Assembly (NCBI RefSeq): GCF_000165675.1
Contig: NZ_AEIZ01000002.1
Coordinates: 40 to 64,039, forward strand
Direction: 5' to 3'
Length of the DNA: 64,000 nucleotides
Source of the DNA: Leuconostoc fallax KCTC 3537
GTDB lineage: Bacteria > Bacillota > Bacilli > Lactobacillales > Lactobacillaceae
Shown here: one piece after another, positions 1-64,000 of the stretch
Layout of the letters: the number at the start of each line of letters is the position of its first letter
Numbering within the stretch: position 1 is the stretch's first letter
Position numbers and translations under genes: made by a program
Notes under the pieces: model-generated
Seen by the model: only the letters and a program-made list of their open reading frames with translations
What the model was told of the DNA's origin: nothing
Databases searched by the model: none

Positions 1-582
1 TTTTTTATTTTTAGCTGTTGTACGCATTAGGAAGTTTTTAATCATCACTTGGCCTTCTGGCGTCCCAATAGATTCCGGATGAAACTGCAACCCGTATAAT
101 GGTAATTCTTGATGTTGAATAGCCATAATCTCACCGTCATCATCCGCATGTGCCGTTACCTGTAATTCACTTGGTATTGTTGCCTCATCAATCGTTAATG
201 AATGATATCGCATTACTGTAAAATCTTGCGATAAATCTGCAAACATGATATTCTCTGCGCTTTGACAAATAGACGATGTTTTACCATGCCGAACTGTTAC
301 TGCTTTAATAATCTGACTACCAAAAACCTCGGCCAAAGCTTGGTGTCCTAAGCAAATACCTAGCATTGGTTTTTCAGTCTTAAATCGTTGAATTAAAGCT
401 TCCATTTCACCAGCTTCGCTTGGTTTACCAGGTCCTGGTGAAAAAATAATGCCATCGCTTTGTTGGGCTAAATCATATAAATCATCTGCGTCGTTACGTC
501 GCACAATCACATCACTATAAGTCCCAACCAATTGTACTAAGTTATACGTGAAGGAATCATAATTATCAACTAATAGTATCAT
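1..582 (-). CDS. trpG: Anthranilate synthase component II (glutamine amidotransferase), 3' end cut by window edge
   Basis: This subunit releases ammonia from glutamine for TrpE to make anthranilate from chorismate, the first step of tryptophan synthesis. The reading frame opens at ATG 580-582 and stays open for 194 codons to base 1, so only the stop and perhaps a few residues are missing; the family is usually about 190-200 residues. The class I amidotransferase triad is visible: nucleophile Cys77 in GICLGHQ and the His168/Glu170 pair in HPES. The early SPGPG oxyanion strand is also present. The start lies 17 bases inside the end of trpE, indicating translational coupling. It is the last trp gene in the window. 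Confidence 0.95.
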   Translation of the reverse strand, partial: MILLVDNYDSFTYNLVQLVGTYSDVIVRRNDADDLYDLAQQSDGIIFSPGPGKPSEAGEMEALIQRFKTEKPMLGICLGHQALAEVFGSQIIKAVTVRHGKTSSICQSAENIMFADLSQDFTVMRYHSLTIDEATIPSELQVTAHADDDGEIMAIQHQELPLYGLQFHPESIGTPEGQVMIKNFLMRTTAKNKK

Positions 583-1975
583 CGTTGCTTGTCCTCTCAT
601 CTAAGATTGCCGAATCAAACACATTTAATAATGCTTTTGCCTTTTGTAATGTTTCTTGATATTCGTTCGTTGGAACTGAATCATAAACAACACCGGCACC
701 GGCCTGAACATGTGCATATCCTTTATGCACAACCATTGTTCTAATGGCAATAGCAAAATCAGCTTGATCATTTTGAGATAAGTAACCAACTGCACCAGCA
801 TAAACACCACGCTTCGTTGGTTCTAATTCATAAATACGTTGAATTGCTCGAATTTTAGGCGCACCAGACACTGTACCAGCTGGTAATGTTGCTTTTAAAG
901 TATCTATAGCTGATTTCTGTGAATTTAAACGACCCATTACCTCACTAGCAAGATGCATGACATAACGGTAACGTTGAATTTTCATGAGACTTGTTACATT
1001 GACACTGCCGATTTCTGCCACACGACCTAAATCATTACGACCTAAATCAACTAACATTTTATGCTCGGCAATCTCTTTTTCGTCTGTCATCAGCTCATGT
1101 GCTAATCGCTCATCTTCTTGCTTCGTTGCACCTCGTCTTCTAGTACCCGCAATCGGATTTGTCGTAACATGACCATCACGTACTGCCACCAAACTTTCCG
1201 GAGATGCCCCAATGACTTGTGTCTGACCAAAATCCATAAAGTAAAGATAAGGTGACGGATTCGTAATGCGTAACTTCCGATAATAATCAAATGGTTCAAA
1301 ATTGGCTTGACCACTTAGTCGTTGGGAAGGCACCATCTGAAACATATCCCCTTCAACAATGTATTGCTTTGCCTTTTTCACAACTGTTTCAAATTCATCC
1401 TGTGTGAAATTAGACTGATAATGAAAATCGCCTAGGTGAATGGGATGATGTTCGGATGATGTTGGTGTCCATAATTCATCAATCGTTTGCTGAAGTGCTG
1501 TTACCATATCGACTACCAAACGTTGAGAATAACTGTTCATTTCTACTATTGTAATTGTTTCTTTTTGGTGATCAAAAATAATAAAGGATTCATACAAGCA
1601 AAAATAAATATCTGGTAGGCCAAGGTCATCTTTCGGTACTTTACCAACCTGTTCATATAAACCAAACGTATCAAAACCAACGTACCCAATCGCACCACCT
1701 TGAAAAGGAAATCCAGGTATCACAACATCTTCAGTTACCACCTCATCTTGTAGTGCTTTGAGTGGATCTAATACTTGTCTTTTGGATCCGTTCACATAAA
1801 AATCATGACCATACGCTTTAATTGTTTTGACGGGATTACGGGCAATGATAGAATAACGTGCCTGCGCCTTTTCATTAGGGACAGACTCTAGCAAGAATTT
1901 ATTTTGTCCAGACAATCTTAAATAAGCACTAATAACTGTTATAGTATCGGCATTAATCGTTTTCGTTTTATACAT
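566..1975 (-). CDS. trpE: Anthranilate synthase component I
   Basis: TrpE, 469 residues, converts chorismate plus ammonia to anthranilate. The C-terminal chorismate-binding domain carries the GTRRRG stretch, the DEKEIAEHKMLVDLGRNDLG block and a PAGTVSGAPK motif. Near residues 28-32 the LLESV motif matches the tryptophan feedback site of the family, so the enzyme is probably end-product inhibited. It overlaps trpA by 8 bases upstream and trpG by 17 bases downstream, so all three are coupled on one leftward transcript. Length and motifs favour TrpE over the para-aminobenzoate paralogue PabB, and the operon context settles it. Confidence 0.96.
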   Translation of the reverse strand: MYKTKTINADTITVISAYLRLSGQNKFLLESVPNEKAQARYSIIARNPVKTIKAYGHDFYVNGSKRQVLDPLKALQDEVVTEDVVIPGFPFQGGAIGYVGFDTFGLYEQVGKVPKDDLGLPDIYFCLYESFIIFDHQKETITIVEMNSYSQRLVVDMVTALQQTIDELWTPTSSEHHPIHLGDFHYQSNFTQDEFETVVKKAKQYIVEGDMFQMVPSQRLSGQANFEPFDYYRKLRITNPSPYLYFMDFGQTQVIGASPESLVAVRDGHVTTNPIAGTRRRGATKQEDERLAHELMTDEKEIAEHKMLVDLGRNDLGRVAEIGSVNVTSLMKIQRYRYVMHLASEVMGRLNSQKSAIDTLKATLPAGTVSGAPKIRAIQRIYELEPTKRGVYAGAVGYLSQNDQADFAIAIRTMVVHKGYAHVQAGAGVVYDSVPTNEYQETLQKAKALLNVFDSAILDERTSNDDTIS

Positions 1976-2749
1976 CGTGAAGCCCTGCCTTTAATGCTGT
2001 GGCGTACTCACGTAAATACTGTGGTGCTGACGTGCCATGTTGTGCAATGACGTCGACAACACCTGAACCAATAATAATACCATCTGCTAATGGTGCTAAT
2101 TTTGCTACTTGTTCAGGCGTATGAATACCAAAACCAATAGCAATTGGTAAGTGAGTCACTCGACGAATTTGCTTGATTTCATCTTGTAATCTTTCGTTAT
2201 TGAAGTCTGCGCGCTGACCGGTTGTTCCTAAGGAAGACACAACGTACAAGAAGCCACTCGCATTTTCAACTAACTTTGGTAAACGTGCCATTGAAGTTGG
2301 GGCAATGAGTTGAATCAAATCACGTTGATATTGATCAGCTGCCTTTTGTAAATCACCTTGTTCTTCCAAAGGTACATCAGGTACAATAATACCTTGAATC
2401 TCTGTTTGTGCCATTTCTTTGAAAAACGCATCATACCCAAACTTAAATACAGGGTTAATATATGTTAACAAAACAATTGGTACATTTGTCCTTTGACGCA
2501 CTCGACGTAGCATTTCAAAAATTTTAACTGTCGTTGACCCCGCTTCAAAAGCACGCAAATCGCCTGCCATAATCACTGGACCATCAGCAACTGGATCACT
2601 AAATGGAATACCGACTTCCACTAAATCAGCACCACTTTCGGCCAATGCTACAATATTTTCAACTGTTGTATCAAAATCTGGGTCACCTGCAACAACGAAT
2701 GTAATGAGTGCTTTTTGTTGCTGAAAGATATCGACTATTTTTTCTCCAC
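1968..2749 (-). CDS. trpA: Tryptophan synthase alpha chain; start codon broken or non-standard
   Basis: TrpA cleaves indole-3-glycerol phosphate to indole for TrpB. The family motifs VEVGIPFSDP (catalytic Glu) and DPVADGP (catalytic Asp) are present. The first in-frame ATG/GTG/TTG is a TTG at 2645, but clear TrpA sequence continues about 30 codons further upstream (KALITFVVAGDP) to 2736. There the frame has only ATA at 2736-2738, spaced well from GGAG. Alternatively a GTG at 2747-2749, directly after the trpF stop, enters the correct frame if one A is added to the six-A run at 2738-2743, giving a normal 260-residue TrpA. A one-base homopolymer deletion is the best explanation; the coordinates assume that start. 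Confidence 0.85.
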
Positions 2750-3346
2750 TTACTTATCCTCATTTCTCGTTAATGCCACTAACTGTCGCATTAATTGTAG
2801 ATTTTTCATACCATCTCGTTCGCTACCACTGGAAATATCGACAACGGTTGGCTGGACGATTTGTATTGCTTGCTGTATATTTTCTGTTGTTAATCCACCT
2901 GCTAAAATCAGTGGTCTTGTCCGCTTTTGAGGAATTGAGTACCAGTCTACTGTTTGGCCCCGACCACCATCAGCATGATCAACTAAAATATAATCCGCAG
3001 TACTTTTTTGCGTTAATTGTGTAATTGCTACAACATTAATCACAAGCATGCCCGCTTGTTTCAAAACTTGTACTTCATGTTCAGTTTCTTGCCCATGTAG
3101 CTGTGCACCTTGAATAATTCCCTGATGATATAACTTTAAAATCTCATCCATTGATTGATTTTGAAAAACACCAATCATCGGAATAGTGGGGTTTAATACT
3201 TGTCGCATTTTAAGAGCCTGTGTTGCATCGATACTCCGCCGGCGATTTGGTACAAAAATAACACCCATAAAGTCTGGCATGACGGTATTAATATAAGCCA
3301 CATCTTCCATACGATAATTACCGCACAGCTTAATTTTAGTCATCAT
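2750..3346 (-). CDS. trpF: Phosphoribosylanthranilate isomerase
   Basis: TrpF isomerises phosphoribosylanthranilate to CdRP, the third step of the pathway, as a single TIM barrel of 198 residues. The IKLCGN motif near the start carries the catalytic Cys, and VVDISSGSE near the end carries the catalytic Asp and phosphate-binding residues. The frame is open further upstream inside trpC, but the tandem ATGs at 3341-3346 overlap the trpC stop and sit next to the conserved KIKLCGN, so that start is chosen; AAGG just upstream can serve as ribosome binding site. It overlaps trpC by 11 bases and abuts the trpA start region. TrpC and TrpF are separate proteins here. Confidence 0.94.
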   Translation of the reverse strand: MMTKIKLCGNYRMEDVAYINTVMPDFMGVIFVPNRRRSIDATQALKMRQVLNPTIPMIGVFQNQSMDEILKLYHQGIIQGAQLHGQETEHEVQVLKQAGMLVINVVAITQLTQKSTADYILVDHADGGRGQTVDWYSIPQKRTRPLILAGGLTTENIQQAIQIVQPTVVDISSGSERDGMKNLQLMRQLVALTRNEDK

Positions 3347-4130
3347 ATGCTGCCTTGAAAGTTTTGATTTGCTGTGCTTTATCAGATGCACGCATTAAGG
3401 TTTCACCGATAAGAAAACCATTAACGCCAGCAACTGACATGTCATGTATTTCCTCAGCTGAACGAATACCACTTTCAGCAATTAACGCAATATGTTCAGG
3501 TATTGATTGACGCAATGCTAAAGTATGATGAATATTAACTGAAAAGTCCTTTAAATTACGGTTGTTCACACCAATAATTTGCGCACCAGCTTGAATAGCG
3601 CGTTGAATTTCTTCTTGATCATGTGTTTCAACAATGGCAACCATTCCTAATTCATGCGTCCGTTTCAAAAATTTAACCAGTTGTTCATCGGATAAAATCG
3701 CGACGATTAACAAGACAACTTGCGCACCGTTAACACGCGCCTCATCAATCATATACGCATCAACTGTAAAGTCTTTTCGTAAAATAGGCACATCCACTAT
3801 TGCTCTAACATCGCGCAGAATATCCAGGCTACCTTTAAAATAGTCTGTTTCAGTTAGCACTGAAATCATGTCCACGCCACCTGTTTGATAATCTCGTGCA
3901 ATATCTTCGTAATTAAACGTTGTCACAATCTGCCCTTTAGAAGGTGATGCTTGTTTGATTTCACCAATAATTGTAATTTCTGGTTGGTGCAACTTTTCCA
4001 TGAATTGTTGTCCACGCAATGAGGTATCGATATTTTGGTTCGCTAAATGGTACATATCTTCTGGACTAATCAAACGTTGTCGTTGTGCCATATTGGTTAA
4101 GGTTACACTCACCAAATCATCTAAAATCAT
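3336..4130 (-). CDS. trpC: Indole-3-glycerol phosphate synthase
   Basis: TrpC closes the indole ring, converting CdRP to indole-3-glycerol phosphate with loss of CO2. The 264-residue protein has the family landmarks: GEIKQASPSKG (residues 56-66) with substrate-binding Lys, VPILRKDF with the catalytic Lys, the IGVNNRNL strand, and AESGI plus GFLIGETLM near the end for phosphate binding. It starts two bases after the trpD stop and overlaps trpF at its 3' end. Nothing unusual is visible. Confidence 0.96.
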   Translation of the reverse strand: MILDDLVSVTLTNMAQRQRLISPEDMYHLANQNIDTSLRGQQFMEKLHQPEITIIGEIKQASPSKGQIVTTFNYEDIARDYQTGGVDMISVLTETDYFKGSLDILRDVRAIVDVPILRKDFTVDAYMIDEARVNGAQVVLLIVAILSDEQLVKFLKRTHELGMVAIVETHDQEEIQRAIQAGAQIIGVNNRNLKDFSVNIHHTLALRQSIPEHIALIAESGIRSAEEIHDMSVAGVNGFLIGETLMRASDKAQQIKTFKAAYDD

Positions 4131-4132
4131 AC

Positions 4133-5146
4133 CTAAACCTCCTGAGTTGCCTGAATAAACTGCGTTAACTGTTCAAAAGCACGGCCGTCATCAATTGTTT
4201 CTTGAGCCAATTGAATACCTGCTGAAATATCGTCAACATAGTTAGCAGCATATAGTGCACAACCAGCATTCAAAATAACAATTTGGCGCTTCGCATCTTG
4301 ACAATTGCCATTTAGAATTTCACGTGTTATTCCGGCATTTTCGCTTGGTGTACCACCTTTTAAATCACTTAATGGTACTTTAGCAAAACCATAATCTTCG
4401 GGTACTAATGTCATCTCTGTTATTTGACCATCTTTTAGTTCAACAATATCGGTATCAGCGCTTAAACTTACTTCATCTAAACCATCTTGACCATGTACCA
4501 ATAATGCATGTTGTACACCCAAGTTATGTAATACCCTTGCCAACGGAACTAACAAAGCCTTATCATACGCACCCAGCAGCATTGTTTGCGGATTAGCTGG
4601 ATTGGTTAATGGACCCAAAATATTAAAAATCGTTTTAATACCTAAACTGTGACGAACTGGTGCCACATATTTCATCGCTTGGTGATAGGTTCTGGCATAA
4701 AGGAAGGCTTGATCTGTCTGATGAAGTAACTTTTCCACTTGCTCCGGTTGTAAATCAATCTTGGCCCCGAGTGCACTGAGAACGTCAGCAGCACCTGACT
4801 TTGAAGTAGCGGCGTTATTCCCATGCTTGGCTACTGGAACGCCAGCGGCAGTCACAACAAATGATGTCGTCGTTGAAATATTAAAGGTACCCGATTGATC
4901 ACCACCAGTACCAACAATATCCATTACTGGTCGATGTGTTGTAATTGGCAAAGCATGTTGTCTCATGGCACGAGCAGATCCTGTAATTTCTGCAATGCTT
5001 TCGCCTTTTGTACTTAAAGCAGCTAAATAAGCAGCAATTTGAATATCCGATGTCTGTCCAGTCATCATTTCATCGATGACTGCTTGTGCCATTTTGCTAT
5101 CTAAATCTTGGTTATTTGTAAGGAGTTCTAATGCGGTTTCAATCAT
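4133..5146 (-). CDS. trpD: Anthranilate phosphoribosyltransferase
   Basis: TrpD transfers phosphoribose from PRPP to anthranilate. The 337-residue protein has the small N-terminal helical domain, then the PRPP/Mg loop GTGGD at 79-83, FNIST after it, and KHGN at 107-110, all diagnostic for the family. The DEVS motif that binds the second magnesium is also visible. The start overlaps the end of trpB by 8 bases and the gene is followed by trpC after two bases, so it is internal to the operon. No fused amidotransferase domain is present; that role belongs to the separate trpG. Confidence 0.96.
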
Positions 5147-6328
5147 GAATATCTACCCCACGGTAACGTGCAATTGCGGCTACATCTTTATCACCACGCC
5201 CTGAAACATTGACCATCAAAATTTGGTCCTTCGCCATTGTAGGTGCTAACTTAGCTGCATACGCTAAGGCGTGGCAACTTTCAATCGCCGCGATAATGCC
5301 TTCTGTTTTGGCAATCAGTTCAAATGCAGCTACAGCTTCCTCATCAGTAATTGGTACATATTCCGCACGGCCACGATCCATTAAAGCAACGTGTTCTGGG
5401 CCAATTCCTGGATAGTCCAGCCCCGCTGAAATACTATATACTGGTGTAATTTGTCCATCATCACTTTGCACAAAACGTGACTTCATACCGTGGAAAATAC
5501 CAGTAGATCCTTTCGCCATTGTAGCAGCATGCAAAGCAGTATCGACACCTTTACCCGCTGCTTCAACACCAATCAAGCGAACTTCTGGATCATCAATGAA
5601 ATGTGCAAAAGCACCAATTGCATTAGAGCCACCACCAACTGCAGCAATCACAGCATCAGGTAATCGTCCTGTCTCGCTCAATAATTGTTCACGCGCTTCG
5701 CGACTAATCACACTTTGGAAATGCTTAACCATTTCAGGAAATGGGTAGGGCCCTACTGCTGAACCAATCAAATAAAAAGTATCATCAATACGTTGGGTCC
5801 AATTCTGAAATGCTGCGTTGACCGCATCCTTTAATGTTCGTGTCCCCGTTTTTACGGCATTCACTTTGGCACCCAATAGTTCCATACGATAAACATTCAA
5901 CTTTTGACGTTCTGTATCTTCCTCTCCCATAAAGATTTCAGCTTCCATACCGAACAACGCTGCAACTGTAGCTGTTGCAACACCATGCTGTCCAGCGCCA
6001 GTTTCTGCAATTAAACGTGTCTTGCCCATTTTTTTGCGAGCAATGCTTGACCCAAAACATTATTAATTTTGTGTGCACCCGTATGATTGAGATCTTCACG
6101 CTTCAAATAGATGTGTGCACCACCTAGTGTATTCGTTAAGTTTTGTGCATCATATAACATTGAGGGGCGACCCGCATAGTCGCGCAATAATGTTTCAAAT
6201 TCTGCATTAAAATCTGGATCGTCGCGATACTTTTCATAAGCAGCACCTACTTCTTGAACAGCTGGAACTAATAATTCTGGAATATAACTGCCACCGTATT
6301 CGCCGTAATAACCTTTGGGTATCATCAT
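5139..6328 (-). pseudogene. trpB: Tryptophan synthase beta chain, interrupted by a one-base homopolymer frameshift
   Basis: TrpB joins indole and serine to tryptophan with PLP. The first 105 residues (start ATG 6328, SD AGGAGAAATAA) run through [11 protein letters not shown] with PLP Lys87 and QALLAK, then hit a stop. The remainder resumes in another frame at [15 protein letters not shown] and includes the phosphate-binding GGGSNAIG. The junction is a run of seven A (minus strand) at 6029-6035; eight would restore a normal 396-residue TrpB. All motifs are intact on both sides, so this looks like a sequencing error or a very recent mutation. It is the first gene of the operon, directly behind the T-box. 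Confidence 0.93.
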
Positions 6329-6358
6329 TTATTTCTCCTAAGTATTTTTGTCCACAAT

Positions 6359-6660
6359 AAAAACCGCCCAAAACTACCTCATGGATAGTTAAGGACGGTT
6401 TCCCGCGGTGCCACCTTAGTTTGAAAACAGCGTTCACAAAAGAACACAGTTTTCACTCCTCCACACACTTCTAACAAAGTGTTGACAACTGACGTATGTC
6501 GCACGTTCAGAAGTACTTGATTAGATACTAATCTTTCATCTGACCCTCAATGGTCCATTTGCCAATTTGCATTTCGGTTCAGCTCTCAGCCCCCTGAACT
6601 CTCTTTGCGCGCATCATTGGTTTGATCTCCATATCAACGGTTTGTTTCGGACGATTTACT
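6359..6660 (-). promoter_or_regulatory. T-box leader, tryptophan specifier, with antiterminator/terminator
   Basis: The leader of the trp operon holds the T-box signature AAGGTGGCACCGCGGG (minus strand, 6402-6417), which pairs with the free 3' end of uncharged tRNA. It is followed by a G+C-rich terminator hairpin ending in a U run at about 6359-6402. In the 3' side of stem I a TGG triplet (6555-6557) sits in the context AAATGGACC expected for a specifier loop, so the sensed tRNA is tRNA-Trp. Uncharged tRNA-Trp should stabilise the antiterminator and switch on trpB-D-C-F-A-E-G. Confidence 0.95.
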
Positions 6661-6670
6661 TGTTGACATA

Positions 6671-6699
6671 ACAATACAGTGAAATGATAAAAATGTCAA
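6671..6699 (-). promoter_or_regulatory. Promoter of the trp operon
   Basis: On the minus strand a consensus -35 TTGACA (6694-6699) is followed after 17 bases by TATTGT (6671-6676). It lies just upstream of the T-box leader. Confidence 0.75.
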
Positions 6700-6732
6700 A
6701 CTTTTAATGCAAATTAATATTAATTTTTTGTT

Positions 6733-9528
6733 TTATGAGGCTGATTCAAAAGAAACAGGCCGCAATTTTTTGTATTGTAATCTAAAGAATAACCACAGCA
6801 ATAAGCTAAAGACAATAAATATGAGTAACAATATTTCAATATTAGGTGACATACCATTACCAATCATTAAGGTTTGCCGCAACCCATTAACAGCGTATGT
6901 TAATGGCAGATAAGGACTGATAGTTGTAAAAAATGAATTAGTCAGTTCTAGTGGATAGGTTCCACCTGAACCACCCAACTGTAGCACCATTAAAATCATC
7001 GCAAAGAAGGAGCCAATCTTACCAAATAAAACATTTAAACTTGTAACCAATGTCGTTAGAGCAAAGGAAATAGCAACTAACATCCAGTACGTATTGGTGT
7101 AACTCACAGCTTCCAAACCAACACATTTAACCATTAATATATACTCCAATGTTGCTTGTGCCCAGGCAAATGGATATAAAATCATCATTTTACTCAAAAA
7201 CCATTGTCGCGCATTCTTTGGATACTGTTTTGGTGTATACATATCAAACATTAAGTTCAATGAAACGGCACCAACAAATAATGAAACAGACATCATATAA
7301 GGTGCCATTGCAGTCCCGTTATTCTTGACTGTATCGGTTTCAACATGTTTTGTTTTAGCAGGTTGCGCAATCTGTTGATCATTTTGATTACCATGATTGA
7401 GTTGTTGAACGGCATGACCTGCTCGACTTAATTTATCATGTAGCGTTTGATTGCCGTCATGTACCTTACCAACTGCTGTTGTTACTTTTTGAGCACCAGA
7501 AGCTAATTGCCCGGATCCTTGACTCAATTTATCAGCGCCAGTGGCTAATTTTGTAGCACCGGACGTCAGTTTTGGTCCATTATCAACCAATTGTCCTAAT
7601 CCATTAGTCAATTGTTGGCTACCCGTTGTGAGCTGATGGACACCCGTAGACAGTGCAGGCAACTGATGATTGACTTGATTTAGACCAGTATTGACCTTAG
7701 CAGAGCCACTTTGAAGCTTAGCGCCCTTACTGTTCAACTGTTGTGTCCCTTGTGCCAAGGATTGACTACCATTAGACAAGGTACGAGCACCCTGTACTAA
7801 CTCTGGCATCTTACCATCAAGGACAGCTAGACTACCAGCAATTCGTGTCGCCCCATTGTTTAAAGTTTCTGAGCGCTGGCTAAGTTGTGCTAAGCCCTGA
7901 GATAAATGATTCGCACCCACTGATAGTTGCGATACTTTGTCACTTAAACTACCTTGATTTTCTAAGGCCTGATAAATTCCGCCATATAATGTATTCGCAT
8001 CATTAGCACTACCAAATTTAGCATTTAAATCTTTTATCGTCACTTTAACGGCGGTTGATGGTGTCGTATTTTCAGACTTATTCAGTTCGCTTGTGAGCAC
8101 TGAAATTTGCTGCTTAGCATCCGCAATCGCAGCCTCTGTGCTCGTGCTTTGTTGTGTTGGCGCATTTTCATTGCTGCTTAAAGTAGATTTCAAAGCCGTA
8201 ACTTGTTCTGCTGTTAGATGCTGTGTTTTAGCAACTTGGTCTATTTTTGATGCAATAGCCGCACTATCAGATTGCTTAGCTGGTTGTTGTGCTTGATTGC
8301 TCAAGGTTGTTAAATCATGGCTAATCGCTGTTAACGTTGTCGTTATGTTTGATGACGACTTTTGGCTTTGACTCGATTCATCTAATTGCTTTTCCAATTG
8401 TGAAAGGCCGTTTTGAAAATCTGATAGGTTTCGTGACAATGCGGCGCTTTGAGTTGAGGGTGTTTGATGATTAAGTGTTTGGTTGAGTTGTTCTAAAGCA
8501 TCCGATAATTGCTTACTACTCTCGAAGGCCTTATTTGTACCACCTGTATAGCCTTGAACACCACTAACCAATTGACTTGCACCCGCATTCAATTGGTATA
8601 CAGCCTGACCTAATTGACTGGTATTTTGAGAAAGTTGACCCATACCTTGATTTAATTTTTGTGCGCCTGAGTCGACACTAGATACACCATTAGTATAAGC
8701 AGCGATTCCGGTTGTTAATATATTAGATCCCTGACTAAGTTGTTGCATGCCTTGTGATAATTTGGGTACTTGCGTGTCCATCTTGCCAAGACCAGCTGAT
8801 AAACGTTGACTCCCTTGTGATAATTTTTGCGTACCTACTGTATATTGACTCAATCCTTTTTCCAAAGTATTCGCACCATCTTTAAATACTAAGCTGCTAC
8901 GTGATAGTTTATCAAGATTATGCGCAATTTGATCAGTCCCTGACTGAATACTTTTTGTCCCATTAGACAACTTACCGTTAGCTGTTGCTGCAGTACTCAT
9001 ACCCATTCCCATTTGTTGCATTTGATTCAATAATGTTTTGGCATATAATTTTGAGACATTGTCAGATATTTTTTGTGTTATTTTCTCGGCAGCGCTACCC
9101 GTCATTTTACTAGCAATAAAGCTATGTCCGGAACTTGTTTTGTAGGTTATCGTCATCTTCTGCGGGTGCTTATCCATCACGGTTGTAGCACTCTTTGACA
9201 TATTATTTGGCATTTCTAATACCATATAATATTTACCGTTTTTCAAACCATCATCTGCTGCTTTTTGACTTGGAAATCTAAAATCCAAAGCACTAGAATC
9301 CTTCAAATTCTTTTCCAAATCATCGCCAATATTGATTGTTTTCCCATGATACTTGACAGCTTGATCATGATTAACCACAGCAACTGGCAAATTATCCACT
9401 TTCCCATATGTATCCCAAACAGAAACTAGAAATGTGACAGCATATATTGACGGAATAGCCAATATTGCAACTAAGACAATAATTAAAAATTTATTTTTCA
9501 AAAGATTTTTCCACTCAGAAAATAACAT
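6733..9528 (-). CDS. YhgE/Pip-family membrane protein (ABC-2-like exporter or phage-receptor type)
   Basis: This 931-residue protein has the YhgE/Pip architecture: an N-terminal membrane segment (about 13-35), a very long extracellular part, and about five C-terminal membrane segments starting near PYMMSVSLFVGAVSLN. The extracellular part is built from many LSxGxxxLxxG-type repeats (for example LSQGSQRLSAGLGKM) typical of the family and likely to form an elongated coil. The family includes Lactococcus Pip, needed for phage infection, and proteins linked to ESX/type VII-like export or ABC-2 permeases; the substrate here is unknown. A divergent tetR gene 160 bases upstream probably controls it. 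A 784-residue paralogue lies at 59518-61872. Confidence 0.9.
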   Translation of the reverse strand: MLFSEWKNLLKNKFLIIVLVAILAIPSIYAVTFLVSVWDTYGKVDNLPVAVVNHDQAVKYHGKTINIGDDLEKNLKDSSALDFRFPSQKAADDGLKNGKYYMVLEMPNNMSKSATTVMDKHPQKMTITYKTSSGHSFIASKMTGSAAEKITQKISDNVSKLYAKTLLNQMQQMGMGMSTAATANGKLSNGTKSIQSGTDQIAHNLDKLSRSSLVFKDGANTLEKGLSQYTVGTQKLSQGSQRLSAGLGKMDTQVPKLSQGMQQLSQGSNILTTGIAAYTNGVSSVDSGAQKLNQGMGQLSQNTSQLGQAVYQLNAGASQLVSGVQGYTGGTNKAFESSKQLSDALEQLNQTLNHQTPSTQSAALSRNLSDFQNGLSQLEKQLDESSQSQKSSSNITTTLTAISHDLTTLSNQAQQPAKQSDSAAIASKIDQVAKTQHLTAEQVTALKSTLSSNENAPTQQSTSTEAAIADAKQQISVLTSELNKSENTTPSTAVKVTIKDLNAKFGSANDANTLYGGIYQALENQGSLSDKVSQLSVGANHLSQGLAQLSQRSETLNNGATRIAGSLAVLDGKMPELVQGARTLSNGSQSLAQGTQQLNSKGAKLQSGSAKVNTGLNQVNHQLPALSTGVHQLTTGSQQLTNGLGQLVDNGPKLTSGATKLATGADKLSQGSGQLASGAQKVTTAVGKVHDGNQTLHDKLSRAGHAVQQLNHGNQNDQQIAQPAKTKHVETDTVKNNGTAMAPYMMSVSLFVGAVSLNLMFDMYTPKQYPKNARQWFLSKMMILYPFAWAQATLEYILMVKCVGLEAVSYTNTYWMLVAISFALTTLVTSLNVLFGKIGSFFAMILMVLQLGGSGGTYPLELTNSFFTTISPYLPLTYAVNGLRQTLMIGNGMSPNIEILLLIFIVFSLLLWLFFRLQYKKLRPVSFESAS

Positions 9529-9543
9529 CTTATCTCCTTTTTA

Positions 9544-9650
9544 TTCAACACGGTGTTCATTAAATATCTTTGACTATATTAATTAAAAAGTATAAGAATT
9601 ACAATAAACAATTTTCGCGTTTATGTTGAATTAATCAACAACTTGTTGAA
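9544..9650. promoter_or_regulatory. Divergent intergenic region with candidate TetR operators
   Basis: Between the yhgE-like and tetR genes three TTCAACA/TGTTGAA-type dyads are visible: TTCAACA-CGG-TGTTCA at 9544-9558, TGTTGA-N5-TCAACA at 9624-9640, and an overlapping 15-bp palindrome TCAACAA-C-TTGTTGA at 9635-9649. One dyad near each gene start suits a TetR repressor controlling both itself and the transporter. No binding data; inferred from symmetry and position. Confidence 0.5.
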
Positions 9651-9688
9651 TAATGTATTATGAAATCAAAAATTGAGGGGTTTTAAAT

Positions 9689-10309
9689 TTGGAACACGCG
9701 AAGCAAGTTGAACAAACTAAAATTAAAATAAAAAAGGCCTTCATACAATTAATCCATGAAAAAGGGATGACTGCTCTAACTGTATCGGATATTACAAGGA
9801 TCGCTGAAATTAACCGTGGTACTTTCTACACACACTATGTAGACAAATATGATTTATTATCGAGTATTGAAAATCATTTGTATCACAATATTCAGCAAGC
9901 CATGCATGAAGAGCTGACGGCCTATTCATCGTGGTCACATGATGAAATTCAAAATATTCTATCTTCACCATACAATGTTTTTATCCAAGCTTTAGGCTAT
10001 ATCGATAGTGAGCGTGAAACATTTCAAGCCATTTTATCTGATAATGGTGATCAAAATTTTATTAATCAAATTAAAACACTCATTGATCTTGAAATGACAG
10101 AAGGTCTGCATAAGCGGCATGGTGATTATTCTGATATTATGCCCCTCGATTACACAAAAGAAATTATTTTAAGCAGTCTCATCAATACCGTTACACATTG
10201 GTTGCGCAAACCCAATCCCGAAAGCCCTCAAATTGTTGCTGATATTCTACTCAAAAGCCGTTTCTTGTCACCACAACAGCTTTTAGTTTTTCCGGAAAGT
10301 AATCGATGA
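9689..10309 (+). CDS. TetR/AcrR-family transcriptional regulator
   Basis: The 206-residue protein has an N-terminal HTH of TetR type: KIKKAFIQLIHEKGMTALTVSDITRIAEINRGTFYTHYVDKYDLL spans helices 1-4 with the family's xxTFYxHYxxKxxLL ending (about residues 10-57). The C-terminal part is a helical ligand/dimer domain resembling TetR_C_7-type regulators. The start is TTG at 9689 with GAGGGG upstream; no ATG fits better. It is divergent from the YhgE/Pip gene, and dyads with TGTTGA half-sites lie between them, so it is probably that gene's local repressor. The ligand is unknown. Confidence 0.9.
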   Translation: MEHAKQVEQTKIKIKKAFIQLIHEKGMTALTVSDITRIAEINRGTFYTHYVDKYDLLSSIENHLYHNIQQAMHEELTAYSSWSHDEIQNILSSPYNVFIQALGYIDSERETFQAILSDNGDQNFINQIKTLIDLEMTEGLHKRHGDYSDIMPLDYTKEIILSSLINTVTHWLRKPNPESPQIVADILLKSRFLSPQQLLVFPESNR

Positions 10310-10382
10310 AACAACCGCGATTGATCGCCGGATATGTTAAGCTAAGATAAATTATTTATAATTAAGGGAGATTTTTAACAAT

Positions 10383-10883
10383 ATGTACAATTCAAATTTT
10401 CGCTATCCCGATAAAGCTGCCTATGAATACGTCACAGCCGCATTGGCTACCAAAGGTGTTACTTATCATGAGATTGCTAAAATTACTTATGACCTACAAA
10501 AACAATACTTACCAGACATTCCACTATCAGAATTTGAACAAGAAACCCAAAATGTTATGAAAAAACGCGAAGTACTTAGCAACGCTATGGTTGCCTTGGA
10601 ACTCGATCGTTTGGCAACAGAAGGTTTGCTGAAACAGCCATTGCAAGATATCATTACAAATGATTCCTCGGTATTTGGCGTCGATGAAGGTTTAGCACTC
10701 AGTATTGCTAATATTTACGGTACGATTGGCGTAACCAACTATGGTTACACAGATAAAGTCAAGCATGGCATTATTAAGCAACTTGATGAAGATAAATCCG
10801 GTCATGTTAACACTTTCATTGATGACATCGTTGGTGCCCTCGCAACGGCCGTAGCTGCTAAAATTGCACATAAGTATGCATAA
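10383..10883 (+). CDS. pgpA: Phosphatidylglycerophosphatase A (YutG-type)
   Basis: The 166-residue protein resembles the Gram-positive YutG branch of the PgpA family, which dephosphorylates phosphatidylglycerol phosphate in phospholipid synthesis. Typical features are the N-terminal helix pair with GVTYHEIAKITYDLQKQYLPDIP, the block SVFGVDEGLALSIANIYGTIGVTNYGY, and the C-terminal NTFIDDIVGALATAVAAKIAH with a likely metal-binding DD. Unlike enterobacterial PgpA it lacks strong membrane segments, as usual in this branch. A good SD (AAGGGAG) precedes the ATG and a terminator follows directly. Assignment is by family resemblance. Confidence 0.85.
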   Translation: MYNSNFRYPDKAAYEYVTAALATKGVTYHEIAKITYDLQKQYLPDIPLSEFEQETQNVMKKREVLSNAMVALELDRLATEGLLKQPLQDIITNDSSVFGVDEGLALSIANIYGTIGVTNYGYTDKVKHGIIKQLDEDKSGHVNTFIDDIVGALATAVAAKIAHKYA

Positions 10884-10909
10884 AAAAGAACCCTCTCGGG
10901 TTCTTTTTT
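10882..10909 (+). terminator. Rho-independent terminator after pgpA
   Basis: Stem AAAGAACCC/GGGTTCTTT with a TCTC loop followed by T residues. It lies between convergent genes and can serve both strands. Confidence 0.85.
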
Positions 10910-10921
10910 ATTAATTTTTTA

Positions 10922-12078
10922 TTAATAGCGTAATATCGCAACAGCCGGAGATTGGCTCTGAATGGCCTGTAAAGCAACCACTTCAATGTCACCACCCTGC
11001 TGCCAAACAATATCACTAATTTTTTCTATAATGTCATCTTGTAATTGATCAACAATGGTAAATTGACCTTCTTGGTCAGCGGTGAAATACCCCTCAAAAC
11101 GGCTATCAGGCGAAACATATAAAGTTCTAATTTGACCGTTTGTGGCTGGTTCAATCATTGTATCAATCCGATCTAATACTAATTGTTGTCCCACTGCCTT
11201 ATCATATTGTGCTGTCAATGATTGCGTGCGAAGTGCTTGCCACTGTGTTTGAATAACAGATACTGCATCACGAACTTCGGCTAATGTTAGCTTTGCTGGT
11301 GACTTATCAATGCTTAGCGCCTCACTAATGCGTTGTGACTTACTAACTTCACGATAAACCGCTTGTTGGCGTGGCTCAGCGAACAAAACGACTGGTATAT
11401 TTTGATCGATATCTTCATGTTGTTGTAAATATTTTGAAACAGCTCTAAAGAAGTTGGTTTGATCCACTTCACGCTCATCATCTGCACTACTGTGGCCATG
11501 GAATGTTGCACCATGATTACGACTACCGCCTGAAGGACTTGCATTAAAGTTAACCATTCTATCAGTCTTTTCACTTCCCAATGCCTTTGTAAGGGTTGTG
11601 GGTGCGTTATCTGGGAAGGCCATTTCTGTTATGATACCATCGCGCACTTTATAATAAGCGAATGTTTTATTCTGTAAAGCTAATATATCAACTGTTGGAT
11701 ACACTTGTTCATCCGCAACTAACGGTAAAATAGCCGGTAAATCAGAAACGTGAACTTGTTCAATTTCAATATGCTTTAAATCCACAACAACCAGTTTTTG
11801 ACTATTAGTAAAGATACCAACAGACTGACCTAAGTGCTGATCCCAAAAAGTACTATCCGATAGCACCTCTTGAAATTCATCGTTAAATAACTGCCACTCT
11901 TTATCCGTAAACTGTTGCTTAAATTTTTTTCTGCTTGTTCAACCAACTGCTTAAAATGAAGTTTCTGCCACTCTAACCCTTTGGTTGCTTTACGAATTCG
12001 TAAATAAATCGAAATAAAAACCTCAGATTCATTGGTATTAAAAGCCTCAGACAATTGTTGCGTCAACGTGTTTTGCAT
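10922..12078 (-). pseudogene. baeRF-type (bacterial archaeo-eukaryotic release factor-like) protein, one-base frameshift
   Basis: Two overlapping frames form one protein of about 385 residues once a single A is restored to the seven-A run (minus strand) at 11924-11930. The first about 50 residues are helical; the rest carries QSVGIFTNSQKLVVVDL, a HGHSSADDEREVDQTNFFRAV stretch and PVVLFAEPRQQAVYREV, which match bacterial release-factor-like domains predicted to act on stalled ribosomes or RNA. The function of these bacterial versions is not established. Motifs on both sides of the break are intact, so an assembly error is likely. A 17-bp palindrome and a cre-like site lie upstream. Confidence 0.75.
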
Positions 12079-12156
12079 AACAATACCCTCCTTGTCAGTT
12101 TCAACATCATATTATTCGATATATGCTTGCATCATGTGGATGCTTACCCTTAGTGT

Positions 12157-12191
12157 AACGTATGTCATACGTTTTACGCAAACGCTTACAA
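12157..12191 (-). promoter_or_regulatory. 17-bp palindrome plus cre-like site upstream of the baeRF gene
   Basis: 12157-12173 is a perfect palindrome with arms AACGTATG and CATACGTT around one base. It abuts 12177-12191, read on the minus strand as TTGTAAGCGTTTGCG, which fits the CcpA cre consensus WTGNAANCGNWNNCA except at the last base. TTGCGT and TACACT spaced 18 bases apart could be a promoter overlapping both. This suggests carbon control plus a second, unidentified regulator. Confidence 0.5.
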
Positions 12192-12229
12192 TTACAATGA
12201 CTACTCCGACAAAGTAGTATCACGTATGT

Positions 12230-13569
12230 CTATTTTTTAGCATTAAGCGTCTGAACACGATACACCGCATATCCTAACATGAGACCTACCATTCCGGGAA
12301 CAACCCAGCCCATCCCCTGCGCCGCTAACGGCACAACCTGATGATAAGTTGTCACAATTTGAGATACCCACCCTACTACTGATACTGGTGAATTAGATAA
12401 AGCATCTAAACATGCAGGACCTATCACAAAAACCATCACCATTTGATAAACAATCGCTGATCGATTGAAAAATTTTGCTAGTAATGATAAAGCAATCAAA
12501 GAAAGTGCAAATGGATACATCAACATCAAGACCGGCACTGCCCAAGCAACAATGTTGGTTAATCCAGCATTTGCCGTGATAAACGATCCAGCAGCGATAA
12601 CCCGCAACCAGTTCAAATAACTCACTTTCGGAAATGCTTTGTGCATATCTTGTGCAAATGATGCAAATAATCCCATAGCTGTTGTAAAAACAGCTAAAGT
12701 TACCACAACACCTGTGAATAAAGTACCAAAATTACCAGCGTAATGCCCAACAATCTGTGCAAAAGTATCGCCACCATTAGCCGAAACCTTAAAAGCACCT
12801 AAACTTGATGTCCCCAGCAATACGAGCGCTGTATAAAATGCAGCTTCAACGACAATGCTCAGCATACCAGCTTTAGCTACCATTTTAGGTACCTCATCAT
12901 CATGATAACCTAGACCTTTAACAGCGTAAACGACGGTCACCGCTAATGCCAATAAAGCGATACCATCCATTGTATTATAGCCATCTAAAAATCCTTGAAA
13001 TACCGCATTTTGTTGATAAGCTGTATTGACCGTTTGTTGCAAGTTACCCATCGGTACAAGTAATGCAATACACAAAATGCCAACTAATAAAATTAAGAAT
13101 AGCGGATTAAGATATTTACCAATCCATGATACAAGATTAGATTGTTTCACACTCAGCACATATGCTAAGCCAAAAAACAGAGCAGAAAAATAAACATGCC
13201 ACCGGTCTGAAGTGAACCCGGTAAAAACGGTGCCACACCCATTGAGAATGCTGTAGCAGCTGTCCGTGGTGTCCCAAAAAATGGACCAATCGTTAAATGT
13301 AGCATGACTAAAAATAATGTACCAAACCACGGTGCTACTGGTTTGGCAATATCATACACACCACGACTCCTTGTCACGCTGACTGCCAACATTGCCAAAA
13401 ATGGCACCAATGTTCCAGTAACTAAAAATCCTAGGGTAGCTGGTAACCAATTCGCGCCGGCCAATTGACCGAGCTGTACTGGAAAAATTAAGTTTCCCGC
13501 ACCAAAAAACATACCAAATATTAAAGAAGCGACTAAAATCGTCTTTCGCCAATGATGTTGTTGTGTCAT
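12230..13569 (-). pseudogene. brnQ: Branched-chain amino acid carrier BrnQ, one-base frameshift
   Basis: BrnQ (LIVCS family) imports Leu, Ile and Val with Na+ or H+. The N-terminal 134 codons (MTQQHHWRKT, then ASLIFGMFFGAGNLIFP, a diagnostic LIVCS motif in TM1) stop early; the rest resumes in another frame at FSALFFGLAYVLS and continues through about ten membrane segments. Adding one base to the five-T run (minus strand) at 13186-13190 gives a normal 446-residue carrier. SD GAAGGAGAAG precedes ATG 13569. The 5' leader contains an Ile/Val-rich leader peptide and attenuator, which strongly supports the substrate assignment. The break is probably a sequencing error. Confidence 0.92.
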
Positions 13570-13590
13570 ATTCTCTCTTCTCCTTCAAAT

Positions 13591-13633
13591 AACAAAAAAC
13601 TCGATTAACTGTATGACTACAGCTAATCGAGTT
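13591..13633 (-). terminator. Attenuator terminator in the brnQ leader
   Basis: On the minus strand a ten-base-pair stem AACTCGATTA/TAATCGAGTT (13624-13633 with 13598-13607), extended by CTGTA/TACAG inside, is followed by six U. It sits 22 bases before the brnQ start, so it must be bypassed for brnQ expression. Confidence 0.88.
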
Positions 13634-13719
13634 ACAAGTATCACTTATAAATTAATCAGTCAGCTGCGCATTATTGATGTGAATCATAATGCGCAACACT
13701 AAATATCAGCCCATTATGA

Positions 13720-13779
13720 TTAGATAATAATAATGGCGCTGATAATCACTAATTCAGTTACGACGTTACTTGTGTACAT
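13720..13779 (-). CDS. brnQ leader peptide, Ile/Val-rich
   Basis: A 19-codon frame, MYTSNVVTELVIISAIIII, starts at ATG 13777-13779 with SD AAAAAGG six bases upstream and ends with TAA at 13720-13722. Ten of nineteen residues are Val, Leu or Ile, and the last four codons are all Ile (ATT ATT ATT ATC). It lies about 26 bases after the predicted transcription start and about 150 bases ahead of brnQ. Its role would be to sense charged tRNA-Ile (and Val/Leu) through ribosome position; the peptide itself need not be stable. The placement relative to hairpins and terminator makes chance unlikely, but expression is inferred. Confidence 0.8.
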   Translation of the reverse strand: MYTSNVVTELVIISAIIII

Positions 13780-13811
13780 TTGTTACCTTTTTCTTATTAA
13801 ATAATAATTCA

Positions 13812-13840
13812 ATTAAAACATTATCATAATATTTTGTCAA
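13812..13840 (-). promoter_or_regulatory. Promoter of the brnQ leader
   Basis: Minus strand: TTGACA (13835-13840), 17-base spacer, then TTTAAT (13812-13817) with an extended -10 TG. It directs transcription into the leader peptide region. Confidence 0.8.
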
Positions 13841-13869
13841 TATATCTTAACATCTAACAAATAATATAT

Positions 13870-14853
13870 TTATCGCTTAATTGCCACATCACCACTATCC
13901 GTGGTAATGACATATGATCCAGCCTTTCCTTTATGTGTGTAACTTGTTTGATCATCACCATGCTGATTAAACGCTGATAAGTCACCATCTAATGTTTTAG
14001 CAGTAACACTACTTGTACCAATAGAAGCCGAAATATCACCATCTTGTGTTGTGACGGCCAATCGATCAGTCAAGCGATTACCCAGTAAACTAATATCACC
14101 ATCTGCTGTGTGTACTTCACCAGAATGAAGATCATTTTGATGCATACTCAAGTCGCCATCGCCAAGCTGAATTGTCAAACGATTATTAATTTGTGAATTT
14201 TGCATGGCTAAATCACCATCATCACTTTGAATCGTCGCCGTTGATGCGGTTACATCACTTAAATGGCCATCTACAATATCATTAAGCGTTAGATCATGCG
14301 TCACTTTTATATTTTTGAGATTGATATCAGCCACATGTTGAATGGCTATTTTATCCGATTGGATATCAGTTAGAAGAACATCACCGTTATTTTGCCCTGT
14401 GATTTGAATATCAGATAAATGCTGTGATTGTGGCAGAGTAATGGTGACTCCCCCTAGGCTATCCCAATTATTATAATGCCAAGAGAAACCACTGATATGG
14501 AATTCACCCTTGCTTTGATTTGCACCACTTGTCTGTTTATCAATAACTTTTAAATCATTTTTTGTGTGGTTAACCTCTGGTAATTCATGATAAGCCGTTG
14601 CTTTAACCGTAACCTTATCAACATCACCCTTAATAATTCGTACAGGTAGAGCCGTTGATACCTCAATATTTTTGACAGTGTCATAAGTATATGATTGTTG
14701 TAACATTTTTTCTTTTCGTGTTTTGCGATCAATCACTTTAAGGCCGTCATGCCAAGTAATCGTACTAGAAGCACCACCAAAAAGGAATCCAAACAAGGAT
14801 AGCACAGCACCAATAATCATTAAACTCAATCCAATTTTAATACTTCGTTTCAT
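13870..14853 (-). CDS. DUF4097-family membrane-anchored beta-helix protein
   Basis: The 327-residue protein has an N-terminal membrane anchor (about 5-28, IGLSLMIIGAVLSLFGFLFGG). A long outside region follows, rich in short beta-strand repeats with a recurring DGDL/DGDI signature (SDDGDLAMQ, LGDGDLSMH, TADGDISLL, TQDGDISAS, LDGDLSAF), as in DUF4097/adhesin-like beta-helix proteins. It is the last gene of a padR-DUF1700-DUF4097 operon that recurs in lactic acid bacteria and is thought to act in envelope stress. No enzymatic motif is visible. SD GGAAGGAAATAAC precedes the ATG. The molecular role is unknown. Confidence 0.85.
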   Translation of the reverse strand: MKRSIKIGLSLMIIGAVLSLFGFLFGGASSTITWHDGLKVIDRKTRKEKMLQQSYTYDTVKNIEVSTALPVRIIKGDVDKVTVKATAYHELPEVNHTKNDLKVIDKQTSGANQSKGEFHISGFSWHYNNWDSLGGVTITLPQSQHLSDIQITGQNNGDVLLTDIQSDKIAIQHVADINLKNIKVTHDLTLNDIVDGHLSDVTASTATIQSDDGDLAMQNSQINNRLTIQLGDGDLSMHQNDLHSGEVHTADGDISLLGNRLTDRLAVTTQDGDISASIGTSSVTAKTLDGDLSAFNQHGDDQTSYTHKGKAGSYVITTDSGDVAIKR

Positions 14854-14865
14854 GTTATTTCCTTC

Positions 14866-15459
14866 CTAATGCATATGCTTGCTATCGGTAAAACGACGAT
14901 AAAGTGCTTTACTAAGTTGCGCTATTTTAGCGATTAGCCACTTCAGTAAACTCATCGTAACTGGTATGACGACTAACATAATACCTAAAATCAATAATCC
15001 ACCGCCAATATAATATAATCCCGTCCAAATTGACTGTAACAAGATGCCAATACCGGCAATCACTAATACAAGACTTGTTATACCAAAAGTCGCAATAACC
15101 ACAAACAAAGTGACGACTAATGCAAAGGCAACAGCAGCGCCTGTTACCAGAGCAATAAATACAGGTAAAGCTAATGGTGAAGCTAATAGTGCCAAGGCAA
15201 TCCACCAAATTAACCTGATATTTGAGCGTGAATTTTTATTATCCGAATAATTAGTTGATGTCTCATCTGCCTTAATCGAATAGTCGGCTAAAATTTTCCG
15301 TGATAATTGTTTTGGTGTGCCTAATTCATCAATGCATTGTTGATATGTTGTCAAATCAGCATCCATCAAATATTCACGATAAAAATCCATCGCTTCATCT
15401 TTATCTGACGGCCGCAACTGATGCAATAGTTGCTCTAATTCAGCTAAATAATTCTCCAT
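14866..15459 (-). CDS. DUF1700 (HAAS domain) membrane protein
   Basis: This 197-residue protein starts with a HAAS-type helical domain (MENYLAELEQLLHQLRPSDKDEAMDFYREYL and ELGTPKQLSRKILADY, about 1-60), a fold typical of partners of PadR regulators. Three to four membrane segments follow (about 80-185) and a short basic tail. Proteins of this type often sense or bind partners on the inner face of the membrane. It is flanked by padR (4 bases upstream) and the DUF4097 gene (12 bases downstream) and should be co-transcribed. Assigned by family resemblance; exact role unknown. Confidence 0.87.
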   Translation of the reverse strand: MENYLAELEQLLHQLRPSDKDEAMDFYREYLMDADLTTYQQCIDELGTPKQLSRKILADYSIKADETSTNYSDNKNSRSNIRLIWWIALALLASPLALPVFIALVTGAAVAFALVVTLFVVIATFGITSLVLVIAGIGILLQSIWTGLYYIGGGLLILGIMLVVIPVTMSLLKWLIAKIAQLSKALYRRFTDSKHMH

Positions 15460-15463
15460 CTGC

Positions 15464-15772
15464 TTATCTCTCTTTCAATAGTGCGTCAATATTTGCTTGG
15501 AATATTACCCAATCCTGACGTATGCGTGTCAATTCATCACGACCCTGTGCGGTAATTTGATAGTAACGCCGATTTCGACCTTGATAAGGTTGGTCATAAG
15601 TTGTGACGAATTGATTATTTTTTAATCGCCTTAATACAGGATATAACGTGGACTCCGAAACAGAGATTGTTGCCTGTATTCTTTGTGTAAGCGCGTAACC
15701 ATAATAGTCTTCTTGGTCTAATACGGCTAGAACACAGCCATCCAATAATTCTGAACTCATTTGAATTGCCAT
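15464..15772 (-). CDS. PadR-family transcriptional regulator
   Basis: The 102-residue protein is a single winged HTH of PadR type: LDGCVLAVLDQEDYYGYALTQRI, ISVSESTLYPVLRRLKNNQFV, then the wing with GRNRRYYQITAQGRDEL. It lacks the long C-terminal domain, so it belongs to the small PadR-s2 class. The frame is open to 15787, but ATG 15772 (MAIQMSS) has GGAG nine bases upstream and is chosen. It heads the operon with DUF1700 and DUF4097 genes. A nested dyad overlapping its -10 region suggests autoregulation. Confidence 0.9.
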   Translation of the reverse strand: MAIQMSSELLDGCVLAVLDQEDYYGYALTQRIQATISVSESTLYPVLRRLKNNQFVTTYDQPYQGRNRRYYQITAQGRDELTRIRQDWVIFQANIDALLKER

Positions 15773-15786
15773 ACTTATTTTCTCCA

Positions 15787-15848
15787 ATACTATACGACAT
15801 ATAATATATGTTCAAAAATAGTATATTAATCTTTCATTATTTTGTCAA
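15787..15848 (-). promoter_or_regulatory. padR operon promoter with nested dyad operator
   Basis: Minus strand TTGACA (15843-15848), 17 bases, TATACT (15820-15825). Downstream, a 15-bp palindrome ACATATA-N-TATATGT lies at 15797-15811, nested in an outer repeat ATACTAT (15818-15824) / ATAGTAT (15787-15793). The outer arm overlaps the -10 box, consistent with PadR repression of its own operon. Confidence 0.6.
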
Positions 15849-15851
15849 TAA

Positions 15852-15881
15852 AAAATGGCAAGTCAACGACTTACCATTTTT
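15852..15881 (-). terminator. Hairpin terminator after the GNAT gene
   Basis: Stem AAATGG-AAGT/ACTT-CCATTT with one mismatch and U-rich flanks on both sides, just 3' of the acetyltransferase stop and before the padR promoter. Confidence 0.65.
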
Positions 15882-15888
15882 AACGATA

Positions 15889-16437
15889 TTAATTTGTGCT
15901 GGCAACTTTGATTTTAGCGCCGATAAGTTTTTCATACACATAGCTCACATCATTTGGATGGTAAAAGCCATGCATCTTACCAACTTCTTCAAACCCAACT
16001 TTTTTAATAAGATATTGCATTTTGTCATTGTCTTGATGCGTATCAATACGAATACTAGTTATTTCTGGATGGTGCTGCTCAATATAATTGAATAACGCTT
16101 CAAACAAACGCGAAGCATATCCCTTGCCCTTATGATGAGAATAAATTGCAACACGATGAATGCTCATGTATTGTGCTGTCGTGTCTGACCATTCACCGGT
16201 CATCGCATCATAAGCTTCATCAGGCGCTTTTATAATCGCTGCTGTTCCGACTGTTTCATGATCTTCACTATCAAAAATAAAGGCTTGTCCCTTAGCAATA
16301 TCTTGATCAATAACTGACATCTTAGGATATTCAGTTTGCCATTGATCAATGCCTGCATCAGACAATTGCTGTTTACCGTCTAAGATAATATTAAAAATTA
16401 GTTGACGTTCTTTTTCTGTTGCTTGATGTAAATGCAT
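15889..16437 (-). CDS. GNAT-family N-acetyltransferase
   Basis: The 182-residue protein has the GNAT order: an N-terminal ATEKERQLIFNII segment, a central beta hairpin with AFIFDSEDHETVGTAAI, strand 4 MSIHRVAIYSHHKGKGYASRLFEAL containing the acetyl-CoA loop (Q/R-x-x-G-x-G/A as HHKGKGYAS), and a C-terminal IRIDTHQDNDKMQYLIKKVGFEEVGKM strand. The upstream frame is open to 16485, but ATG 16437 is preceded by AAGGGGC and matches family N-termini. It is a single-gene unit between terminator and intergenic DNA. The acceptor substrate cannot be told from sequence. Confidence 0.85.
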   Translation of the reverse strand: MHLHQATEKERQLIFNIILDGKQQLSDAGIDQWQTEYPKMSVIDQDIAKGQAFIFDSEDHETVGTAAIIKAPDEAYDAMTGEWSDTTAQYMSIHRVAIYSHHKGKGYASRLFEALFNYIEQHHPEITSIRIDTHQDNDKMQYLIKKVGFEEVGKMHGFYHPNDVSYVYEKLIGAKIKVASTN

Positions 16438-16717
16438 AGTAACTGCCCCTTTATTTATAAGATTCGGGTCGTGCATCATAATCACAAATGCACCTTTACT
16501 ATGCTAATATATTGCCTGTATTATATCAACCAGCCTTCAACACTGAAAATAGCTTGTATGAGAATGACGGTTAATGGCCTTTATATTTTTCTAATTTTCC
16601 AATTATTTTGTTTTCTAAAATCACACTAATATACATAAAATCTGAATGTTCGTAATCCTATCAAATTCGCTATAATAAATGCAATATGTTATTTTTTAAA
16701 ACTGGAGAACATTCACA

Positions 16718-17170
16718 ATGACATTCTATTCATATCATTATTTAATTAAGCAATCGACACAGTATACATTGATTCAGATGTCATTTTTAATTTTAATTAT
16801 TGTGAGCGTAGGCATTAGTGCTTTGCTATGGTACCGACACCGCTCAGACCTAAAATATCGTGATTTATTTATTATCGGTATTCTCGCATTCATTTTACTC
16901 GTGGGTATGCAGATCAGCGAATGGCAAACGATGAAATCAACCTCATCCCAACAGAGTCAGACCACACAAATTTTAAAACGTGTAGCACATGATCAACATC
17001 AACCATTATCACGAGTCTGGACTAATACTCGTACTGCTACAAATGGGATGTTAGTCAAAATCGATACTAAATTTTATCAGGTTAATCTTTCAGATGATGG
17101 TCAATCCATTACACTGACACCAGCCATTACCATTAATCAAAAAATAGAATATATCAATGAGGTGAAATAA
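16718..17170 (+). CDS. DUF3290 family membrane protein
   Basis: This 150-residue protein has two N-terminal membrane segments (about 20-38 and 50-66) and an outside C-terminal domain (about 75-150) that ends in a small beta-rich region. It matches DUF3290, a family of unknown function found in lactic acid bacteria. It is followed after two bases by a DUF421 gene, a conserved pairing in Lactobacillales that suggests the two proteins form one complex. SD CTGGAGAA precedes ATG 16718. No catalytic motif is visible. Confidence 0.82.
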   Translation: MTFYSYHYLIKQSTQYTLIQMSFLILIIVSVGISALLWYRHRSDLKYRDLFIIGILAFILLVGMQISEWQTMKSTSSQQSQTTQILKRVAHDQHQPLSRVWTNTRTATNGMLVKIDTKFYQVNLSDDGQSITLTPAITINQKIEYINEVK

Positions 17171-17172
17171 TA

Positions 17173-17814
17173 ATGGGATCATATTGGGAAGTCACAATTA
17201 AACTTGCTTTAGGTTTATTAACCATTATTATCCAAATTAACCTTTCTGGGAAAAGTAATTTAGCCCCAGTTAGTGCGTTAGATCAAGTACAAAATTATGT
17301 ACTTGGTGCCATTGTGGGTGGGATGATTTATAGTTCAGCAATTACTATTTTGCAATATTTCTTAGTCTTATTAATTTGGACACTCTTAGTGCTTATTTTG
17401 CGTTTTACCACCAATCATAATCGTTACATTAAAAAATTTATAGATGGGCAACCACAAATCATTATCACAAACGGCCAACTAGATGTTGATTCAGCCCTAA
17501 AACACGGTTTAAGCGCCAATGATTTGAGTTTGAAATTAAGAAGTAGCGGTGTTGCGAGTTTAACGGATGTCAGTTTAGCCGTATTAGAACAAAACGGGCA
17601 ACTTACTGTAATGACGACGGATGATGAAGCGATTCGTTATCCAATAATCACCGATGGACAACTCAATCCTGCTGTACTCACCGCCACTGGCCATGATGAA
17701 GCTTGGCTTACCGACTATCTGAAACAACACGATTATACGATTACAGATATTTATTTGGCAACGTACGCTAATCACGAGCTTTATTTTTCCCTTATTCAAA
17801 ATAAAAACTGGTAA
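17173..17814 (+). CDS. DUF421 (YetF/YrbG-like) membrane protein
   Basis: The 213-residue protein begins with three membrane segments (about 8-30, 42-60, 62-78) and then the cytosolic DUF421 domain with FIDGQPQIIITNGQLDVDSALKHGLSANDLSLKLRSSGVASLTDVSLAVLEQNGQLTVM, which is the diagnostic block of the YetF family. In Bacillus such proteins (SpoVAEa, YetF) are linked to spore or envelope functions, but the biochemical role is unknown. The start lies two bases after the DUF3290 gene and the stop is inside the following terminator. The pair probably forms one operon and complex. Confidence 0.85.
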   Translation: MGSYWEVTIKLALGLLTIIIQINLSGKSNLAPVSALDQVQNYVLGAIVGGMIYSSAITILQYFLVLLIWTLLVLILRFTTNHNRYIKKFIDGQPQIIITNGQLDVDSALKHGLSANDLSLKLRSSGVASLTDVSLAVLEQNGQLTVMTTDDEAIRYPIITDGQLNPAVLTATGHDEAWLTDYLKQHDYTITDIYLATYANHELYFSLIQNKNW

Positions 17815-17837
17815 ACAGATTTGTTTATCAGTTTTTT
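17804..17837 (+). terminator. Rho-independent terminator after the DUF421 gene
   Basis: AACTGGTAAACA pairs with TGTTTATCAGTT (one G-T pair) and is followed by T6. The stop codon of the DUF421 gene is part of the left arm. It also faces the convergent aldo-keto reductase gene. Confidence 0.8.
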
Positions 17838-17844
17838 ATTTCTA

Positions 17845-18759
17845 TTAGAATCCTTGGAATAATCGATCAATGTCATCATATTCATCAGATGTTAATGTCA
17901 ATAGTGCTGCTTTAGCGTTGTCTTGTACTTGCTGCGCATCTCTTGCCCCTGGAATAACAACACCAATATCTGGATTAGTCATATACCAAGCCAAAACAAC
18001 TTGTGCAATAGTTGCCGCATGTTGATTAGCTATTGTTTTAAGATCTTCTAACGCTGACATGATGTGCTGATATTTTGCCACTGGATATTGCTTAAACTTT
18101 GGCTGATCTTCCTGTCGGTATCTGCCCGTTAATAGGCCTTGGGCTAGCGGAAAATAAGGCACAAATGTAATATGATGCGCTTTCAAATATGGCCATAAGG
18201 ATTGCTCAGCATCACGATGTACCAAGCTATAATGGTCTTCAACAATATCGATATCATGATTGACATTAGCTTCTTTAATTTGATCTAATGTAAAGTTAGA
18301 AAGCCCAATGGCTCTGATTTTACCTTGTGCTTTAAGTTCAGACAGAGCCGCAACAGCTTTATCTTTTGGTGTATTATCATCTGGAAAATGAATATAAAAA
18401 ATATCAATATAATCTGTTTTTAAACGTTCCAATGCCTGGTCAACAGCGCGTCTTAGAAATTCTGGGTCATTATTAAATGTTAAATCATGATCAGGATCTT
18501 GCGCTGCCTTTGTAGCTAAAATAATATCAGAACGATTATACTGTCGTAAAACATCTCCAATAATCGTTTCAGATTGTCCTAGCCCATACATGTATGCCGT
18601 ATCTAGCATTTGGATGCCTGAGTCCAGGGCAGTTGTAATCACGTCCGCACCTGCTCGATCATTTAAACCTGAGAAAAGATTATGTCCACCCACTTTATTA
18701 GTGCCTAACCCTAGTTTACCGGTTTTAATATCACTGTTACCAATTACTATTTTTTGCAT
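17845..18759 (-). CDS. Aldo/keto reductase
   Basis: The 304-residue protein is a NAD(P)H-dependent TIM-barrel oxidoreductase. The catalytic tetrad is recognisable: Asp in LDTAYMYG (D and Y), Lys in ILATKAAQ, and His in DIFYIHFPD. IRAIGLSNFTLDQI and the C-terminal VVIPGARDAQQVQDNAKA cofactor segment are typical. The frame is open up to 18828, but ATG 18759 (MQKIVIGNS) follows GGAG at good distance and matches the family start. It is a single gene; its downstream partner is the convergent DUF421 gene. The physiological substrate is unknown. Confidence 0.9.
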   Translation of the reverse strand: MQKIVIGNSDIKTGKLGLGTNKVGGHNLFSGLNDRAGADVITTALDSGIQMLDTAYMYGLGQSETIIGDVLRQYNRSDIILATKAAQDPDHDLTFNNDPEFLRRAVDQALERLKTDYIDIFYIHFPDDNTPKDKAVAALSELKAQGKIRAIGLSNFTLDQIKEANVNHDIDIVEDHYSLVHRDAEQSLWPYLKAHHITFVPYFPLAQGLLTGRYRQEDQPKFKQYPVAKYQHIMSALEDLKTIANQHAATIAQVVLAWYMTNPDIGVVIPGARDAQQVQDNAKAALLTLTSDEYDDIDRLFQGF

Positions 18760-18820
18760 ACATGATACTCCTTTCATTGATTGCATTGGTTGCTTATAGT
18801 CCATTTTAAAATAAACAAAT

Positions 18821-18859
18821 AAAAACACACCAAATACTGCTCAGCATTGGCATGTTTTT
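18821..18859 (-). terminator. Hairpin terminator after the cupin gene
   Basis: Minus strand: AAACA-TGCCAA-TGCTG pairs imperfectly with the mirror arm ending GTGTGTTTTT; U run at 18821-18825. It separates the cupin gene from the aldo-keto reductase gene. Confidence 0.55.
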
Positions 18860-18875
18860 CATCGAAAATACAATC

Positions 18876-19328
18876 TCAATTTTGCGTTCCTTCTAATGGG
18901 CCTTCCTTATCGATTGCATCTGCTTTAGTTGTTTCGTTCGTTCCTTTGGCATGCTTAACAGGTGAATAAACTGAAAAGACCTTCATGGTTTCATCACCAG
19001 CATTAATTACATTGTGCCACGTATCGTCAGGAATAATCACAACATCACCGGCGTGTACTTCTTTATCCACCGTTAATTTGTTCTTATCTTTACCCATTTT
19101 CACACGACCAACACCTGAAACCATGTAAATAATCTGATCATTATCATGATGCTTTTCCATACCAATATCACCGCCACCAGCTGGTATCGCCATCAATGTA
19201 ATCTGAACATGTTCCCCAGTCCATAATGTTGTCCGATAATTATCATTGGCTAATGCTGCATCATGCAAATTCTCTGCAAATGGTAAAGGACCATAATCCT
19301 TTAATTCCAATTCATCATTATGTGTCAT
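18876..19328 (-). CDS. Cupin-domain protein
   Basis: This 150-residue protein has one cupin barrel. Motif 1 is GMEKHHDNDQIIYMVSGVGRVKMG (metal-binding His-His and a later Glu/Gln position) and motif 2 is AGDVVIIPDDTWHNVINAG (third His), about residues 55-115. A charged tail with no predicted structure follows. Such small cupins are often phosphomannose-isomerase-like or sugar-binding, but the substrate cannot be inferred. SD AAAGGAGG precedes ATG 19328. It is transcribed alone, with a hairpin terminator downstream. Confidence 0.87.
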   Translation of the reverse strand: MTHNDELELKDYGPLPFAENLHDAALANDNYRTTLWTGEHVQITLMAIPAGGGDIGMEKHHDNDQIIYMVSGVGRVKMGKDKNKLTVDKEVHAGDVVIIPDDTWHNVINAGDETMKVFSVYSPVKHAKGTNETTKADAIDKEGPLEGTQN

Positions 19329-19473
19329 TAGTAATCCTCCTTTCCCTTAGAATAACACCAAATCACTACGATGTACAAAAATCTCATGAGCAATTGACAC
19401 AGTTTTAGCATCTTGCATGCATGAATCATATTCGATATGCTAATGAATAACAAAATCAAAAAAGAGGGTCCCT

Positions 19474-20036
19474 ATGTCGATATCAAGCTATCACAATGGT
19501 GATTTATTATTTGTCCAAGCTTCCCAACAACCACTGTCACAAATGATTGCCCAAAGCACACAAAATCAGACCACAGTAAACGTGAACTATACACATGTTG
19601 CGATATTGGAAAAATCTCACGACAATTTTTTGTGATGCATGCGACCCATAATAAAGGTTGTATACGACAAAAATTAACTGATTTTTTGCATGACCAAGAT
19701 ACTAATGTCGATGTTTATCGTCTCTGTCAGAAAAAGTTAAATTATGACACGATTATAAACCGAGCAAAAGCATTATTAGGCTCACCTTACAATACTAGTT
19801 TTGATCCCGATGAACCAGGTTACTATTGCTCGAGTTTTATTTATGAAATTTTTAAACCTGAACATTTTTTTAATCTTATTCCCATGCAGTTTGGACCAAG
19901 AAATACAGTGTTACCTGATTGGAAGCGATACTATGCGCTGTTACATTTACCAATTCCCAATGGTAAATTAGGCAACAATCCGAATTCACTACTTCAGGAT
20001 CAACGCTTCCAATTAATTTCACAAATACGCATATAA
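19474..20036 (+). pseudogene. YiiX/YycO-like permuted papain-type hydrolase, one-base frameshift
   Basis: ATG 19474 (SD AAAGAGGG) starts a frame that ends after 53 codons at DNFL; the continuation lies in another frame from VMHATHNKGC. One extra T in the six-T run at 19626-19631 gives a single 187-residue protein. The conserved pattern is that of the YiiX/YebB branch of the NlpC/P60 superfamily: NGDLLFVQ, NYTHVAILE with the catalytic His, and PGYYCSSFIYEIF with the catalytic Cys (permuted order). Family members may act on peptides, lipids or amides. No signal peptide is visible, so it is probably cytosolic. Confidence 0.75.
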
Positions 20037-20070
20037 AAAAGCGCTCGCATCAAAGATGCGGCGCTTTTTT
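20035..20070 (+). terminator. Rho-independent terminator
   Basis: AAAAAGCGC-CGCATC pairs with GATGCG-GCGCTTTTTT, with a small bulge. It lies between convergent genes and works for either strand. Confidence 0.82.
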
Positions 20071-20084
20071 ATATGGATAAATAA

Positions 20085-20644
20085 TCAATAACCTTTATTT
20101 AAAATCATCTTATTCAAAATCTTTTCAAGGGGCCAATAAAGTATACCTGCCAAAACAATCGTTGTGACACAATTAATGACCGTTGGAAAAACAGATGCTA
20201 AAGACAACGAAACAGCGGTAGGTGCATTGGTACCAATAATGAGTGCTTTCACAAAATTATGTAACAAGGTCATTATCAATTTAGCAATACTTGCTATCAA
20301 TAAAATCATCATGAGCCGAGTAAATGTCTTATGTGTTGAAAAATCAACTAAACGCCAAGTACCAATGGCTGCAGCACCCACAATAAATATTTCTATGAAA
20401 TAATATGGCGCTTCAACCGCATAGCCACTCAAAATATCAAAAATAGCAAACCCTATTCCCGCAGCTAAGGCACCGTGACGATATCCCATGAGTAAAACTG
20501 AAAGGATGGCAACAGTATTCCCTACATGCACAAATGGGCTCCCAATAGCTGCCGGCATAGGCACTCTAATACTTGTTCCCAATGCAGTCATAGCTGCAAA
20601 AAAGCAACTAAAACTACCGTCATAATGTATGTCTTCTTCTCCAT
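20085..20644 (-). pseudogene. ECF transporter S component of unknown substrate, one-base frameshift
   Basis: ATG 20644 (MEKKTYIMTVVLVAF) is in a frame that stops after 18 codons; the rest, from FFAAMTALGTSIRVP, is one base out. Adding one A on the plus strand in the six-A run at 20598-20603 gives a 186-residue protein with six membrane segments. Features fit the ECF S-component fold (TALGTSIRVPMPAAIGSP early, HVGNTVAILSVLLMGYRHGALAAGIGFAIFDILSGY in the middle). It would bind a vitamin or similar small molecule and share the EcfA/T module encoded elsewhere. The substrate is not identifiable. A dyad and a hairpin in its leader suggest regulation. Confidence 0.75.
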
Positions 20645-20660
20645 AGTCGACTCCCAAATC

Positions 20661-20703
20661 TTAAGTGTCCGTGCCCAACGTTAGCTTGGCACGCGTTACT
20701 TAA
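20661..20703 (-). promoter_or_regulatory. Structured leader hairpin of the ECF S component
   Basis: Minus strand: CGTGCC (20688-20693) pairs with GGCACG (20670-20675), extended inward by AA/TT, and outward TTAAGT (20698-20703) pairs with ACTTAA (20661-20666). It directly precedes the start region. It does not match the purine, TPP, FMN, preQ1, lysine or SAM signatures that I know. It could be an unrecognised regulatory RNA or simply a 5' stabilising hairpin. Confidence 0.4.
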
Positions 20704-20706
20704 AAT

Positions 20707-20727
20707 TATAATACGATGAGTATTATA
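20707..20727 (-). promoter_or_regulatory. 8-bp-arm dyad overlapping the -10 region (candidate operator)
   Basis: TATAATAC and GTATTATA are perfectly complementary arms around GATGA. On the minus strand TATAAT in the downstream arm can act as a -10 box with TTAGCA 18 bases upstream, so a repressor on this dyad would block transcription of the ECF S component. Confidence 0.45.
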
Positions 20728-20759
20728 TTGCTAATTTTATTTTTATAATGTCTATTAAA

Positions 20760-21071
20760 TTAGTAAAGTCCAAGTGAAATCCGTGCATAGCGGCTCATTT
20801 TATCAATATTCCAGGCCGGTTCCCAAACCAGGTTAATATTGACAGCTTTAATTTCTGGTAAAGCCATTAATGCCTGGCGAATCATATCTTCTAAAACTTC
20901 CACTAATGGACAGCCCATTGTTGTAAGTGTCATCTCAACATTTGCTGTTCCAGTATCTTCAATGAAATCAACATGGTAAATCAAGCCAAGATTAACAATA
21001 TCAATTCTCAATTCTGGATCAATGACTGTCTGTAATGCTTCTAAAATATCAGTTTCTATCGTCTCTGACAT
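20760..21071 (-). CDS. DUF59/MIP18-family Fe-S assembly factor (SufT/PaaD-like)
   Basis: The 103-residue protein matches DUF59: VIDPELRIDIVNLGLIYHV carries the DPE motif, and LTTMGCPLVEVLEDMIRQAL carries the conserved Cys of the T-x-x-G-C-P motif. Members help mature Fe-S proteins as accessory carriers. It starts 13 bases downstream of the sufB stop in the same direction, so it is the last gene of the suf operon, which supports the assignment. The start ATG is preceded by GGGAGAG. Confidence 0.9.
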   Translation of the reverse strand: MSETIETDILEALQTVIDPELRIDIVNLGLIYHVDFIEDTGTANVEMTLTTMGCPLVEVLEDMIRQALMALPEIKAVNINLVWEPAWNIDKMSRYARISLGLY

Positions 21072-21084
21072 GCTCTCTCCCTAT

Positions 21085-22513
21085 TTATCCTACTGAACCC
21101 ACCATCTCAAATTTCATAAGCCGATTTAATTCAACCGCATACTCCATTGGTAATTCTTTAGTGAACGGCTCAACAAACCCCATAATAATCATTTCGGTTG
21201 CTTTTTTAGCGGAAATACCACGTGTCATCAGATAATATAATTGTTCTTCTGATACGCGTGATACTTTAGCTTCATGCTCTAAAGCCACATCCCCATTTAA
21301 AATTTCATTATATGGAATGGTATCTGCTGATGATTCATCATCAACAATAATCGTATCGCACTCCACATGTGCAAAAGCACCACTCGCTTCACGGCCAAAT
21401 TTAACCGTACCACGATAATCTGTTGCGCCTCCATCGTGTGCAATTGACTTTGAAATAATTGACGACGACGTATTTTTAGCATTATGAATCATTTTGGCAC
21501 CTGAATCCAAATGCACACCCTGACCCGCCACAGCAATAGATAACATTGTGCCGCGTGCCCCTTCGCCATTCAAATATACAGCAGGATATTTCATTGTCGT
21601 TTTAGAACCAAAATTACCGTCTACCCATTCCATAGTGGCATTGTCTAATGCATACGCACGCTTCGTTTCCAAAGAGTAAACATTATTTGACCAATTTTGA
21701 ATTGTTGTATAACGGCAATAACCATCTCTTTTAACAATAACCTCAACGACTGCTGCGTGTAATGCGTCACCAGAGTATGTTGGTGCTGAACACCCTTCAA
21801 CATAATCCACATGTGCCCCTTCATCAACAATAATTAACGTCCGTTCAAATTGCCCTTCATTTTCCGTATTAATACGAAAATATGACTGAATTGGTGTTGT
21901 GACATGAACGCCTTTTGGTACATAAATAAACGTACCACCAGACCATGCTGCTGCGTTCAAAGCTGCCAATTTATTATCTGTTGGTTTCACTATTTTGCCA
22001 AAATATTCCCGCAATAAATCGGGATATTTTTGTACGGCAGTATCCGTGTCAGTGAAAATAATGCCTGTTTTTTCAAATTCTGCTTTCATCCGATGATAAA
22101 CCACTTCGGATTCATATTGTGCAGATGACCCAGCTAACCATTTACGCTCTGATTCTGGGACACCTAAACGTTCAAACGTTTCTTTTAATTCTATTGGCAC
22201 ATCATCCCAATCGCGATATTGCTGATCTGTCGGTTTATTGTAGTAATAAATTTCATCAAAATCAATCGCACTCAAATCTGGCCCCCACGTTTGCATGGGC
22301 ATCTGCTGATAAGCCGCAAAAGCGCGCAGACGATAATCCAACATCCATTCAGGCTCATTTTTTTGGCTGAAATTTGACGGATAATCTTTTCATTTAATCC
22401 TTTTCCTGTTGAAAAAACCGGCTTATGATGATCTTGAAAATCTGCATTACTCTGTGTTTTCTGTTGAATTGCTTGCTTTGTTTTTCAATAGCATTCTGAC
22501 GATCAATTTCCAT
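21085..22513 (-). pseudogene. sufB: Fe-S scaffold subunit SufB, two one-base frameshifts near the N-terminus
   Basis: SufB is the main scaffold of the SufBCD complex. The long frame covers [24 protein letters not shown] through the right-handed beta-helix to the C-terminal [18 protein letters not shown] region, including EGCSAPTY. Upstream the homologous N-terminus is in two other frames: SAKKNEPEW joins if the seven-T run (plus strand) at 22358-22364 gains one base, and IEKTKQAIQQK joins if the five-T run at 22481-22485 gains one. The start is then ATG 22513, overlapping the sufU stop as TAATG, and the product has 476 residues. SufB is normally essential in Firmicutes, which argues for sequencing error. 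Confidence 0.93.
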
Positions 22514-22953
22514 TAACTTCCCCCTTGTTCTGCTAACGCATCTTCTAAGGCCTGCCAAGGTAACTTGGCACATTTAATTCTTGCCGGGAATTGCTGGACT
22601 CCAGCTAATAATTGCGCATCTTTCAAGTCACCTACTTCTGATTTTTCCCCCATCAACATCTTAGAAAAAGATTGTATCAGTTGCCTTGCTTTGACAATTG
22701 GCTGGTTCATCACCAAATCTGTCATCATCGAAGCTGATGCTTTAGAAATGGCACATCCTTCACCCTTAAATGCAATGGCTTTAATTTTATGGTCTGTGGA
22801 TAGAACTAATGATAAGTAAATAACATCCCCACAAGAAGGATTATAGCGTGTCATCCTGACACTTGGATCTTCACATTCACCATAATGATGGGGATGTGCA
22901 GCATGTGTCATAATAACTTGACGATACAAATCATCCAAATGATCTAATCCCAT
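22513..22953 (-). CDS. sufU: Fe-S cluster assembly protein SufU
   Basis: SufU, 146 residues, accepts sulfur from SufS as a zinc-dependent sulfurtransferase in Gram-positive Suf systems. The three conserved Cys are visible: YNPSCGD, GEGCAISKAS and the late ARIKCAKLPW, plus the SufU-specific insertion MLMGEKSEVGDLKDAQLLAGVQQFP that is absent in IscU. The frame is open to 22989, but ATG 22953 (MGLDHLDDLYRQVI) matches SufU N-termini and overlaps the sufS end by 23 bases. The stop overlaps the sufB start. Confidence 0.95.
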   Translation of the reverse strand: MGLDHLDDLYRQVIMTHAAHPHHYGECEDPSVRMTRYNPSCGDVIYLSLVLSTDHKIKAIAFKGEGCAISKASASMMTDLVMNQPIVKARQLIQSFSKMLMGEKSEVGDLKDAQLLAGVQQFPARIKCAKLPWQALEDALAEQGGS

Positions 22954-24163
22954 GATTAAAATACTCCTTCGTAGCCATAATACTGTCAACTAACTTATCC
23001 GCATCAGCCATCGTATTATATATGTAAAAACTAGCACGCGCTGTAGCAGAAGCGTTCAAATAATGCATTAAAGGTTGGGCACAGTGGTGTCCTGCTCGAA
23101 TCGCCACCCCCTGTTGGTCCAATGCAGTGGCCAAATCATGCGGATGCAACTGATCAACGTTAAAAGCAATTACACCAGAATGGTTAGCAGCTTGTGGCCC
23201 GTAAACGCGCACGCCATCAATTTCTGATAATTTGGGTAAAATATAATTCACCAAATCTTTCTCATGTTGTTGCACATTATCCATCCCAATCTGGTTAAGA
23301 TAATCAATTGCTACACCTAAGCCAATCGCACCCGCAACATTCGGTGTACCAGCTTCGAATTTCCACGGTAATGGTTGAAACGTTGCATCCAGCAAGCCAA
23401 CACGTTCAATCATCTCTCCACCAAATTGTGCTGGTGGCATGGCCTCTAGTAGCTGTCGTTTGCCATACAATACACCAATCCCCATCGGTCCCAGCATTTT
23501 ATGGCCTGAAAAAGCAAAGAAGTCAGCCTGAATCTGCTGAACATCAACGGGCATATGTGGTGTTGATTGCGCACCATCAACAACAATAACCGCACCCTGT
23601 TGATGTGCTAAGTCTGCTAGCTTTTTTATCGGGTTAACAACACCCAAAACATTGGAAGCATGCGCTACGGCTACGATTTTAGTACGAGATGTGATTTGTT
23701 TTTGTGCATCTGCCATATTCAAAGTACCATCTTCATTCAGCGCAATATATTTTAACTTGGCATTTACTTTTTTGGCGAGCTGTTGCCACGGCACAATATT
23801 GGCATGATGTTCCATATATGACAACACAATTTCATCACCATCATGAACATTTGCTATCCCATAAGTACACGCTATCCAATTGAGAGATTCAGTTGTGCCA
23901 CGAGTAAATAACACTTCTTCACGTTGCTGTGCGTGAAGAAATGCTGTCACTTTATCGCGCGCTTGTTCATAAGCCTCAGTAGCATGCTGTGATAGTTCAT
24001 AAATACCACGATGAACGTTAGCGTTACTCAATTGGTAATATTTGGTAATGGCATCAATGACGACTTGTGGTTTTTGTGAAGTCGCAGCATTATCAAGATA
24101 AACCATATCGTGTTGATGCATTTGTTGCTGAAGGATTGGAAAATCATTTTTATTGATGTGCAT
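22931..24163 (-). CDS. sufS: Cysteine desulfurase SufS
   Basis: SufS, 410 residues, is a PLP enzyme that removes sulfur from cysteine for cluster assembly. It shows VYLDNAATSQKP at the start, the GTTESLN and LSYMEHHANIVPW motifs, the PLP Lys in FSGHKMLGPMG, and the catalytic Cys in RAGHHCAQPL, the SufS group II pattern. The start ATG 24163 overlaps sufD by 14 bases and the end overlaps sufU by 23 bases, indicating translational coupling. Nothing is unusual. Confidence 0.96.
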   Translation of the reverse strand: MHINKNDFPILQQQMHQHDMVYLDNAATSQKPQVVIDAITKYYQLSNANVHRGIYELSQHATEAYEQARDKVTAFLHAQQREEVLFTRGTTESLNWIACTYGIANVHDGDEIVLSYMEHHANIVPWQQLAKKVNAKLKYIALNEDGTLNMADAQKQITSRTKIVAVAHASNVLGVVNPIKKLADLAHQQGAVIVVDGAQSTPHMPVDVQQIQADFFAFSGHKMLGPMGIGVLYGKRQLLEAMPPAQFGGEMIERVGLLDATFQPLPWKFEAGTPNVAGAIGLGVAIDYLNQIGMDNVQQHEKDLVNYILPKLSEIDGVRVYGPQAANHSGVIAFNVDQLHPHDLATALDQQGVAIRAGHHCAQPLMHYLNASATARASFYIYNTMADADKLVDSIMATKEYFNHGIRSFG

Positions 24164-25355
24164 CTTTTAACTGCCTTTCAATATCTTCAATAATCGATTC
24201 TCGAACGACCTGATGTGGTATTTGGGCTAAGATGGGCCCCATAAAGCCACGAATCACCAAGCGTCGTGCAACCTTTTCACATAAGCCACGACTCATTAGA
24301 TAATAAAGTTGTGCTGCATTCATACGACCAACAGAAGCAGCATGCCCTGCAGTAACATCGCTTTCATCAATCAAAAGCAACGGATTAGCATCCCCCCGTG
24401 CCTTTTTAGACAACATCAAAATACGCGATTCTTGCTGTGCATCAGCACCTTTTGCACCTTTAATAATATTCCCAACACCATTAAACACGAGAGCAGCATG
24501 ATCTAAAATGACACCGCGCTGTAAAATGTGGCCGATAGTATGCCGGCCACGATTACTAACACGAGTATTGATCCCTTGGACTTGTTTTTGGGATACCATA
24601 GCCATGACGTTAGCATGCGTTTGCGCGCCTTGTCCACTCAACATCGTGTCTAAATGCATGACCATATTGCCACGATTGAATTCAGCTTGTGCCCAATTTA
24701 ATTGCGCATTATCAGCTAATAAGGCACTGCGATTTAGATAACCACTTGTGTTTGCTGATAGGGCATCAATCGCACTGTATTGAACATTTGCGCCAGCATC
24801 CAAAAAGACTTCAATCACCGTGGAGCTTTTAATAGTTGCTTCTCCCATGGTACGTAGCTGTTGCAAGATTGTACATTGTGCATTTTTACCGACATAAATG
24901 AGTATGCGTTGCACCGCGTCGCCAGTTGTTGTCGCATTTTGTACCAAAACAAGCTGCAACAACGATTGAATCACCACATTGTCGGGAATGTAAACAAAAA
25001 TACCAGCATTATACTGCAATAAATTTTGAGCGCTAAGACGATCTTGATCTGCTGGAATCACGGATGATAGGTAGCGTTGTACCAATTGTGGATAATCCTT
25101 TTTCGCTGCTTGTATGGACATGACTAAAACACCAGCATTGATTAATTCTTGCGGTAAATACTGATGACCGGCTTGTGTCCCCAATATTTCAATTCCTACA
25201 TCTTCTGCTGTCAAGAAGTGTGCGTTTGATATCGCTTTTTGAACAGGCATAAGCTGATCTAAGTGCCAACTCGCGTATTTTACTTTTGGAAAATTGGGCA
25301 ATGGTAATTGTTGTGCAGCCGTAAGAGAGATGTCTTGCTTTTGATATTTAGTCAT
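24150..25355 (-). CDS. sufD: Fe-S assembly protein SufD
   Basis: SufD, 401 residues, pairs with SufB on the SufC dimer. The central beta-helix region is present (for example RILIYVGKNAQCTILQQL and VNGL-like VFNGVGNIIKGAKGADAQQESRILML), followed by the C-terminal helical SufB/SufD block DESDVTAGHAASVGRMNAAQLYYLMSRGL. It is more divergent than SufB, as expected for this subunit, and lacks the SufB EGCSA stretch. It lies between sufC (11-base gap) and sufS (14-base overlap). Confidence 0.93.
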   Translation of the reverse strand: MTKYQKQDISLTAAQQLPLPNFPKVKYASWHLDQLMPVQKAISNAHFLTAEDVGIEILGTQAGHQYLPQELINAGVLVMSIQAAKKDYPQLVQRYLSSVIPADQDRLSAQNLLQYNAGIFVYIPDNVVIQSLLQLVLVQNATTTGDAVQRILIYVGKNAQCTILQQLRTMGEATIKSSTVIEVFLDAGANVQYSAIDALSANTSGYLNRSALLADNAQLNWAQAEFNRGNMVMHLDTMLSGQGAQTHANVMAMVSQKQVQGINTRVSNRGRHTIGHILQRGVILDHAALVFNGVGNIIKGAKGADAQQESRILMLSKKARGDANPLLLIDESDVTAGHAASVGRMNAAQLYYLMSRGLCEKVARRLVIRGFMGPILAQIPHQVVRESIIEDIERQLKDAHQ

Positions 25356-25366
25356 GTGTGTTTACC

Positions 25367-26158
25367 TCATAACCCTGCATCAACATTTTCATCCGTTAGT
25401 ACAATATCTAAACCAAGTTCATCACGTAAACCAGCATACCCTTCAGCTTCTAACTTTTTAGCCAACTGAGGACCACCCGTTTTCACGATGCGACCATCCA
25501 TCATGACATGCACAAAATCTGGCACAATATAATCTAATAAACGTTGATAATGTGTAATCATCAAAACACCAAAATCGGGTGATTTCATTTCATTCACACC
25601 TCGAGCCACAACTTTTAAAGCATCAATATCAAGACCCGAATCAATTTCATCTAAAATCGCAATTTTGGGTTCAATCATCAATAATTGCAAAATTTCATTA
25701 CGCTTTTTTTCACCACCAGAAAACCCTTCATTCAAATAGCGAGCAGACATTTCCTCTGGCATCGATAATATGGCACTCTTTTCGTCTAACTTCTTAATAA
25801 AATCCATGACACTAATCGGATCATCCTCAGGACGGCGCGCATTGATTGCAGCCCGCATAAACTCAATATTCGTAACACCCTGTATTTCAGCTGGATATTG
25901 CATGGCTAAGAAAAGGCCTGCTCTTGCTCGTGCATCAACAGCCATATCTGCTAAATTTTGCCCATCAAAATATATTTCTCCAGACGTAATGCGATAAGCT
26001 GGATGCCCCATAATAACCTGGGACAATGTTGATTTCCCCGTGCCATTTGGCCCCATGATGGCATGTACTTCACCTGTTTTCATAACCAAATTAACACCTT
26101 TAAGTATCTCTTGATTATCAATTGCAACATGTAAATCTTTCACTTCTAATGTTGTCAT
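25367..26158 (-). CDS. sufC: Fe-S assembly ATPase SufC
   Basis: SufC, 263 residues, is the ABC-type ATPase of the SufBCD scaffold. Walker A GPNGTGKST, the signature GFSGGEKKRNEI and Walker B IAILDEIDSGLD are clear; GEKKRNEI and DEIDSGLD are characteristic of SufC among ABC ATPases. The open frame extends to 26212, but ATG 26158 (MTTLEVKDLHV) with GGGGGAATA before it is the obvious start. It is the first suf gene, 37 bases after the stop of the XRE/TPR regulator, and is followed by sufD. Confidence 0.96.
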   Translation of the reverse strand: MTTLEVKDLHVAIDNQEILKGVNLVMKTGEVHAIMGPNGTGKSTLSQVIMGHPAYRITSGEIYFDGQNLADMAVDARARAGLFLAMQYPAEIQGVTNIEFMRAAINARRPEDDPISVMDFIKKLDEKSAILSMPEEMSARYLNEGFSGGEKKRNEILQLLMIEPKIAILDEIDSGLDIDALKVVARGVNEMKSPDFGVLMITHYQRLLDYIVPDFVHVMMDGRIVKTGGPQLAKKLEAEGYAGLRDELGLDIVLTDENVDAGL

Positions 26159-26195
26159 TATTCCCCCATTTATATCAGCATAACTAGCCTTCAGA

Positions 26196-27035
26196 TTAAA
26201 ACAATGTGCCAATTTGCTGTAGTATTAATTCATTTTGATGTAATTTTGCCAAAGTACGCGCATTCTTTAACATTTCATTATGCACAAAACGTTGACCTTG
26301 CAACTGTTTGTCAGCCTGTACCATTAACAAGAAAAAGTTCTCTAAAAAATAACTGTGATCTGTATCGCTCAATAAATTAATCCCATATGAAGCTAGAAAC
26401 ACAGTATTTTTATAACGGCCACAAGCTAATTCAAATCGAGCACTCAGATACAATGTCACAATGTTAGCTACACTCGCATTTTCTTGCACTGAGCGTGCCG
26501 AGAAATTCTGTTGCTGCCATATTTTTGCAAATAAACTTTGTGCACGGTCACTATGCCCTACCATGTAACATTGATAAGCTTCACCCGCCATAAGGAGTAA
26601 TTGTTGGTCATCGACTAATTCGTTTGTGTTAATACGATCCCGCCACCTTTTGGCTGAAACAACATCGTTATCAAAGAACAAAGCCGCTAAGTAATGTGAC
26701 AAATGATAGACTGCTCGTTTTTCTTCCCGCAATGACTTGAGTTCAATCTTTTTAAAAATCATCCGATACTTTGTAACATTTTGATGGATTTGTGCTTGAA
26801 TAGCCTGATTTAAATAAACTTCATCATTTGTCAGTGCTTGCTTAGTATGCATTGGAAAAATGTCATTCAATGTTAACCCCAGTTTCTCACACAGCGATAC
26901 CAAAATATCAATCGATGGAATCTGTAAACCATTTTCTAATTTAGATAGTGTGGCTTGTGTACAAATACCATCTGAAAGCGCAATTTGTGACAATTTAAGT
27001 TGCTTTCTTCTAGCAACGATGCGTTCTACTTTCAT
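26196..27035 (-). CDS. XRE-family HTH regulator with TPR-like C-terminal domain (Rgg/PlcR type)
   Basis: This 279-residue protein has an XRE HTH at about residues 5-60 (RRKQLKLSQIALSDGICTQATLSKLENGLQIPSIDILVSLCEKLGL), then about 200 residues of helical TPR-like repeats, as in Rgg, PlcR and related peptide-binding regulators. ATG 27035 with TTGAGGGC upstream is preferred to the TTG at 27047. It is immediately upstream of sufC on the same strand with 37 bases between, so it is likely co-transcribed with the suf genes. It contains no cluster of Cys that would suggest an Fe-S sensor. A role in suf control is inferred only from position. Confidence 0.85.
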   Translation of the reverse strand: MKVERIVARRKQLKLSQIALSDGICTQATLSKLENGLQIPSIDILVSLCEKLGLTLNDIFPMHTKQALTNDEVYLNQAIQAQIHQNVTKYRMIFKKIELKSLREEKRAVYHLSHYLAALFFDNDVVSAKRWRDRINTNELVDDQQLLLMAGEAYQCYMVGHSDRAQSLFAKIWQQQNFSARSVQENASVANIVTLYLSARFELACGRYKNTVFLASYGINLLSDTDHSYFLENFFLLMVQADKQLQGQRFVHNEMLKNARTLAKLHQNELILQQIGTLF

Positions 27036-27200
27036 TTTTGCCCTCAATTTTCCTGCTGTTATTTCATCAACCTGGTTAATTTAGTTAAAATACTACCACA
27101 ATTCCAATTTTTTATAATTAAAATATATAACGCTAAATTTATTTTTGAGAAAACACTTGCTAAAATTTTTATCGCTTAATTACCACAAAATCATAGTATA

Positions 27201-27238
27201 AAAAAGACACACTATTAGAAAATAGCGTGTCTTTTTTT
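27201..27238. terminator. Rho-independent terminator downstream of the AEC permease side and upstream of the suf regulator
   Basis: AAAAAGACACACTATT pairs with AATAGCGTGTCTTTTT with one mismatch; both sides end in A/T runs. The rest of 27036-27300 holds only A+T-rich DNA with possible -10 boxes for the regulator gene on the minus strand. Confidence 0.75.
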
Positions 27239-27300
27239 AATATATTAAAAATTTTGATATGTGTTGTATTTAAATCAGATGTTGCGTGATGGTCATGATA

Positions 27301-28241
27301 TTATTTCTGTAATAGTGTCATTAATATTGGTACGGCAATTAAGCTTAAAATAGTTGACTCAGTAACCATAATAGCAGCATAATCAGCATCTGCACCATAC
27401 AGTTTAGCAACAACCGGCGCATTGGTCATAACTGGCATCGCTGATTGTAAAATAAATACTTGCTTCATTAACTGTGGTACATCAGCTCGCCAAAGTAATA
27501 ATGACATCAGAATTGGCGCTAAGATAAATCGGCCGGCTAGCACACCTAAACTATATCGTGATAATTTGATGTTACGTAATCCAGCTTTTTCAATTGCAAT
27601 ACCAATAAAAATCATTGATAGTGGAATCGTCAAAGCGCCCATATAGTGCAAATCGCTAGCAATGAAGGTTGGTATTTTAACATCTAATAATACGAGGACC
27701 ACACCAATCATAAAACCAAATAGAGGTGGTGAAAAAACCTTTTTTAAAGTTGTGAAGATATCAAATTTCCAGGTACCTTCACCATCTCTTTGAATGAGGT
27801 AGGTTCCCAATGTCCAAAAGAATGTCGTGTTGGCCATATAATAAACCAAAACATATGGTAAACTGCTAGGACCAAATAAAGCCATATTAATGGGTAAGCC
27901 CACAAAAACAGTATTTGAATTAAAAACATTGATTGAAATAAGCCACGACGATTTTTACGGACATGCAATAGTCGGGCAATCGCCACTGATAATCCAAATA
28001 AAATCATCATCGATATCACAGGATATTTCAAATTAGGTAATAATTGCGCTAATTGTTGTTTCGTAAAATCCTTTGTAATGGTATCAATCATATACATTGG
28101 TAAAGCAATTTGCGTCACGATACGCGCAATAATTTGACTACTACTAGGTGAAAACCAACGACTACGCGCCAATATATACCCAATAACAATCATAACTAAA
28201 ATGACTAAAACGCCTTGAAGACTATCAAAAAATACAACCAT
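27301..28241 (-). pseudogene. AEC-family permease (auxin efflux carrier/malate permease type), one-base frameshift
   Basis: The N-terminal frame (VVFFDSLQGVLVILVMIVIGYILARSRWFSPSSSQIIARIVTQIALPMYMI) is typical of the AEC family, with five predicted membrane segments. It runs out at a five-A run (plus strand, 27922-27926); one added base joins it to FVGLPINMALFGPSSLPYVLVYYMANTTFFW and the second half, giving 313 residues and ten membrane segments. AEC proteins carry organic acids such as malate, but the substrate here is unknown. ATG 28241 is chosen (GGAA upstream); a TTG at 28271 is the alternative. Confidence 0.82.
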
Positions 28242-28305
28242 CCAACTATTTCCAATTCTAATTTTTTGCAAACAGTTTTCATTATATCATGTTTATACCG
28301 GTTAA

Positions 28306-28930
28306 TTATTGATAGTACAGTACTGTTCGACCGTTTAACGGCTGTATATGTCGATGATTATATGGATAATTATCATGGATGGCTTGCCAATCAGCTTGCG
28401 TCACTTGAATAGCATTAGCCAAGACAAGCCACGTAATATCCTTCCCCAACGGTGGCGTTGTTAAAGAGCCTGTGTATTGATAATAAGACAAAGGTTGAGG
28501 TAGCCACTGTTGTAAATGAGCTGTCTGGATACCCTGATTAAAGATTGTGGTGATGCCTTCTATTTTTAGAGGCATCATCGATTGTCCCTAAGACGGCAAG
28601 TACTAGTGTTGCACCCTGTTCGTTATGAAAGACAAAATGAATTTCTAAGTCAGCTTGTTTGCCATCAATGAAATGCTCACTGCCATCATGAAAATGCAGG
28701 CGTTCCATACGATACACTTGCTCACCCAATGTTAACTGACCCGAAGCTAAAAATTGCTCGCCAATCTCTCGATCATCTCCAATCGTTAAATCATGACTCG
28801 TAAAGTCAACAATCAACGGTTGCTTTTGCCAATCGATTTTTTTGGCGTCATTAGCTACAATGTCAATCGGTGATTGCCAATTCGTTTCACCAATCCAGCA
28901 ATCCTGCTCACTATAATCTAAATGTTGCAT
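28306..28930 (-). pseudogene. Alpha-class carbonic anhydrase, frameshifted
   Basis: Carbonic anhydrase hydrates CO2 to bicarbonate. The first frame has WQSPIDIV, the zinc ligands in LHFHDGSEHFIDGK and LEIHFVFHNEQG, and AVLGTIDDASK; the second has IEGITTIFNQGIQ, the substrate-loop SLTTPPLGKDITWLVL and the final RTVLYY. They are joined at a five-T run (plus strand) at 28563-28567 by one deletion or two insertions, giving about 207 residues. Start ATG 28930 follows GTGGAGG. No signal peptide is seen, so it is probably cytosolic, unusual for the alpha class but known in lactobacilli. All active-site residues are present. Confidence 0.86.
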
Positions 28931-29414
28931 ATTATCCTCCACAACTGTCTCGCTAATAATAAGTAATATTTTACCTCACACATCACTTTCAGTCTGGTTT
29001 CATGCTCACAGCATTGTTTCAGAAAATTATATGTTACTGACTTAAATAATTAATGACCTCTTTTTGAGTTTTATTGTCATATTTTCATGACCCGCACTAA
29101 TTGCTATACTCACGTTGAAGCGGCTGAACCTATATTTTTCTACTTACTTTTAAAAAGTTTATTTTTCACAATTATCCTGATATTTTCATAATATTGTGAA
29201 AATTATTAATGATTTTAATGTAAATTTACTGGAAAGATATTTTTACTTACTTTATGTACTGAAAACTTCATAATCTCTATTCTGACAACGTTTATCCCCC
29301 TAATATTTCAAATAAAATTCATGAAAACACGCAAAATTTGTTTGACACAAGGCCACAATTGTGCAACAATATGCGTGTAAGTTACTTGAATCACAAATAT
29401 GAGGAGAATTCATA
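28931..29414. promoter_or_regulatory. Intergenic region with the mannitol dehydrogenase promoter
   Basis: This 480-base A+T-rich gap holds no convincing gene. Near its right end TTGACA (29342-29347), 17 bases, then AACAAT (29365-29370) fits a promoter for the mannitol dehydrogenase gene. A perfect 10-bp palindrome CACAATTGTG (29354-29363) sits in the spacer and is a candidate operator. SD AGGAG precedes the ATG at 29415. Confidence 0.55.
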
Positions 29415-30431
29415 ATGGAAGCATTAGTTTTAACTGACACTAAGAAATTAGAAGTCAAAGACATTCAAAAGCCAGAAGTAAAGCCTAACGAAGTGTTAAT
29501 TCACACTGCCTTTGCGGGTATCTGTGGTACTGACCACGCATTGTACGCAGGTTTGCCTGGTTCAGCTGATGCTGTGCCACCAATTGTTCTTGGTCACGAA
29601 AACTCAGGTGTTGTTACAGAAGTTGGATCTGACGTAACAAACGTTAAAGTTGGTGACCGTGTTACAGTTGATCCTAACATCTACTGTGGCCAGTGCAAGT
29701 TCTGCCGTACAGCACGTCCAGAATTGTGCGAAAACTTGTCAGCCGTTGGTGTAACACGTGATGGTGGTTTCGAAGAATACTTCACAGCACCTTCATCAGT
29801 TGTTTACAATGTTCCTGATAACGTTTCATTGAAGGCTGCCGCTGTTACAGAACCAATTTCATGTGCTGTTCACGGTGTTCAATTGTTGAAGTTAACACCT
29901 TACCAAAAGGCTTTGGTTATTGGTGATGGCTTCATGGGTGAATTGTTCGTACAACTTCTTCAAGCTTATGGTGTTCACCAAGTTGACCTAGCTGGTATTG
30001 TTGATGAAAAGCTTGCTATGAACAAAGAAAAGTTCGGCGCAGTTAACACATACAACACAATGAAGGGTGACAAGATCCCTGCTGACGAATATGATGTTGT
30101 GATTGAAGCTGTTGGTTTGCCACAAACACAAGAATCAGCTATCGAATCATCAGCACGTGGTGGTCAAGTTTTGATGTTTGGTGTCGGTGGTCCTGATGCT
30201 CACTTTGAAATGAACACATATGAAGTCTTCCAAAAGCAACTAACAGTTCAAGGATCATTCATTAACCCTAACGCATTCGAAGATTCATTAGCATTGCTTT
30301 CATCAGGTAAGTTGGATGTATTGCCATTGATGTCACATGAATTGGACTACAAGACTGTTGATGATTTCGTTAATGGTAAGTTGGGTGTCGTATCTAAGGC
30401 TGTTGTCAAAGTCGGTGGTGAAGAGGCATAA
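29415..30431 (+). CDS. mdh: Mannitol 2-dehydrogenase (zinc-dependent, NAD(H))
   Basis: This enzyme reduces fructose to mannitol, the electron sink that heterofermentative Leuconostoc uses to regain NAD and gain acetate/ATP. The 338-residue MDR protein shows catalytic zinc ligands in AGICGTDHALYAG and LGHENSGVV, the four-Cys structural zinc loop CGQCKFCRTARPELC, and a Rossmann segment ALVIGDGFMGELFVQLL. It matches my recollection of Leuconostoc mannitol dehydrogenase almost residue for residue, including the ends MEALVLTDTKKLEV and VVKVGGEEA. Codons favour AAG, TTC and AAC, unlike most neighbours, as expected for a highly expressed gene. A membrane protein follows after two bases. Confidence 0.94.
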   Translation: MEALVLTDTKKLEVKDIQKPEVKPNEVLIHTAFAGICGTDHALYAGLPGSADAVPPIVLGHENSGVVTEVGSDVTNVKVGDRVTVDPNIYCGQCKFCRTARPELCENLSAVGVTRDGGFEEYFTAPSSVVYNVPDNVSLKAAAVTEPISCAVHGVQLLKLTPYQKALVIGDGFMGELFVQLLQAYGVHQVDLAGIVDEKLAMNKEKFGAVNTYNTMKGDKIPADEYDVVIEAVGLPQTQESAIESSARGGQVLMFGVGGPDAHFEMNTYEVFQKQLTVQGSFINPNAFEDSLALLSSGKLDVLPLMSHELDYKTVDDFVNGKLGVVSKAVVKVGGEEA

Positions 30432-30433
30432 AT

Positions 30434-31207
30434 ATGGCGCAGAAAACGGCGCAAAAGCCAAACAACAAATCAAAGTTATCTAAGAAAGCTGCTAATCGAT
30501 CCATTTCGATGAGTGCGTCGCTGGCTTACTTCGCATTTTCACTTGTGTTAAATGCGCTTGGTAATGTGCTAACGATTGTGACATCTGCTCACATTTTGCC
30601 CGCTTTCTTAGGATCAGCTTACTGGACAGCTGCACAAACTAACTTAGGTTATGCTATATTAGGCCGAGGTAGTAGTACTGCGTTGTTCTGGGCATTCTTA
30701 GTTTTGGGAATGTTAATTTCATTCTTAAACGCCATTTTAATGGGAAAGTTAGATTGGGGTCGTGTATTAGGCAATTTTGCCTTCATGCTACCATTCTCTC
30801 TCTTCATTCAATGGTTCGCTAATATATTCAATAATATGTTAGGTGGCTATCATGCTACCTCACTACCAATGATTATATTGTTCGTTATTATTAACTTCGT
30901 CGGTGTTGCCTTTATCGCTACTGCCATTTCTATTTATCAGCGTGTTAACCTTGTGTTGCACCCAGCTGATGATTTGATGCAAATCTTGCGTTTCAAATAC
31001 TTTAATGGTAAAGCCGCAATAGCTATGTGGGTATCATATATTCCACCTACGCTTATGGGTATCATCGCAGTTATTATGACACACAACTTAGAAAACTTTG
31101 GTTTAGGAACCTTGTTTGCTTTCTTGTTCCAAGGAAATATTACCGGTTTTGCAGACCGTCTAATTTTCCCTAATTTGAAGCATCAAGCCGTTGATGTCGG
31201 TAAATAA
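30434..31207 (+). CDS. YczE/YitT-like integral membrane protein, mannitol-dehydrogenase neighbour
   Basis: The 257-residue protein has a basic N-terminal tail (about 1-25) and six membrane segments, with short loops such as ILGRGSSTALFWAF and KLDWGRVLGNFAFMLPFSLF. It resembles the YczE/DUF6198 group. It begins two bases after mdh, so it should share its transcript and may move fructose, mannitol or a related metabolite, but no transport motif shows this; the link is by position only. A terminator follows its stop. Confidence 0.8.
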   Translation: MAQKTAQKPNNKSKLSKKAANRSISMSASLAYFAFSLVLNALGNVLTIVTSAHILPAFLGSAYWTAAQTNLGYAILGRGSSTALFWAFLVLGMLISFLNAILMGKLDWGRVLGNFAFMLPFSLFIQWFANIFNNMLGGYHATSLPMIILFVIINFVGVAFIATAISIYQRVNLVLHPADDLMQILRFKYFNGKAAIAMWVSYIPPTLMGIIAVIMTHNLENFGLGTLFAFLFQGNITGFADRLIFPNLKHQAVDVGK

Positions 31208-31212
31208 ATGAG

Positions 31213-31256
31213 ATGAGTTGTGAATGTTACCTTTAACGTTTCACAACTCATTTTTT
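31213..31256 (+). terminator. Rho-independent terminator of the mdh operon
   Basis: ATGAGTTGTGAA pairs with TTCACAACTCAT and is followed by T6. Confidence 0.9.
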
Positions 31257-31304
31257 CATAAATTATTCTAAAATTAATGCATTGTACCTGAGGAGGTAAG
31301 AATC

Positions 31305-31688
31305 ATGGCATTTACAGATTATTTTGACGATGTACAACACATTGGTATTCCAACTTCAGACTTAAAAGTAGCTGAAGAATTCTGGACAAGTCTTGGTTTC
31401 ACAAAAACTGGTGACTTCCCAGTTGGAAATGTTATTTTCATGAAGCGCAACCACTTGGTAATTGAAACATGGCAACAAGACGAAGTTGCTGGTAAGCCTG
31501 GTGCAATTAACCACATTTCAATGAATACTTCTAGTGCTGATGAAGCATTTAAGGCTGCTAAGGCCGAAGGCTTCAAGCTTATTGACAGTGAAGTTCAATC
31601 ATTACCATTCTGGGATAAGGGTATTCGTTTCTTCAATATTGAAGGACCTGATGCAGTTATCGTTGAATTCTGTGAAATCGTAAAGTAA
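31305..31688 (+). CDS. VOC-family (glyoxalase/bleomycin-resistance fold) protein
   Basis: The 127-residue protein has two beta-alpha-beta-beta-beta units of the vicinal oxygen chelate fold. Candidate metal ligands are His in DVQHIGIPT, Glu in LVIETWQ, His in INHISMNT and Glu in AVIVEFCE, in the usual positions for a dimeric glyoxalase-like site. Codon use is again AAG-rich, suggesting good expression. SD GAGGAGGTAAG precedes ATG 31305. It stands alone between terminators. The substrate is unknown. Confidence 0.88.
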   Translation: MAFTDYFDDVQHIGIPTSDLKVAEEFWTSLGFTKTGDFPVGNVIFMKRNHLVIETWQQDEVAGKPGAINHISMNTSSADEAFKAAKAEGFKLIDSEVQSLPFWDKGIRFFNIEGPDAVIVEFCEIVK

Positions 31689-31705
31689 TTCCGTGTTCTA
31701 TAAAT

Positions 31706-31748
31706 TAAAAAGCCTAATGTTGAGAATTTTCCCAATATTAGGCTTTTT
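31706..31748. terminator. Bidirectional terminator between the VOC gene and coaBC
   Basis: AAAAAGCCTAAT pairs with ATTAGGCTTTTT around a longer loop; both sides carry A/T runs for convergent genes. Confidence 0.85.
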
Positions 31749-32949
31749 AATTATATTCTTTTGCAATCAATTGAATGATTGCTCTAGCTGTATCCAATTT
31801 ACTTTGAACGGGTAGATATTGTGGTTCATGACTTGCAGTTAACACGACAACTTGATTATCATCACTGGAAAAACCGATATCTGAACGACTCACATCATTC
31901 GCAACTAACATGTCAGCACCCTTAGTTTTTAATTTAGCGTCAGCATATGCTAGCAGATCTTGTGTTTCAGCAGCAAAACCAACCACATACTGTTGGCGTT
32001 TGTGACGTCCAACTTCAGCTAAAATATCTGGATTTTTAACAAGATTAATCGTCATGTTATTGTCATCTGTTTTCTTAATTTTCTGATCTGCTTTTTGTGC
32101 CGGTCGATAATCAGCCACGGCTGCAGCCGATATAAAAATATCACTATCGGGGACATGCGACATGACTTGGTCATACATCTCTTGCGTACTTTCAACCATT
32201 ATTGTCTTTACGCTGTAAGCAACATTACGATTAATTGTGGTAATGAGCTGAACGCTAGCACCTGCTTCAGCAGCGGCCTGTGCTAATGCATAACCCATTT
32301 TACCTGATGAGCGATTAGTTAAAAACCGTACGGGATCTAATGCTTCTCGTGTCCCACCAGCTGTAATTAATACCCGTTGATTTTTTAATGCGCCATTTTG
32401 AGCAAGCAAGCGTATTTCAGTCTGTGCGAGAATATCAACTGGTTCTGGTAAGCGCCCCTTGCCCTCATACCCTTCGGCAAGAAATCCCGTCGTTGGCATA
32501 ATAACCAATATATTATCATGATGAAGTTGTTGAATATTACGCTGAGTAGCTGGGTTTTCCCACATCTGATCATTCATAGCAGGTGCTACCACCTTTTGTG
32601 CTTGGCTAGCCAGTATAATGGTCAATGCTGCATCATCAGCAATTCCCTGAGCCATTTTAGCAATCAAATTAGCCGTTGCTGGTACGACAAAAATCAAGTC
32701 CGCCCATTGTGCCCATTCAATATGTTGTACACTACCCGTCTTAATCGGATGAAACATATCTGTCATAACCGATTGTTGCGTTAGAACTTCAAAAGTAAAT
32801 GGTGTGATAAACTGTTGTGCTGATGATGTCATTACCACTCGAACTACTGCACCTTGCTTAACCAGTTCACGCACAAAATAGGCTGCTTTATATGCCGCAA
32901 TACCGCCAGTTACTATGACTATAATCTGTTTATTTTCGTAAATCATCAC
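31747..32949 (-). CDS. coaBC: Bifunctional phosphopantothenoylcysteine decarboxylase/phosphopantothenate-cysteine ligase
   Basis: CoaBC performs steps 2 and 3 of coenzyme A synthesis. The N-terminal flavoprotein half has VTGGIAAYKA, the catalytic His in VQHIEWAQWADLIFVVPATANLIAKMA and PAMNDQMWENPA; the C-terminal ligase half begins at LITAGGTREALDPVRFLTNRSSGKMGYALA and has ISAAAVADYRP and KKTDDN. The substrate-clamp segment reads GFLAEGYEGKGRLPEP, with Glu where the E. coli enzyme has its active-site Cys; I believe this variant occurs in other Lactobacillales. Divergent from it lies panT, the pantothenate importer, so uptake and first use are encoded together. Confidence 0.93.
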   Translation of the reverse strand: MMIYENKQIIVIVTGGIAAYKAAYFVRELVKQGAVVRVVMTSSAQQFITPFTFEVLTQQSVMTDMFHPIKTGSVQHIEWAQWADLIFVVPATANLIAKMAQGIADDAALTIILASQAQKVVAPAMNDQMWENPATQRNIQQLHHDNILVIMPTTGFLAEGYEGKGRLPEPVDILAQTEIRLLAQNGALKNQRVLITAGGTREALDPVRFLTNRSSGKMGYALAQAAAEAGASVQLITTINRNVAYSVKTIMVESTQEMYDQVMSHVPDSDIFISAAAVADYRPAQKADQKIKKTDDNNMTINLVKNPDILAEVGRHKRQQYVVGFAAETQDLLAYADAKLKTKGADMLVANDVSRSDIGFSSDDNQVVVLTASHEPQYLPVQSKLDTARAIIQLIAKEYN

Positions 32950-33036
32950 GTCACCTTTTTCATATTATATGACTATTTTACAAAAGTATTCATGCATATG
33001 ATATGATTTAAATAATTTAAAATTAGAGGAAAAAAG

Positions 33037-33621
33037 ATGTCATCTAAAACAAAATTAATTGCCCTATCCAGTATATTTATTGCAATTGTTTTGCTACAAA
33101 ACATGATACCTATTTTAGGTGGTCTCAACATTGGTGTACTACGCATCACCTTAATCCACGTTACCGTTGCAATCAGTGCTATTGTCTTGGGACCTAAGAT
33201 TGGTACAATGATTGGGCTGACATGGGGATTAACGTCGTTCATTACCGCTTTAACAGCACCTAGTAGTCCTGTTGCAGCTTTAATATTCACGAATCCAGTG
33301 ATTGCACTTGTCCCACGTCTACTCGTGGGACTCATTGCTGGCTTAGTGTTTAACAAGCTTGCACAACGACTATCACCAGTAGTGAGTGCAGGTATTACCG
33401 GATTTCTAACTGCACTACTGAACACAATTATGGTATTGGGATTAGCTTATGTTTTCTATGCTAACGGTATGTCAGCGATTTATAAGGTATCCGTTGATCA
33501 ACTTCTTCCTATTTTGCTAGGTATTGTGGCATCTAATGGCGTACCAGAAGCAATTGCTGCAACCATATTAGTGCCACTCATTGCCTTGCCGCTCCGACGT
33601 TTGGTCCAGCAACATCAATAA
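33037..33621 (+). CDS. panT: ECF transporter S component, pantothenate (PanT)
   Basis: PanT binds pantothenate in the membrane and works with the shared EcfA-A'-T module. The 194-residue protein has six membrane segments; the LGGLNIGVLRITLIHVTVAISAIVLGPKIGTMIGLTWGLTSFI stretch matches the PanT group of S components, and I recall PanT from Leuconostoc as a studied example. The position divergent from coaBC, which uses 4'-phosphopantothenate, strongly supports the substrate. SD AGAGGAAAAAAG precedes ATG 33037. A strong terminator follows. Confidence 0.88.
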   Translation: MSSKTKLIALSSIFIAIVLLQNMIPILGGLNIGVLRITLIHVTVAISAIVLGPKIGTMIGLTWGLTSFITALTAPSSPVAALIFTNPVIALVPRLLVGLIAGLVFNKLAQRLSPVVSAGITGFLTALLNTIMVLGLAYVFYANGMSAIYKVSVDQLLPILLGIVASNGVPEAIAATILVPLIALPLRRLVQQHQ

Positions 33622-33640
33622 TCACACCTTAATTTACAAT

Positions 33641-33680
33641 AAAAAGCCACACAACCTCATACGACGTTGTGTGGCTTTTT
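33641..33680. terminator. Bidirectional terminator between panT and the nuclease gene
   Basis: AAAAAGCCACACAAC pairs perfectly with GTTGTGTGGCTTTTT. It serves convergent transcripts. Confidence 0.92.
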
Positions 33681-33710
33681 CATCATAGGTATTCCCCACT
33701 GACCTGTTTA

Positions 33711-34481
33711 TCAATTAATGGTGACATAACCTGTCTGGTAGTTAATACTTGTTCCTGGTTCGACATTAAAAATATAAATATTAAAGCTCACCGCATTATC
33801 TTCAACACTCGCTGCTTGCATATGAACACCACGTGCAACGAGTTCGTTACTTCTAAATATTGGTGTTACCTGATACCTCACATGATGCGATGTTTCTCTA
33901 ATATAACGTAAGACACGACTTTCATAATAAGCCATTCCTGGGTCGTTTAATTGACGGGTACCAGTCATTAAATTTTTGGGATTATCTTGCTCTCCGGCCA
34001 ATGAAAAGGCAATCAAGTGAGAACGATTATAAACATTTTGGTTATTCAAACGGACACTAGACCAGCCTGTAGGGCGTGTATACAAGCGCTCACGAGGTTC
34101 TTTTGGTAGTAAACTCACACCGAGCATCGCATTGGCTTGACCAACACGACCTAAAGCGTCTAAATTCGTATATGTTGCCCACTCACTGTGTGACGTTGAT
34201 AAATCTGACTTAGAAAAATCAGGCTTGCTACCATTAACCTGAATAATTGCCGTGCCAGCATAATCCATTTGTGCCAATTTATTATCAGCAACACTACCAA
34301 CATTTTTAGGTACTAATTTCTGTTTGGATTGATTTTGTGTAATCGCGCGATTTGTACTATAAGTTGACTGATAAGTCTGAAAACCGCCACCAATTAAAAT
34401 GGCTAAGCCAATAACTAGGCTAAGCCATTTCGGTAATTGTACTTTTTTACTTTTTTTCGTTGAATATCTTCTTTTTGCCAT
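33711..34481 (-). CDS. Membrane-anchored DNA/RNA non-specific endonuclease (DNA-entry nuclease type)
   Basis: The 256-residue protein has a basic N-terminus and one membrane segment (about 19-38), then an external nuclease domain. The beta-beta-alpha-metal active site is recognisable as VYNRSHLIAFSLAGEQDNPKNLMTGTRQLND, where His is the general base and Asn the metal ligand, as in EndA/NucA-like competence nucleases. It may degrade one strand of incoming DNA or scavenge extracellular DNA. It starts 13 bases after the ecfT stop on the same strand, so it may be co-transcribed with the ECF genes, although function gives no link. Confidence 0.88.
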   Translation of the reverse strand: MAKRRYSTKKSKKVQLPKWLSLVIGLAILIGGGFQTYQSTYSTNRAITQNQSKQKLVPKNVGSVADNKLAQMDYAGTAIIQVNGSKPDFSKSDLSTSHSEWATYTNLDALGRVGQANAMLGVSLLPKEPRERLYTRPTGWSSVRLNNQNVYNRSHLIAFSLAGEQDNPKNLMTGTRQLNDPGMAYYESRVLRYIRETSHHVRYQVTPIFRSNELVARGVHMQAASVEDNAVSFNIYIFNVEPGTSINYQTGYVTIN

Positions 34482-34493
34482 AGCTATATTCTA

Positions 34494-35324
34494 TCATCTA
34501 AACGGATTATATAAACGACCATTATTTAAAAATAGTAGTCCAAAACCCATTAAGACAACAATGATGGCACCAACTAATACCATAATATCTCTGAAAGCCA
34601 TCTTTTGACTTTGATACCATGATCGCTGACCATAACGGCCAAATCGCCGTAGTTCCATTGCTTGGCTAATGGTATCAATGCGATTTAAACTAGAAAATAC
34701 TAAAGGAAGAATAATCTGCGTCCCGCCTTTAGCACGTTGCCAAAGTGTTGCTTTTTTAGAAATTTCGTATCCTCGTGCTTGCTGAGCAAAACTAATCGTC
34801 TGATAATCACTTTGAACATCAGGAATGTAGCGTAGTGTGATGGCAAAAGCATACGCAATTTTGTAAGGAATCCCAATTTTATTGAGTCCTGCTGCAAATT
34901 CACTGGGATTAGTGGTGAACAGTAGAACAATCGATAGTGGCAAGGAAAATAAATATTTCAAAAATAAATTAAATTCATAAAAGACCTGTTCTTGTGTGAT
35001 TGTAAAATAACCACTACCAAATAAAACATGCCGAGTACCATATAATGCCACACCATATTGTGGTGCCAAAACAGTAATCATCACTAAATTTAAAATAGCA
35101 AAAACAATGGCTAATTTTAGTAACAAAGCATATTCATGATACTTAATATGGGCTGTTTGGATAAGAAAAAAGGATAGTAGCACTAAAAACAGCAAAAAAC
35201 GTGTATCATATGAAATCATCCCCATCGTGGTTAGTGCTAAAAACCCCACTAATTTAACCGTTCCAGTTATCTGATTCAACCATGTATCGCGTGCTTTATA
35301 TCCAAATAATGAGTTGACTGCCAT
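34494..35324 (-). CDS. ECF transporter T component (transmembrane)
   Basis: EcfT couples the ATPases to S components. The 276-residue protein has the membrane segments of the CbiQ/EcfT family (about 22-130 and 245-270) and the two cytosolic coupling helices with the Ala-Arg-Gly type motifs QQARGYEI and MELRRFGRYG that contact the ATPases. It lies five bases after the dual ATPase gene and, with the UPF0397 gene upstream, makes a dedicated three-gene ECF transporter separate from a general EcfA-A'-T module. Confidence 0.9.
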   Translation of the reverse strand: MAVNSLFGYKARDTWLNQITGTVKLVGFLALTTMGMISYDTRFLLFLVLLSFFLIQTAHIKYHEYALLLKLAIVFAILNLVMITVLAPQYGVALYGTRHVLFGSGYFTITQEQVFYEFNLFLKYLFSLPLSIVLLFTTNPSEFAAGLNKIGIPYKIAYAFAITLRYIPDVQSDYQTISFAQQARGYEISKKATLWQRAKGGTQIILPLVFSSLNRIDTISQAMELRRFGRYGQRSWYQSQKMAFRDIMVLVGAIIVVLMGFGLLFLNNGRLYNPFR

Positions 35325-35329
35325 AAGTT

Positions 35330-37005
35330 TTATTGCCCCAATATTGTGTTCAAATTTTCTGGATGCGCAATGCCCAAGCGCTTCGCTAATTCATAAATAC
35401 TCGTTGTTTTCAAATTGGCTTGTTGAACAAGTGTTTCATTAGCTAATAATGCAGCTGGTGAAGTGTCTGCTAAGAGCTTCCCATCAACAATAACCAACGT
35501 TCGTTGTACAAAATGAGCTAACAGATGCATATCATGCGTAATAATCACAATTGTTGTTTCATGCGATTGATTAATCTTCTGTAAAAAGCTAATAATACGA
35601 TTTGTATGCACCGCATCTTGCCCTGCAGTTGGCTCATCTAATATCAAAATTTCCGGCTTCAGAACCAACACAGCTGCAATCGTTAGTCGTTTCTTTTGAC
35701 CAAAACTCAATGCAGAAATGGGCCAATTGCGCATCGAATACAAATCAACCATTTTCAATATATCCGTTACCCGTTGTTGAATGTCTACTTCATCCACATG
35801 GCGTAACTTTAAACCACTGGCTACTTCTTCGAAAACACTAGCTTTTGTAATCATATGGTTTGGATTTTGCAAAACATATCCAATATGTTCGGCACGTTCC
35901 TTGATTGAATCATGTAATAATGAATGTTGATTCAAAATGACATCGCCACTTGTCGGTGTCAAGAATCCTGTTAATAAGTGTGATAGCGTCGTTTTACCTG
36001 AACCATTTTTACCGACAATACCTAAAATTTCACCACGCCATATGTTAGCACTGAAGTCATTGAAAATTAATTCTTGGTCATATCCAAACGATAAATTTTT
36101 TATGGCCAACTGTCGTTCTTTTACCGCATGATTAGGACGAATCGGCTTTGCCAGCGCTTCAATATCCGCCTTATACTGATCAACAGCTATTTTGTTCACA
36201 TCCTCGATATGGTTTAATTGCATAACCGGTGCTGGTGTATGTCGCATTAACTGTAAATATAACGGTTCATCCAAACCACATTCTGATAAAATATTGGCTT
36301 TCAAAATATTTTCAGGTGTATCATCTGCTACAATTCGACCTTGTTTCATCAAAACGATACGATCAATTCCAGAACGCAACACCTCTTCAATACGGTGCTC
36401 AATAATGATAACTGTCATGTTATTTTCAGCGTGTATTTGGCTGACCATTGCCATCGTTGCTTCACCAGCTGCCGGATCTAAACTGGCTAACGGTTCATCT
36501 AATAATAGTAAACGACTATTATCAACCAATACCCCTGCCAAAGCTGTCCGTTGTTTTTGACCACCTGACAATGCCTGCGGGCTAAGATGCAATCGTTGTG
36601 TTAAATTGACCTTCTGCGCCCAGTGTTTCACCTTTTTTTGATTGTCATCACTTCTTGACGATCATTCTCCATAGCAAAAGCAATATCTTCAGCCACTGTC
36701 AAGCCAACAAACTGTGCATCAGTATCTTGTAATACCGTTCCGGTTTGTAATGATAAATCAAAAATCGATTGCGTTAATATATTTTGCCCGTTAACTGTTA
36801 ATTGTCCAGTGATATCTCCTGGATAAGCCTGTGGAATAATACCATTAAATAGACGCAATAACGTTGTTTTCCCTGATCCAGAAGCACCAGCGATAAGAAT
36901 TTTTTCGCCCGGATAAATTTTCAAGTTGATATCATGTAATGTGGGTTTAGCTTGCGCCATATATTTAAATGTAACATGCTGACAATCAATAACTGGTTCT
37001 ACCAT
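35330..37005 (-). pseudogene. Dual ABC ATPase of an ECF transporter (YkoD/EcfA-EcfA' fusion), one-base frameshift
   Basis: Two ABC domains occur in one polypeptide, as in YkoD. Domain 1 has GASGSGKTT (about 36-44), LSGGQKQR and LLLLDEP; domain 2 has GKNGSGKTT, LSFGQKKR and ILILDEP. The frame breaks between AFAMENDRQEVMTIKK and KHWAQKVNLT at a seven-T run (plus strand, 36633-36639); one extra base restores a single 558-residue protein. It would power the S component at 37053-37610 through the T component encoded next. Motifs are intact on both sides, so the break is probably technical. Confidence 0.9.
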
Positions 37006-37052
37006 TATTCAACCTCTATGTACGAGCAATCATTATGATGCTCTTTATTACC

Positions 37053-37610
37053 TTATTCTGAACGCAATGAACTCTTACGTGGTCGTGATTTTACATAAGC
37101 TACCAAAAATAGTGAGCCGATAATAGCGACAGATAATGAGTTAGCAACTGTTGTCACAATTCCTTGCAAAAAGACTTTAGCAGCCGGCTCTTTATAAAGT
37201 AAAATATCACCGATTGGCGCTACAACTAACCAAGCAATCGCATTAGCAATAATCTGCCAAATATTGAATTGAATCAGTTTTTTAGCACCTAATTGACCAT
37301 ATTCTAATGCTAAAAACCTTCTACTTAAACCAATCAATAGACCAAAAACAGCATCCGCAAACACCCATGACCACCAAGGTGAACCATAAGTAACGGCGTC
37401 ATTTAGCGCATGACCAATAAAGCCAATCAAAAAACCAACAACCGGGCCAAATAAACCAGCCATTAAAGCAAGCAAACCTTCCGCTACATTAATATTTGTA
37501 TTCGAAATACCGGTTGGAATCGCTAAATATTTCATTAGCACAAAGAATAAAGCTGCGCCAATACCCGTTGCGACAACTGATCTAACGGACAACCCTTTTT
37601 TCTTTCGCAT
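37053..37610 (-). CDS. UPF0397-family ECF transporter S component
   Basis: The 185-residue protein matches the UPF0397 group: [84 protein letters not shown] is the diagnostic first half, and five to six membrane segments are predicted. It is the substrate-binding part of the ECF transporter encoded by the next two genes; the substrate is not known to me. ATG 37610 after AGAAGG is chosen rather than ATG 37628. A 47-base gap separates it from the ATPase gene. Confidence 0.9.
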
Positions 37611-37880
37611 GAGTATGCCTTCTTTCATATAAGTATATAATGTTGAATGATGAAAACTTCACACGGCTTATCATACCGCAGAAATCATATTTTTGCGTAA
37701 AAACCAAATATTTTATTAAAATACCATATTAATATCACAATTATTTGGCTGTCATCACCATACTGACGTAATAAAATTCTAGTAATTTAGACCCAAGATG
37801 TCAAATGTGCCTATTCTAATAGTAATTTAATGTTATTATTATAATATAAAGATAAAGAAGATTAAATGAGGTCATAAGTT

Positions 37881-38795
37881 ATGAGAAAAGTTGGTATCGT
37901 TGGTATTGGCCACGTCGGTGTGACTGTTGCCCATATTATTGTGTCACAAGGATTAGCAGATGAATTGGTCTTAATTGACCATAATACTGCTAAATTAGCC
38001 AGTGAGGAGTTAGATTTACGCGATAGTGCAAGTCTACTAGATAAGCATATATTCATTCATGCGGGTAACTATAATGATCTAGCAGATGCAGAAGTCGTGA
38101 TTAGCGCTTTGGGTCATATCGATCTCATCACCGAAGGTGGTGATCGTTTTGAAGAGCTCAGAGCTAATGCCCCTGAAGCACGACAAGTTGGCGCTGATCT
38201 TCAACATGTTGGTTTTCATGGTGTACTCTTAGTTATCTCAAACCCTGTTGATGTGATTACCGGTATCTATCAAAAAGCCACAGGATTACCACATAATCAA
38301 GTCATCGGTACTGGTACCTATCTCGATACGGCTAGATTAAAGCGCAGTTTAGCTGATATTCTACATCTAGATCCACGTAGTATTAATGGATACGTGTTAG
38401 GCGAACATGGCGATTCTCAGTTTGCTGCTTGGTCAACCGTCAATGTTCTCGGTGAAAACATTGACACACTCGCTCAGCATTACGATCTCAATCTCACGCA
38501 AATTGAACAAGCAGCTCGTATTGGCGGTTTCACTGTTTTTTCTGGGAAAGGCTACACAAACTTTGCAATTGCTCACGCTGCTGTTTCTCTCCTAGAACTC
38601 ATTCTATCAGATGCCCATCGAGAGAGTATTGTTTCTCATTTTAATATAGAATTAGGTAGCTACATTTCGTCTCCAGCCGTTATTGGTCGCGAAGGCATTG
38701 TCGCTGAATTTAACCTGCCATTACACGATGATGAGAAAGAAAAACTTTTAGCTAGTGCCAAAGCGATTCAACAAAAAACACAACATCTCATATAA
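37881..38795 (+). CDS. L-2-hydroxyisocaproate dehydrogenase-like L-hydroxyacid dehydrogenase
   Basis: This 304-residue LDH/MDH-family enzyme reduces 2-oxo acids with NADH. It has GIGHVG (8-13), LIDHN with the NAD-binding Asp, ISNPVDVIT, GTGTYLDTARLKR, and the catalytic His in GEHGDSQFAAWSTV. The substrate loop reads LGHIDLITEGGDRFEEL, like the enlarged loop of L-HicDH from Weissella, and unlike the GAPQKPGE of lactate dehydrogenase. That points to branched-chain 2-oxo acids such as 2-oxoisocaproate. A TATAAT box and long A+T-rich leader precede it, and a perfect terminator follows. Confidence 0.85.
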   Translation: MRKVGIVGIGHVGVTVAHIIVSQGLADELVLIDHNTAKLASEELDLRDSASLLDKHIFIHAGNYNDLADAEVVISALGHIDLITEGGDRFEELRANAPEARQVGADLQHVGFHGVLLVISNPVDVITGIYQKATGLPHNQVIGTGTYLDTARLKRSLADILHLDPRSINGYVLGEHGDSQFAAWSTVNVLGENIDTLAQHYDLNLTQIEQAARIGGFTVFSGKGYTNFAIAHAAVSLLELILSDAHRESIVSHFNIELGSYISSPAVIGREGIVAEFNLPLHDDEKEKLLASAKAIQQKTQHLI

Positions 38796-38797
38796 AA

Positions 38798-38824
38798 AAA
38801 GTAGCCCAGCTGGGCTACTTTTTT
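38798..38824. terminator. Bidirectional terminator
   Basis: AAGTAGCCCAG/CTGGGCTACTT is a perfect stem flanked by A7 and T6 between convergent genes. Confidence 0.92.
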
Positions 38825-39779
38825 ATGTTGCTTTAATATAATTCACGCCGTCTGCTTTCGGTGCACGTGTCTTACCAAAGAAGAAGACCAGTACCACAAT
38901 TGTTAAGACGTAAGGTGCAATTTGCAAGTAAATTGAGGGAATATTTTGAATCACTGGTAATTGAGCACCAACCACAGCCAGTGACTGTGACAAGCCAAAG
39001 AAAAGCGATGCCGCCATAGCGCCCAAAGGATTCCAACGGCCAAAGATCATGGCTGCCATAGCAACGAATCCTTGCCCAACAATTGTCCCAGCACTGTAAT
39101 TCAATGAAATAGATTGTGCCACAACAGCACCACCAATACCGCCTAGAATACCGGACAACATAACGCCTGCATAACGCAAACGTGCAACATTTAAGCCCAA
39201 TGTGTCTGCTGCTTGTGGATTTTCACCCACCGAACGCAAACGCAAACCAAACTTTGTTTTAAAAATAAGATACCATGATAAGACTGCAATAATAATCGCT
39301 AACCAAGCAGGCCCTGATGTTTTGGCAAAAAACAAATCACCAATAACCGGAATATCTTTTAATAATGGCAAACTAGTATAACCAAAATCACGCGAAATGG
39401 GTTCAGTCTGACCTTTGCCATAAATCACTTTGATCAGGAAAACACCTAATGCTGGTGCCATCAGATTAATCACCGTACCAGAAATAATATGATCGGCTCG
39501 TAGTGTGACTGTTGCCACTGCATGCAAAAGTGAGAATAACAAACCGATAATCGCACCAGCTAGCAAGCCTAGCCAAGGTGTCAAGGCGCCAAACTGATCT
39601 GCAAAAGTTAGATTAAAGACAACTGCAGCAAAAGCACCAATACCCATGATACCCTCTAACCCAACGTTAACAACACCACCACGTTCAGAAAAGGTACCAC
39701 CAATAGAGGTAAAAATAAGTGGTGCGGAGTAAACCAAAGTACTTGAAATAACTAATGTTAAAATACTCATCAATGACAT
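38823..39779 (-). CDS. Nucleoside ABC transporter permease (NupQ/YufQ type)
   Basis: The 318-residue protein belongs to the branched-chain-type permease family used by BmpA-NupOPQ nucleoside importers. It has eight to ten membrane segments and the typical N-terminal APLIFTSIGGTFSERGGVVNVGLEGIMGIGAFAAV, plus the coupling loop SVGENPQAADTLGLNVARLRYAGVMLSG. It follows the first permease gene by one base. With the ATPase upstream it completes the membrane part of a nucleoside importer. Confidence 0.92.
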   Translation of the reverse strand: MSLMSILTLVISSTLVYSAPLIFTSIGGTFSERGGVVNVGLEGIMGIGAFAAVVFNLTFADQFGALTPWLGLLAGAIIGLLFSLLHAVATVTLRADHIISGTVINLMAPALGVFLIKVIYGKGQTEPISRDFGYTSLPLLKDIPVIGDLFFAKTSGPAWLAIIIAVLSWYLIFKTKFGLRLRSVGENPQAADTLGLNVARLRYAGVMLSGILGGIGGAVVAQSISLNYSAGTIVGQGFVAMAAMIFGRWNPLGAMAASLFFGLSQSLAVVGAQLPVIQNIPSIYLQIAPYVLTIVVLVFFFGKTRAPKADGVNYIKAT

Positions 39780-39780
39780 C

Positions 39781-40896
39781 TTATTGTCCCCCGCTCTTTT
39801 GCTGCTTTTTATGCTCAGCCGTCACTTCAGCCTTGGCATCCATTTCATGAATCCGCTTTTGAATGATTCGTATCAAATAATTAGCACCAACGAAGAAAAT
39901 AATCGAAGCAATTACAATATCCACTAATTCAAAAGGAACACCTGTACTCATTGGCATACCCAATCCACCGATTTTGAGTACTGAGAACAAAATCGCGGCT
40001 GCTAAAACACCCAGATACGAACCATTTCCCAACAACGCCACGGCCATACCATCAAAACCAATTGAGGGCGAACTGTTTTGTGTAAAGAAATATTGATAGT
40101 TACCTAATCCTTCAATCGTACCAGCCAAACCAGCTAAACCACCTGATATTGCCATAGCAACAACAGCTGTACGCTTAGATGGCATACCAGCATATCTTGC
40201 TGAATCGGGATTCAAGCCTACCGCCCTGATTTCAAATCCTAATGTTGTCTTTTTCATAACGAACCATATGACAACAATCATAACCAGCGCTAAGACAATA
40301 CCAGCAGATACGCTAGAACCTTGTGTTAATTGCGTTAGCCATGGCATCTGTAACGTAGCATTGGCACCAATCTGTTTGGTCGTTTGTGCTGATTCTTTAA
40401 TGCCATGTGCCATGACATTTTGCAAAATATTATTTCCTGTATATAACAAGATATAGTTCATCATGATCGTTACAATCACTTCGCTCGCGCCAAACTGCGC
40501 ACGTAACCAACCTGGAATAGCACCAGCAATCCCACCCAAGACTGTTCCCAAAATCAAGGCACTAGGAATCATAACGTAAGCAGGTAAGTTGGGAAAGCTC
40601 AATGCATACCATACTGCGCCAACCCAACCAGCAAGTGCTTGACCAGATAACCCGATGTTAAAGAATCCAGCAGAACTTGCTACTGTAAAGCCAAGAGCTG
40701 TCAAGATGAGAGGTGTCATTTGTGTGAGAACACCACCAATGTTTTGCATTGATCCGACAGCCGAACTCATTAGGGCAATATAGCCAGATATTGGATTGTA
40801 ACCAAAAACCAGCATAATCAATGCACCAACAAGTAAACCAAATATAACGGAAAAAGCAGCAACAGAGAATGATGTTTGTTTCATAGTTGAGTTCAT
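39781..40896 (-). CDS. Nucleoside ABC transporter permease (NupP/YufP type)
   Basis: The 371-residue protein is the larger permease partner. It shows about ten membrane segments, ASSAGFFNIGLSGQALAGWVGA near residue 70 and the coupling loop RAVGLNPDSARYAGMPSKRTAVVAMAISGGLAGLAG. A charged C-terminal tail rich in Lys and Glu ends the protein. It overlaps the ATPase gene by four bases (ATGA) and is one base from the second permease, so the three are coupled. The family imports purine and pyrimidine nucleosides. Confidence 0.92.
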   Translation of the reverse strand: MNSTMKQTSFSVAAFSVIFGLLVGALIMLVFGYNPISGYIALMSSAVGSMQNIGGVLTQMTPLILTALGFTVASSAGFFNIGLSGQALAGWVGAVWYALSFPNLPAYVMIPSALILGTVLGGIAGAIPGWLRAQFGASEVIVTIMMNYILLYTGNNILQNVMAHGIKESAQTTKQIGANATLQMPWLTQLTQGSSVSAGIVLALVMIVVIWFVMKKTTLGFEIRAVGLNPDSARYAGMPSKRTAVVAMAISGGLAGLAGTIEGLGNYQYFFTQNSSPSIGFDGMAVALLGNGSYLGVLAAAILFSVLKIGGLGMPMSTGVPFELVDIVIASIIFFVGANYLIRIIQKRIHEMDAKAEVTAEHKKQQKSGGQ

Positions 40897-42458
40897 AGTG
40901 TGTTTACCTCTGTTGGTTCATTTAAAGTAGCCTTAACTTCATCCAAATTCATCCCCGTCATCAAAAGGCCTAATTCTTGTTTATTCGTTGATTGTGCGTC
41001 AACAATACCAACAATCTTTCCGTTATTAATAACAGCAATTCGGTCAGACAAATTAAGAATCTCATCTAATTCAAAGCTGACCACCAACACTGCCTTGCCA
41101 GCATCGCGTTGATCAATCAAGCATTGATGAATATATTCAATGGCACCAACATCCAATCCGCGTGTCGGCTGTGCTGCAATAATCAAATCATTATCACGAT
41201 CTAATTCACGCGCAATAACTGCCTTTTGCTGATTACCGCCAGACATTGATCCGGCCACAATGTGAATACCTGAAGCACGCACATCAAATTTTTGTGACAG
41301 GCGATTAGCCATCTTGTCTTCAGCTTCCGGATTGATCACACCATAATGAGAAATAGGCGCCTGATAATACGTCTGTAGCATCATATTTTCGACCAACGTC
41401 ATATGCGTTTGCATGCCAAAACGCAAACGATCTTCCGGTATATGCCCGACACCACTCTCGATTATCTTTCGAGGACTCTTATTCGTCATATCCTTTTGAT
41501 TAAGCATGACTTGCCCACTTTGAACTGGCGTTAGGCCCGTTATCGCTTGAACTAATTCAGTTTGTCCGTTACCATCTATACCAGCAATACCAACAATTTC
41601 GCCTGATTTAACTTCTAAGGATAAATCCTTAACTGCTGCCACACCGCGTGCATCCTTAACTGTTAAATTGTCCAGTTTTAATACCGTCTCTTTGGGTTGA
41701 GCAGATTGCTTTTCCGTCTTAAAACTAACTTCACGACCAACCATTAAATCAGCCAACTGTTGAGAAGAAACCCCAGCGACAGGGAAAGCATCAATCGACT
41801 TTCCCGCTCTAATGACTGTCACTGTATCAGCCGCAGCCTTGATTTCATCCAACTTGTGGGTAATCAAGATAATTGATTTCCCTTCTTTGGCTAAATTATG
41901 CATAATCGTAATCAATTCTTCGATTTCTTGTGGTGTCAACACAGCTGTCGGCTCATCAAAAATCAGAATATCTGCACCACGATATAGTGTCTTCAGAATC
42001 TCAACACGTTGTTGTTGTCCAACAGATATATCCGCTATTTTTGCTGTCGGGTCAACGGCTAATCCATATTGATCAGATAAAGCTTGAATTCTTTTAACCG
42101 CTGTCTTAGTGTCAAGACTCAAGCCACGCGTAATTTCGGAACCCAAAACGATATTTTCAGTCACAGTAAAGGCATCCACAAGCATAAAATGCTGGTGAAC
42201 CATACCAATACCTAATTGGTTCGCTTTAGTTGGTGAATCCACTGTTACGGGTTGACCGTTAATAAGAATATTACCGCTAGTAGGTTGTAGTAACCCCGTT
42301 AGAATATTCATTAATGTCGATTTACCAGCACCGTTTTCACCAAGTAACGCGTGAATTTCACCTTGTTGGACTTTCAAATTGATATCATCATTGGCCGCAA
42401 AACTACCGAATTTTTTGGTAATATGTTGCATCTCAATGACTGGTGTTAATTCGGTCAT
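40893..42458 (-). CDS. Nucleoside ABC transporter ATP-binding protein (NupO/YufO type)
   Basis: The 521-residue ATPase has two ABC halves. The first has GENGAGKST, ISVGQQQRVEILK and ILIFDEPTAVLTPQE; the second has the degenerate Walker A GIDGNGQTE and MSGGNQQKAVIARE, as usual in sugar and nucleoside importers. The frame is open to 42578, but ATG 42458 (MTELTPVIEMQHI) matches family starts and AGAGAG lies upstream. The lipoprotein binding protein (BmpA-like) normally next to these genes is not in this window. Confidence 0.92.
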   Translation of the reverse strand: MTELTPVIEMQHITKKFGSFAANDDINLKVQQGEIHALLGENGAGKSTLMNILTGLLQPTSGNILINGQPVTVDSPTKANQLGIGMVHQHFMLVDAFTVTENIVLGSEITRGLSLDTKTAVKRIQALSDQYGLAVDPTAKIADISVGQQQRVEILKTLYRGADILIFDEPTAVLTPQEIEELITIMHNLAKEGKSIILITHKLDEIKAAADTVTVIRAGKSIDAFPVAGVSSQQLADLMVGREVSFKTEKQSAQPKETVLKLDNLTVKDARGVAAVKDLSLEVKSGEIVGIAGIDGNGQTELVQAITGLTPVQSGQVMLNQKDMTNKSPRKIIESGVGHIPEDRLRFGMQTHMTLVENMMLQTYYQAPISHYGVINPEAEDKMANRLSQKFDVRASGIHIVAGSMSGGNQQKAVIARELDRDNDLIIAAQPTRGLDVGAIEYIHQCLIDQRDAGKAVLVVSFELDEILNLSDRIAVINNGKIVGIVDAQSTNKQELGLLMTGMNLDEVKATLNEPTEVNTL

Positions 42459-42495
42459 ATGCTCTCTGATTCTTTCTATATAGTATAAATTGTAA

Positions 42496-42549
42496 AAATT
42501 CCGCGGACAAATACTGTACGCGGAATTTCCCTTAAATAATATTATACCA
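42496..42549 (-). promoter_or_regulatory. Extended -10 promoter and 5' hairpin of the nup operon
   Basis: Minus strand TGG-TATAAT (42541-42549) is an extended -10 box. About 12 bases downstream a perfect 10-bp hairpin AAATTCCGCG/CGCGGAATTT (42519-42528 with 42496-42505) ends in a short U run, so it could be a weak attenuator or an mRNA 5' stabiliser. No purine riboswitch core is visible. Confidence 0.5.
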
Positions 42550-42639
42550 TGTTCTCTAAACACGTATGTTGCAATCATTTTACCTATTGATTAGAGCAAA
42601 TTGAGGTGTCCCCACCTATCCTCATTACTTTTCTTTATT

Positions 42640-43304
42640 CTACAAGCTAAATATGGCCAGTAAATTATGTATCATATGAAACATTACTGAATATTGTAAC
42701 TTTTTGGTCACTAGGCGAACAATCATCAACAGTGTACTAGCGGTTAAATAAACAGTCCATTGTTCCGGTGTGGATGGCCAGTGGACTGCTGCAAAAACAA
42801 ATGTTGGCCAAACAAGCTGTACAACTTTCCCTAGAGGCCGAGCCTCTTCAAATATAATACCACGAAAAGCAATTTCTTCAATTATTGGTGCAATAATAAC
42901 AACATTCAATTTAAATAATAATGCAATGATTCCACCTTGATGAAGCATGGTTTCAATCATTTTTTGATTTGAACTACTATCTTGATTTTGTCCAAATATA
43001 GCCGGTATTATCAAATCCATCAGAAACATTGTTAGGCATAGCATCATAATAACAAATCCTATTTTTTCAGATTAATTCTCTCAAAAATAGCATTCGTCTT
43101 TGCGGCTAAGTAACGATAGCCCAAATATGAAATAACGCCCCCAAGTATAATCGATAATAACACGAACCACACGTTAAACATATCTATAAATGCAAAGAAC
43201 GGCGGCACGCCTAAAATAATATCAATTAATATTGTCAATAAAACTAATTCAATAAGTTGTCCTGCCTTTTTTGATATGACAGTTATTGCACGATTAAATA
43301 TCAT
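42640..43304 (-). pseudogene. CPBP-family intramembrane metalloprotease, likely bacteriocin immunity, one-base frameshift
   Basis: The first frame gives about 80 residues with two membrane segments and ends at ERINLKK; the second continues from MMLCLTMFLMDLIIP. One extra A in the six-A run (minus strand, 43062-43067) gives a 221-residue CPBP/Abi protein. The catalytic EExxxR is in APIIEEIAFRGIIFEE, the second motif is VFAAVHWP and the third is MIHNLLAIF. Such proteins are frequent immunity factors in class II bacteriocin loci. It lies downstream of two double-glycine peptides on the same strand, which supports that role by inference. Confidence 0.8.
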
Positions 43305-43584
43305 TGATTACCCTTTCAATAATTAGTTCAGTTATTACTGCGGTCTCATTTTAGATAACAGGGAGCATATCTTGTCCACTAATTTAGCTATGCACACATT
43401 TTGGATAAATCTAAAAAATTAAATAGATGACAAGAGCCCCAGGGATATATAACATAATAGTTTCCATTGGCACGGTCTTTTATGGTGTCAAAAACATTCA
43501 AATTGTTAAATATTAAAGTAAACTTCCATATGTTATGATATTTCTCTAAAAACCAAGCTTATGTAGTTTTTCATTGAGATAAAA

Positions 43585-43782
43585 TTACCACTTGTTTCCA
43601 GTAAAGCATCGTTGATGACTTCTAGTATGAGCTCTTGCCACAGTTGTTCCAGCATAAATAACTGTATTCACTGTTTTATGCAACCCTGCACCAAAATCCT
43701 CCCAAGAACCATCCGTTGAGCCTCCACTAATCATCATTAACTTTTCCAAGCTCAGTACATTCGGTTGTGTTTTGAAATCCAT
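43585..43782 (-). CDS. Putative class II bacteriocin precursor with double-glycine leader (peptide B)
   Basis: This 65-residue product has a leader of 21 residues ending LSLEKLMMISGG, which fits the double-glycine consensus LSxxELxxIxGG cut by C39-peptidase ABC exporters. The remaining 44 residues start STDGSWEDFG, contain GLHKTVNTVIYAGTTVARAHTR and end CFTGNKW, cationic with one Cys. SD AAGGAG precedes the ATG at ideal distance. It overlaps the upstream membrane ORF by 31 bases. I do not recognise the mature peptide. No exporter gene is nearby. Confidence 0.75.
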   Translation of the reverse strand: MDFKTQPNVLSLEKLMMISGGSTDGSWEDFGAGLHKTVNTVIYAGTTVARAHTRSHQRCFTGNKW

Positions 43783-43946
43783 TTTTTACTTCTCCTTAAA
43801 TAAAAATACAAAATGTAGAACAAAAATATTACAGTAGCAGACTGCACTGCATCGTACCATCCGTAGAAAAAACTTTCTTCTGAGACAAAGTTTAACCCAA
43901 TACGTGCTAGAAAAACACCAAGCATAATGCTTAATCCGCTATACAC
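43752..43946 (-). CDS. Small two-TM cationic membrane protein in the bacteriocin locus (possible immunity)
   Basis: From GTG 43946 this frame encodes 64 residues: two hydrophobic segments (SGLSIMLGVFLARIGLNFV and SATVIFLFYILYFYL) and a strongly basic tail RRSKKWISKHNRMY. Small cationic membrane proteins of this build often give immunity to class II bacteriocins. The frame is open to 44051, but that part overlaps the peptide A gene in another frame, so the start is uncertain; ATG 43925 is another option. It sits between the two peptide genes. Confidence 0.5.
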   Translation of the reverse strand: MYSGLSIMLGVFLARIGLNFVSEESFFYGWYDAVQSATVIFLFYILYFYLRRSKKWISKHNRMY

Positions 43947-43953
43947 ATATTTT

Positions 43954-44124
43954 TTACCACTTGCTATTACCTGATTTTCTCCATCCTGACCGAATTTGAT
44001 CCAAATGGTTCCATCCATCTTTTGCAACAAAATGTGCGCCACTAGCAGCAACTGTCACTACAATTGGCAATAGTGGACATCCCCCCGAAGCTTTTGCTAA
44101 TTCCTGTTCTGATAACTTTTCCAT
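43954..44124 (-). CDS. Putative class II bacteriocin precursor with double-glycine leader (peptide A)
   Basis: A 56-codon frame begins at ATG 44124 with SD AAAGGGGG ten bases upstream and ends with TAA at 43954-43956. The 15-residue leader MEKLSEQELAKASGG is a textbook double-glycine leader (LSEQELAKASGG). The predicted mature peptide has 41 residues: CPLLPIVVTVAASGAHFVAK, then DGWNHLDQIRSGWRKSGNSKW; it has a hydrophobic first half, a Trp- and Lys-rich end and a single Cys. It could pair with peptide B as a two-peptide bacteriocin. I do not recognise it from a known bacteriocin. Confidence 0.75.
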   Translation of the reverse strand: MEKLSEQELAKASGGCPLLPIVVTVAASGAHFVAKDGWNHLDQIRSGWRKSGNSKW

Positions 44125-44228
44125 AAACAGTTATCCCCCTTTCGTAATATATTCATATTATATAAAATCATATCCATAAAAATTGGGACGTTTTGTCCAT
44201 ACAACTAACTTTCTCGTTCAATATCATT

Positions 44229-44492
44229 TCATTTAAAAATTAAATTATTTACATTAGTATGCAATACTTCGGATAATTGAATGATAGTATCAATATCAGG
44301 TATTCTTGACCCAGTTTCATACTTTGCTATCGTTGATACGCTGATATTTAATTGTTCCGCCACATCCACTCTCTTGTATCCCAATTTCAAACGGATTTGT
44401 TTGATATTATTAGCAATATCTTCTGATCCCCCACCACTAATTTTTGCCATGTCGGCCTCACTTAAGTGGCAAAAAATATTCTTTTTCATCAT
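44229..44492 (-). CDS. XRE-family HTH protein fused to a double-glycine secretion-type leader
   Basis: The 87-residue product starts MMKKNIFCHLSEADMAKISGG, which has the LSxxxMxxISGG pattern of bacteriocin leaders, and continues directly into a complete XRE HTH (GSEDIANNIKQIRLKLGYKR, then VDVAEQLNISVSTIAKYETG, then SRIPDIDTIIQLSEVLHTNV, ending NNLIFK). Start ATG 44492 has SD GGGGGG, and a 7-bp-arm dyad lies 11 bases upstream. It is first in the locus, 104 bases ahead of peptide A. Either the protein is exported or processed, or the leader tethers the regulator to the exporter or recruits it to the peptidase. Both ideas are inference; the fusion is seen directly. Confidence 0.8.
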   Translation of the reverse strand: MMKKNIFCHLSEADMAKISGGGSEDIANNIKQIRLKLGYKRVDVAEQLNISVSTIAKYETGSRIPDIDTIIQLSEVLHTNVNNLIFK

Positions 44493-44502
44493 TTATCCCC
44501 CC

Positions 44503-44521
44503 TTATGATGCATTATCATAA
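44503..44521 (-). promoter_or_regulatory. Dyad upstream of the leader-HTH gene (candidate autoregulatory operator)
   Basis: TTATGAT-GCATT-ATCATAA, perfect 7-bp arms, immediately upstream of the SD of the leader-HTH gene. On the minus strand its upstream half contains TATGAT, which may be the -10 box. Confidence 0.45.
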
Positions 44522-44895
44522 TATCTATTTTATAAACTCCATGTCGCTAATTAAATGATGGTTAATTTTTAATGATTTCTAACACAATTTATGGTAGTAT
44601 GTTGGACTCATCCAAATTTTGTTATATCATACTTATTAGAGCATGACTTTTGGATATCATCATGAAAGTTAGCAACAGAAACAAAGCACTTCGCACGGTA
44701 AAAAGTTGACATAGTAACAATTCACTGCAAATGCTGTATGTCTTTTCAACCTGTCTCTAATTAAAAAGCCTCACAAGAGGCACCCCGCCAAAAAACCTCA
44801 AGTTTAAATCGTTAGAGAATTCTTATGCCATCGCAATAAAGCCACATCATGTCACTGAATATTTTATTTTCAGAAAGTAGATCATAACAATACAT
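44522..44895. other. Intergenic region with an orphan minus-strand terminator
   Basis: No supported gene is found in these 374 bases. At 44763-44781 a hairpin GCCTC-TTGT-GAGGC with a U run points leftward (minus strand), yet no leftward gene ends there; it may be the remnant of a lost gene or end a small RNA from 44782-44895. The promoter of ktrB on the plus strand is not obvious. Confidence 0.45.
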
Positions 44896-46297
44896 ATGTC
44901 TAGAAAAATTGATTTACCCACACAAAAAGAAATGAATAAACTGCATCATCTCCAGAGGCTATCCTTTTGGTCGAGTATCTCAATGCCACAAAGATTAACT
45001 TTAGGTTTTTTGAGTGTTATCACTGTTGGTACATTGCTACTACTCTTACCCATTAGTTATCATACTGATAATCCTCACCACTTTATGAACGCGCTGTTCA
45101 CTGCCACGAGTGCTGCTTCTGTGACAGGGTTAACCGTCGTGGACACCGCAACACATTGGACAGTTTTTGGGCAATGCGTCATTATTATGCTAGTTGAAAT
45201 TGGTGCCCTTGGTTTCATGTCCTTTTCAGTACTGCTCTTCACAGCGACAAAACGGCGCATGGATTTAAGAAGTAAATTAATGGTACAGGAAGTTTATAAC
45301 CTACAAACATTGTACGATACGCAATCTGTTTTTGGTTATGTCATTAAATTATCAGTCATTATCCAAATTGTCGGTGCTGCTTTATTAGCACCATTTATGA
45401 TTCATGATTTCGGTTGGCAACGCGGTCTTTTCTTTGCCGTTTTTCATGCTATTTCAGCCTTTGGAAACTCAGGATTTTCTATTTTACCCAATGGTACAAG
45501 CGATTATATTAACCAACCTATTGTTTTATTCATTCTTGCTTTATTAATCGTAGCCGGTTCACTTGGCTTCTTAGTTTGGCGTGACTTACTCTGGTACTAT
45601 CGCACTAGACGCTTAACATTACATTCCAAGCTTGCCTTACTCATGACCGGTAGTTTGATTTTTTGGTGGTTTTATATTATTTGAAATCACTGAATCCAAC
45701 TTGGCTTTTGCTCATGAATTATCACCAGTAAAAAGCGCCTTTGATACCTTATTCATGTCAATTTCTTATCGTACCGCTGGTTTTACCGAATTTAGTTTCG
45801 ACCAAATGGCGCCCGCTACCATCTTACTTACTATTATATTAATGTACATTGGTGGGACACCCGGCTCAACTGCCGGTGGGATCAAAACAACTACCCTAGG
45901 TGTTTTGATTCTACAAACTAATGCCGCTTTACGTGGTAAAAAGGATGTTACTTTTGCCCACCGTCGTCTCCCACATGAAAATATTGTGCGTGCATTGCTA
46001 TTAGTCTTTGTATCATTAGTTTTCTTAGCTACATTGTCTTTCTTACTACTGATAAGTGAAGGTAAATCAGAGACATATGGTTTAGAATATATTATTTTTG
46101 AAGTTGTCAGCGCTTTTGCAACAGCTGGCTTGTCACTTGGTCTCACGCCCCATTTGTCAACGTTCGGTCAGCTCATTATTATGCTAGCGATGTTCATTGG
46201 TCGAGTCGGTATTTATACTGTTATGTTCTCCATTCTGAATGTTCATGAAGAGGCTGCACAGTATCGTTATCCTGAAGAATCTGTCATTATTGGTTAA
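44896..46297 (+). pseudogene. ktrB: Potassium uptake protein KtrB/TrkH, frameshifted
   Basis: KtrB is the K+-translocating subunit. The first frame (262 codons) contains filter loops 1 and 2 (SAASVTGLTVVDTATHW and SAFGNSGFSILP) and ends after MTGSLIFWW. The second starts at about ITESNLAFAHELSPVKSAFDTL and has loop 3 SYRTAGFTEF and loop 4 FATAGLSLGLTPH. The frames join if the six-T run at 45659-45664 loses one base or gains two, giving about 466 residues. All four pore motifs are intact, so an assembly error is likely. The gating subunit ktrA follows after 23 bases. Confidence 0.9.
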
Positions 46298-46320
46298 ACT
46301 TACTATAAGGAGTAGCAGCT

Positions 46321-46983
46321 ATGAAGAAAACATATGCCATTATTGGTTTGGGACGTTTTGGTGGTGCTTTACTACAAACACTTATCGCTAACGGTCAAGA
46401 TGTCTTGGGAATTGATATCAACGAAGAAAACGTCAATGATTATCGTGATATCGCAACACAAGTCATTATTGCAGATGCGCAAGAAGAAGACGTGTTACGT
46501 AAACTAGATATTGCAAGCTTTGATCATGTTATCATTGCCATTGGTCATAATATGCAAGCGAGTATCTTAGCCACGATTAATGCTAAAGATCTTGGCGCTA
46601 AGCACGTTATTGCAAAAGCTGAAAATCGTACGCATCTACGTGTACTCACTAAAATTGGTGCTGATACTGTGGTACAGCCAGAACGTGAAATGGGAGAACG
46701 CATTGCCCGTAAGTTATTAGCACCAAATATGCTCAACTTCATTGAGTTATCTGATGACTATTCGATGGCTGAAGTCCAAATTGTTAACCCCACTTTTACT
46801 GGCCGCACAATCAGTGATCTTAATATTCGAAAGCGCTTTGGTCTTAACGTTATCGCTGTCCGTCACGAGGGTGAAATCGTTGTCGCACCAGAAGGAAAAT
46901 ATCGCGTACAACCTAACGATATCGTATCTGTTGTTGGGCCAAAAGATATGGTTGATGATTTTGATCAATTAACAAATGAATAA
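46321..46983 (+). CDS. ktrA: Potassium uptake gating protein KtrA (RCK domain)
   Basis: KtrA, 220 residues, forms the octameric nucleotide-binding ring that gates KtrB. The N-terminal Rossmann RCK_N domain has IIGLGRFGGALLQTL and DINEENVNDYRD (acidic residue binding the ribose), then VIIADAQEEDVLRKLDI. The C-terminal RCK_C domain (about 135-220) ends VQPNDIVSVVGPKDMVDDF; it can bind c-di-AMP in related proteins. SD AAGGAG precedes ATG 46321, 23 bases after ktrB, and a strong terminator follows, so ktrBA is a two-gene operon. Confidence 0.93.
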   Translation: MKKTYAIIGLGRFGGALLQTLIANGQDVLGIDINEENVNDYRDIATQVIIADAQEEDVLRKLDIASFDHVIIAIGHNMQASILATINAKDLGAKHVIAKAENRTHLRVLTKIGADTVVQPEREMGERIARKLLAPNMLNFIELSDDYSMAEVQIVNPTFTGRTISDLNIRKRFGLNVIAVRHEGEIVVAPEGKYRVQPNDIVSVVGPKDMVDDFDQLTNE

Positions 46984-47022
46984 AAAAGCTACTGCTTCGT
47001 GATATGAGCAGTAGCTTTTTTA
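46983..47022. terminator. Bidirectional terminator after ktrA
   Basis: AAAAAGCTACTGCT pairs with AGCAGTAGCTTTTTT; the facing gene ends at 47020. Confidence 0.9.
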
Positions 47023-47313
47023 TTCTTCATCAAGACCGTTAATTTTATCAAAGACATTAAACAAATTATCTACTTCAGTCAGACGATACTTTTTTGAATG
47101 ACGATCGAAAATAATTTCTGATTTAATTGGTTCCCCCACCTGTAAATCATGCAAAAAAGTCCGCAACTCTGAAATATCACGTTGCACGGTTTTTCTACCA
47201 ATGAAAAACATATCCTCAATTTCTTCAATCGATAATTCTCGGTTACTAATCATTGCAGAATATAGCCGTAAAATACGCTGCTTATCGTTGAATACTGTTT
47301 TATGTGCTGACAT
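47020..47313 (-). CDS. Small HTH DNA-binding protein (HTH_11/DeoR-like, WYL-lacking)
   Basis: The 97-residue protein contains a winged HTH of the DeoR/YafY type: KQRILRLYSAMISNRELSIEEIEDMFFIGRKTVQRDISELRTFL. It corresponds to the N-terminal domain of WYL regulators (about 300 residues) but stops after a short acidic tail. ATG 47313 (SD GGGG) is chosen over ATG 47325. Neighbours give no clue to targets. It may be a self-standing short regulator; no homology to the missing part is visible downstream. Confidence 0.7.
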   Translation of the reverse strand: MSAHKTVFNDKQRILRLYSAMISNRELSIEEIEDMFFIGRKTVQRDISELRTFLHDLQVGEPIKSEIIFDRHSKKYRLTEVDNLFNVFDKINGLDEE

Positions 47314-47394
47314 AATTTTCCCCAATCCTAAATGTTGTTTTTATTGTACCAAATAAAACGTTTGTTCGGTAAAATAAAGAGAGAGGTATTTCTG

Positions 47395-47738
47395 ATGTCT
47401 ATATTTAGCAATTGGTTCAAATCTAAAAAAATAAAAATCACACCGCAACAATGACGTTCGACGATAGTTCATGGCAAACAACAGCAAATCCGACGATTTT
47501 CTTTATCGATGACAATGCAAATACTGTAGAAAATCAAAAAGCTTTTATTTCACGTTTTGTCCAACAAGTCTATCAAGAGACCCAAAACGTGCAAACAATA
47601 GATAATAAAGTTAATCTGGTCGTCAAACGCTTCACTGCCTTACGACAATTTAATCAGCAAATGTCTATTGATAGTCGGACATTCTTGGCGCAAGAAAAGC
47701 GTCAGCTCATTCATCGTTTAGAGGAGGAAAACACATGA
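47395..47738 (+). pseudogene. Small protein of unknown function, one-base frameshift
   Basis: ATG 47395 (SD AGAGAGG) starts MSIFSNWFKSKK, which ends 20 codons later; the rest, from TATMTFDDSSWQTTANPTIF, lies in another frame. One extra A in the seven-A run at 47425-47431 joins them into 114 residues. The sequence is hydrophilic and helical, with VNLVVKRFTALRQFNQQMSIDSR near the middle; I do not recognise the family. The stop overlaps the start of the next gene by four bases (ATGA), so the two are coupled. Alternatively the gene simply begins at ATG 47451 and the short upstream frame is meaningless. Confidence 0.5.
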
Positions 47739-48253
47739 AATTAAAAGTGACGCTCGATCATAATGGTTTTATTCCAGATCAATACGCAAAATTTGCACCT
47801 GATAACTATCGATATGATGGTATGCCGACAGTCAACTTTCCCGTGATAATCACTGATATACCGAAAAATGCCCAGAGCTTATCTGTCAGCCTCATTGATT
47901 ATGATGCTGTGCCTGTTGGTGGTTTTCCTTGGATTCATTGGTTAGCCGCTAACTTACCCGTTACTAACATTCCTGAGCATTTAAAAGCGCATCAGCTCAA
48001 AAATGTTATTTATGGTACAAATTCCACTTGGCATGATGTTAAAATGAATCAGGCCCCAGAAAATCCCGAAATTAATCAAGCATACATTGGGCCCATGCCA
48101 CCAGATAAAACGCACCTTTATACACTGCGAGTTTGTGCGCTAGATACCAACTTGCCTCTGCAAAATGGTTTCTTCTTAAATGATTTACGTACCCAAAGCG
48201 CGGCACATATATTGGCAAGCGCAACACTAGAATTACCAGCGCGTAGTCATTAA
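47735..48253 (+). CDS. YbhB/YbcL family (PEBP, Raf-kinase-inhibitor-like) protein
   Basis: The 172-residue protein has the bacterial PEBP pattern: MPTVNFPVIITDIPKNAQSLSVSLIDYDAVPVGGFPWIHWLAANLP (the D-x-D-A-P type and HW motif) and YIGPMPPDKTHLYTLRVCALD (G-P-x-P-P-x-x-x-H-x-Y), which form the anion-binding pocket. The cellular role of these proteins in bacteria is unclear. It overlaps the upstream gene by four bases. A terminator follows. Confidence 0.9.
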   Translation: MKLKVTLDHNGFIPDQYAKFAPDNYRYDGMPTVNFPVIITDIPKNAQSLSVSLIDYDAVPVGGFPWIHWLAANLPVTNIPEHLKAHQLKNVIYGTNSTWHDVKMNQAPENPEINQAYIGPMPPDKTHLYTLRVCALDTNLPLQNGFFLNDLRTQSAAHILASATLELPARSH

Positions 48254-48258
48254 TACCT

Positions 48259-48299
48259 AAAAGCATTTAACATTGATTACAATGTTAAATGCTTTTTTA
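48259..48299 (+). terminator. Rho-independent terminator after the PEBP gene
   Basis: AAAAGCATTTAACATT pairs with AATGTTAAATGCTTTT and runs into T residues. Confidence 0.9.
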
Positions 48300-48330
48300 T
48301 ACGTTTTTTTATATATATTCATCTCTAAAA

Positions 48331-48355
48331 TGTATATTAATTGCAATTTTATGCA
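48331..48355 (+). promoter_or_regulatory. Candidate ArgR box upstream of argC
   Basis: TGCAATTTTATGCA (48342-48355) and the overlapping TGTATATTAATTGCA (48331-48345) resemble the ARG box pattern TGAAT-W4-ATTCA with mismatches. Position about 80 bases before argC fits arginine repression by ArgR/AhrC. Similarity is moderate. Confidence 0.4.
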
Positions 48356-48432
48356 CTAAAGATTAATATTTAGTCTATAGAAATCAGATAGCGACACAAT
48401 ATATCATGATCAAAAGAACAGGAGATAGCCTT

Positions 48433-49479
48433 ATGCAACATATTCAAAAAATAGCAATCGTTGGTGCAACAGGCTATGGTGGTCTAGAACTACTCCGTTT
48501 ATTACATCAACACCCACAATTCAATGTGACAGCCGTTTATAATACTAGCGCAGACAATCCCACAATTGACAGCGTATTCCCCCATTTAAAAGGTATGTAT
48601 AATTTAACATTATCTTCATTTGATAGCCGTTTAATTATGCAAAATAATGATGCCGTATTCTTCGCCACATCAAGTGGTGTGAGCAAGGACTTAGCGCAAC
48701 CATTTATTGAAGCAAAATTTCCAGTGATTGATTTATCCGGTGATTTTAGATTAACCGCATCAGACTATCAACACTGGTATCATAAGCAACCTGCCGATCC
48801 CACATTACTTCAGCAGGCTGAATATGGATTGGCTGATTTTCCAACTGATGATGGGATCAATGCAACCTACATTGCTAATCCCGGTTGCTATGCTACAGCT
48901 ACCCTACTCGCTCTGGCACCACTGGCACAACATGACCTATTAGACCCAGACAATATGATTATAGATGCCAAAAGTGGCCTTTCTGGTGCCGGTAAATCAC
49001 TCAGCACTGCAAGCCATTTCATTAACGTCAACGAGAATTTCAGTATGTATAAGCCAAACGAACATCAACATATTCCTGAAATCGTACAACAGCTCCACAA
49101 GTGGCAAAACAGTATCAAAACGATACAGTTTACGACCTCTTTACTACCTATTAATCGCGGTATTTTTATTAGCGCATATGTTAAGTTAACCCAAGATATA
49201 ACGCCAGAAGCCATTCACAAACTTTATACCACAACATACGCCAATAAATCCTTCATTCGTGTTCAAGCATTGAATGAATTACCCAATATCAAATCAGTCG
49301 TTGGCACTAACTTCACTGATATCGGTTTAAGTTACAACCCCCAAACACGATACCTTACCATTGTAAGTGTTATTGACAACATGATTAAAGGCGCTGCTGG
49401 ACAAGCCATTCAGAATTTAAATCTGTTAGCTGGGTTGCCAGACACAACTGGTCTATCCTTAATTGCAGCCTATGCCTAA
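48433..49479 (+). CDS. argC: N-acetyl-gamma-glutamyl-phosphate reductase
   Basis: ArgC reduces N-acetylglutamyl phosphate to the semialdehyde in arginine synthesis. The 348-residue protein has an NADPH-binding GATGYGGLELLRLL near its start and the catalytic Cys in ANPGCYATATLLALAPL; HQHIPEI is the conserved C-domain motif. The frame is open from 48406, but ATG 48433 with AGGAG before it is the better start. It is the first gene of argCJBD. Confidence 0.95.
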   Translation: MQHIQKIAIVGATGYGGLELLRLLHQHPQFNVTAVYNTSADNPTIDSVFPHLKGMYNLTLSSFDSRLIMQNNDAVFFATSSGVSKDLAQPFIEAKFPVIDLSGDFRLTASDYQHWYHKQPADPTLLQQAEYGLADFPTDDGINATYIANPGCYATATLLALAPLAQHDLLDPDNMIIDAKSGLSGAGKSLSTASHFINVNENFSMYKPNEHQHIPEIVQQLHKWQNSIKTIQFTTSLLPINRGIFISAYVKLTQDITPEAIHKLYTTTYANKSFIRVQALNELPNIKSVVGTNFTDIGLSYNPQTRYLTIVSVIDNMIKGAAGQAIQNLNLLAGLPDTTGLSLIAAYA

Positions 49480-49495
49480 TCTTAAAGGACATAAT

Positions 49496-50707
49496 ATGAT
49501 GACAGACCTAAATATTAATATTATAGAAGACGGGCACATTGCCACACCACTTGGTTTTCACGCAGATGGCCAACATGTTGGCTTAAAACATAAGTCAAAA
49601 GATCTTGGTTGGATTATTTCTGATGTACCGGCCAGTGTTGCCGGTGTATTTACCACCAATCAAATTCAGGCCGCACCGGTGCAATTAACCAAATATACGA
49701 TTCAATCAGGCCAATTACAGGCCATTATTGTCAATTCAGGTAATGCTAACGCCGTAACCGGACCAATTGGCTTACAACACGCAAAAGAAATGCAACAAGT
49801 CACTGCCGATGTTCTTAATCTACCAACAGATTTAGTTGCAGTAGCCTCAACTGGTATCATTGGCCAAGTATTACCAATTGAGAAAGTCACACATGGTATT
49901 CATCAATTAAAAGCTACTGGCAATGCGCCCGCATTTGCTCAAGCAATTATGACAACCGATACGTTAGAAAAACATGTCACGATTTCAGCGGAAATTTCAG
50001 GTACAACCATCACAATGAGTGGGGTTGCTAAAGGTTCCGGTATGCTTCATCCGAATATGGCTACAATGCTCGCTTTCATTACCACCGATGCCAATATCAA
50101 TAGTGATCTACTACAAAAGAGCTTATCCGATGATGTTGAGACCAGTTTTAACCAAATCACGATAGATGGTGATACTTCAACCAATGATACTGTATTAGTG
50201 ATGGCAAACGGTCAAGCAAATAATCCAGAAATATTAGCAGACACAGTAGCATATGCGCAATTTACTCAAATGCTACATTATGTGACCGAATATCTTGCGA
50301 TTCATATGGCCAAAGACGGCGAAGGCGCAACTAAACTCATTAGCGTTCATACCAATGGGGCTAAAGAAATGAATGATGCACGTATGATTGCTAAAAAAGT
50401 TGTCGGCTCCTCATTGGTAAAAGCAGCGATTTTTGGTAAGGATCCTAACTGGGGACGTATCATCGCTGCCATCGGCGCAACATCAGTCATCATCAACCCC
50501 CAAAATATTGATATCAAAATCAATAACATTGCTGTTCTCTTAGCTAGCCAACCTGTAAGCTATGATGAACAGATGTTAGCACAAGAATTGGAACAAGATG
50601 AAATCACAATTGATATTGATTTGCATAGCGGCAATGCAATCGGAAAAGCTTGGGGTTGTGATTTAACTTACGAATACGTCAAAATCAACGCTTTATACAC
50701 AACTTGA
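49496..50707 (+). CDS. argJ: Bifunctional ornithine acetyltransferase/N-acetylglutamate synthase
   Basis: ArgJ recycles the acetyl group from N-acetylornithine to glutamate. The 403-residue precursor cleaves itself before the catalytic Thr in KGSGMLHPNMATMLAFI. VNSGNANA and DPNWGRIIAAIG are further family motifs. Two tandem ATGs at 49496 and 49499 follow AAAGGAC; the open frame extends to 49463 inside argC, but that start lacks an SD. The presence of argJ means the cyclic pathway. It starts 16 bases after argC. Confidence 0.95.
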   Translation: MMTDLNINIIEDGHIATPLGFHADGQHVGLKHKSKDLGWIISDVPASVAGVFTTNQIQAAPVQLTKYTIQSGQLQAIIVNSGNANAVTGPIGLQHAKEMQQVTADVLNLPTDLVAVASTGIIGQVLPIEKVTHGIHQLKATGNAPAFAQAIMTTDTLEKHVTISAEISGTTITMSGVAKGSGMLHPNMATMLAFITTDANINSDLLQKSLSDDVETSFNQITIDGDTSTNDTVLVMANGQANNPEILADTVAYAQFTQMLHYVTEYLAIHMAKDGEGATKLISVHTNGAKEMNDARMIAKKVVGSSLVKAAIFGKDPNWGRIIAAIGATSVIINPQNIDIKINNIAVLLASQPVSYDEQMLAQELEQDEITIDIDLHSGNAIGKAWGCDLTYEYVKINALYTT

Positions 50708-50744
50708 ATTATCACACCCATCATCAGACATAGGAGGTCATCAT

Positions 50745-51479
50745 ATGCATACAATCGTCATTAAAATCGGTGGCAATGCTGCCACACAACTTACACCCAC
50801 GTTTTTTGAAACCATTAAGCAGTGGCAACAGCAGGGCAAATATGTTGTCATCGTTCATGGCGGTGGTACGATGATTTCTAATTTGATGGCGCAGTTCAAC
50901 GAACCCGTTATTAAAAAAGATGGTATTCGTGTGACAAATAGTACGAGTATCGAATTAACAAAAATGGCACTAATTGGTCAAGTTCAACCACAAATTTTAG
51001 ATCAATTACGCCAAAATAATCTCAATGCTATTGGTTTAAATGCAGGTAGCGCGCAACTCTTAACCGGGTCATTTTTAAATCAAGCCTGTTACGGCTTAGT
51101 CGGTAAAATTGATCAAGTGAACGTCAAGATCATTAAAACAGAGCTTCACAATGGTTATATACCCGTTATTTCACCACTCGCTATTACTAATGATGGGCAA
51201 TGGTTAAATGTCAATGCTGATCAAGCCGCAACGGCTATTGCTAAACATCTCCGCGCTGATCATCTATATCTTCTGACAGATGTATCTGGCATCAAAGTAG
51301 CAGGCAATATCTTGCACCATATTACACCCACTTTAGCACAAGAATTAGAGATGCAATCCATTATCACTGGTGGCATGATTCCAAAAGTTAATAATGCTTT
51401 AACTGCTGTTGCACAAGGTGTGACAACCGTTCATATTACTGATCATGTCAATACACATGGCACACTTGTTACCGCATAA
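50745..51479 (+). CDS. argB: Acetylglutamate kinase
   Basis: ArgB phosphorylates N-acetylglutamate. The 244-residue protein has KIGGNAA at the start (catalytic Lys), VIVHGGGTMISNLM, the substrate-binding GLNAGSAQLL, and the ATP-binding ITGGMIPKVNNAL (second catalytic Lys). SD AGGAGGTCATCAT is perfect. It lacks the extra N-terminal helix of arginine-inhibited hexameric enzymes, so feedback inhibition is less likely. It lies between argJ and argD. Confidence 0.94.
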   Translation: MHTIVIKIGGNAATQLTPTFFETIKQWQQQGKYVVIVHGGGTMISNLMAQFNEPVIKKDGIRVTNSTSIELTKMALIGQVQPQILDQLRQNNLNAIGLNAGSAQLLTGSFLNQACYGLVGKIDQVNVKIIKTELHNGYIPVISPLAITNDGQWLNVNADQAATAIAKHLRADHLYLLTDVSGIKVAGNILHHITPTLAQELEMQSIITGGMIPKVNNALTAVAQGVTTVHITDHVNTHGTLVTA

Positions 51480-51491
51480 GGATAAAAACAT

Positions 51492-52631
51492 ATGACACTA
51501 CTTCAAAACTATCATCGTTTACCCGTTCAATTTGTTAAAGCTCAAAATACAATTTGGGAAGATGACCATCAACAGCAATATCTTGATTTATCAAGTGGTA
51601 TTGGGGTCTATAATATTGGGGCCCGCCATCCCGAAGTTGAAGCTGCCTTAATTGATCAAGCCCAGCAACTCTGGCATTTACCCAATCTATATGATAATGC
51701 ACTACAAGAAAAAGTAGCTGAACAATTAGGTGGACAAAATTATGCTGCCTACTTTGCTAATTCAGGTGCTGAAGCAAACGAAGCTGCGATTAAATTGGCC
51801 CGTATTGCCACCAAAAAGGCAACGATCATCACTTTCAAAAATTCTTTTCATGGTCGTACTTACGCTGCTATGGCAGCAACCGGTCAAGATACAATCCATC
51901 ATGGTATGCCAATGGCTGCTGGTTTTAAATATGCTACTTTTAATGACATTCAAAGTGTTGAAGCGATTATTGATGATAATGTTGCCGCAATTATGTTTGA
52001 ATTGGTACAAGGTGAAGGTGGTGTGATACCTGCGGATCAAACATTTATCAAAGATTTAGCACAATTAGCACATCAACATCATATTTTGTTAATCATTGAT
52101 GAAGTACAAACCGGTATTGGTCGTACTGGTACTAAATTTGCTTATGAACAATACGCTATTGAACCAGACATTATCACTAGTGCAAAAAGTCTAGCCAATG
52201 GTCTACCAGTTGGGGCAATGTTAGCCAAGAATAACATTGCAGATGCCTTTAGTTACGGTGTACATGGTTCAACATTTGGTGGAAATCCACTGGTAATGCG
52301 TTCAGCTATCGCAACCTTATCTGTATTGGACACTTTATTGCCTGAATTACCCGACAAAGTCAAGCAAATGTGGTCTCACCTCAAATTACTCCAGTCCCTC
52401 GATTCTGTAATAGATATTCGTGGTCTTGGTATGATCATTGGTATTGCACTTCATCCAGATGTACCAGTAGCTGAAGTTGTAGAGAAATTATTATTTGAAG
52501 AACATGTCATCACACTTAGTGCTGGTCAAAATACTTTACGTTTACTACCGCCACTAACACTGACACCTGCTGAAATGAAAACTGGTATTGAAAAAATACA
52601 CCATATTTTACAACAATATAAAAACGACTAA
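51492..52631 (+). CDS. argD: Acetylornithine aminotransferase
   Basis: ArgD makes N-acetylornithine from the semialdehyde with PLP. The 379-residue class III aminotransferase has YLDLSSGIGVYNIGARHPEV, FFANSGAEANEAAIKLAR-type motif (AYFANSGAEANEAAIKLAR), LIIDEVQTGIGRTG with the PLP Asp, and the PLP Lys in ITSAKSLANGLPVGAM. It is the last gene of the cluster; a terminator overlaps its stop, so argF and later steps are encoded elsewhere. Confidence 0.94.
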   Translation: MTLLQNYHRLPVQFVKAQNTIWEDDHQQQYLDLSSGIGVYNIGARHPEVEAALIDQAQQLWHLPNLYDNALQEKVAEQLGGQNYAAYFANSGAEANEAAIKLARIATKKATIITFKNSFHGRTYAAMAATGQDTIHHGMPMAAGFKYATFNDIQSVEAIIDDNVAAIMFELVQGEGGVIPADQTFIKDLAQLAHQHHILLIIDEVQTGIGRTGTKFAYEQYAIEPDIITSAKSLANGLPVGAMLAKNNIADAFSYGVHGSTFGGNPLVMRSAIATLSVLDTLLPELPDKVKQMWSHLKLLQSLDSVIDIRGLGMIIGIALHPDVPVAEVVEKLLFEEHVITLSAGQNTLRLLPPLTLTPAEMKTGIEKIHHILQQYKND

Positions 52632-52654
52632 CCGTTTATCGTTAGTCGTTTTTA
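52622..52654. terminator. Bidirectional terminator between argD and ubiE
   Basis: AACGACTAAC pairs with GTTAGTCGTT, flanked by A and T runs. Confidence 0.85.
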
Positions 52655-53371
52655 TTTCGTGCCATAATGTACAGCAATGGCGCCTAAGTTAAAACGTGAA
52701 ATTCTAACTTTTTGGAAGCCAATCGTTAACATCAGCTTTCCTAATGACATATAGTCCATAAAATGTTCGGTTGTTTCATCTAAATATTTATATTCATTAT
52801 ACTTACCACGCGCAAACACTTTACCAAAAGTCGGCATTACTTTACCAACATATAATTGCCAAAACGGCTTAATCAGTGGATTATCTGGCTGGGAGGTCTC
52901 TAAGATAACTAACTGACCACCTGGTTTCAATACACGAAACATTTCCTCAAGGCCTAGCATTGGATCAGGTAAATTACGCAATCCAAAACCAATAGTCACA
53001 ATATCAAATGTATTATCTGGAAAAGCCATCGCCATCGCATCCCCCTGCACTAAGGTGATACACTCAGCATAAGCGGTCAAATTCACTTTCTTTTGACCTA
53101 CTGCTAACATTTCCGAACTGAAATCTAAGCCGACCACTTGAGATGCAGCGTCACTTTCTTTGGCTAAGGCAATCGCCCAATCTGCCGTACCTGTTGCAAC
53201 ATCTAAAATATTGGCACCTGCTGGTATCGTCATTTGTTGCATTAATTTTTTGCGCCATTTTTGATGTGCACCGAGGCTAATAATGTTATTCATACGGTCA
53301 TATTCAGGGGCAATCTTGTCAAACAACGCCTGCACATTTGTATTCTTTGGCGATTTCGGTTGTTGTGTCAT
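52652..53371 (-). CDS. menG: Demethylmenaquinone methyltransferase (UbiE/MenG family)
   Basis: This SAM-dependent methyltransferase performs the last step of menaquinone synthesis. The 239-residue protein has FDKIAPEYDRMNNIISLGAHQKWR at the start, motif I ILDVATGTADWAIAL, QGDAMAMAFPDNTFDIVTIGFGLRN, and the late RVLKPGGQLVILETSQP; DRMN and GFGLRN are diagnostic for UbiE/MenG. The start overlaps the stop of menE by one base. The pair suggests at least part of a menaquinone pathway; other men genes are not in the window. Confidence 0.93.
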   Translation of the reverse strand: MTQQPKSPKNTNVQALFDKIAPEYDRMNNIISLGAHQKWRKKLMQQMTIPAGANILDVATGTADWAIALAKESDAASQVVGLDFSSEMLAVGQKKVNLTAYAECITLVQGDAMAMAFPDNTFDIVTIGFGLRNLPDPMLGLEEMFRVLKPGGQLVILETSQPDNPLIKPFWQLYVGKVMPTFGKVFARGKYNEYKYLDETTEHFMDYMSLGKLMLTIGFQKVRISRFNLGAIAVHYGTK

Positions 53372-54819
53372 TATATCTCCAATTCTGTTGCTTGATTAAT
53401 CATCGTTTGCATTTGCTTACGTTGTATTTTACCACTCGCCGTTCGGGGCCAGTGCGATAACTGATAAAATTTCGTTGGCACCTTATAGTGCGCAAGCTGT
53501 GCTTGACCAAATGTATACAATTGTTGGCCTGTTACTTCGCCTTTGACAAACGCAACAGGCACCTGTCCCCATTTATTATCTGGAATACCTAATACGACAA
53601 TGTCTTCTAAATCGGGTAAAGCGAGATAAGTTTTTTCAACTTCATCTGGGAAAATATTTTCACCGCCAGAACTAATCATATCCCCTTCACGCCCCTCAAT
53701 ATACAAAAAGCCATCGCTATCAAGATAACCAAAATCTTCCGTATTAAACCAACCATCACGTACATTTTGTTCTAATTGATACGGACGATTGAGATAGCCA
53801 ACGGTTAGTGTCGGTGTTTTCAACCAAACTAATCCTTTTTCTACTGGTTGTCCCATCTGATTAGCAATCTTTAAACTAACAGGAAATAATGGCTTCCCTG
53901 CTGAACCAATTTTACGTGTCGCATCCTGCATATTAAGCGCAACGACTTGCGAGGCGGTTTCTGTCATCCCATAAGATTGAATAACGGGTATACCATGTTC
54001 TCGTGCCTTATCCAACGTTGCACGATCAATTGGCCCACCGCCTAACAACATCGTCCTAAAATGTGCATTGTAACGTTCTGCTGTTGATAAATCAGCGAGT
54101 AACGCTTTTAACATTGTCGGCACTACAGAAATTGCCGAAATAGATTGACATTTTAACTGTTGATTAATATCATGCGCATTGAATTTTTCAACGAGTACCA
54201 CGCGCATACCATATAATAACGCACGCATCAAAATAGAAAAGCCACTAATATGAAATATCGGCGTTACGGTTAGCCATTCATCTTCTGCTGTTAATCCTAA
54301 GTTCAGCGCACTACCAACGGCAGAATAAAAATGATTGCCATAAGTCTGCATCACACCCTTGGCCTTACCCGTAGTACCCGAAGTATACATAATGCTCGTT
54401 ACAAAATCATCTGGGAATTCAGTAGCAATCACACTTTTTGCTGTTGCTTCACATTGTTGAAGCTGCTGAAATGATATTTGATCATCAATATCGAGTTGTT
54501 GTGAATAACCATCATCTACTAATATCACATGCAAATCAGCATCAGTTATTTGATCATTAACTTCTCGAACAGATAATCGTCGATTAATAAAAACAATCTG
54601 TTTTCCTAATTGCTGCAGCGCCATAATCATCAGGTATCCATTGATGTTATTTGTCGTAATAAGCCCAATTCGCAATTCATTTTCTGCTATGCTGGCAATT
54701 TTATGTGCCAACGCAATCGCCTTTTGCTCTACTTCTGAAAATGTTAATGTCTGTTGTTGATATTCTACAGCAACTCGGTGTGGTGTTAACATCACACGCT
54801 TATGTAACCAATTTTCCAT
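53371..54819 (-). CDS. menE: O-succinylbenzoate-CoA ligase
   Basis: MenE activates o-succinylbenzoate with ATP and CoA. The 482-residue ANL-family enzyme has the AMP-binding motif SIMYTSGTTGKAKGVMQT, YGMTETASQ, WFNTEDFGYLDSDGFLYIEGREGDMISSGGENIFPDEVE and the C-terminal Lys in RTASGKIQRKQM. Other acyl-CoA ligases share these motifs; the coupling with menG supports MenE. It has its own start region after a terminator at 54850. Confidence 0.9.
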   Translation of the reverse strand: MENWLHKRVMLTPHRVAVEYQQQTLTFSEVEQKAIALAHKIASIAENELRIGLITTNNINGYLMIMALQQLGKQIVFINRRLSVREVNDQITDADLHVILVDDGYSQQLDIDDQISFQQLQQCEATAKSVIATEFPDDFVTSIMYTSGTTGKAKGVMQTYGNHFYSAVGSALNLGLTAEDEWLTVTPIFHISGFSILMRALLYGMRVVLVEKFNAHDINQQLKCQSISAISVVPTMLKALLADLSTAERYNAHFRTMLLGGGPIDRATLDKAREHGIPVIQSYGMTETASQVVALNMQDATRKIGSAGKPLFPVSLKIANQMGQPVEKGLVWLKTPTLTVGYLNRPYQLEQNVRDGWFNTEDFGYLDSDGFLYIEGREGDMISSGGENIFPDEVEKTYLALPDLEDIVVLGIPDNKWGQVPVAFVKGEVTGQQLYTFGQAQLAHYKVPTKFYQLSHWPRTASGKIQRKQMQTMINQATELEI

Positions 54820-54849
54820 TGTTATAAAACCTCAAGTATAATCATACAA

Positions 54850-54873
54850 CAAAAAACGGCCCAAGGCCGTTTG
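54850..54873 (-). terminator. Terminator of the gntR-ABC operon
   Basis: Minus strand AACGGCC-TT-GGGCCGTT followed by U6, just after the last permease gene. Confidence 0.9.
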
Positions 54874-54882
54874 AAAATCAGT

Positions 54883-55650
54883 TTATACACTACGCTTACG
54901 GAAAATATAATAAGCAATGCCGTAGAACAAAACAATATAAACAATGTAAGCAATGATGATTGACATACTATTTAAATGGAAAATAGCATTTAATGTCGTA
55001 TCAGGCGTTATACCAAGCATACTTGATCCAATAAGAATTGTCAGCGGATTCCATTTTAAGATGGGTGCTAATTGTATCAAGCTGAGCGAAATTGAAGATA
55101 TAATGGGTGTTCCGATACTCAAAACAACACCCAAACCAATAGCTGCACCAGAGCTTTTAACAATGTTGGTAATCATAATGACTAATGCCGATATAAATAT
55201 AATTTCTAAGAAAAGATGAATCGTATCTATTCCCCACAATTGTCCAGCAGTCAATGTGTCGGTCATTTGCTTGCCAAAGTCAGCTTTAGGTACAAAGATT
55301 AACTTAGCGATGATTGTACCAATAAAGGCAGACACAACAAGACCAATGTAGACAATGAAATTCAATACTATCTTACTTATAAAGATACTCAATCGGTTGA
55401 ATCGACGTGATAACAGTGGCCGAATAGTACCAAAAGTAAATTCTTGTGAAATCGATAAGGCACTATAAATAATAGCTGCTAAGTAAATATATGGTATCCC
55501 ACCACCAAATCCAACAAGCCGTTCAACATTACGTGTACCTTTGAAGACCGCTAATACGGCAATTGGAAATATAAATGCTAGTAATAACCATATCCATAAC
55601 CGGTTTTGCTTATGTGCTTTAAAGAGTTCTTGTTTTAATAAAGTTAACAT
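54883..55650 (-). CDS. ABC-2-type transporter permease (bacitracin/lantibiotic type)
   Basis: The 255-residue protein has six membrane segments, starts with the cytosolic MLTLLKQELFKAHKQNRLWIW typical of BcrB/LanE-like permeases, and has SISQEFTFGTIRPLLSRRFNR before the third segment. It is the membrane partner of the ATPase encoded directly upstream; the stop of that gene and this start overlap (TAATG). Such pairs move peptide antibiotics or lipids; the substrate is unknown. It ends the five-gene operon at the terminator. Confidence 0.87.
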   Translation of the reverse strand: MLTLLKQELFKAHKQNRLWIWLLLAFIFPIAVLAVFKGTRNVERLVGFGGGIPYIYLAAIIYSALSISQEFTFGTIRPLLSRRFNRLSIFISKIVLNFIVYIGLVVSAFIGTIIAKLIFVPKADFGKQMTDTLTAGQLWGIDTIHLFLEIIFISALVIMITNIVKSSGAAIGLGVVLSIGTPIISSISLSLIQLAPILKWNPLTILIGSSMLGITPDTTLNAIFHLNSMSIIIAYIVYIVLFYGIAYYIFRKRSV

Positions 55651-56558
55651 TACTTCCCCTCCGTATCGTTAGTACTTAACAATTCTAATAGTGATTGTTC
55701 CAAGTTAGCTTGAACAGTATTTAGCCCTTCAATTGTTAAGTTATGTTGATTCAATACAGTAATGATATCTTGTGGTCCAGTTGGGCCAGTAATTAACAGT
55801 TGGCCATTTTCATCTTCTACTTGCCAACCTTGATCTACCAAAATTGGCATTGCCAAAATATTATCATTTGTCACTAACTGATAATGTACCTGATCATGTT
55901 CAAATACTGCAGCAATCGGACTGGTCTTGATAATCTTACCGTCATTAATAATGACCACATCATCTACTAATTTTTGTAGCTCATCCAATAAATGACTTGA
56001 AATCAAGAATGCAACGCCTTCGTCAGCCAATGAGCGAATCAATTCACGTAAGTCATGGACAGATTGTGGATCTAAACCATTCATTGGCTCATCCAGAATT
56101 ACCATTTTGGGATTTCGAATCAAAGCAATAGCGATGCCCAAACGTTGCTTCATCCCCAACGAGAATTTCTTAGCTTTGCGCTTACCAAAATTTTCACCAT
56201 CAATTTGAGTACGACGCATCAAGTCATCAAAATTTGCGGGTGACGGCGTATCCATAGCGTACAACTTAAGATGATCCAATGCCGTTAAATTAGGATAAAT
56301 AGCAGGATATTCAATGAGATTTCCTACTTTATCTAATGCTGTATGCTGTTCAAATGTAATCGGTTGTCCATCAAACTGGATATTTCCTGATGTGTAACTC
56401 ATTAATCCTGTAATCGCACGCATTGTTGTTGATTTTCCAGCGCCATTAGGACCGATTAATCCCACGATATGCCCCGCTTCAACATTGAAAGTCACGCTAT
56501 CCATCACTTTCTTATGTCCATATTGTTTTGTCACATTTTTAACTTCTAAAAGTGCCAT
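55650..56558 (-). CDS. ABC transporter ATP-binding protein (BcrA type)
   Basis: The 302-residue ATPase has Walker A GPNGAGKST, the signature FSLGMKQRLGIAIAL, Walker B MVILDEPMNGLDP and an SSHLLDEL switch, the usual pattern for BcrA-like antibiotic exporters. The frame is open to 56657, but ATG 56558 (MALLEVKNVTKQYG) after GGAGGGG is clearly correct. A C-terminal domain of about 90 residues follows the ABC fold. It is co-transcribed with the permease downstream. Confidence 0.92.
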   Translation of the reverse strand: MALLEVKNVTKQYGHKKVMDSVTFNVEAGHIVGLIGPNGAGKSTTMRAITGLMSYTSGNIQFDGQPITFEQHTALDKVGNLIEYPAIYPNLTALDHLKLYAMDTPSPANFDDLMRRTQIDGENFGKRKAKKFSLGMKQRLGIAIALIRNPKMVILDEPMNGLDPQSVHDLRELIRSLADEGVAFLISSHLLDELQKLVDDVVIINDGKIIKTSPIAAVFEHDQVHYQLVTNDNILAMPILVDQGWQVEDENGQLLITGPTGPQDIITVLNQHNLTIEGLNTVQANLEQSLLELLSTNDTEGK

Positions 56559-56586
56559 TTTCCCCTCCAAATTAAAACACTGTGTC

Positions 56587-57447
56587 TTACATCTTACGTC
56601 TGAAAATTTTTGGTAACTGTATCGTTGGTTTAAATACAAAGTAGTATGTCGTACCACTTAATACAGCTGCTAAAACAAACATACTCCAATTGTCTTCTAT
56701 ATCATACGAATAACCTGTCCAAAGACCAACGATTGTCATCACAAAAACAAAAATCACAATCGGCCATTTGAGCATTGGAATCCGAACCGCTTCTTCATCT
56801 GTATCTGTACCCATCTGCTTATAAAAGTAATAAGTAAAGCCCAATAAAACAACGATTAAACATAGCATTAGTAAATTCGTATATGTTGTATTTAAATCAG
56901 TCAATAGTTTGACCCACGCTAACTTATTGCCTCGCTCAACAGCCAGTGCCGAACTAAAGGTAATCATCACAAATACATAACCAACAATCCGCTGCCATGT
57001 GATGCCAATAATACTAATAATCAATAAAAAGACCACTAATGAAACGGTGTTGGTTAACACTGTCGAAATAATATCAACAACTTCATTCATTAAACTATGG
57101 GGATGTGTGATTAATGCTACGCCTAGCCCAATGACAACGACGACAACAATCGGCAAACACATCATCCATATCACTTTTGCTAAGAAAAGCTGTCCACGTG
57201 AAATATTCTGCGTAAATAGCCAAGTATTAATATGGGTCCATTTATCTCTCAATATGCACGCTGCTGAGATAAAGAACAGTATTCCCAATAGGCTTCCCGT
57301 TACCCCTGATGACGTAAAGTTCAAATGATGCGGTGCTTGAATATAATCATTCGCCATACCAAGAATAATGAAGGATAAGACAATTAGCCATTGGGACCAT
57401 ATTTGTCGCCGATTAATTTGATAATATAATTTAATTGCTTGTCTCAT
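56587..57447 (-). CDS. ABC transporter permease of the GntR-linked system
   Basis: The 286-residue protein has about seven membrane segments and a basic C-terminal tail. It begins MRQAIKLYYQINRRQIWSQW and contains two close segments near residues 80-140. It overlaps the preceding ATPase gene by four bases (ATGA), so the two are coupled. This is the membrane partner of a YtrA-controlled ABC transporter; the family responds to cell-wall antibiotics in Bacillus and other Firmicutes. Sequence itself is poorly conserved. Confidence 0.83.
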   Translation of the reverse strand: MRQAIKLYYQINRRQIWSQWLIVLSFIILGMANDYIQAPHHLNFTSSGVTGSLLGILFFISAACILRDKWTHINTWLFTQNISRGQLFLAKVIWMMCLPIVVVVVIGLGVALITHPHSLMNEVVDIISTVLTNTVSLVVFLLIISIIGITWQRIVGYVFVMITFSSALAVERGNKLAWVKLLTDLNTTYTNLLMLCLIVVLLGFTYYFYKQMGTDTDEEAVRIPMLKWPIVIFVFVMTIVGLWTGYSYDIEDNWSMFVLAAVLSGTTYYFVFKPTIQLPKIFRRKM

Positions 57448-58349
57448 TTACCAATCTCCGTCTCTCTCTCCCAAGCGTAACCATCTTTAGAGAAACTCGC
57501 GCGGAAAATATCTTCCGAATTAATTGGCAATTCTTCAATAAATTGAAATGTTGGGCCTGCTAACTTAATTGCCAATGCCTCATCAAAATGATCAAATATA
57601 ACAGTCGCAACATGACCAGTATGTGCAATGACCATCCCACGTTCCGACAAAAAGGCCGGTAGTGTCTCTGAACGATAGGCAACTTGGTATTTCTTAATAT
57701 CTTGTTCGCCATCGACCTCAAATGAACGTATAATCGTGCCATTCTTCAGTAATAAGATACGATCTGTTAATGTATCCAATTCCACTAAATTATGAGAAGC
57801 AATCAATACTGATGTGTTTTGATTCGTCACACGTTCAACAATGAGACGCTTCACTTCATCACGTACTAATACATCTAAACCGTCTAGCGGTTCATCCAAT
57901 AAAACGTATTGTGCATTACTAGCAAAGCTCACGATTAATGTAAATAATGCGCGCATTCCCTTTGAGTATTGCTTCAATTTTTGGCGACCGTCTAATTTGA
58001 ATCGCGTAATCTGTTGGTCATACCAACTGGTATCGAAATTCTCATAAGAGGCTTGCACGATACGTTTAACTTGCTGTGAATTAAAATTGGTCATCCAATT
58101 ATTGGGCATATCAACATAGAAGAGTTGATCATGTAAAGCCACCATTCGATGGTAATCTTGGTCATCTAAACCAACACTGCCAAAGTCTGGTAATATCTCA
58201 CCACTTATAATACGAAACAAAGTCGTTTTTCCCGCACCATTTCGACCAACTAGTCCAACAATTTCGCCCTCATTTATTTGAAAACTAGCATTCTCAATGA
58301 CCGGCTTTTTATTCAACTTTTTTGAAATATTAGCAATTGTTAAGGTCAT
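57444..58349 (-). CDS. ABC transporter ATP-binding protein of the GntR-linked system (YtrB-like)
   Basis: The 301-residue ATPase has Walker A GRNGAGKTT, a signature with KQYSKGMRALFTL instead of the canonical LSGGQ, Walker B YVLLDEPLDGLDV and the His switch IASHNL. The altered signature is common in YtrB-type proteins. It starts inside the gntR stop (four-base overlap). A C-terminal domain of about 90 residues follows. With the permease it makes the first of two ABC pairs in the operon. Confidence 0.9.
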   Translation of the reverse strand: MTLTIANISKKLNKKPVIENASFQINEGEIVGLVGRNGAGKTTLFRIISGEILPDFGSVGLDDQDYHRMVALHDQLFYVDMPNNWMTNFNSQQVKRIVQASYENFDTSWYDQQITRFKLDGRQKLKQYSKGMRALFTLIVSFASNAQYVLLDEPLDGLDVLVRDEVKRLIVERVTNQNTSVLIASHNLVELDTLTDRILLLKNGTIIRSFEVDGEQDIKKYQVAYRSETLPAFLSERGMVIAHTGHVATVIFDHFDEALAIKLAGPTFQFIEELPINSEDIFRASFSKDGYAWERETEIGK

Positions 58350-58720
58350 TGTTGGCCCTCCAAATAAAATTCATCGATCCATTGATGTAATTGTTCTGGT
58401 GTTACTTGTAGCCGTTTGGCTTCAATCATCATGTTATTGAAATCATTACGCAATTCGTTAATCGCTTTTTCATCAACAACAGTGTCTACTTGTCTGACAA
58501 AAGTCCCTTTACCAGCCACAGTCTCAATAACTTGTTGCCCCTCCAAAGCTTTGTATGCTTTGGCAACAGTATTGGGATTTAGACCTTCGATTAATGCCAT
58601 CTCTCTAACTGAAGGTAACTTATCACCAACTTTTAAAACACTGGTCGCAACCTGAGCTTTGATGCGCCACATGAGCTGCTCATATAGCGGCTGATTATGT
58701 TGTATCTTAGCCATCATCAT
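58346..58720 (-). CDS. GntR-family regulator, YtrA subfamily
   Basis: The 124-residue protein has a GntR winged HTH (QPLYEQLMWRIKAQVATSVLKVGDKLPSVREMALIEGLNPNTVAKAYKALEGQQVIETVAGKGTFV, about 9-75) and only a short helical tail, the size of YtrA-type regulators. These usually repress the ABC genes behind them and are relieved by cell-wall antibiotics. The start is ATG 58720 with GGAAGG upstream. A dyad overlapping its promoter (58770-58792) is the probable operator. Confidence 0.92.
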   Translation of the reverse strand: MMMAKIQHNQPLYEQLMWRIKAQVATSVLKVGDKLPSVREMALIEGLNPNTVAKAYKALEGQQVIETVAGKGTFVRQVDTVVDEKAINELRNDFNNMMIEAKRLQVTPEQLHQWIDEFYLEGQQ

Positions 58721-58769
58721 TGCGTCCTTCCTTTATTACAGAGTTTCATTATTTTCCCCACTGTATTAC

Positions 58770-58805
58770 GTGTACTATGATACACAGTACACTTTATTTT
58801 GTCAA
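58770..58805 (-). promoter_or_regulatory. Promoter and operator of the gntR-ABC operon
   Basis: Minus strand TTGACA (58800-58805), 17 bases, TATCAT (58777-58782). A perfect inverted repeat GTGTACT-N9-AGTACAC (58770-58792) spans the -10 box and the spacer, as expected for repression by the YtrA-type protein. Confidence 0.7.
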
Positions 58806-58822
58806 TATTTTACTGAATACAA

Positions 58823-58920
58823 AACGAAACCCCGTATCAAAGAGATACGGGGATTTTTATGAGAGAGATTTGAGAGAAATGTTTGAGAGAGAGTTTCCGT
58901 TATCTCAACGGGGTTTCGTT
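58823..58920. repeat. Terminator hairpin within a larger 13-bp inverted repeat, with GA-rich direct repeats
   Basis: A local hairpin CCCCGTATC/GATACGGGG plus T5 (58830-58857) looks like a terminator for the plus strand, and could also end the rrf2 transcript. A 13-bp inverted repeat AACGAAACCCCGT (58823-58835) / ACGGGGTTTCGTT (58908-58920) competes for the same CCCCGT arm. Between them lie TTTGAGAGA-type direct repeats (58860-58893). The two structures exclude each other. Confidence 0.55.
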
Positions 58921-58995
58921 ATATCAATTCATGTTGATATTTATATCTTATCTTGATGAGATTAAAATAAGATTAAAAATCTTAATACTTTTAAA

Positions 58996-59011
58996 TGTTT
59001 CACGTGAAACA
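58996..59011. other. parS centromere-like site (ParB/Spo0J binding)
   Basis: TGTTTCACGTGAAACA is a perfect 16-bp palindrome identical to the parS consensus for chromosomal ParB (Spo0J). It is in the gap just 3' of rrf2. Such sites cluster around the replication origin, which suggests the window lies in the origin-proximal part of the chromosome. Confidence 0.93.
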
Positions 59012-59015
59012 CAAT

Positions 59016-59477
59016 TTATTCACGCCAGTCAATCGCTTCAATAGACTCTTCACCGATATGGCTTAATATATCAGCAATCGTGTAGTCTGCAAGCTTTTGT
59101 TTAAAAGCTTGTTCAGCATCATAGATAATAGCCAGTACCTCTTTAGTACCGCTCTTAACCAATTCATCACTACCTTTAAAAATACGGTCTGCTAATTGAG
59201 TAGAGTGAATAAAACTGTCTTCACCTTCAATGGCTTCGTAAACATCTAATAATGTAATTTGATGAAGTGGTCGCGCTAATTTAAAGCCACCCTCTTTGCT
59301 GGCAATCGCCGTCACAATGCCAGCAATACGTAACTTGCGCATCGTCTTTTTAAAATAAGACTCAGATACTTCTAGACGACTACTTAAAATATGACTTTTT
59401 ACTGGTGCATTGTCTTGTTGAACAGCTAGCATAATTAAAACCACTAAGCTTTGTTCAACTGCTTGCGACATCTTCAT
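59016..59477 (-). CDS. Rrf2-family transcriptional regulator without cluster-binding cysteines
   Basis: The 153-residue protein has an Rrf2 winged HTH: VVLIMLAVQQDNAPVKSHILSSRLEVSESYFKKTMRKLRIAGIVTAIASKEGGFKLARPLHQITLLDVYEAIEG. The IscR/NsrR three-Cys cluster loop is absent and no Cys occurs in the protein, so it is not an Fe-S sensor of that kind. ATG 59477 has GGGAGG upstream. It starts 40 bases after the YhgE/Pip gene on the same strand and is probably its co-transcribed regulator. The signal is unknown. Confidence 0.88.
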   Translation of the reverse strand: MKMSQAVEQSLVVLIMLAVQQDNAPVKSHILSSRLEVSESYFKKTMRKLRIAGIVTAIASKEGGFKLARPLHQITLLDVYEAIEGEDSFIHSTQLADRIFKGSDELVKSGTKEVLAIIYDAEQAFKQKLADYTIADILSHIGEESIEAIDWRE

Positions 59478-59517
59478 AACGCCATCCTCCCTTTGTACTC
59501 TCTATCTTATCACAAGC

Positions 59518-61872
59518 CTAATCAGCAAAAGCCAACTGGTTGTGCTTCAACTTCATTTGATAAACAACCCATGTTAGAACCATACTGGTTAAACCAATGA
59601 CCAACAAAATCAAGATTTCACTGGCGTAACTGCCACCTAGTGAAATTGTTTCGCGTAGTGCACGTACGCTATACGTCATTGGCATATAGGGATTAATCGC
59701 CTCAAAGAAACGATTGGATAATTGAATTGGATACGTACCGGCACTGGCACTCAACTGTAGTACCATCAATACTAACATGAGACCAGAACCTAATTTTCCG
59801 AAAGCGACATTGAATAAGACAACCAATTGGTTGAATGAAAAGGCCATAATAATTGCCACTATGAAGGTACCAGCAACATTTACAGGATTTAATTGATCGA
59901 CTAACATTAACAAAACTAACATCACAACTGCTTGAGCTAAAACAACTGGGCCAATAACGGTTTGCTTGTCTAACCACCATCTAAAGCCATTACGGGGCTT
60001 TTTGGCGACTACCATGAAGTCATAAATCATTGTCATTGTCAGCATACCAACAAATAAACCAACGGACATCATGTAAGGTGTCATACCCGTCCCATTGTTC
60101 TTGATACTAGACAAATTGGTTGTCTTCTGATGCACTGGGTTAGCTAATGCCTTAGCGTTAGCACGGTTTGTCTTAATAACATCGAGTTCGATAGCACCAT
60201 CTGCTAACTTCTGTGCCAGTGTATTCGTCCCATCCGTCACTTGTGTAACAGCTTGTTGCGAGCGCTTAGCACCAGAATTCAATGCTGCAGCACCACTAGA
60301 CAGCTGGTCAGCACCATTTGTTAATGAAGTATTATTTGCGGTCAATTGGCCTAATCCACTGCTTAGTGATTGGCTACCTGATGCTAATTGTGATACACCA
60401 GAACTCAATGTTGGTATTTTTTGATTCAAGGTATTTAAACCGCCTGCCAACTGATTAGCACCACTCGTTAATGAAGTCGCATTTGTATTTAAGGTTGCTA
60501 AACCACTATTGAGTGATGTTGCACCTGTATTTAAGGTTGCCACGCCTGATTTTGACGTGGTGACAAGCGTCGTTACACCTGAAGCAATCCCACCAAAGCC
60601 GTTATTCAACTGCGCCACACTATCTTTCAACGTTGTTAATGACTGCGTTCCTGATTTCATGGTATTTAGCTCTGTTGTAAGGGTGCCTAAATCAGATGCC
60701 ATTGCTTGTGTCGTGGTAGATACCGTCGGTAAAATAGCTTGTTCCAACGCCTGTGTTTGTTGCGACGTTAAATTTTGTGCTTTAGCCGTACTTGCTAACT
60801 TACTTTGAATACTAGCAAGAGATTTAATTTGAGTTGCCAGATTTGTGACGGAGGCGGTAATTTTTGCCTGTTCACTCTCACTCGAATTGGTGGCGGATAG
60901 GCCAGATTCTAATTTGTCCAAACTACTTTGAAAAGTTTTGATACCAGACAGTAATTGTGCAGTATCTTGACTGTTTAATGCATTTTGCATTTTACTCAAA
61001 CCAGCAGACAATTGTGTACTACCATCATAGGCTTTGTTGACGCCCTGTGTGTATTGCTGAATACCAGTACTCAAACGTGATGCACCAGTAGCTAATTGAT
61101 TCACACCTGTTGAAAGTGTTGGTAATTGTGATTGTAATTGACCAATACCATTCGTTAAAGTTTGACTGCCACTTTGAGCTCGAGAAACACCTTGCGTATA
61201 TGTTTGGACGCCGTTGGCAAGTGATTGACCACCGCTTGCTAGTTGATCCGTACCACTTGCTAGCTTAGCACTACCACCTTGTAGTTGCGTGAGACCACTA
61301 TGCAATTTATCAGCGCCTTTAGCTCCATTCTTGAAGCCATCTTTTGATGATTGCAATGCACTTAACAAGTTTTCGCTATAGACTTGCTGTAGTGAACTTT
61401 CAACTTTACTGTGAATTTTTTGTGCCGCTGAAGCCGTCATCTTTTCGGCAATAAAACTTTGGCCACCATTTTGAGCAATTTTGATTTGTGATACTTTCGG
61501 TTGACTATTTAATAGTGTCCCTGAATTTTTTGAAAAATCCTCGGGGATGGTAATTGTCATATAATATTTACCATCATGTAAGCCTTTTTTAGCTTTAGCA
61601 GCCGTTGTTTCTGTTAATTTAAGTGGCTTCTTTTTTAGCAAATTTTGCGTTAAATCATCGCCTAATGTTAACTGTTGATTGTTAACCACTGCTGCTCTAT
61701 CTTGATTCACAATTGCGACTGGTAATTTATCCAATTGACCGTATGTATCCCAAAGCGACGATAAAAATATTACAGCATATAAACTTGGAATTAACATAAT
61801 CCCGACTAATAAAATAGACAAACCACGCCTTGATCGTACGCGCTGCCATTCCGCACTTCTCCACAACCTCAT
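59518..61872 (-). CDS. YhgE/Pip-family membrane protein (second copy)
   Basis: The 784-residue protein shares the plan of the copy at 6733-9528: N-terminal membrane segment (about 17-38), conserved LPVAIVNQDRAAVVNNQQLTLGDDL, a long central part of LSxGxxxLxxG repeats (TQGVSRAQSGSQTLTNGIGQ and many others), and five C-terminal membrane segments beginning PYMMSVGLFVG. The conserved short piece NNGTGMTPYMMS precedes the membrane domain in both copies. The role is probably export or phage attachment as in Lactococcus Pip; unknown here. It is followed by rrf2. The two copies share no regulator family. Confidence 0.9.
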   Translation of the reverse strand: MRLWRSAEWQRVRSRRGLSILLVGIMLIPSLYAVIFLSSLWDTYGQLDKLPVAIVNQDRAAVVNNQQLTLGDDLTQNLLKKKPLKLTETTAAKAKKGLHDGKYYMTITIPEDFSKNSGTLLNSQPKVSQIKIAQNGGQSFIAEKMTASAAQKIHSKVESSLQQVYSENLLSALQSSKDGFKNGAKGADKLHSGLTQLQGGSAKLASGTDQLASGGQSLANGVQTYTQGVSRAQSGSQTLTNGIGQLQSQLPTLSTGVNQLATGASRLSTGIQQYTQGVNKAYDGSTQLSAGLSKMQNALNSQDTAQLLSGIKTFQSSLDKLESGLSATNSSESEQAKITASVTNLATQIKSLASIQSKLASTAKAQNLTSQQTQALEQAILPTVSTTTQAMASDLGTLTTELNTMKSGTQSLTTLKDSVAQLNNGFGGIASGVTTLVTTSKSGVATLNTGATSLNSGLATLNTNATSLTSGANQLAGGLNTLNQKIPTLSSGVSQLASGSQSLSSGLGQLTANNTSLTNGADQLSSGAAALNSGAKRSQQAVTQVTDGTNTLAQKLADGAIELDVIKTNRANAKALANPVHQKTTNLSSIKNNGTGMTPYMMSVGLFVGMLTMTMIYDFMVVAKKPRNGFRWWLDKQTVIGPVVLAQAVVMLVLLMLVDQLNPVNVAGTFIVAIIMAFSFNQLVVLFNVAFGKLGSGLMLVLMVLQLSASAGTYPIQLSNRFFEAINPYMPMTYSVRALRETISLGGSYASEILILLVIGLTSMVLTWVVYQMKLKHNQLAFAD

Positions 61873-62076
61873 TCTTCTTACCTCATACTATATTCGTGTA
61901 TATTAATTATCTATGGATATATTATAGACACGGTTGGATTGAAAAGCAAATTGATTTGTAAACTTTCAGTTAATATTTTCATAAATATTGAAAACTCTAG
62001 TACATTACGACCAGTATTACGCTAAAATTTGAATGTTATACATCAGTAAAAGGTGATTTTTAGGGGGATTTATACT

Positions 62077-63273
62077 GTGTCTACATTGTTACAAAAATTT
62101 TATCATCATCGCATTAGATCAATTCTGTTCATAATAACTATTAGTGTTATGTTACTGACTTGTATTCTGCAAGTACATCATATTGTTGATATGACTTGGT
62201 TTATCGTCTTTAGTCTAGTACTCGTCTTTTTTGGTGCTAAATTTGATTTATTTAACAGCGGACCACTTAAGCGACTAACACAATCTTTTCATTCGCAAAT
62301 TGGCCAGACCATCTATAGTTGGATTGCACTACCGTTATACCTTCAACTTGTACCGCTTGCTTTGCAAAAATTGTGTGTGCAAATACAATTACTCATGGGA
62401 TTTTCTCAGCACATATCCGATATCATGGGTATCTTACTCATTTTGGCTTCATGGCTATTATTACTACCAGTCGTTACAACTATTGCTTTGCCTTTACCCA
62501 GTTCACGTCGTAGCACCATTATCGAGATTTTTTGGTTAATTCTCATTGTTTTTGACAGTTATACAAGTTATCCATCCGTGTTGATCTTAAACAATGATTT
62601 CTCAAATAATGTGTTACAAGCGTTTGTAGTGAATGGGGTCATTGCTCTACCACTACTATTTATATGGTTGGCGACACGTCTATCTCTTGCAAATGTGGTA
62701 TTGCCTCGACCAAATTGGGCTCATTTATATCGTCATTGGTGGGGAAGCTTGTTAATTTTGTTGGTGATCATGATGTTTTGGGGCAGTAATGCTACAGGAT
62801 TAAAAGCGATAACGTGGCATCCAAGCTTTTTCTCACTTGCCTTCAGGGCAGGTGTTGGTGAAGAATTAATCTTTAGATTTTTCATACTCATTCTCATCTA
62901 TCGTGTCTTAAAACAAAGTAAACACCGCATATTATGGGCGATTTGGAGCCAATCACTGCTATTTGGGCTGTGGCACACCTCCAACATTCTTGCTGGCGCA
63001 CCAATAAGTGGCGTTATTGGTCAAGTCATCTTTGCCATAACTTTTGGTATTATAATGGGCCAAATTTATGCATGGAGCGGTAATATCATTTTAGTTATGA
63101 TGATTCATGGTGTTGGTGATTATCTCGCTTTTATCGCCACCGATAGTTTTCTAGCCGAAACGGCTACATGGCATGATATAGTCCAATCTGTTATTTGGTT
63201 GATTGTCGTCATGATTGTAAGTTATGTTTTGACAACATATTGTTGGCAAAATGCACGTTTGTTAAAATCATAA
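62077..63273 (+). CDS. CPBP-family intramembrane metalloprotease
   Basis: The 398-residue membrane protein has about ten membrane segments and the CPBP domain near the C-terminus: GVGEELIFRFFILILIYRVL (EExxxR), LFGLWHTSNILAG (second motif with His), and MIHGVGDYLAFIATDS (third motif with His and Asp). Such proteins process peptides or prenylated substrates or give bacteriocin immunity; here the long N-terminal part suggests a housekeeping or signalling protease. The start is GTG 62077 after AGGGGGATTT; the frame is open to 62053. Terminator follows. Confidence 0.82.
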   Translation: MSTLLQKFYHHRIRSILFIITISVMLLTCILQVHHIVDMTWFIVFSLVLVFFGAKFDLFNSGPLKRLTQSFHSQIGQTIYSWIALPLYLQLVPLALQKLCVQIQLLMGFSQHISDIMGILLILASWLLLLPVVTTIALPLPSSRRSTIIEIFWLILIVFDSYTSYPSVLILNNDFSNNVLQAFVVNGVIALPLLFIWLATRLSLANVVLPRPNWAHLYRHWWGSLLILLVIMMFWGSNATGLKAITWHPSFFSLAFRAGVGEELIFRFFILILIYRVLKQSKHRILWAIWSQSLLFGLWHTSNILAGAPISGVIGQVIFAITFGIIMGQIYAWSGNIILVMMIHGVGDYLAFIATDSFLAETATWHDIVQSVIWLIVVMIVSYVLTTYCWQNARLLKS

Positions 63274-63274
63274 A

Positions 63275-63324
63275 GATCAATAAAAAAGCATGGCAGTCTT
63301 AGACTGTCATGCTTTTTATTGATC
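63275..63324. terminator. Long bidirectional terminator
   Basis: Arms of about 24 bases (GATCAATAAAAA-GCATG-CAGTCT and its complement) with few mismatches around TA. It lies between convergent genes. Confidence 0.88.
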
Positions 63325-63351
63325 ACCTATGCAGAATATACCGCACATTAA

Positions 63352-64000
63352 TTAAAATGCACGTTTGTCAATCCACACTTGTTTATTATTAAGGTTTACC
63401 AAATACCAAGTTACTCCCTTAGCATCTTTATATTCTTTACTAGCTTTTACACGCTTACCATTGTATGCCTTTGTTGATGCAATACGCTTGGCTTTTTTAT
63501 TGCCATATGGTGCGTTTAAGTAAATCCCATCATTACGTTTTGAACTGTTCACTTTAACATTGAGCGACACATTACGCGTGAAGGTTGGTGCAAATGCATG
63601 GCTGTCTACCCACAACTGCTTACTATCTACCTTAGTGAGATACCAAGTTACACCGTGAGTATCTTTACGTTGTAATGTCACTTGCACACGTTGCCCTGTA
63701 TATGTCTTCGTTGAAGCATATCGTTTAGCACCTTGTGCACGATATGGTGCATTCAAGTACATACCATCATTACGACTATTGATATACAAGCTTTGGTTCA
63801 CTTTCTTATCAATAACTGTTGCAAATGCTCGGCTATCTACCCAAAGCTTTTTACCATTCAAAGTAATAAGGTTCCAAATAACACCCTTATTATCGTAATA
63901 TTGTTGACTAACTGTTACGAGCTTTTCATTATAGAAGCGACTTGATGTTTCTCGCTTATAACCCTTCTGACCATACGGTGCATTCAAGTACATACCATCA
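63352..64000 (-). CDS. Cell-wall-binding GW/SH3-like repeat protein, 5' part outside the window
   Basis: The frame is open to the right edge; only the C-terminal 216 or so residues are visible. They form three tandem repeats of about 70-78 residues, each with GIYLNAPYG or GMYLNAPY, a KRxASTKxYxGxxV strand, then GVTWYLxxLxxKxLWVDxRAF. This is the GW/SH3_8 type of wall-binding module found in autolysins and surface enzymes of Leuconostoc and related bacteria, targeting teichoic acids or peptidoglycan. The catalytic domain, if any, lies beyond the window. The stop at 63352 faces a terminator. Confidence 0.88.
   Translation of the reverse strand, partial: DGMYLNAPYGQKGYKRETSSRFYNEKLVTVSQQYYDNKGVIWNLITLNGKKLWVDSRAFATVIDKKVNQSLYINSRNDGMYLNAPYRAQGAKRYASTKTYTGQRVQVTLQRKDTHGVTWYLTKVDSKQLWVDSHAFAPTFTRNVSLNVKVNSSKRNDGIYLNAPYGNKKAKRIASTKAYNGKRVKASKEYKDAKGVTWYLVNLNNKQVWIDKRAF

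Follow-up and report, generated by a model that had tools for sequence, protein, structure and literature searches.

A conserved Ile/Val-rich leader ahead of brnQ in Leuconostoc fallax is probably a ribosome-mediated attenuator

Introduction

How is an importer of branched-chain amino acids (BCAA) controlled when its gene is preceded by a short, isoleucine-rich reading frame and a set of mutually competing hairpins? This question is raised by the brnQ gene of Leuconostoc fallax KCTC 3537, which lies in the 64,000-nucleotide stretch of DNA analyzed here (positions 40 to 64,039 of contig NZ_AEIZ01000002.1, referred to as the window). An original prediction made from the letters of the window proposed that a ribosome stalled on the leader frame relieves termination ahead of brnQ. 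We analyzed parts, relatives and predicted folding of this leader and compared the outcome with other modes of BCAA gene control.

Results

The leader region and its parts

The whole attenuator region occupies the minus strand from 13840 to 13570, ahead of brnQ, and contains the following features.

13812-13840, minus: promoter with extended -10, i.e., TTGACA (13840-13835), a 17-nt spacer, TG and TTTAAT (13817-13812); direct reading
13786-13789, minus: Shine-Dalgarno (SD) motif AAGG of the leader frame; direct reading
13720-13779, minus: leader peptide frame MYTSNVVTELVIISAIIII followed by a stop codon, 19 codons, the final four Ile; predicted sensing codons 10-17
13704-13744, minus: hairpin 1:2, 5' arm within the Ile-rich codons, 3' arm forming region 2; folding and covariation
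13682-13721, minus: alternative helix 2:3, AATCATAATG (13721-13712) with CATTATGATT (13691-13682), 10 exact pairs; pair-by-pair check
13663-13697, minus: hairpin 3:4, 12 + 3 bp; folding and covariation
13619-13667, minus: proposed antiterminator 4:5, GCAGCTGA (13667-13660) with TTAGCTGT (13626-13619); predicted with 2:3 held, and swap test
13594-13633, minus: intrinsic terminator 5:6, 16-bp stem (13633-13598) and U tail; terminator scan
12230-13569, minus: brnQ, branched-chain amino acid carrier (PF05525; Pfam/NCBIfam), with a one-base frameshift at the T run 13190-13186

The promoter, the SD motif, the 19-codon frame with its four final Ile codons, hairpin 1:2, the exact 10-bp helix 2:3 and the terminator were thus all present as originally described; the 3:4 hairpin was there as well, although longer than the 9-bp arms first assigned to it. 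The region 4 segment of 4:5 is GCAGCUGA and its partner is the 5' arm of the terminator, whose stem is separated from the brnQ ATG (13569) by 28 nt. None of 200 dinucleotide shuffles was as stable as the leader fold (z = -8.4; opposite strand, z = -4.9). From sequence, we judge the arrangement to be beyond chance because it is conserved with covariation in relatives.

Occurrence and gene neighborhoods

A covariance model built from 11 brnQ upstream regions had matches in 51 of the 399 Lactobacillaceae genomes sampled, spread over 13 of 40 genera, and genus groups with the element include Leuconostoc, Fructobacillus and Convivina. The window genome itself falls outside the genus group containing Leuconostoc (g16) and is the sole sampled genome of its genus. 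At order level (396 genomes) two matches at E <= 0.001 lay outside Lactobacillaceae, and among 399 Bacilli genomes at class level the window's own genome was the only match at this threshold; the genome samples of the family, order and class searches overlap. The parts recur in relatives, i.e., the promoter arrangement TTGACA-17-TG.TTTAAT is common to most copies, an SD-like motif stands ahead of most leaders, and a terminator was found 3' of every scanned element, with one exception whose downstream sequence is N-masked.

Most copies precede brnQ, either directly or with one gene between, which, where present, encodes a 263-amino acid protein resembling 2-keto-4-pentenoate hydratase. A first pass restricted to brnQ-adjacent leaders had suggested that Leuconostoc was devoid of the element; this was overturned by the covariance search, in which Leuconostoc copies were often found one gene upstream of brnQ. 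Some copies precede an MHS-type metabolite/H+ symporter, followed in one genome by a gene that, judged by eye, resembles threonine dehydratase. Two blind hits in another Lactobacillales family (L173, L175) stand ahead of genes for a BCAA aminotransferase and for a substrate-binding protein of the LIV type; at 144 nt, both variants of the element carry a longer insert. The covariance model hints at a function for the MHS-type symporter and the hydratase-like gene.

At five loci of the Leuconostoc group (L153, L155, L156, L142 and L171), with leaders such as NQLILSVIVIIT, the element is flanked by an ABC ATPase gene on one side and by an oppositely oriented gene on the other, the latter phosphoketolase-like in three of them; the leader frame of L142 is broken. 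A same-strand downstream gene was looked for at these five loci and none was found, and it is possible that such copies are free-standing leader RNAs. Two weaker matches were observed elsewhere: L161 (G246) precedes a PTS transporter/6-phospho-beta-glucosidase-like pair, and L169 (4144-4234, G045), with Val and Ser codons in its leader, precedes a glutamate-cysteine-ligase-like gene (all names given by eye).

Rfam 15 contains no family that matches the element in the window or in relatives, at gathering or relaxed thresholds, and a search of non-subscription literature found no report of it. It appears that the element is of a known kind, a ribosome-mediated attenuator, and an undescribed RNA family.

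Helices kept by matching changes

In the paired columns of 1:2 and 3:4, counted over 53 sequences, 16 of 23 pairs changed on both sides; 152 cells had changed on both sides compared with 49 in shuffles, and 89.7% of cells were paired compared with 78.6%. Column-wise covariation of 2:3 in the model-fitted alignment was weak because its pairing register shifts between clades. We therefore used a swap test, in which partners were exchanged between sequences (29 representatives with less than 80% identity, 20000 permutations). Helices 1:2, 2:3, 3:4 and 5:6 paired better within than between sequences, with 0/20000 permutations reaching the observed mean, and for 2:3 the within-sequence partner was preferred in all 29 representatives. 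The controls 4:6, 3:5 and 2:5 showed no within-sequence preference among the same representatives. The control 1:4 did give a signal, which is expected as an indirect (transitive) consequence of 1:2, 2:3 and 3:4.

Pairing 4:5 was also preferred within sequences, as only 4/20000 permutations reached its value; this preference, of 1.4 kcal/mol and seen in 19/28 representatives, was much smaller than that of the other helices. The order of the helices together with the conserved 4:5 pairing points to a six-segment layout, similar to that of the his operon, with 4:5 as the putative antiterminator step. The original prediction had named the competition of 1:2, 2:3 and 3:4, and this logic stands, but it lacked the link from 2:3 to the terminator, for which the conserved 4:5 pairing is the candidate.

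Might the element instead have four segments and lack a true 4:5 helix, with 2:3 acting otherwise, e.g., by a pause or a steric clash? The small size of the 4:5 preference would fit, and so would the palindromic CAGCUG core, conserved among the copies, since it allows region 4 to pair with many copies by default. Against this stand the within-sequence preference that 4:5 shows and 4:6, 3:5 and 2:5 do not, and matching changes such as GUAGCU/AGCUAC in L. mesenteroides and GCAGCUG/CAGCUGC in Convivina. We regard a four-segment arrangement as unlikely and describe the six-segment layout in the following.

A stalled ribosome and the terminator

We folded the nascent window RNA codon by codon with a ribosome footprint assumed to reach from A-16 to A+12. 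Helix 2:3 had a probability of 0.70-0.97 as long as one of codons 10-17 (Leu-Val-Ile-Ile-Ser-Ala-Ile-Ile) was in the A site; this fell to 0.18 at codon 18 and to 0 at codon 19 and the stop codon. The 29 representatives gave the same kind of profile, all of them losing 2:3 at the stop codon. Across these sequences, Ile, Val or Leu made up 168 of 295 activating codons compared with 59 of 221 others, for which a Fisher p-value overstates independence because the sequences are related. This refines the original prediction: codons 10-17 would sense, whereas the last two Ile codons beside the stop would not. The computations show that the parts are present and conserved, that five pairings are preferred, and that 2:3 depends on where the ribosome stands.

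Holding 2:3 in the folding led region 4 to pair with the terminator's 5' arm. Equilibrium energies favor the terminator form (-41 to -47 kcal/mol) over the form with 2:3 and 4:5 (-31 kcal/mol); antitermination must therefore be kinetic, as in other attenuators. We infer the kinetic folding order and the response to amino acid supply as follows. With charged tRNA-Ile (and Leu/Val) plentiful, the ribosome would reach the leader stop and cover region 2; 3:4 and then the terminator would form, and transcription would end before brnQ. With charged tRNA scarce, the ribosome would stall once its A site had reached about codons 10-17, masking region 1 such that 2:3 could pair before region 4 is made. 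Region 4, left free, would then pair with the terminator's 5' arm as 4:5, the terminator would come too late, and brnQ would be transcribed. If the leader were not translated, 1:2 and 3:4 would form and transcription would terminate.

The features of leader-peptide attenuators as a class were found together at this locus, i.e., a short translatable frame with start, SD and stop that is kept in relatives, mutually exclusive hairpins with compensatory changes, an intrinsic terminator that separates the leader from the gene it regulates, and regulatory codons at predicted positions where stalling exposes region 2. The 4:5 (D:E) antiterminator pairing of the his type was found as well, by the swap test (4/20000) and as a prediction with 2:3 held, and is weaker than the other helices. 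The comparison with relatives by which the original prediction was to be checked, i.e., conserved Ile codons and covariation, speaks for leader-peptide attenuation before brnQ. We conclude, with a probability of about 0.88, that the element is a ribosome-mediated attenuator that turns brnQ on upon shortage of Ile (Leu/Val).

Predicted amino acid specificity of the leaders

At their ends, the aligned leaders read IIISAIIII, QIIISIIII, QVIISVVIILS, AIIISIIIP, AVVVSVVIR and similar sequences, with a core kept as IIISIII or VVVSVV. The codon AUA is rare among leader Ile codons (3/310) compared with seven window genes (26/188). Strong conservation of the IIISIII core in Leuconostoc, Fructobacillus and Convivina would also be expected of an arrest peptide, a TnaC/Erm-like nascent chain that stalls the ribosome on ligand binding and does not sense tRNA charging. 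Yet Ile, Val and Leu replace one another freely in the core and Ala or Lys can take the place of its Ser, with hydrophobic BCAA codons being retained; the conserved AGC codon doubles as 5' strand of 1:2; and targets, where identified, are mostly genes of BCAA uptake or metabolism. Arrest by the peptide itself is very improbable on these grounds, and we retain codon-dependent attenuation.

Seven genomes carry two brnQ-linked elements (G000, G172, G193, G211, G258, G273 and G306), and each of the seven combines an Ile-coded leader with a Val-coded one. The window leader is the Ile-coded one of its genome; the second copy, outside the window (L005, G000:C29:107022-107116), is Val-coded, MSIQFTSTEQILPSVVVSVY, reading SVVVSVY. 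Well-supported branches of the BrnQ tree force a minimum of four changes of the Ile/Val label. A wider reading, to which we would give even odds, is that of an uncatalogued Lactobacillales RNA family whose sensed amino acid was repeatedly reprogrammed after brnQ duplication: one copy would keep IIISIII (Ile) and the other gain VVVSVV (Val), so that the amino acid to which an importer responds would differ between paralogues, with the extra Leuconostoc copies that have no same-strand gene as possible free-standing leader RNAs. If the paralogue reading is true, leader codons should predict the inducing amino acid and perhaps the transported one.

State of the brnQ gene and other regulators

Against a 457-amino acid intact relative, the window brnQ is split by a one-base frameshift at the T run near 13190-13186 (minus strand) into frames of 134 and 366 amino acids, a site that both this relative and the intact paralogue of the same genome read through. 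Either the assembly is wrong here or the mutation is recent, and the window copy, being frameshifted in the assembly, may hence be inactive. With the second, intact brnQ 94 kb away, the element in KCTC 3537 could be a remnant ahead of a pseudogene. We consider this possible but doubtful: sequencing errors and slippage typically fall in T runs, the rest of the protein (311 residues) continues in frame with no stop at 72% identity, and all regulatory parts are intact. Plasmid records contained only distant brnQ matches.

We also considered control of brnQ by a T-box, a metabolite riboswitch or CodY, with the short frame being incidental. The T-box model (RF00230) gave 20 matches in the window genome, and some LIVCS (BrnQ-family) genes in Lactobacilli are under T-boxes (PMC2494555). 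None of the 20 matches lies at brnQ, however, no Rfam 15 leader family matches there at gathering threshold, and a PF06018 search did not detect CodY in the window genome (91% complete), while leader frame and codons are conserved. Such control is scarcely credible next to attenuation by a translating ribosome. The same T-box search bore out both original statements, namely that brnQ has no T-box and that the trp operon of the window has one; the latter lies upstream of the trp genes at 6388-6646, minus (C29:6427-6685, minus), and scores 82.5 bits, below the Rfam gathering score.

IlvC likewise had no match in the window genome at this 91% completeness. Absence of detectable IlvC and CodY would be expected if the organism depended on BCAA import, and the gene content fits such a dependence.

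Discussion

The brnQ element would add a conserved, ribosome-read BCAA attenuator to lactic acid bacteria, known mainly for T-boxes and CodY, and would place it on an importer rather than on a biosynthetic operon. As IlvC was undetected in the window genome, BCAA import would be needed for growth.

The enterobacterial his leader consists of six segments (A-F), the last hairpin being the terminator, and carries a run of codons for one amino acid. Like the brnQ element, it alternates between 1:2/3:4/5:6 and 2:3/4:5. Rfam searches with the window and relatives detected no similarity between the two, and unlike the his leader, the brnQ element is predicted to sense Ile/Val (Leu) and to control an importer in Gram-positives.

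T-box control of LIVCS (brnQ-type) transporters has been described in Lactobacilli (PMC2494555). These T-boxes act on the same transporter family with amino-acid-specific control through tRNA charging. In contrast to the brnQ element, they read uncharged tRNA directly and need no ribosome, and the window brnQ has none.

The original prediction put it too strongly in naming T-box or CodY as the general mode of control for BCAA genes of Gram-positives, as leader-peptide attenuators of such genes have been shown in Listeria (PMC5864092) and are supported in Staphylococcus aureus (PMC5794164). Rli60 of Listeria monocytogenes is an established, BCAA-responsive ribosome-mediated attenuator of ilv-leu with a short leader peptide (PMC5864092). 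It is, like the brnQ element, a Firmicute ribosome-mediated attenuator with such a peptide; unlike it, Rli60 controls biosynthesis in a CodY-containing cell, and at E <= 0.001 our model matched only the window's own genome among the 399 Bacilli genomes sampled. For S. aureus, a leucine-rich ilv-leu attenuator is supported, and BCAA attenuators have been predicted in Lactococcus lactis and Streptococcus (PMC5794164). The S. aureus attenuator shares with the brnQ element a BCAA-rich leader peptide and a terminator ahead of BCAA genes, but it serves a biosynthetic operon, is dominated by Leu and has a different hairpin arrangement.
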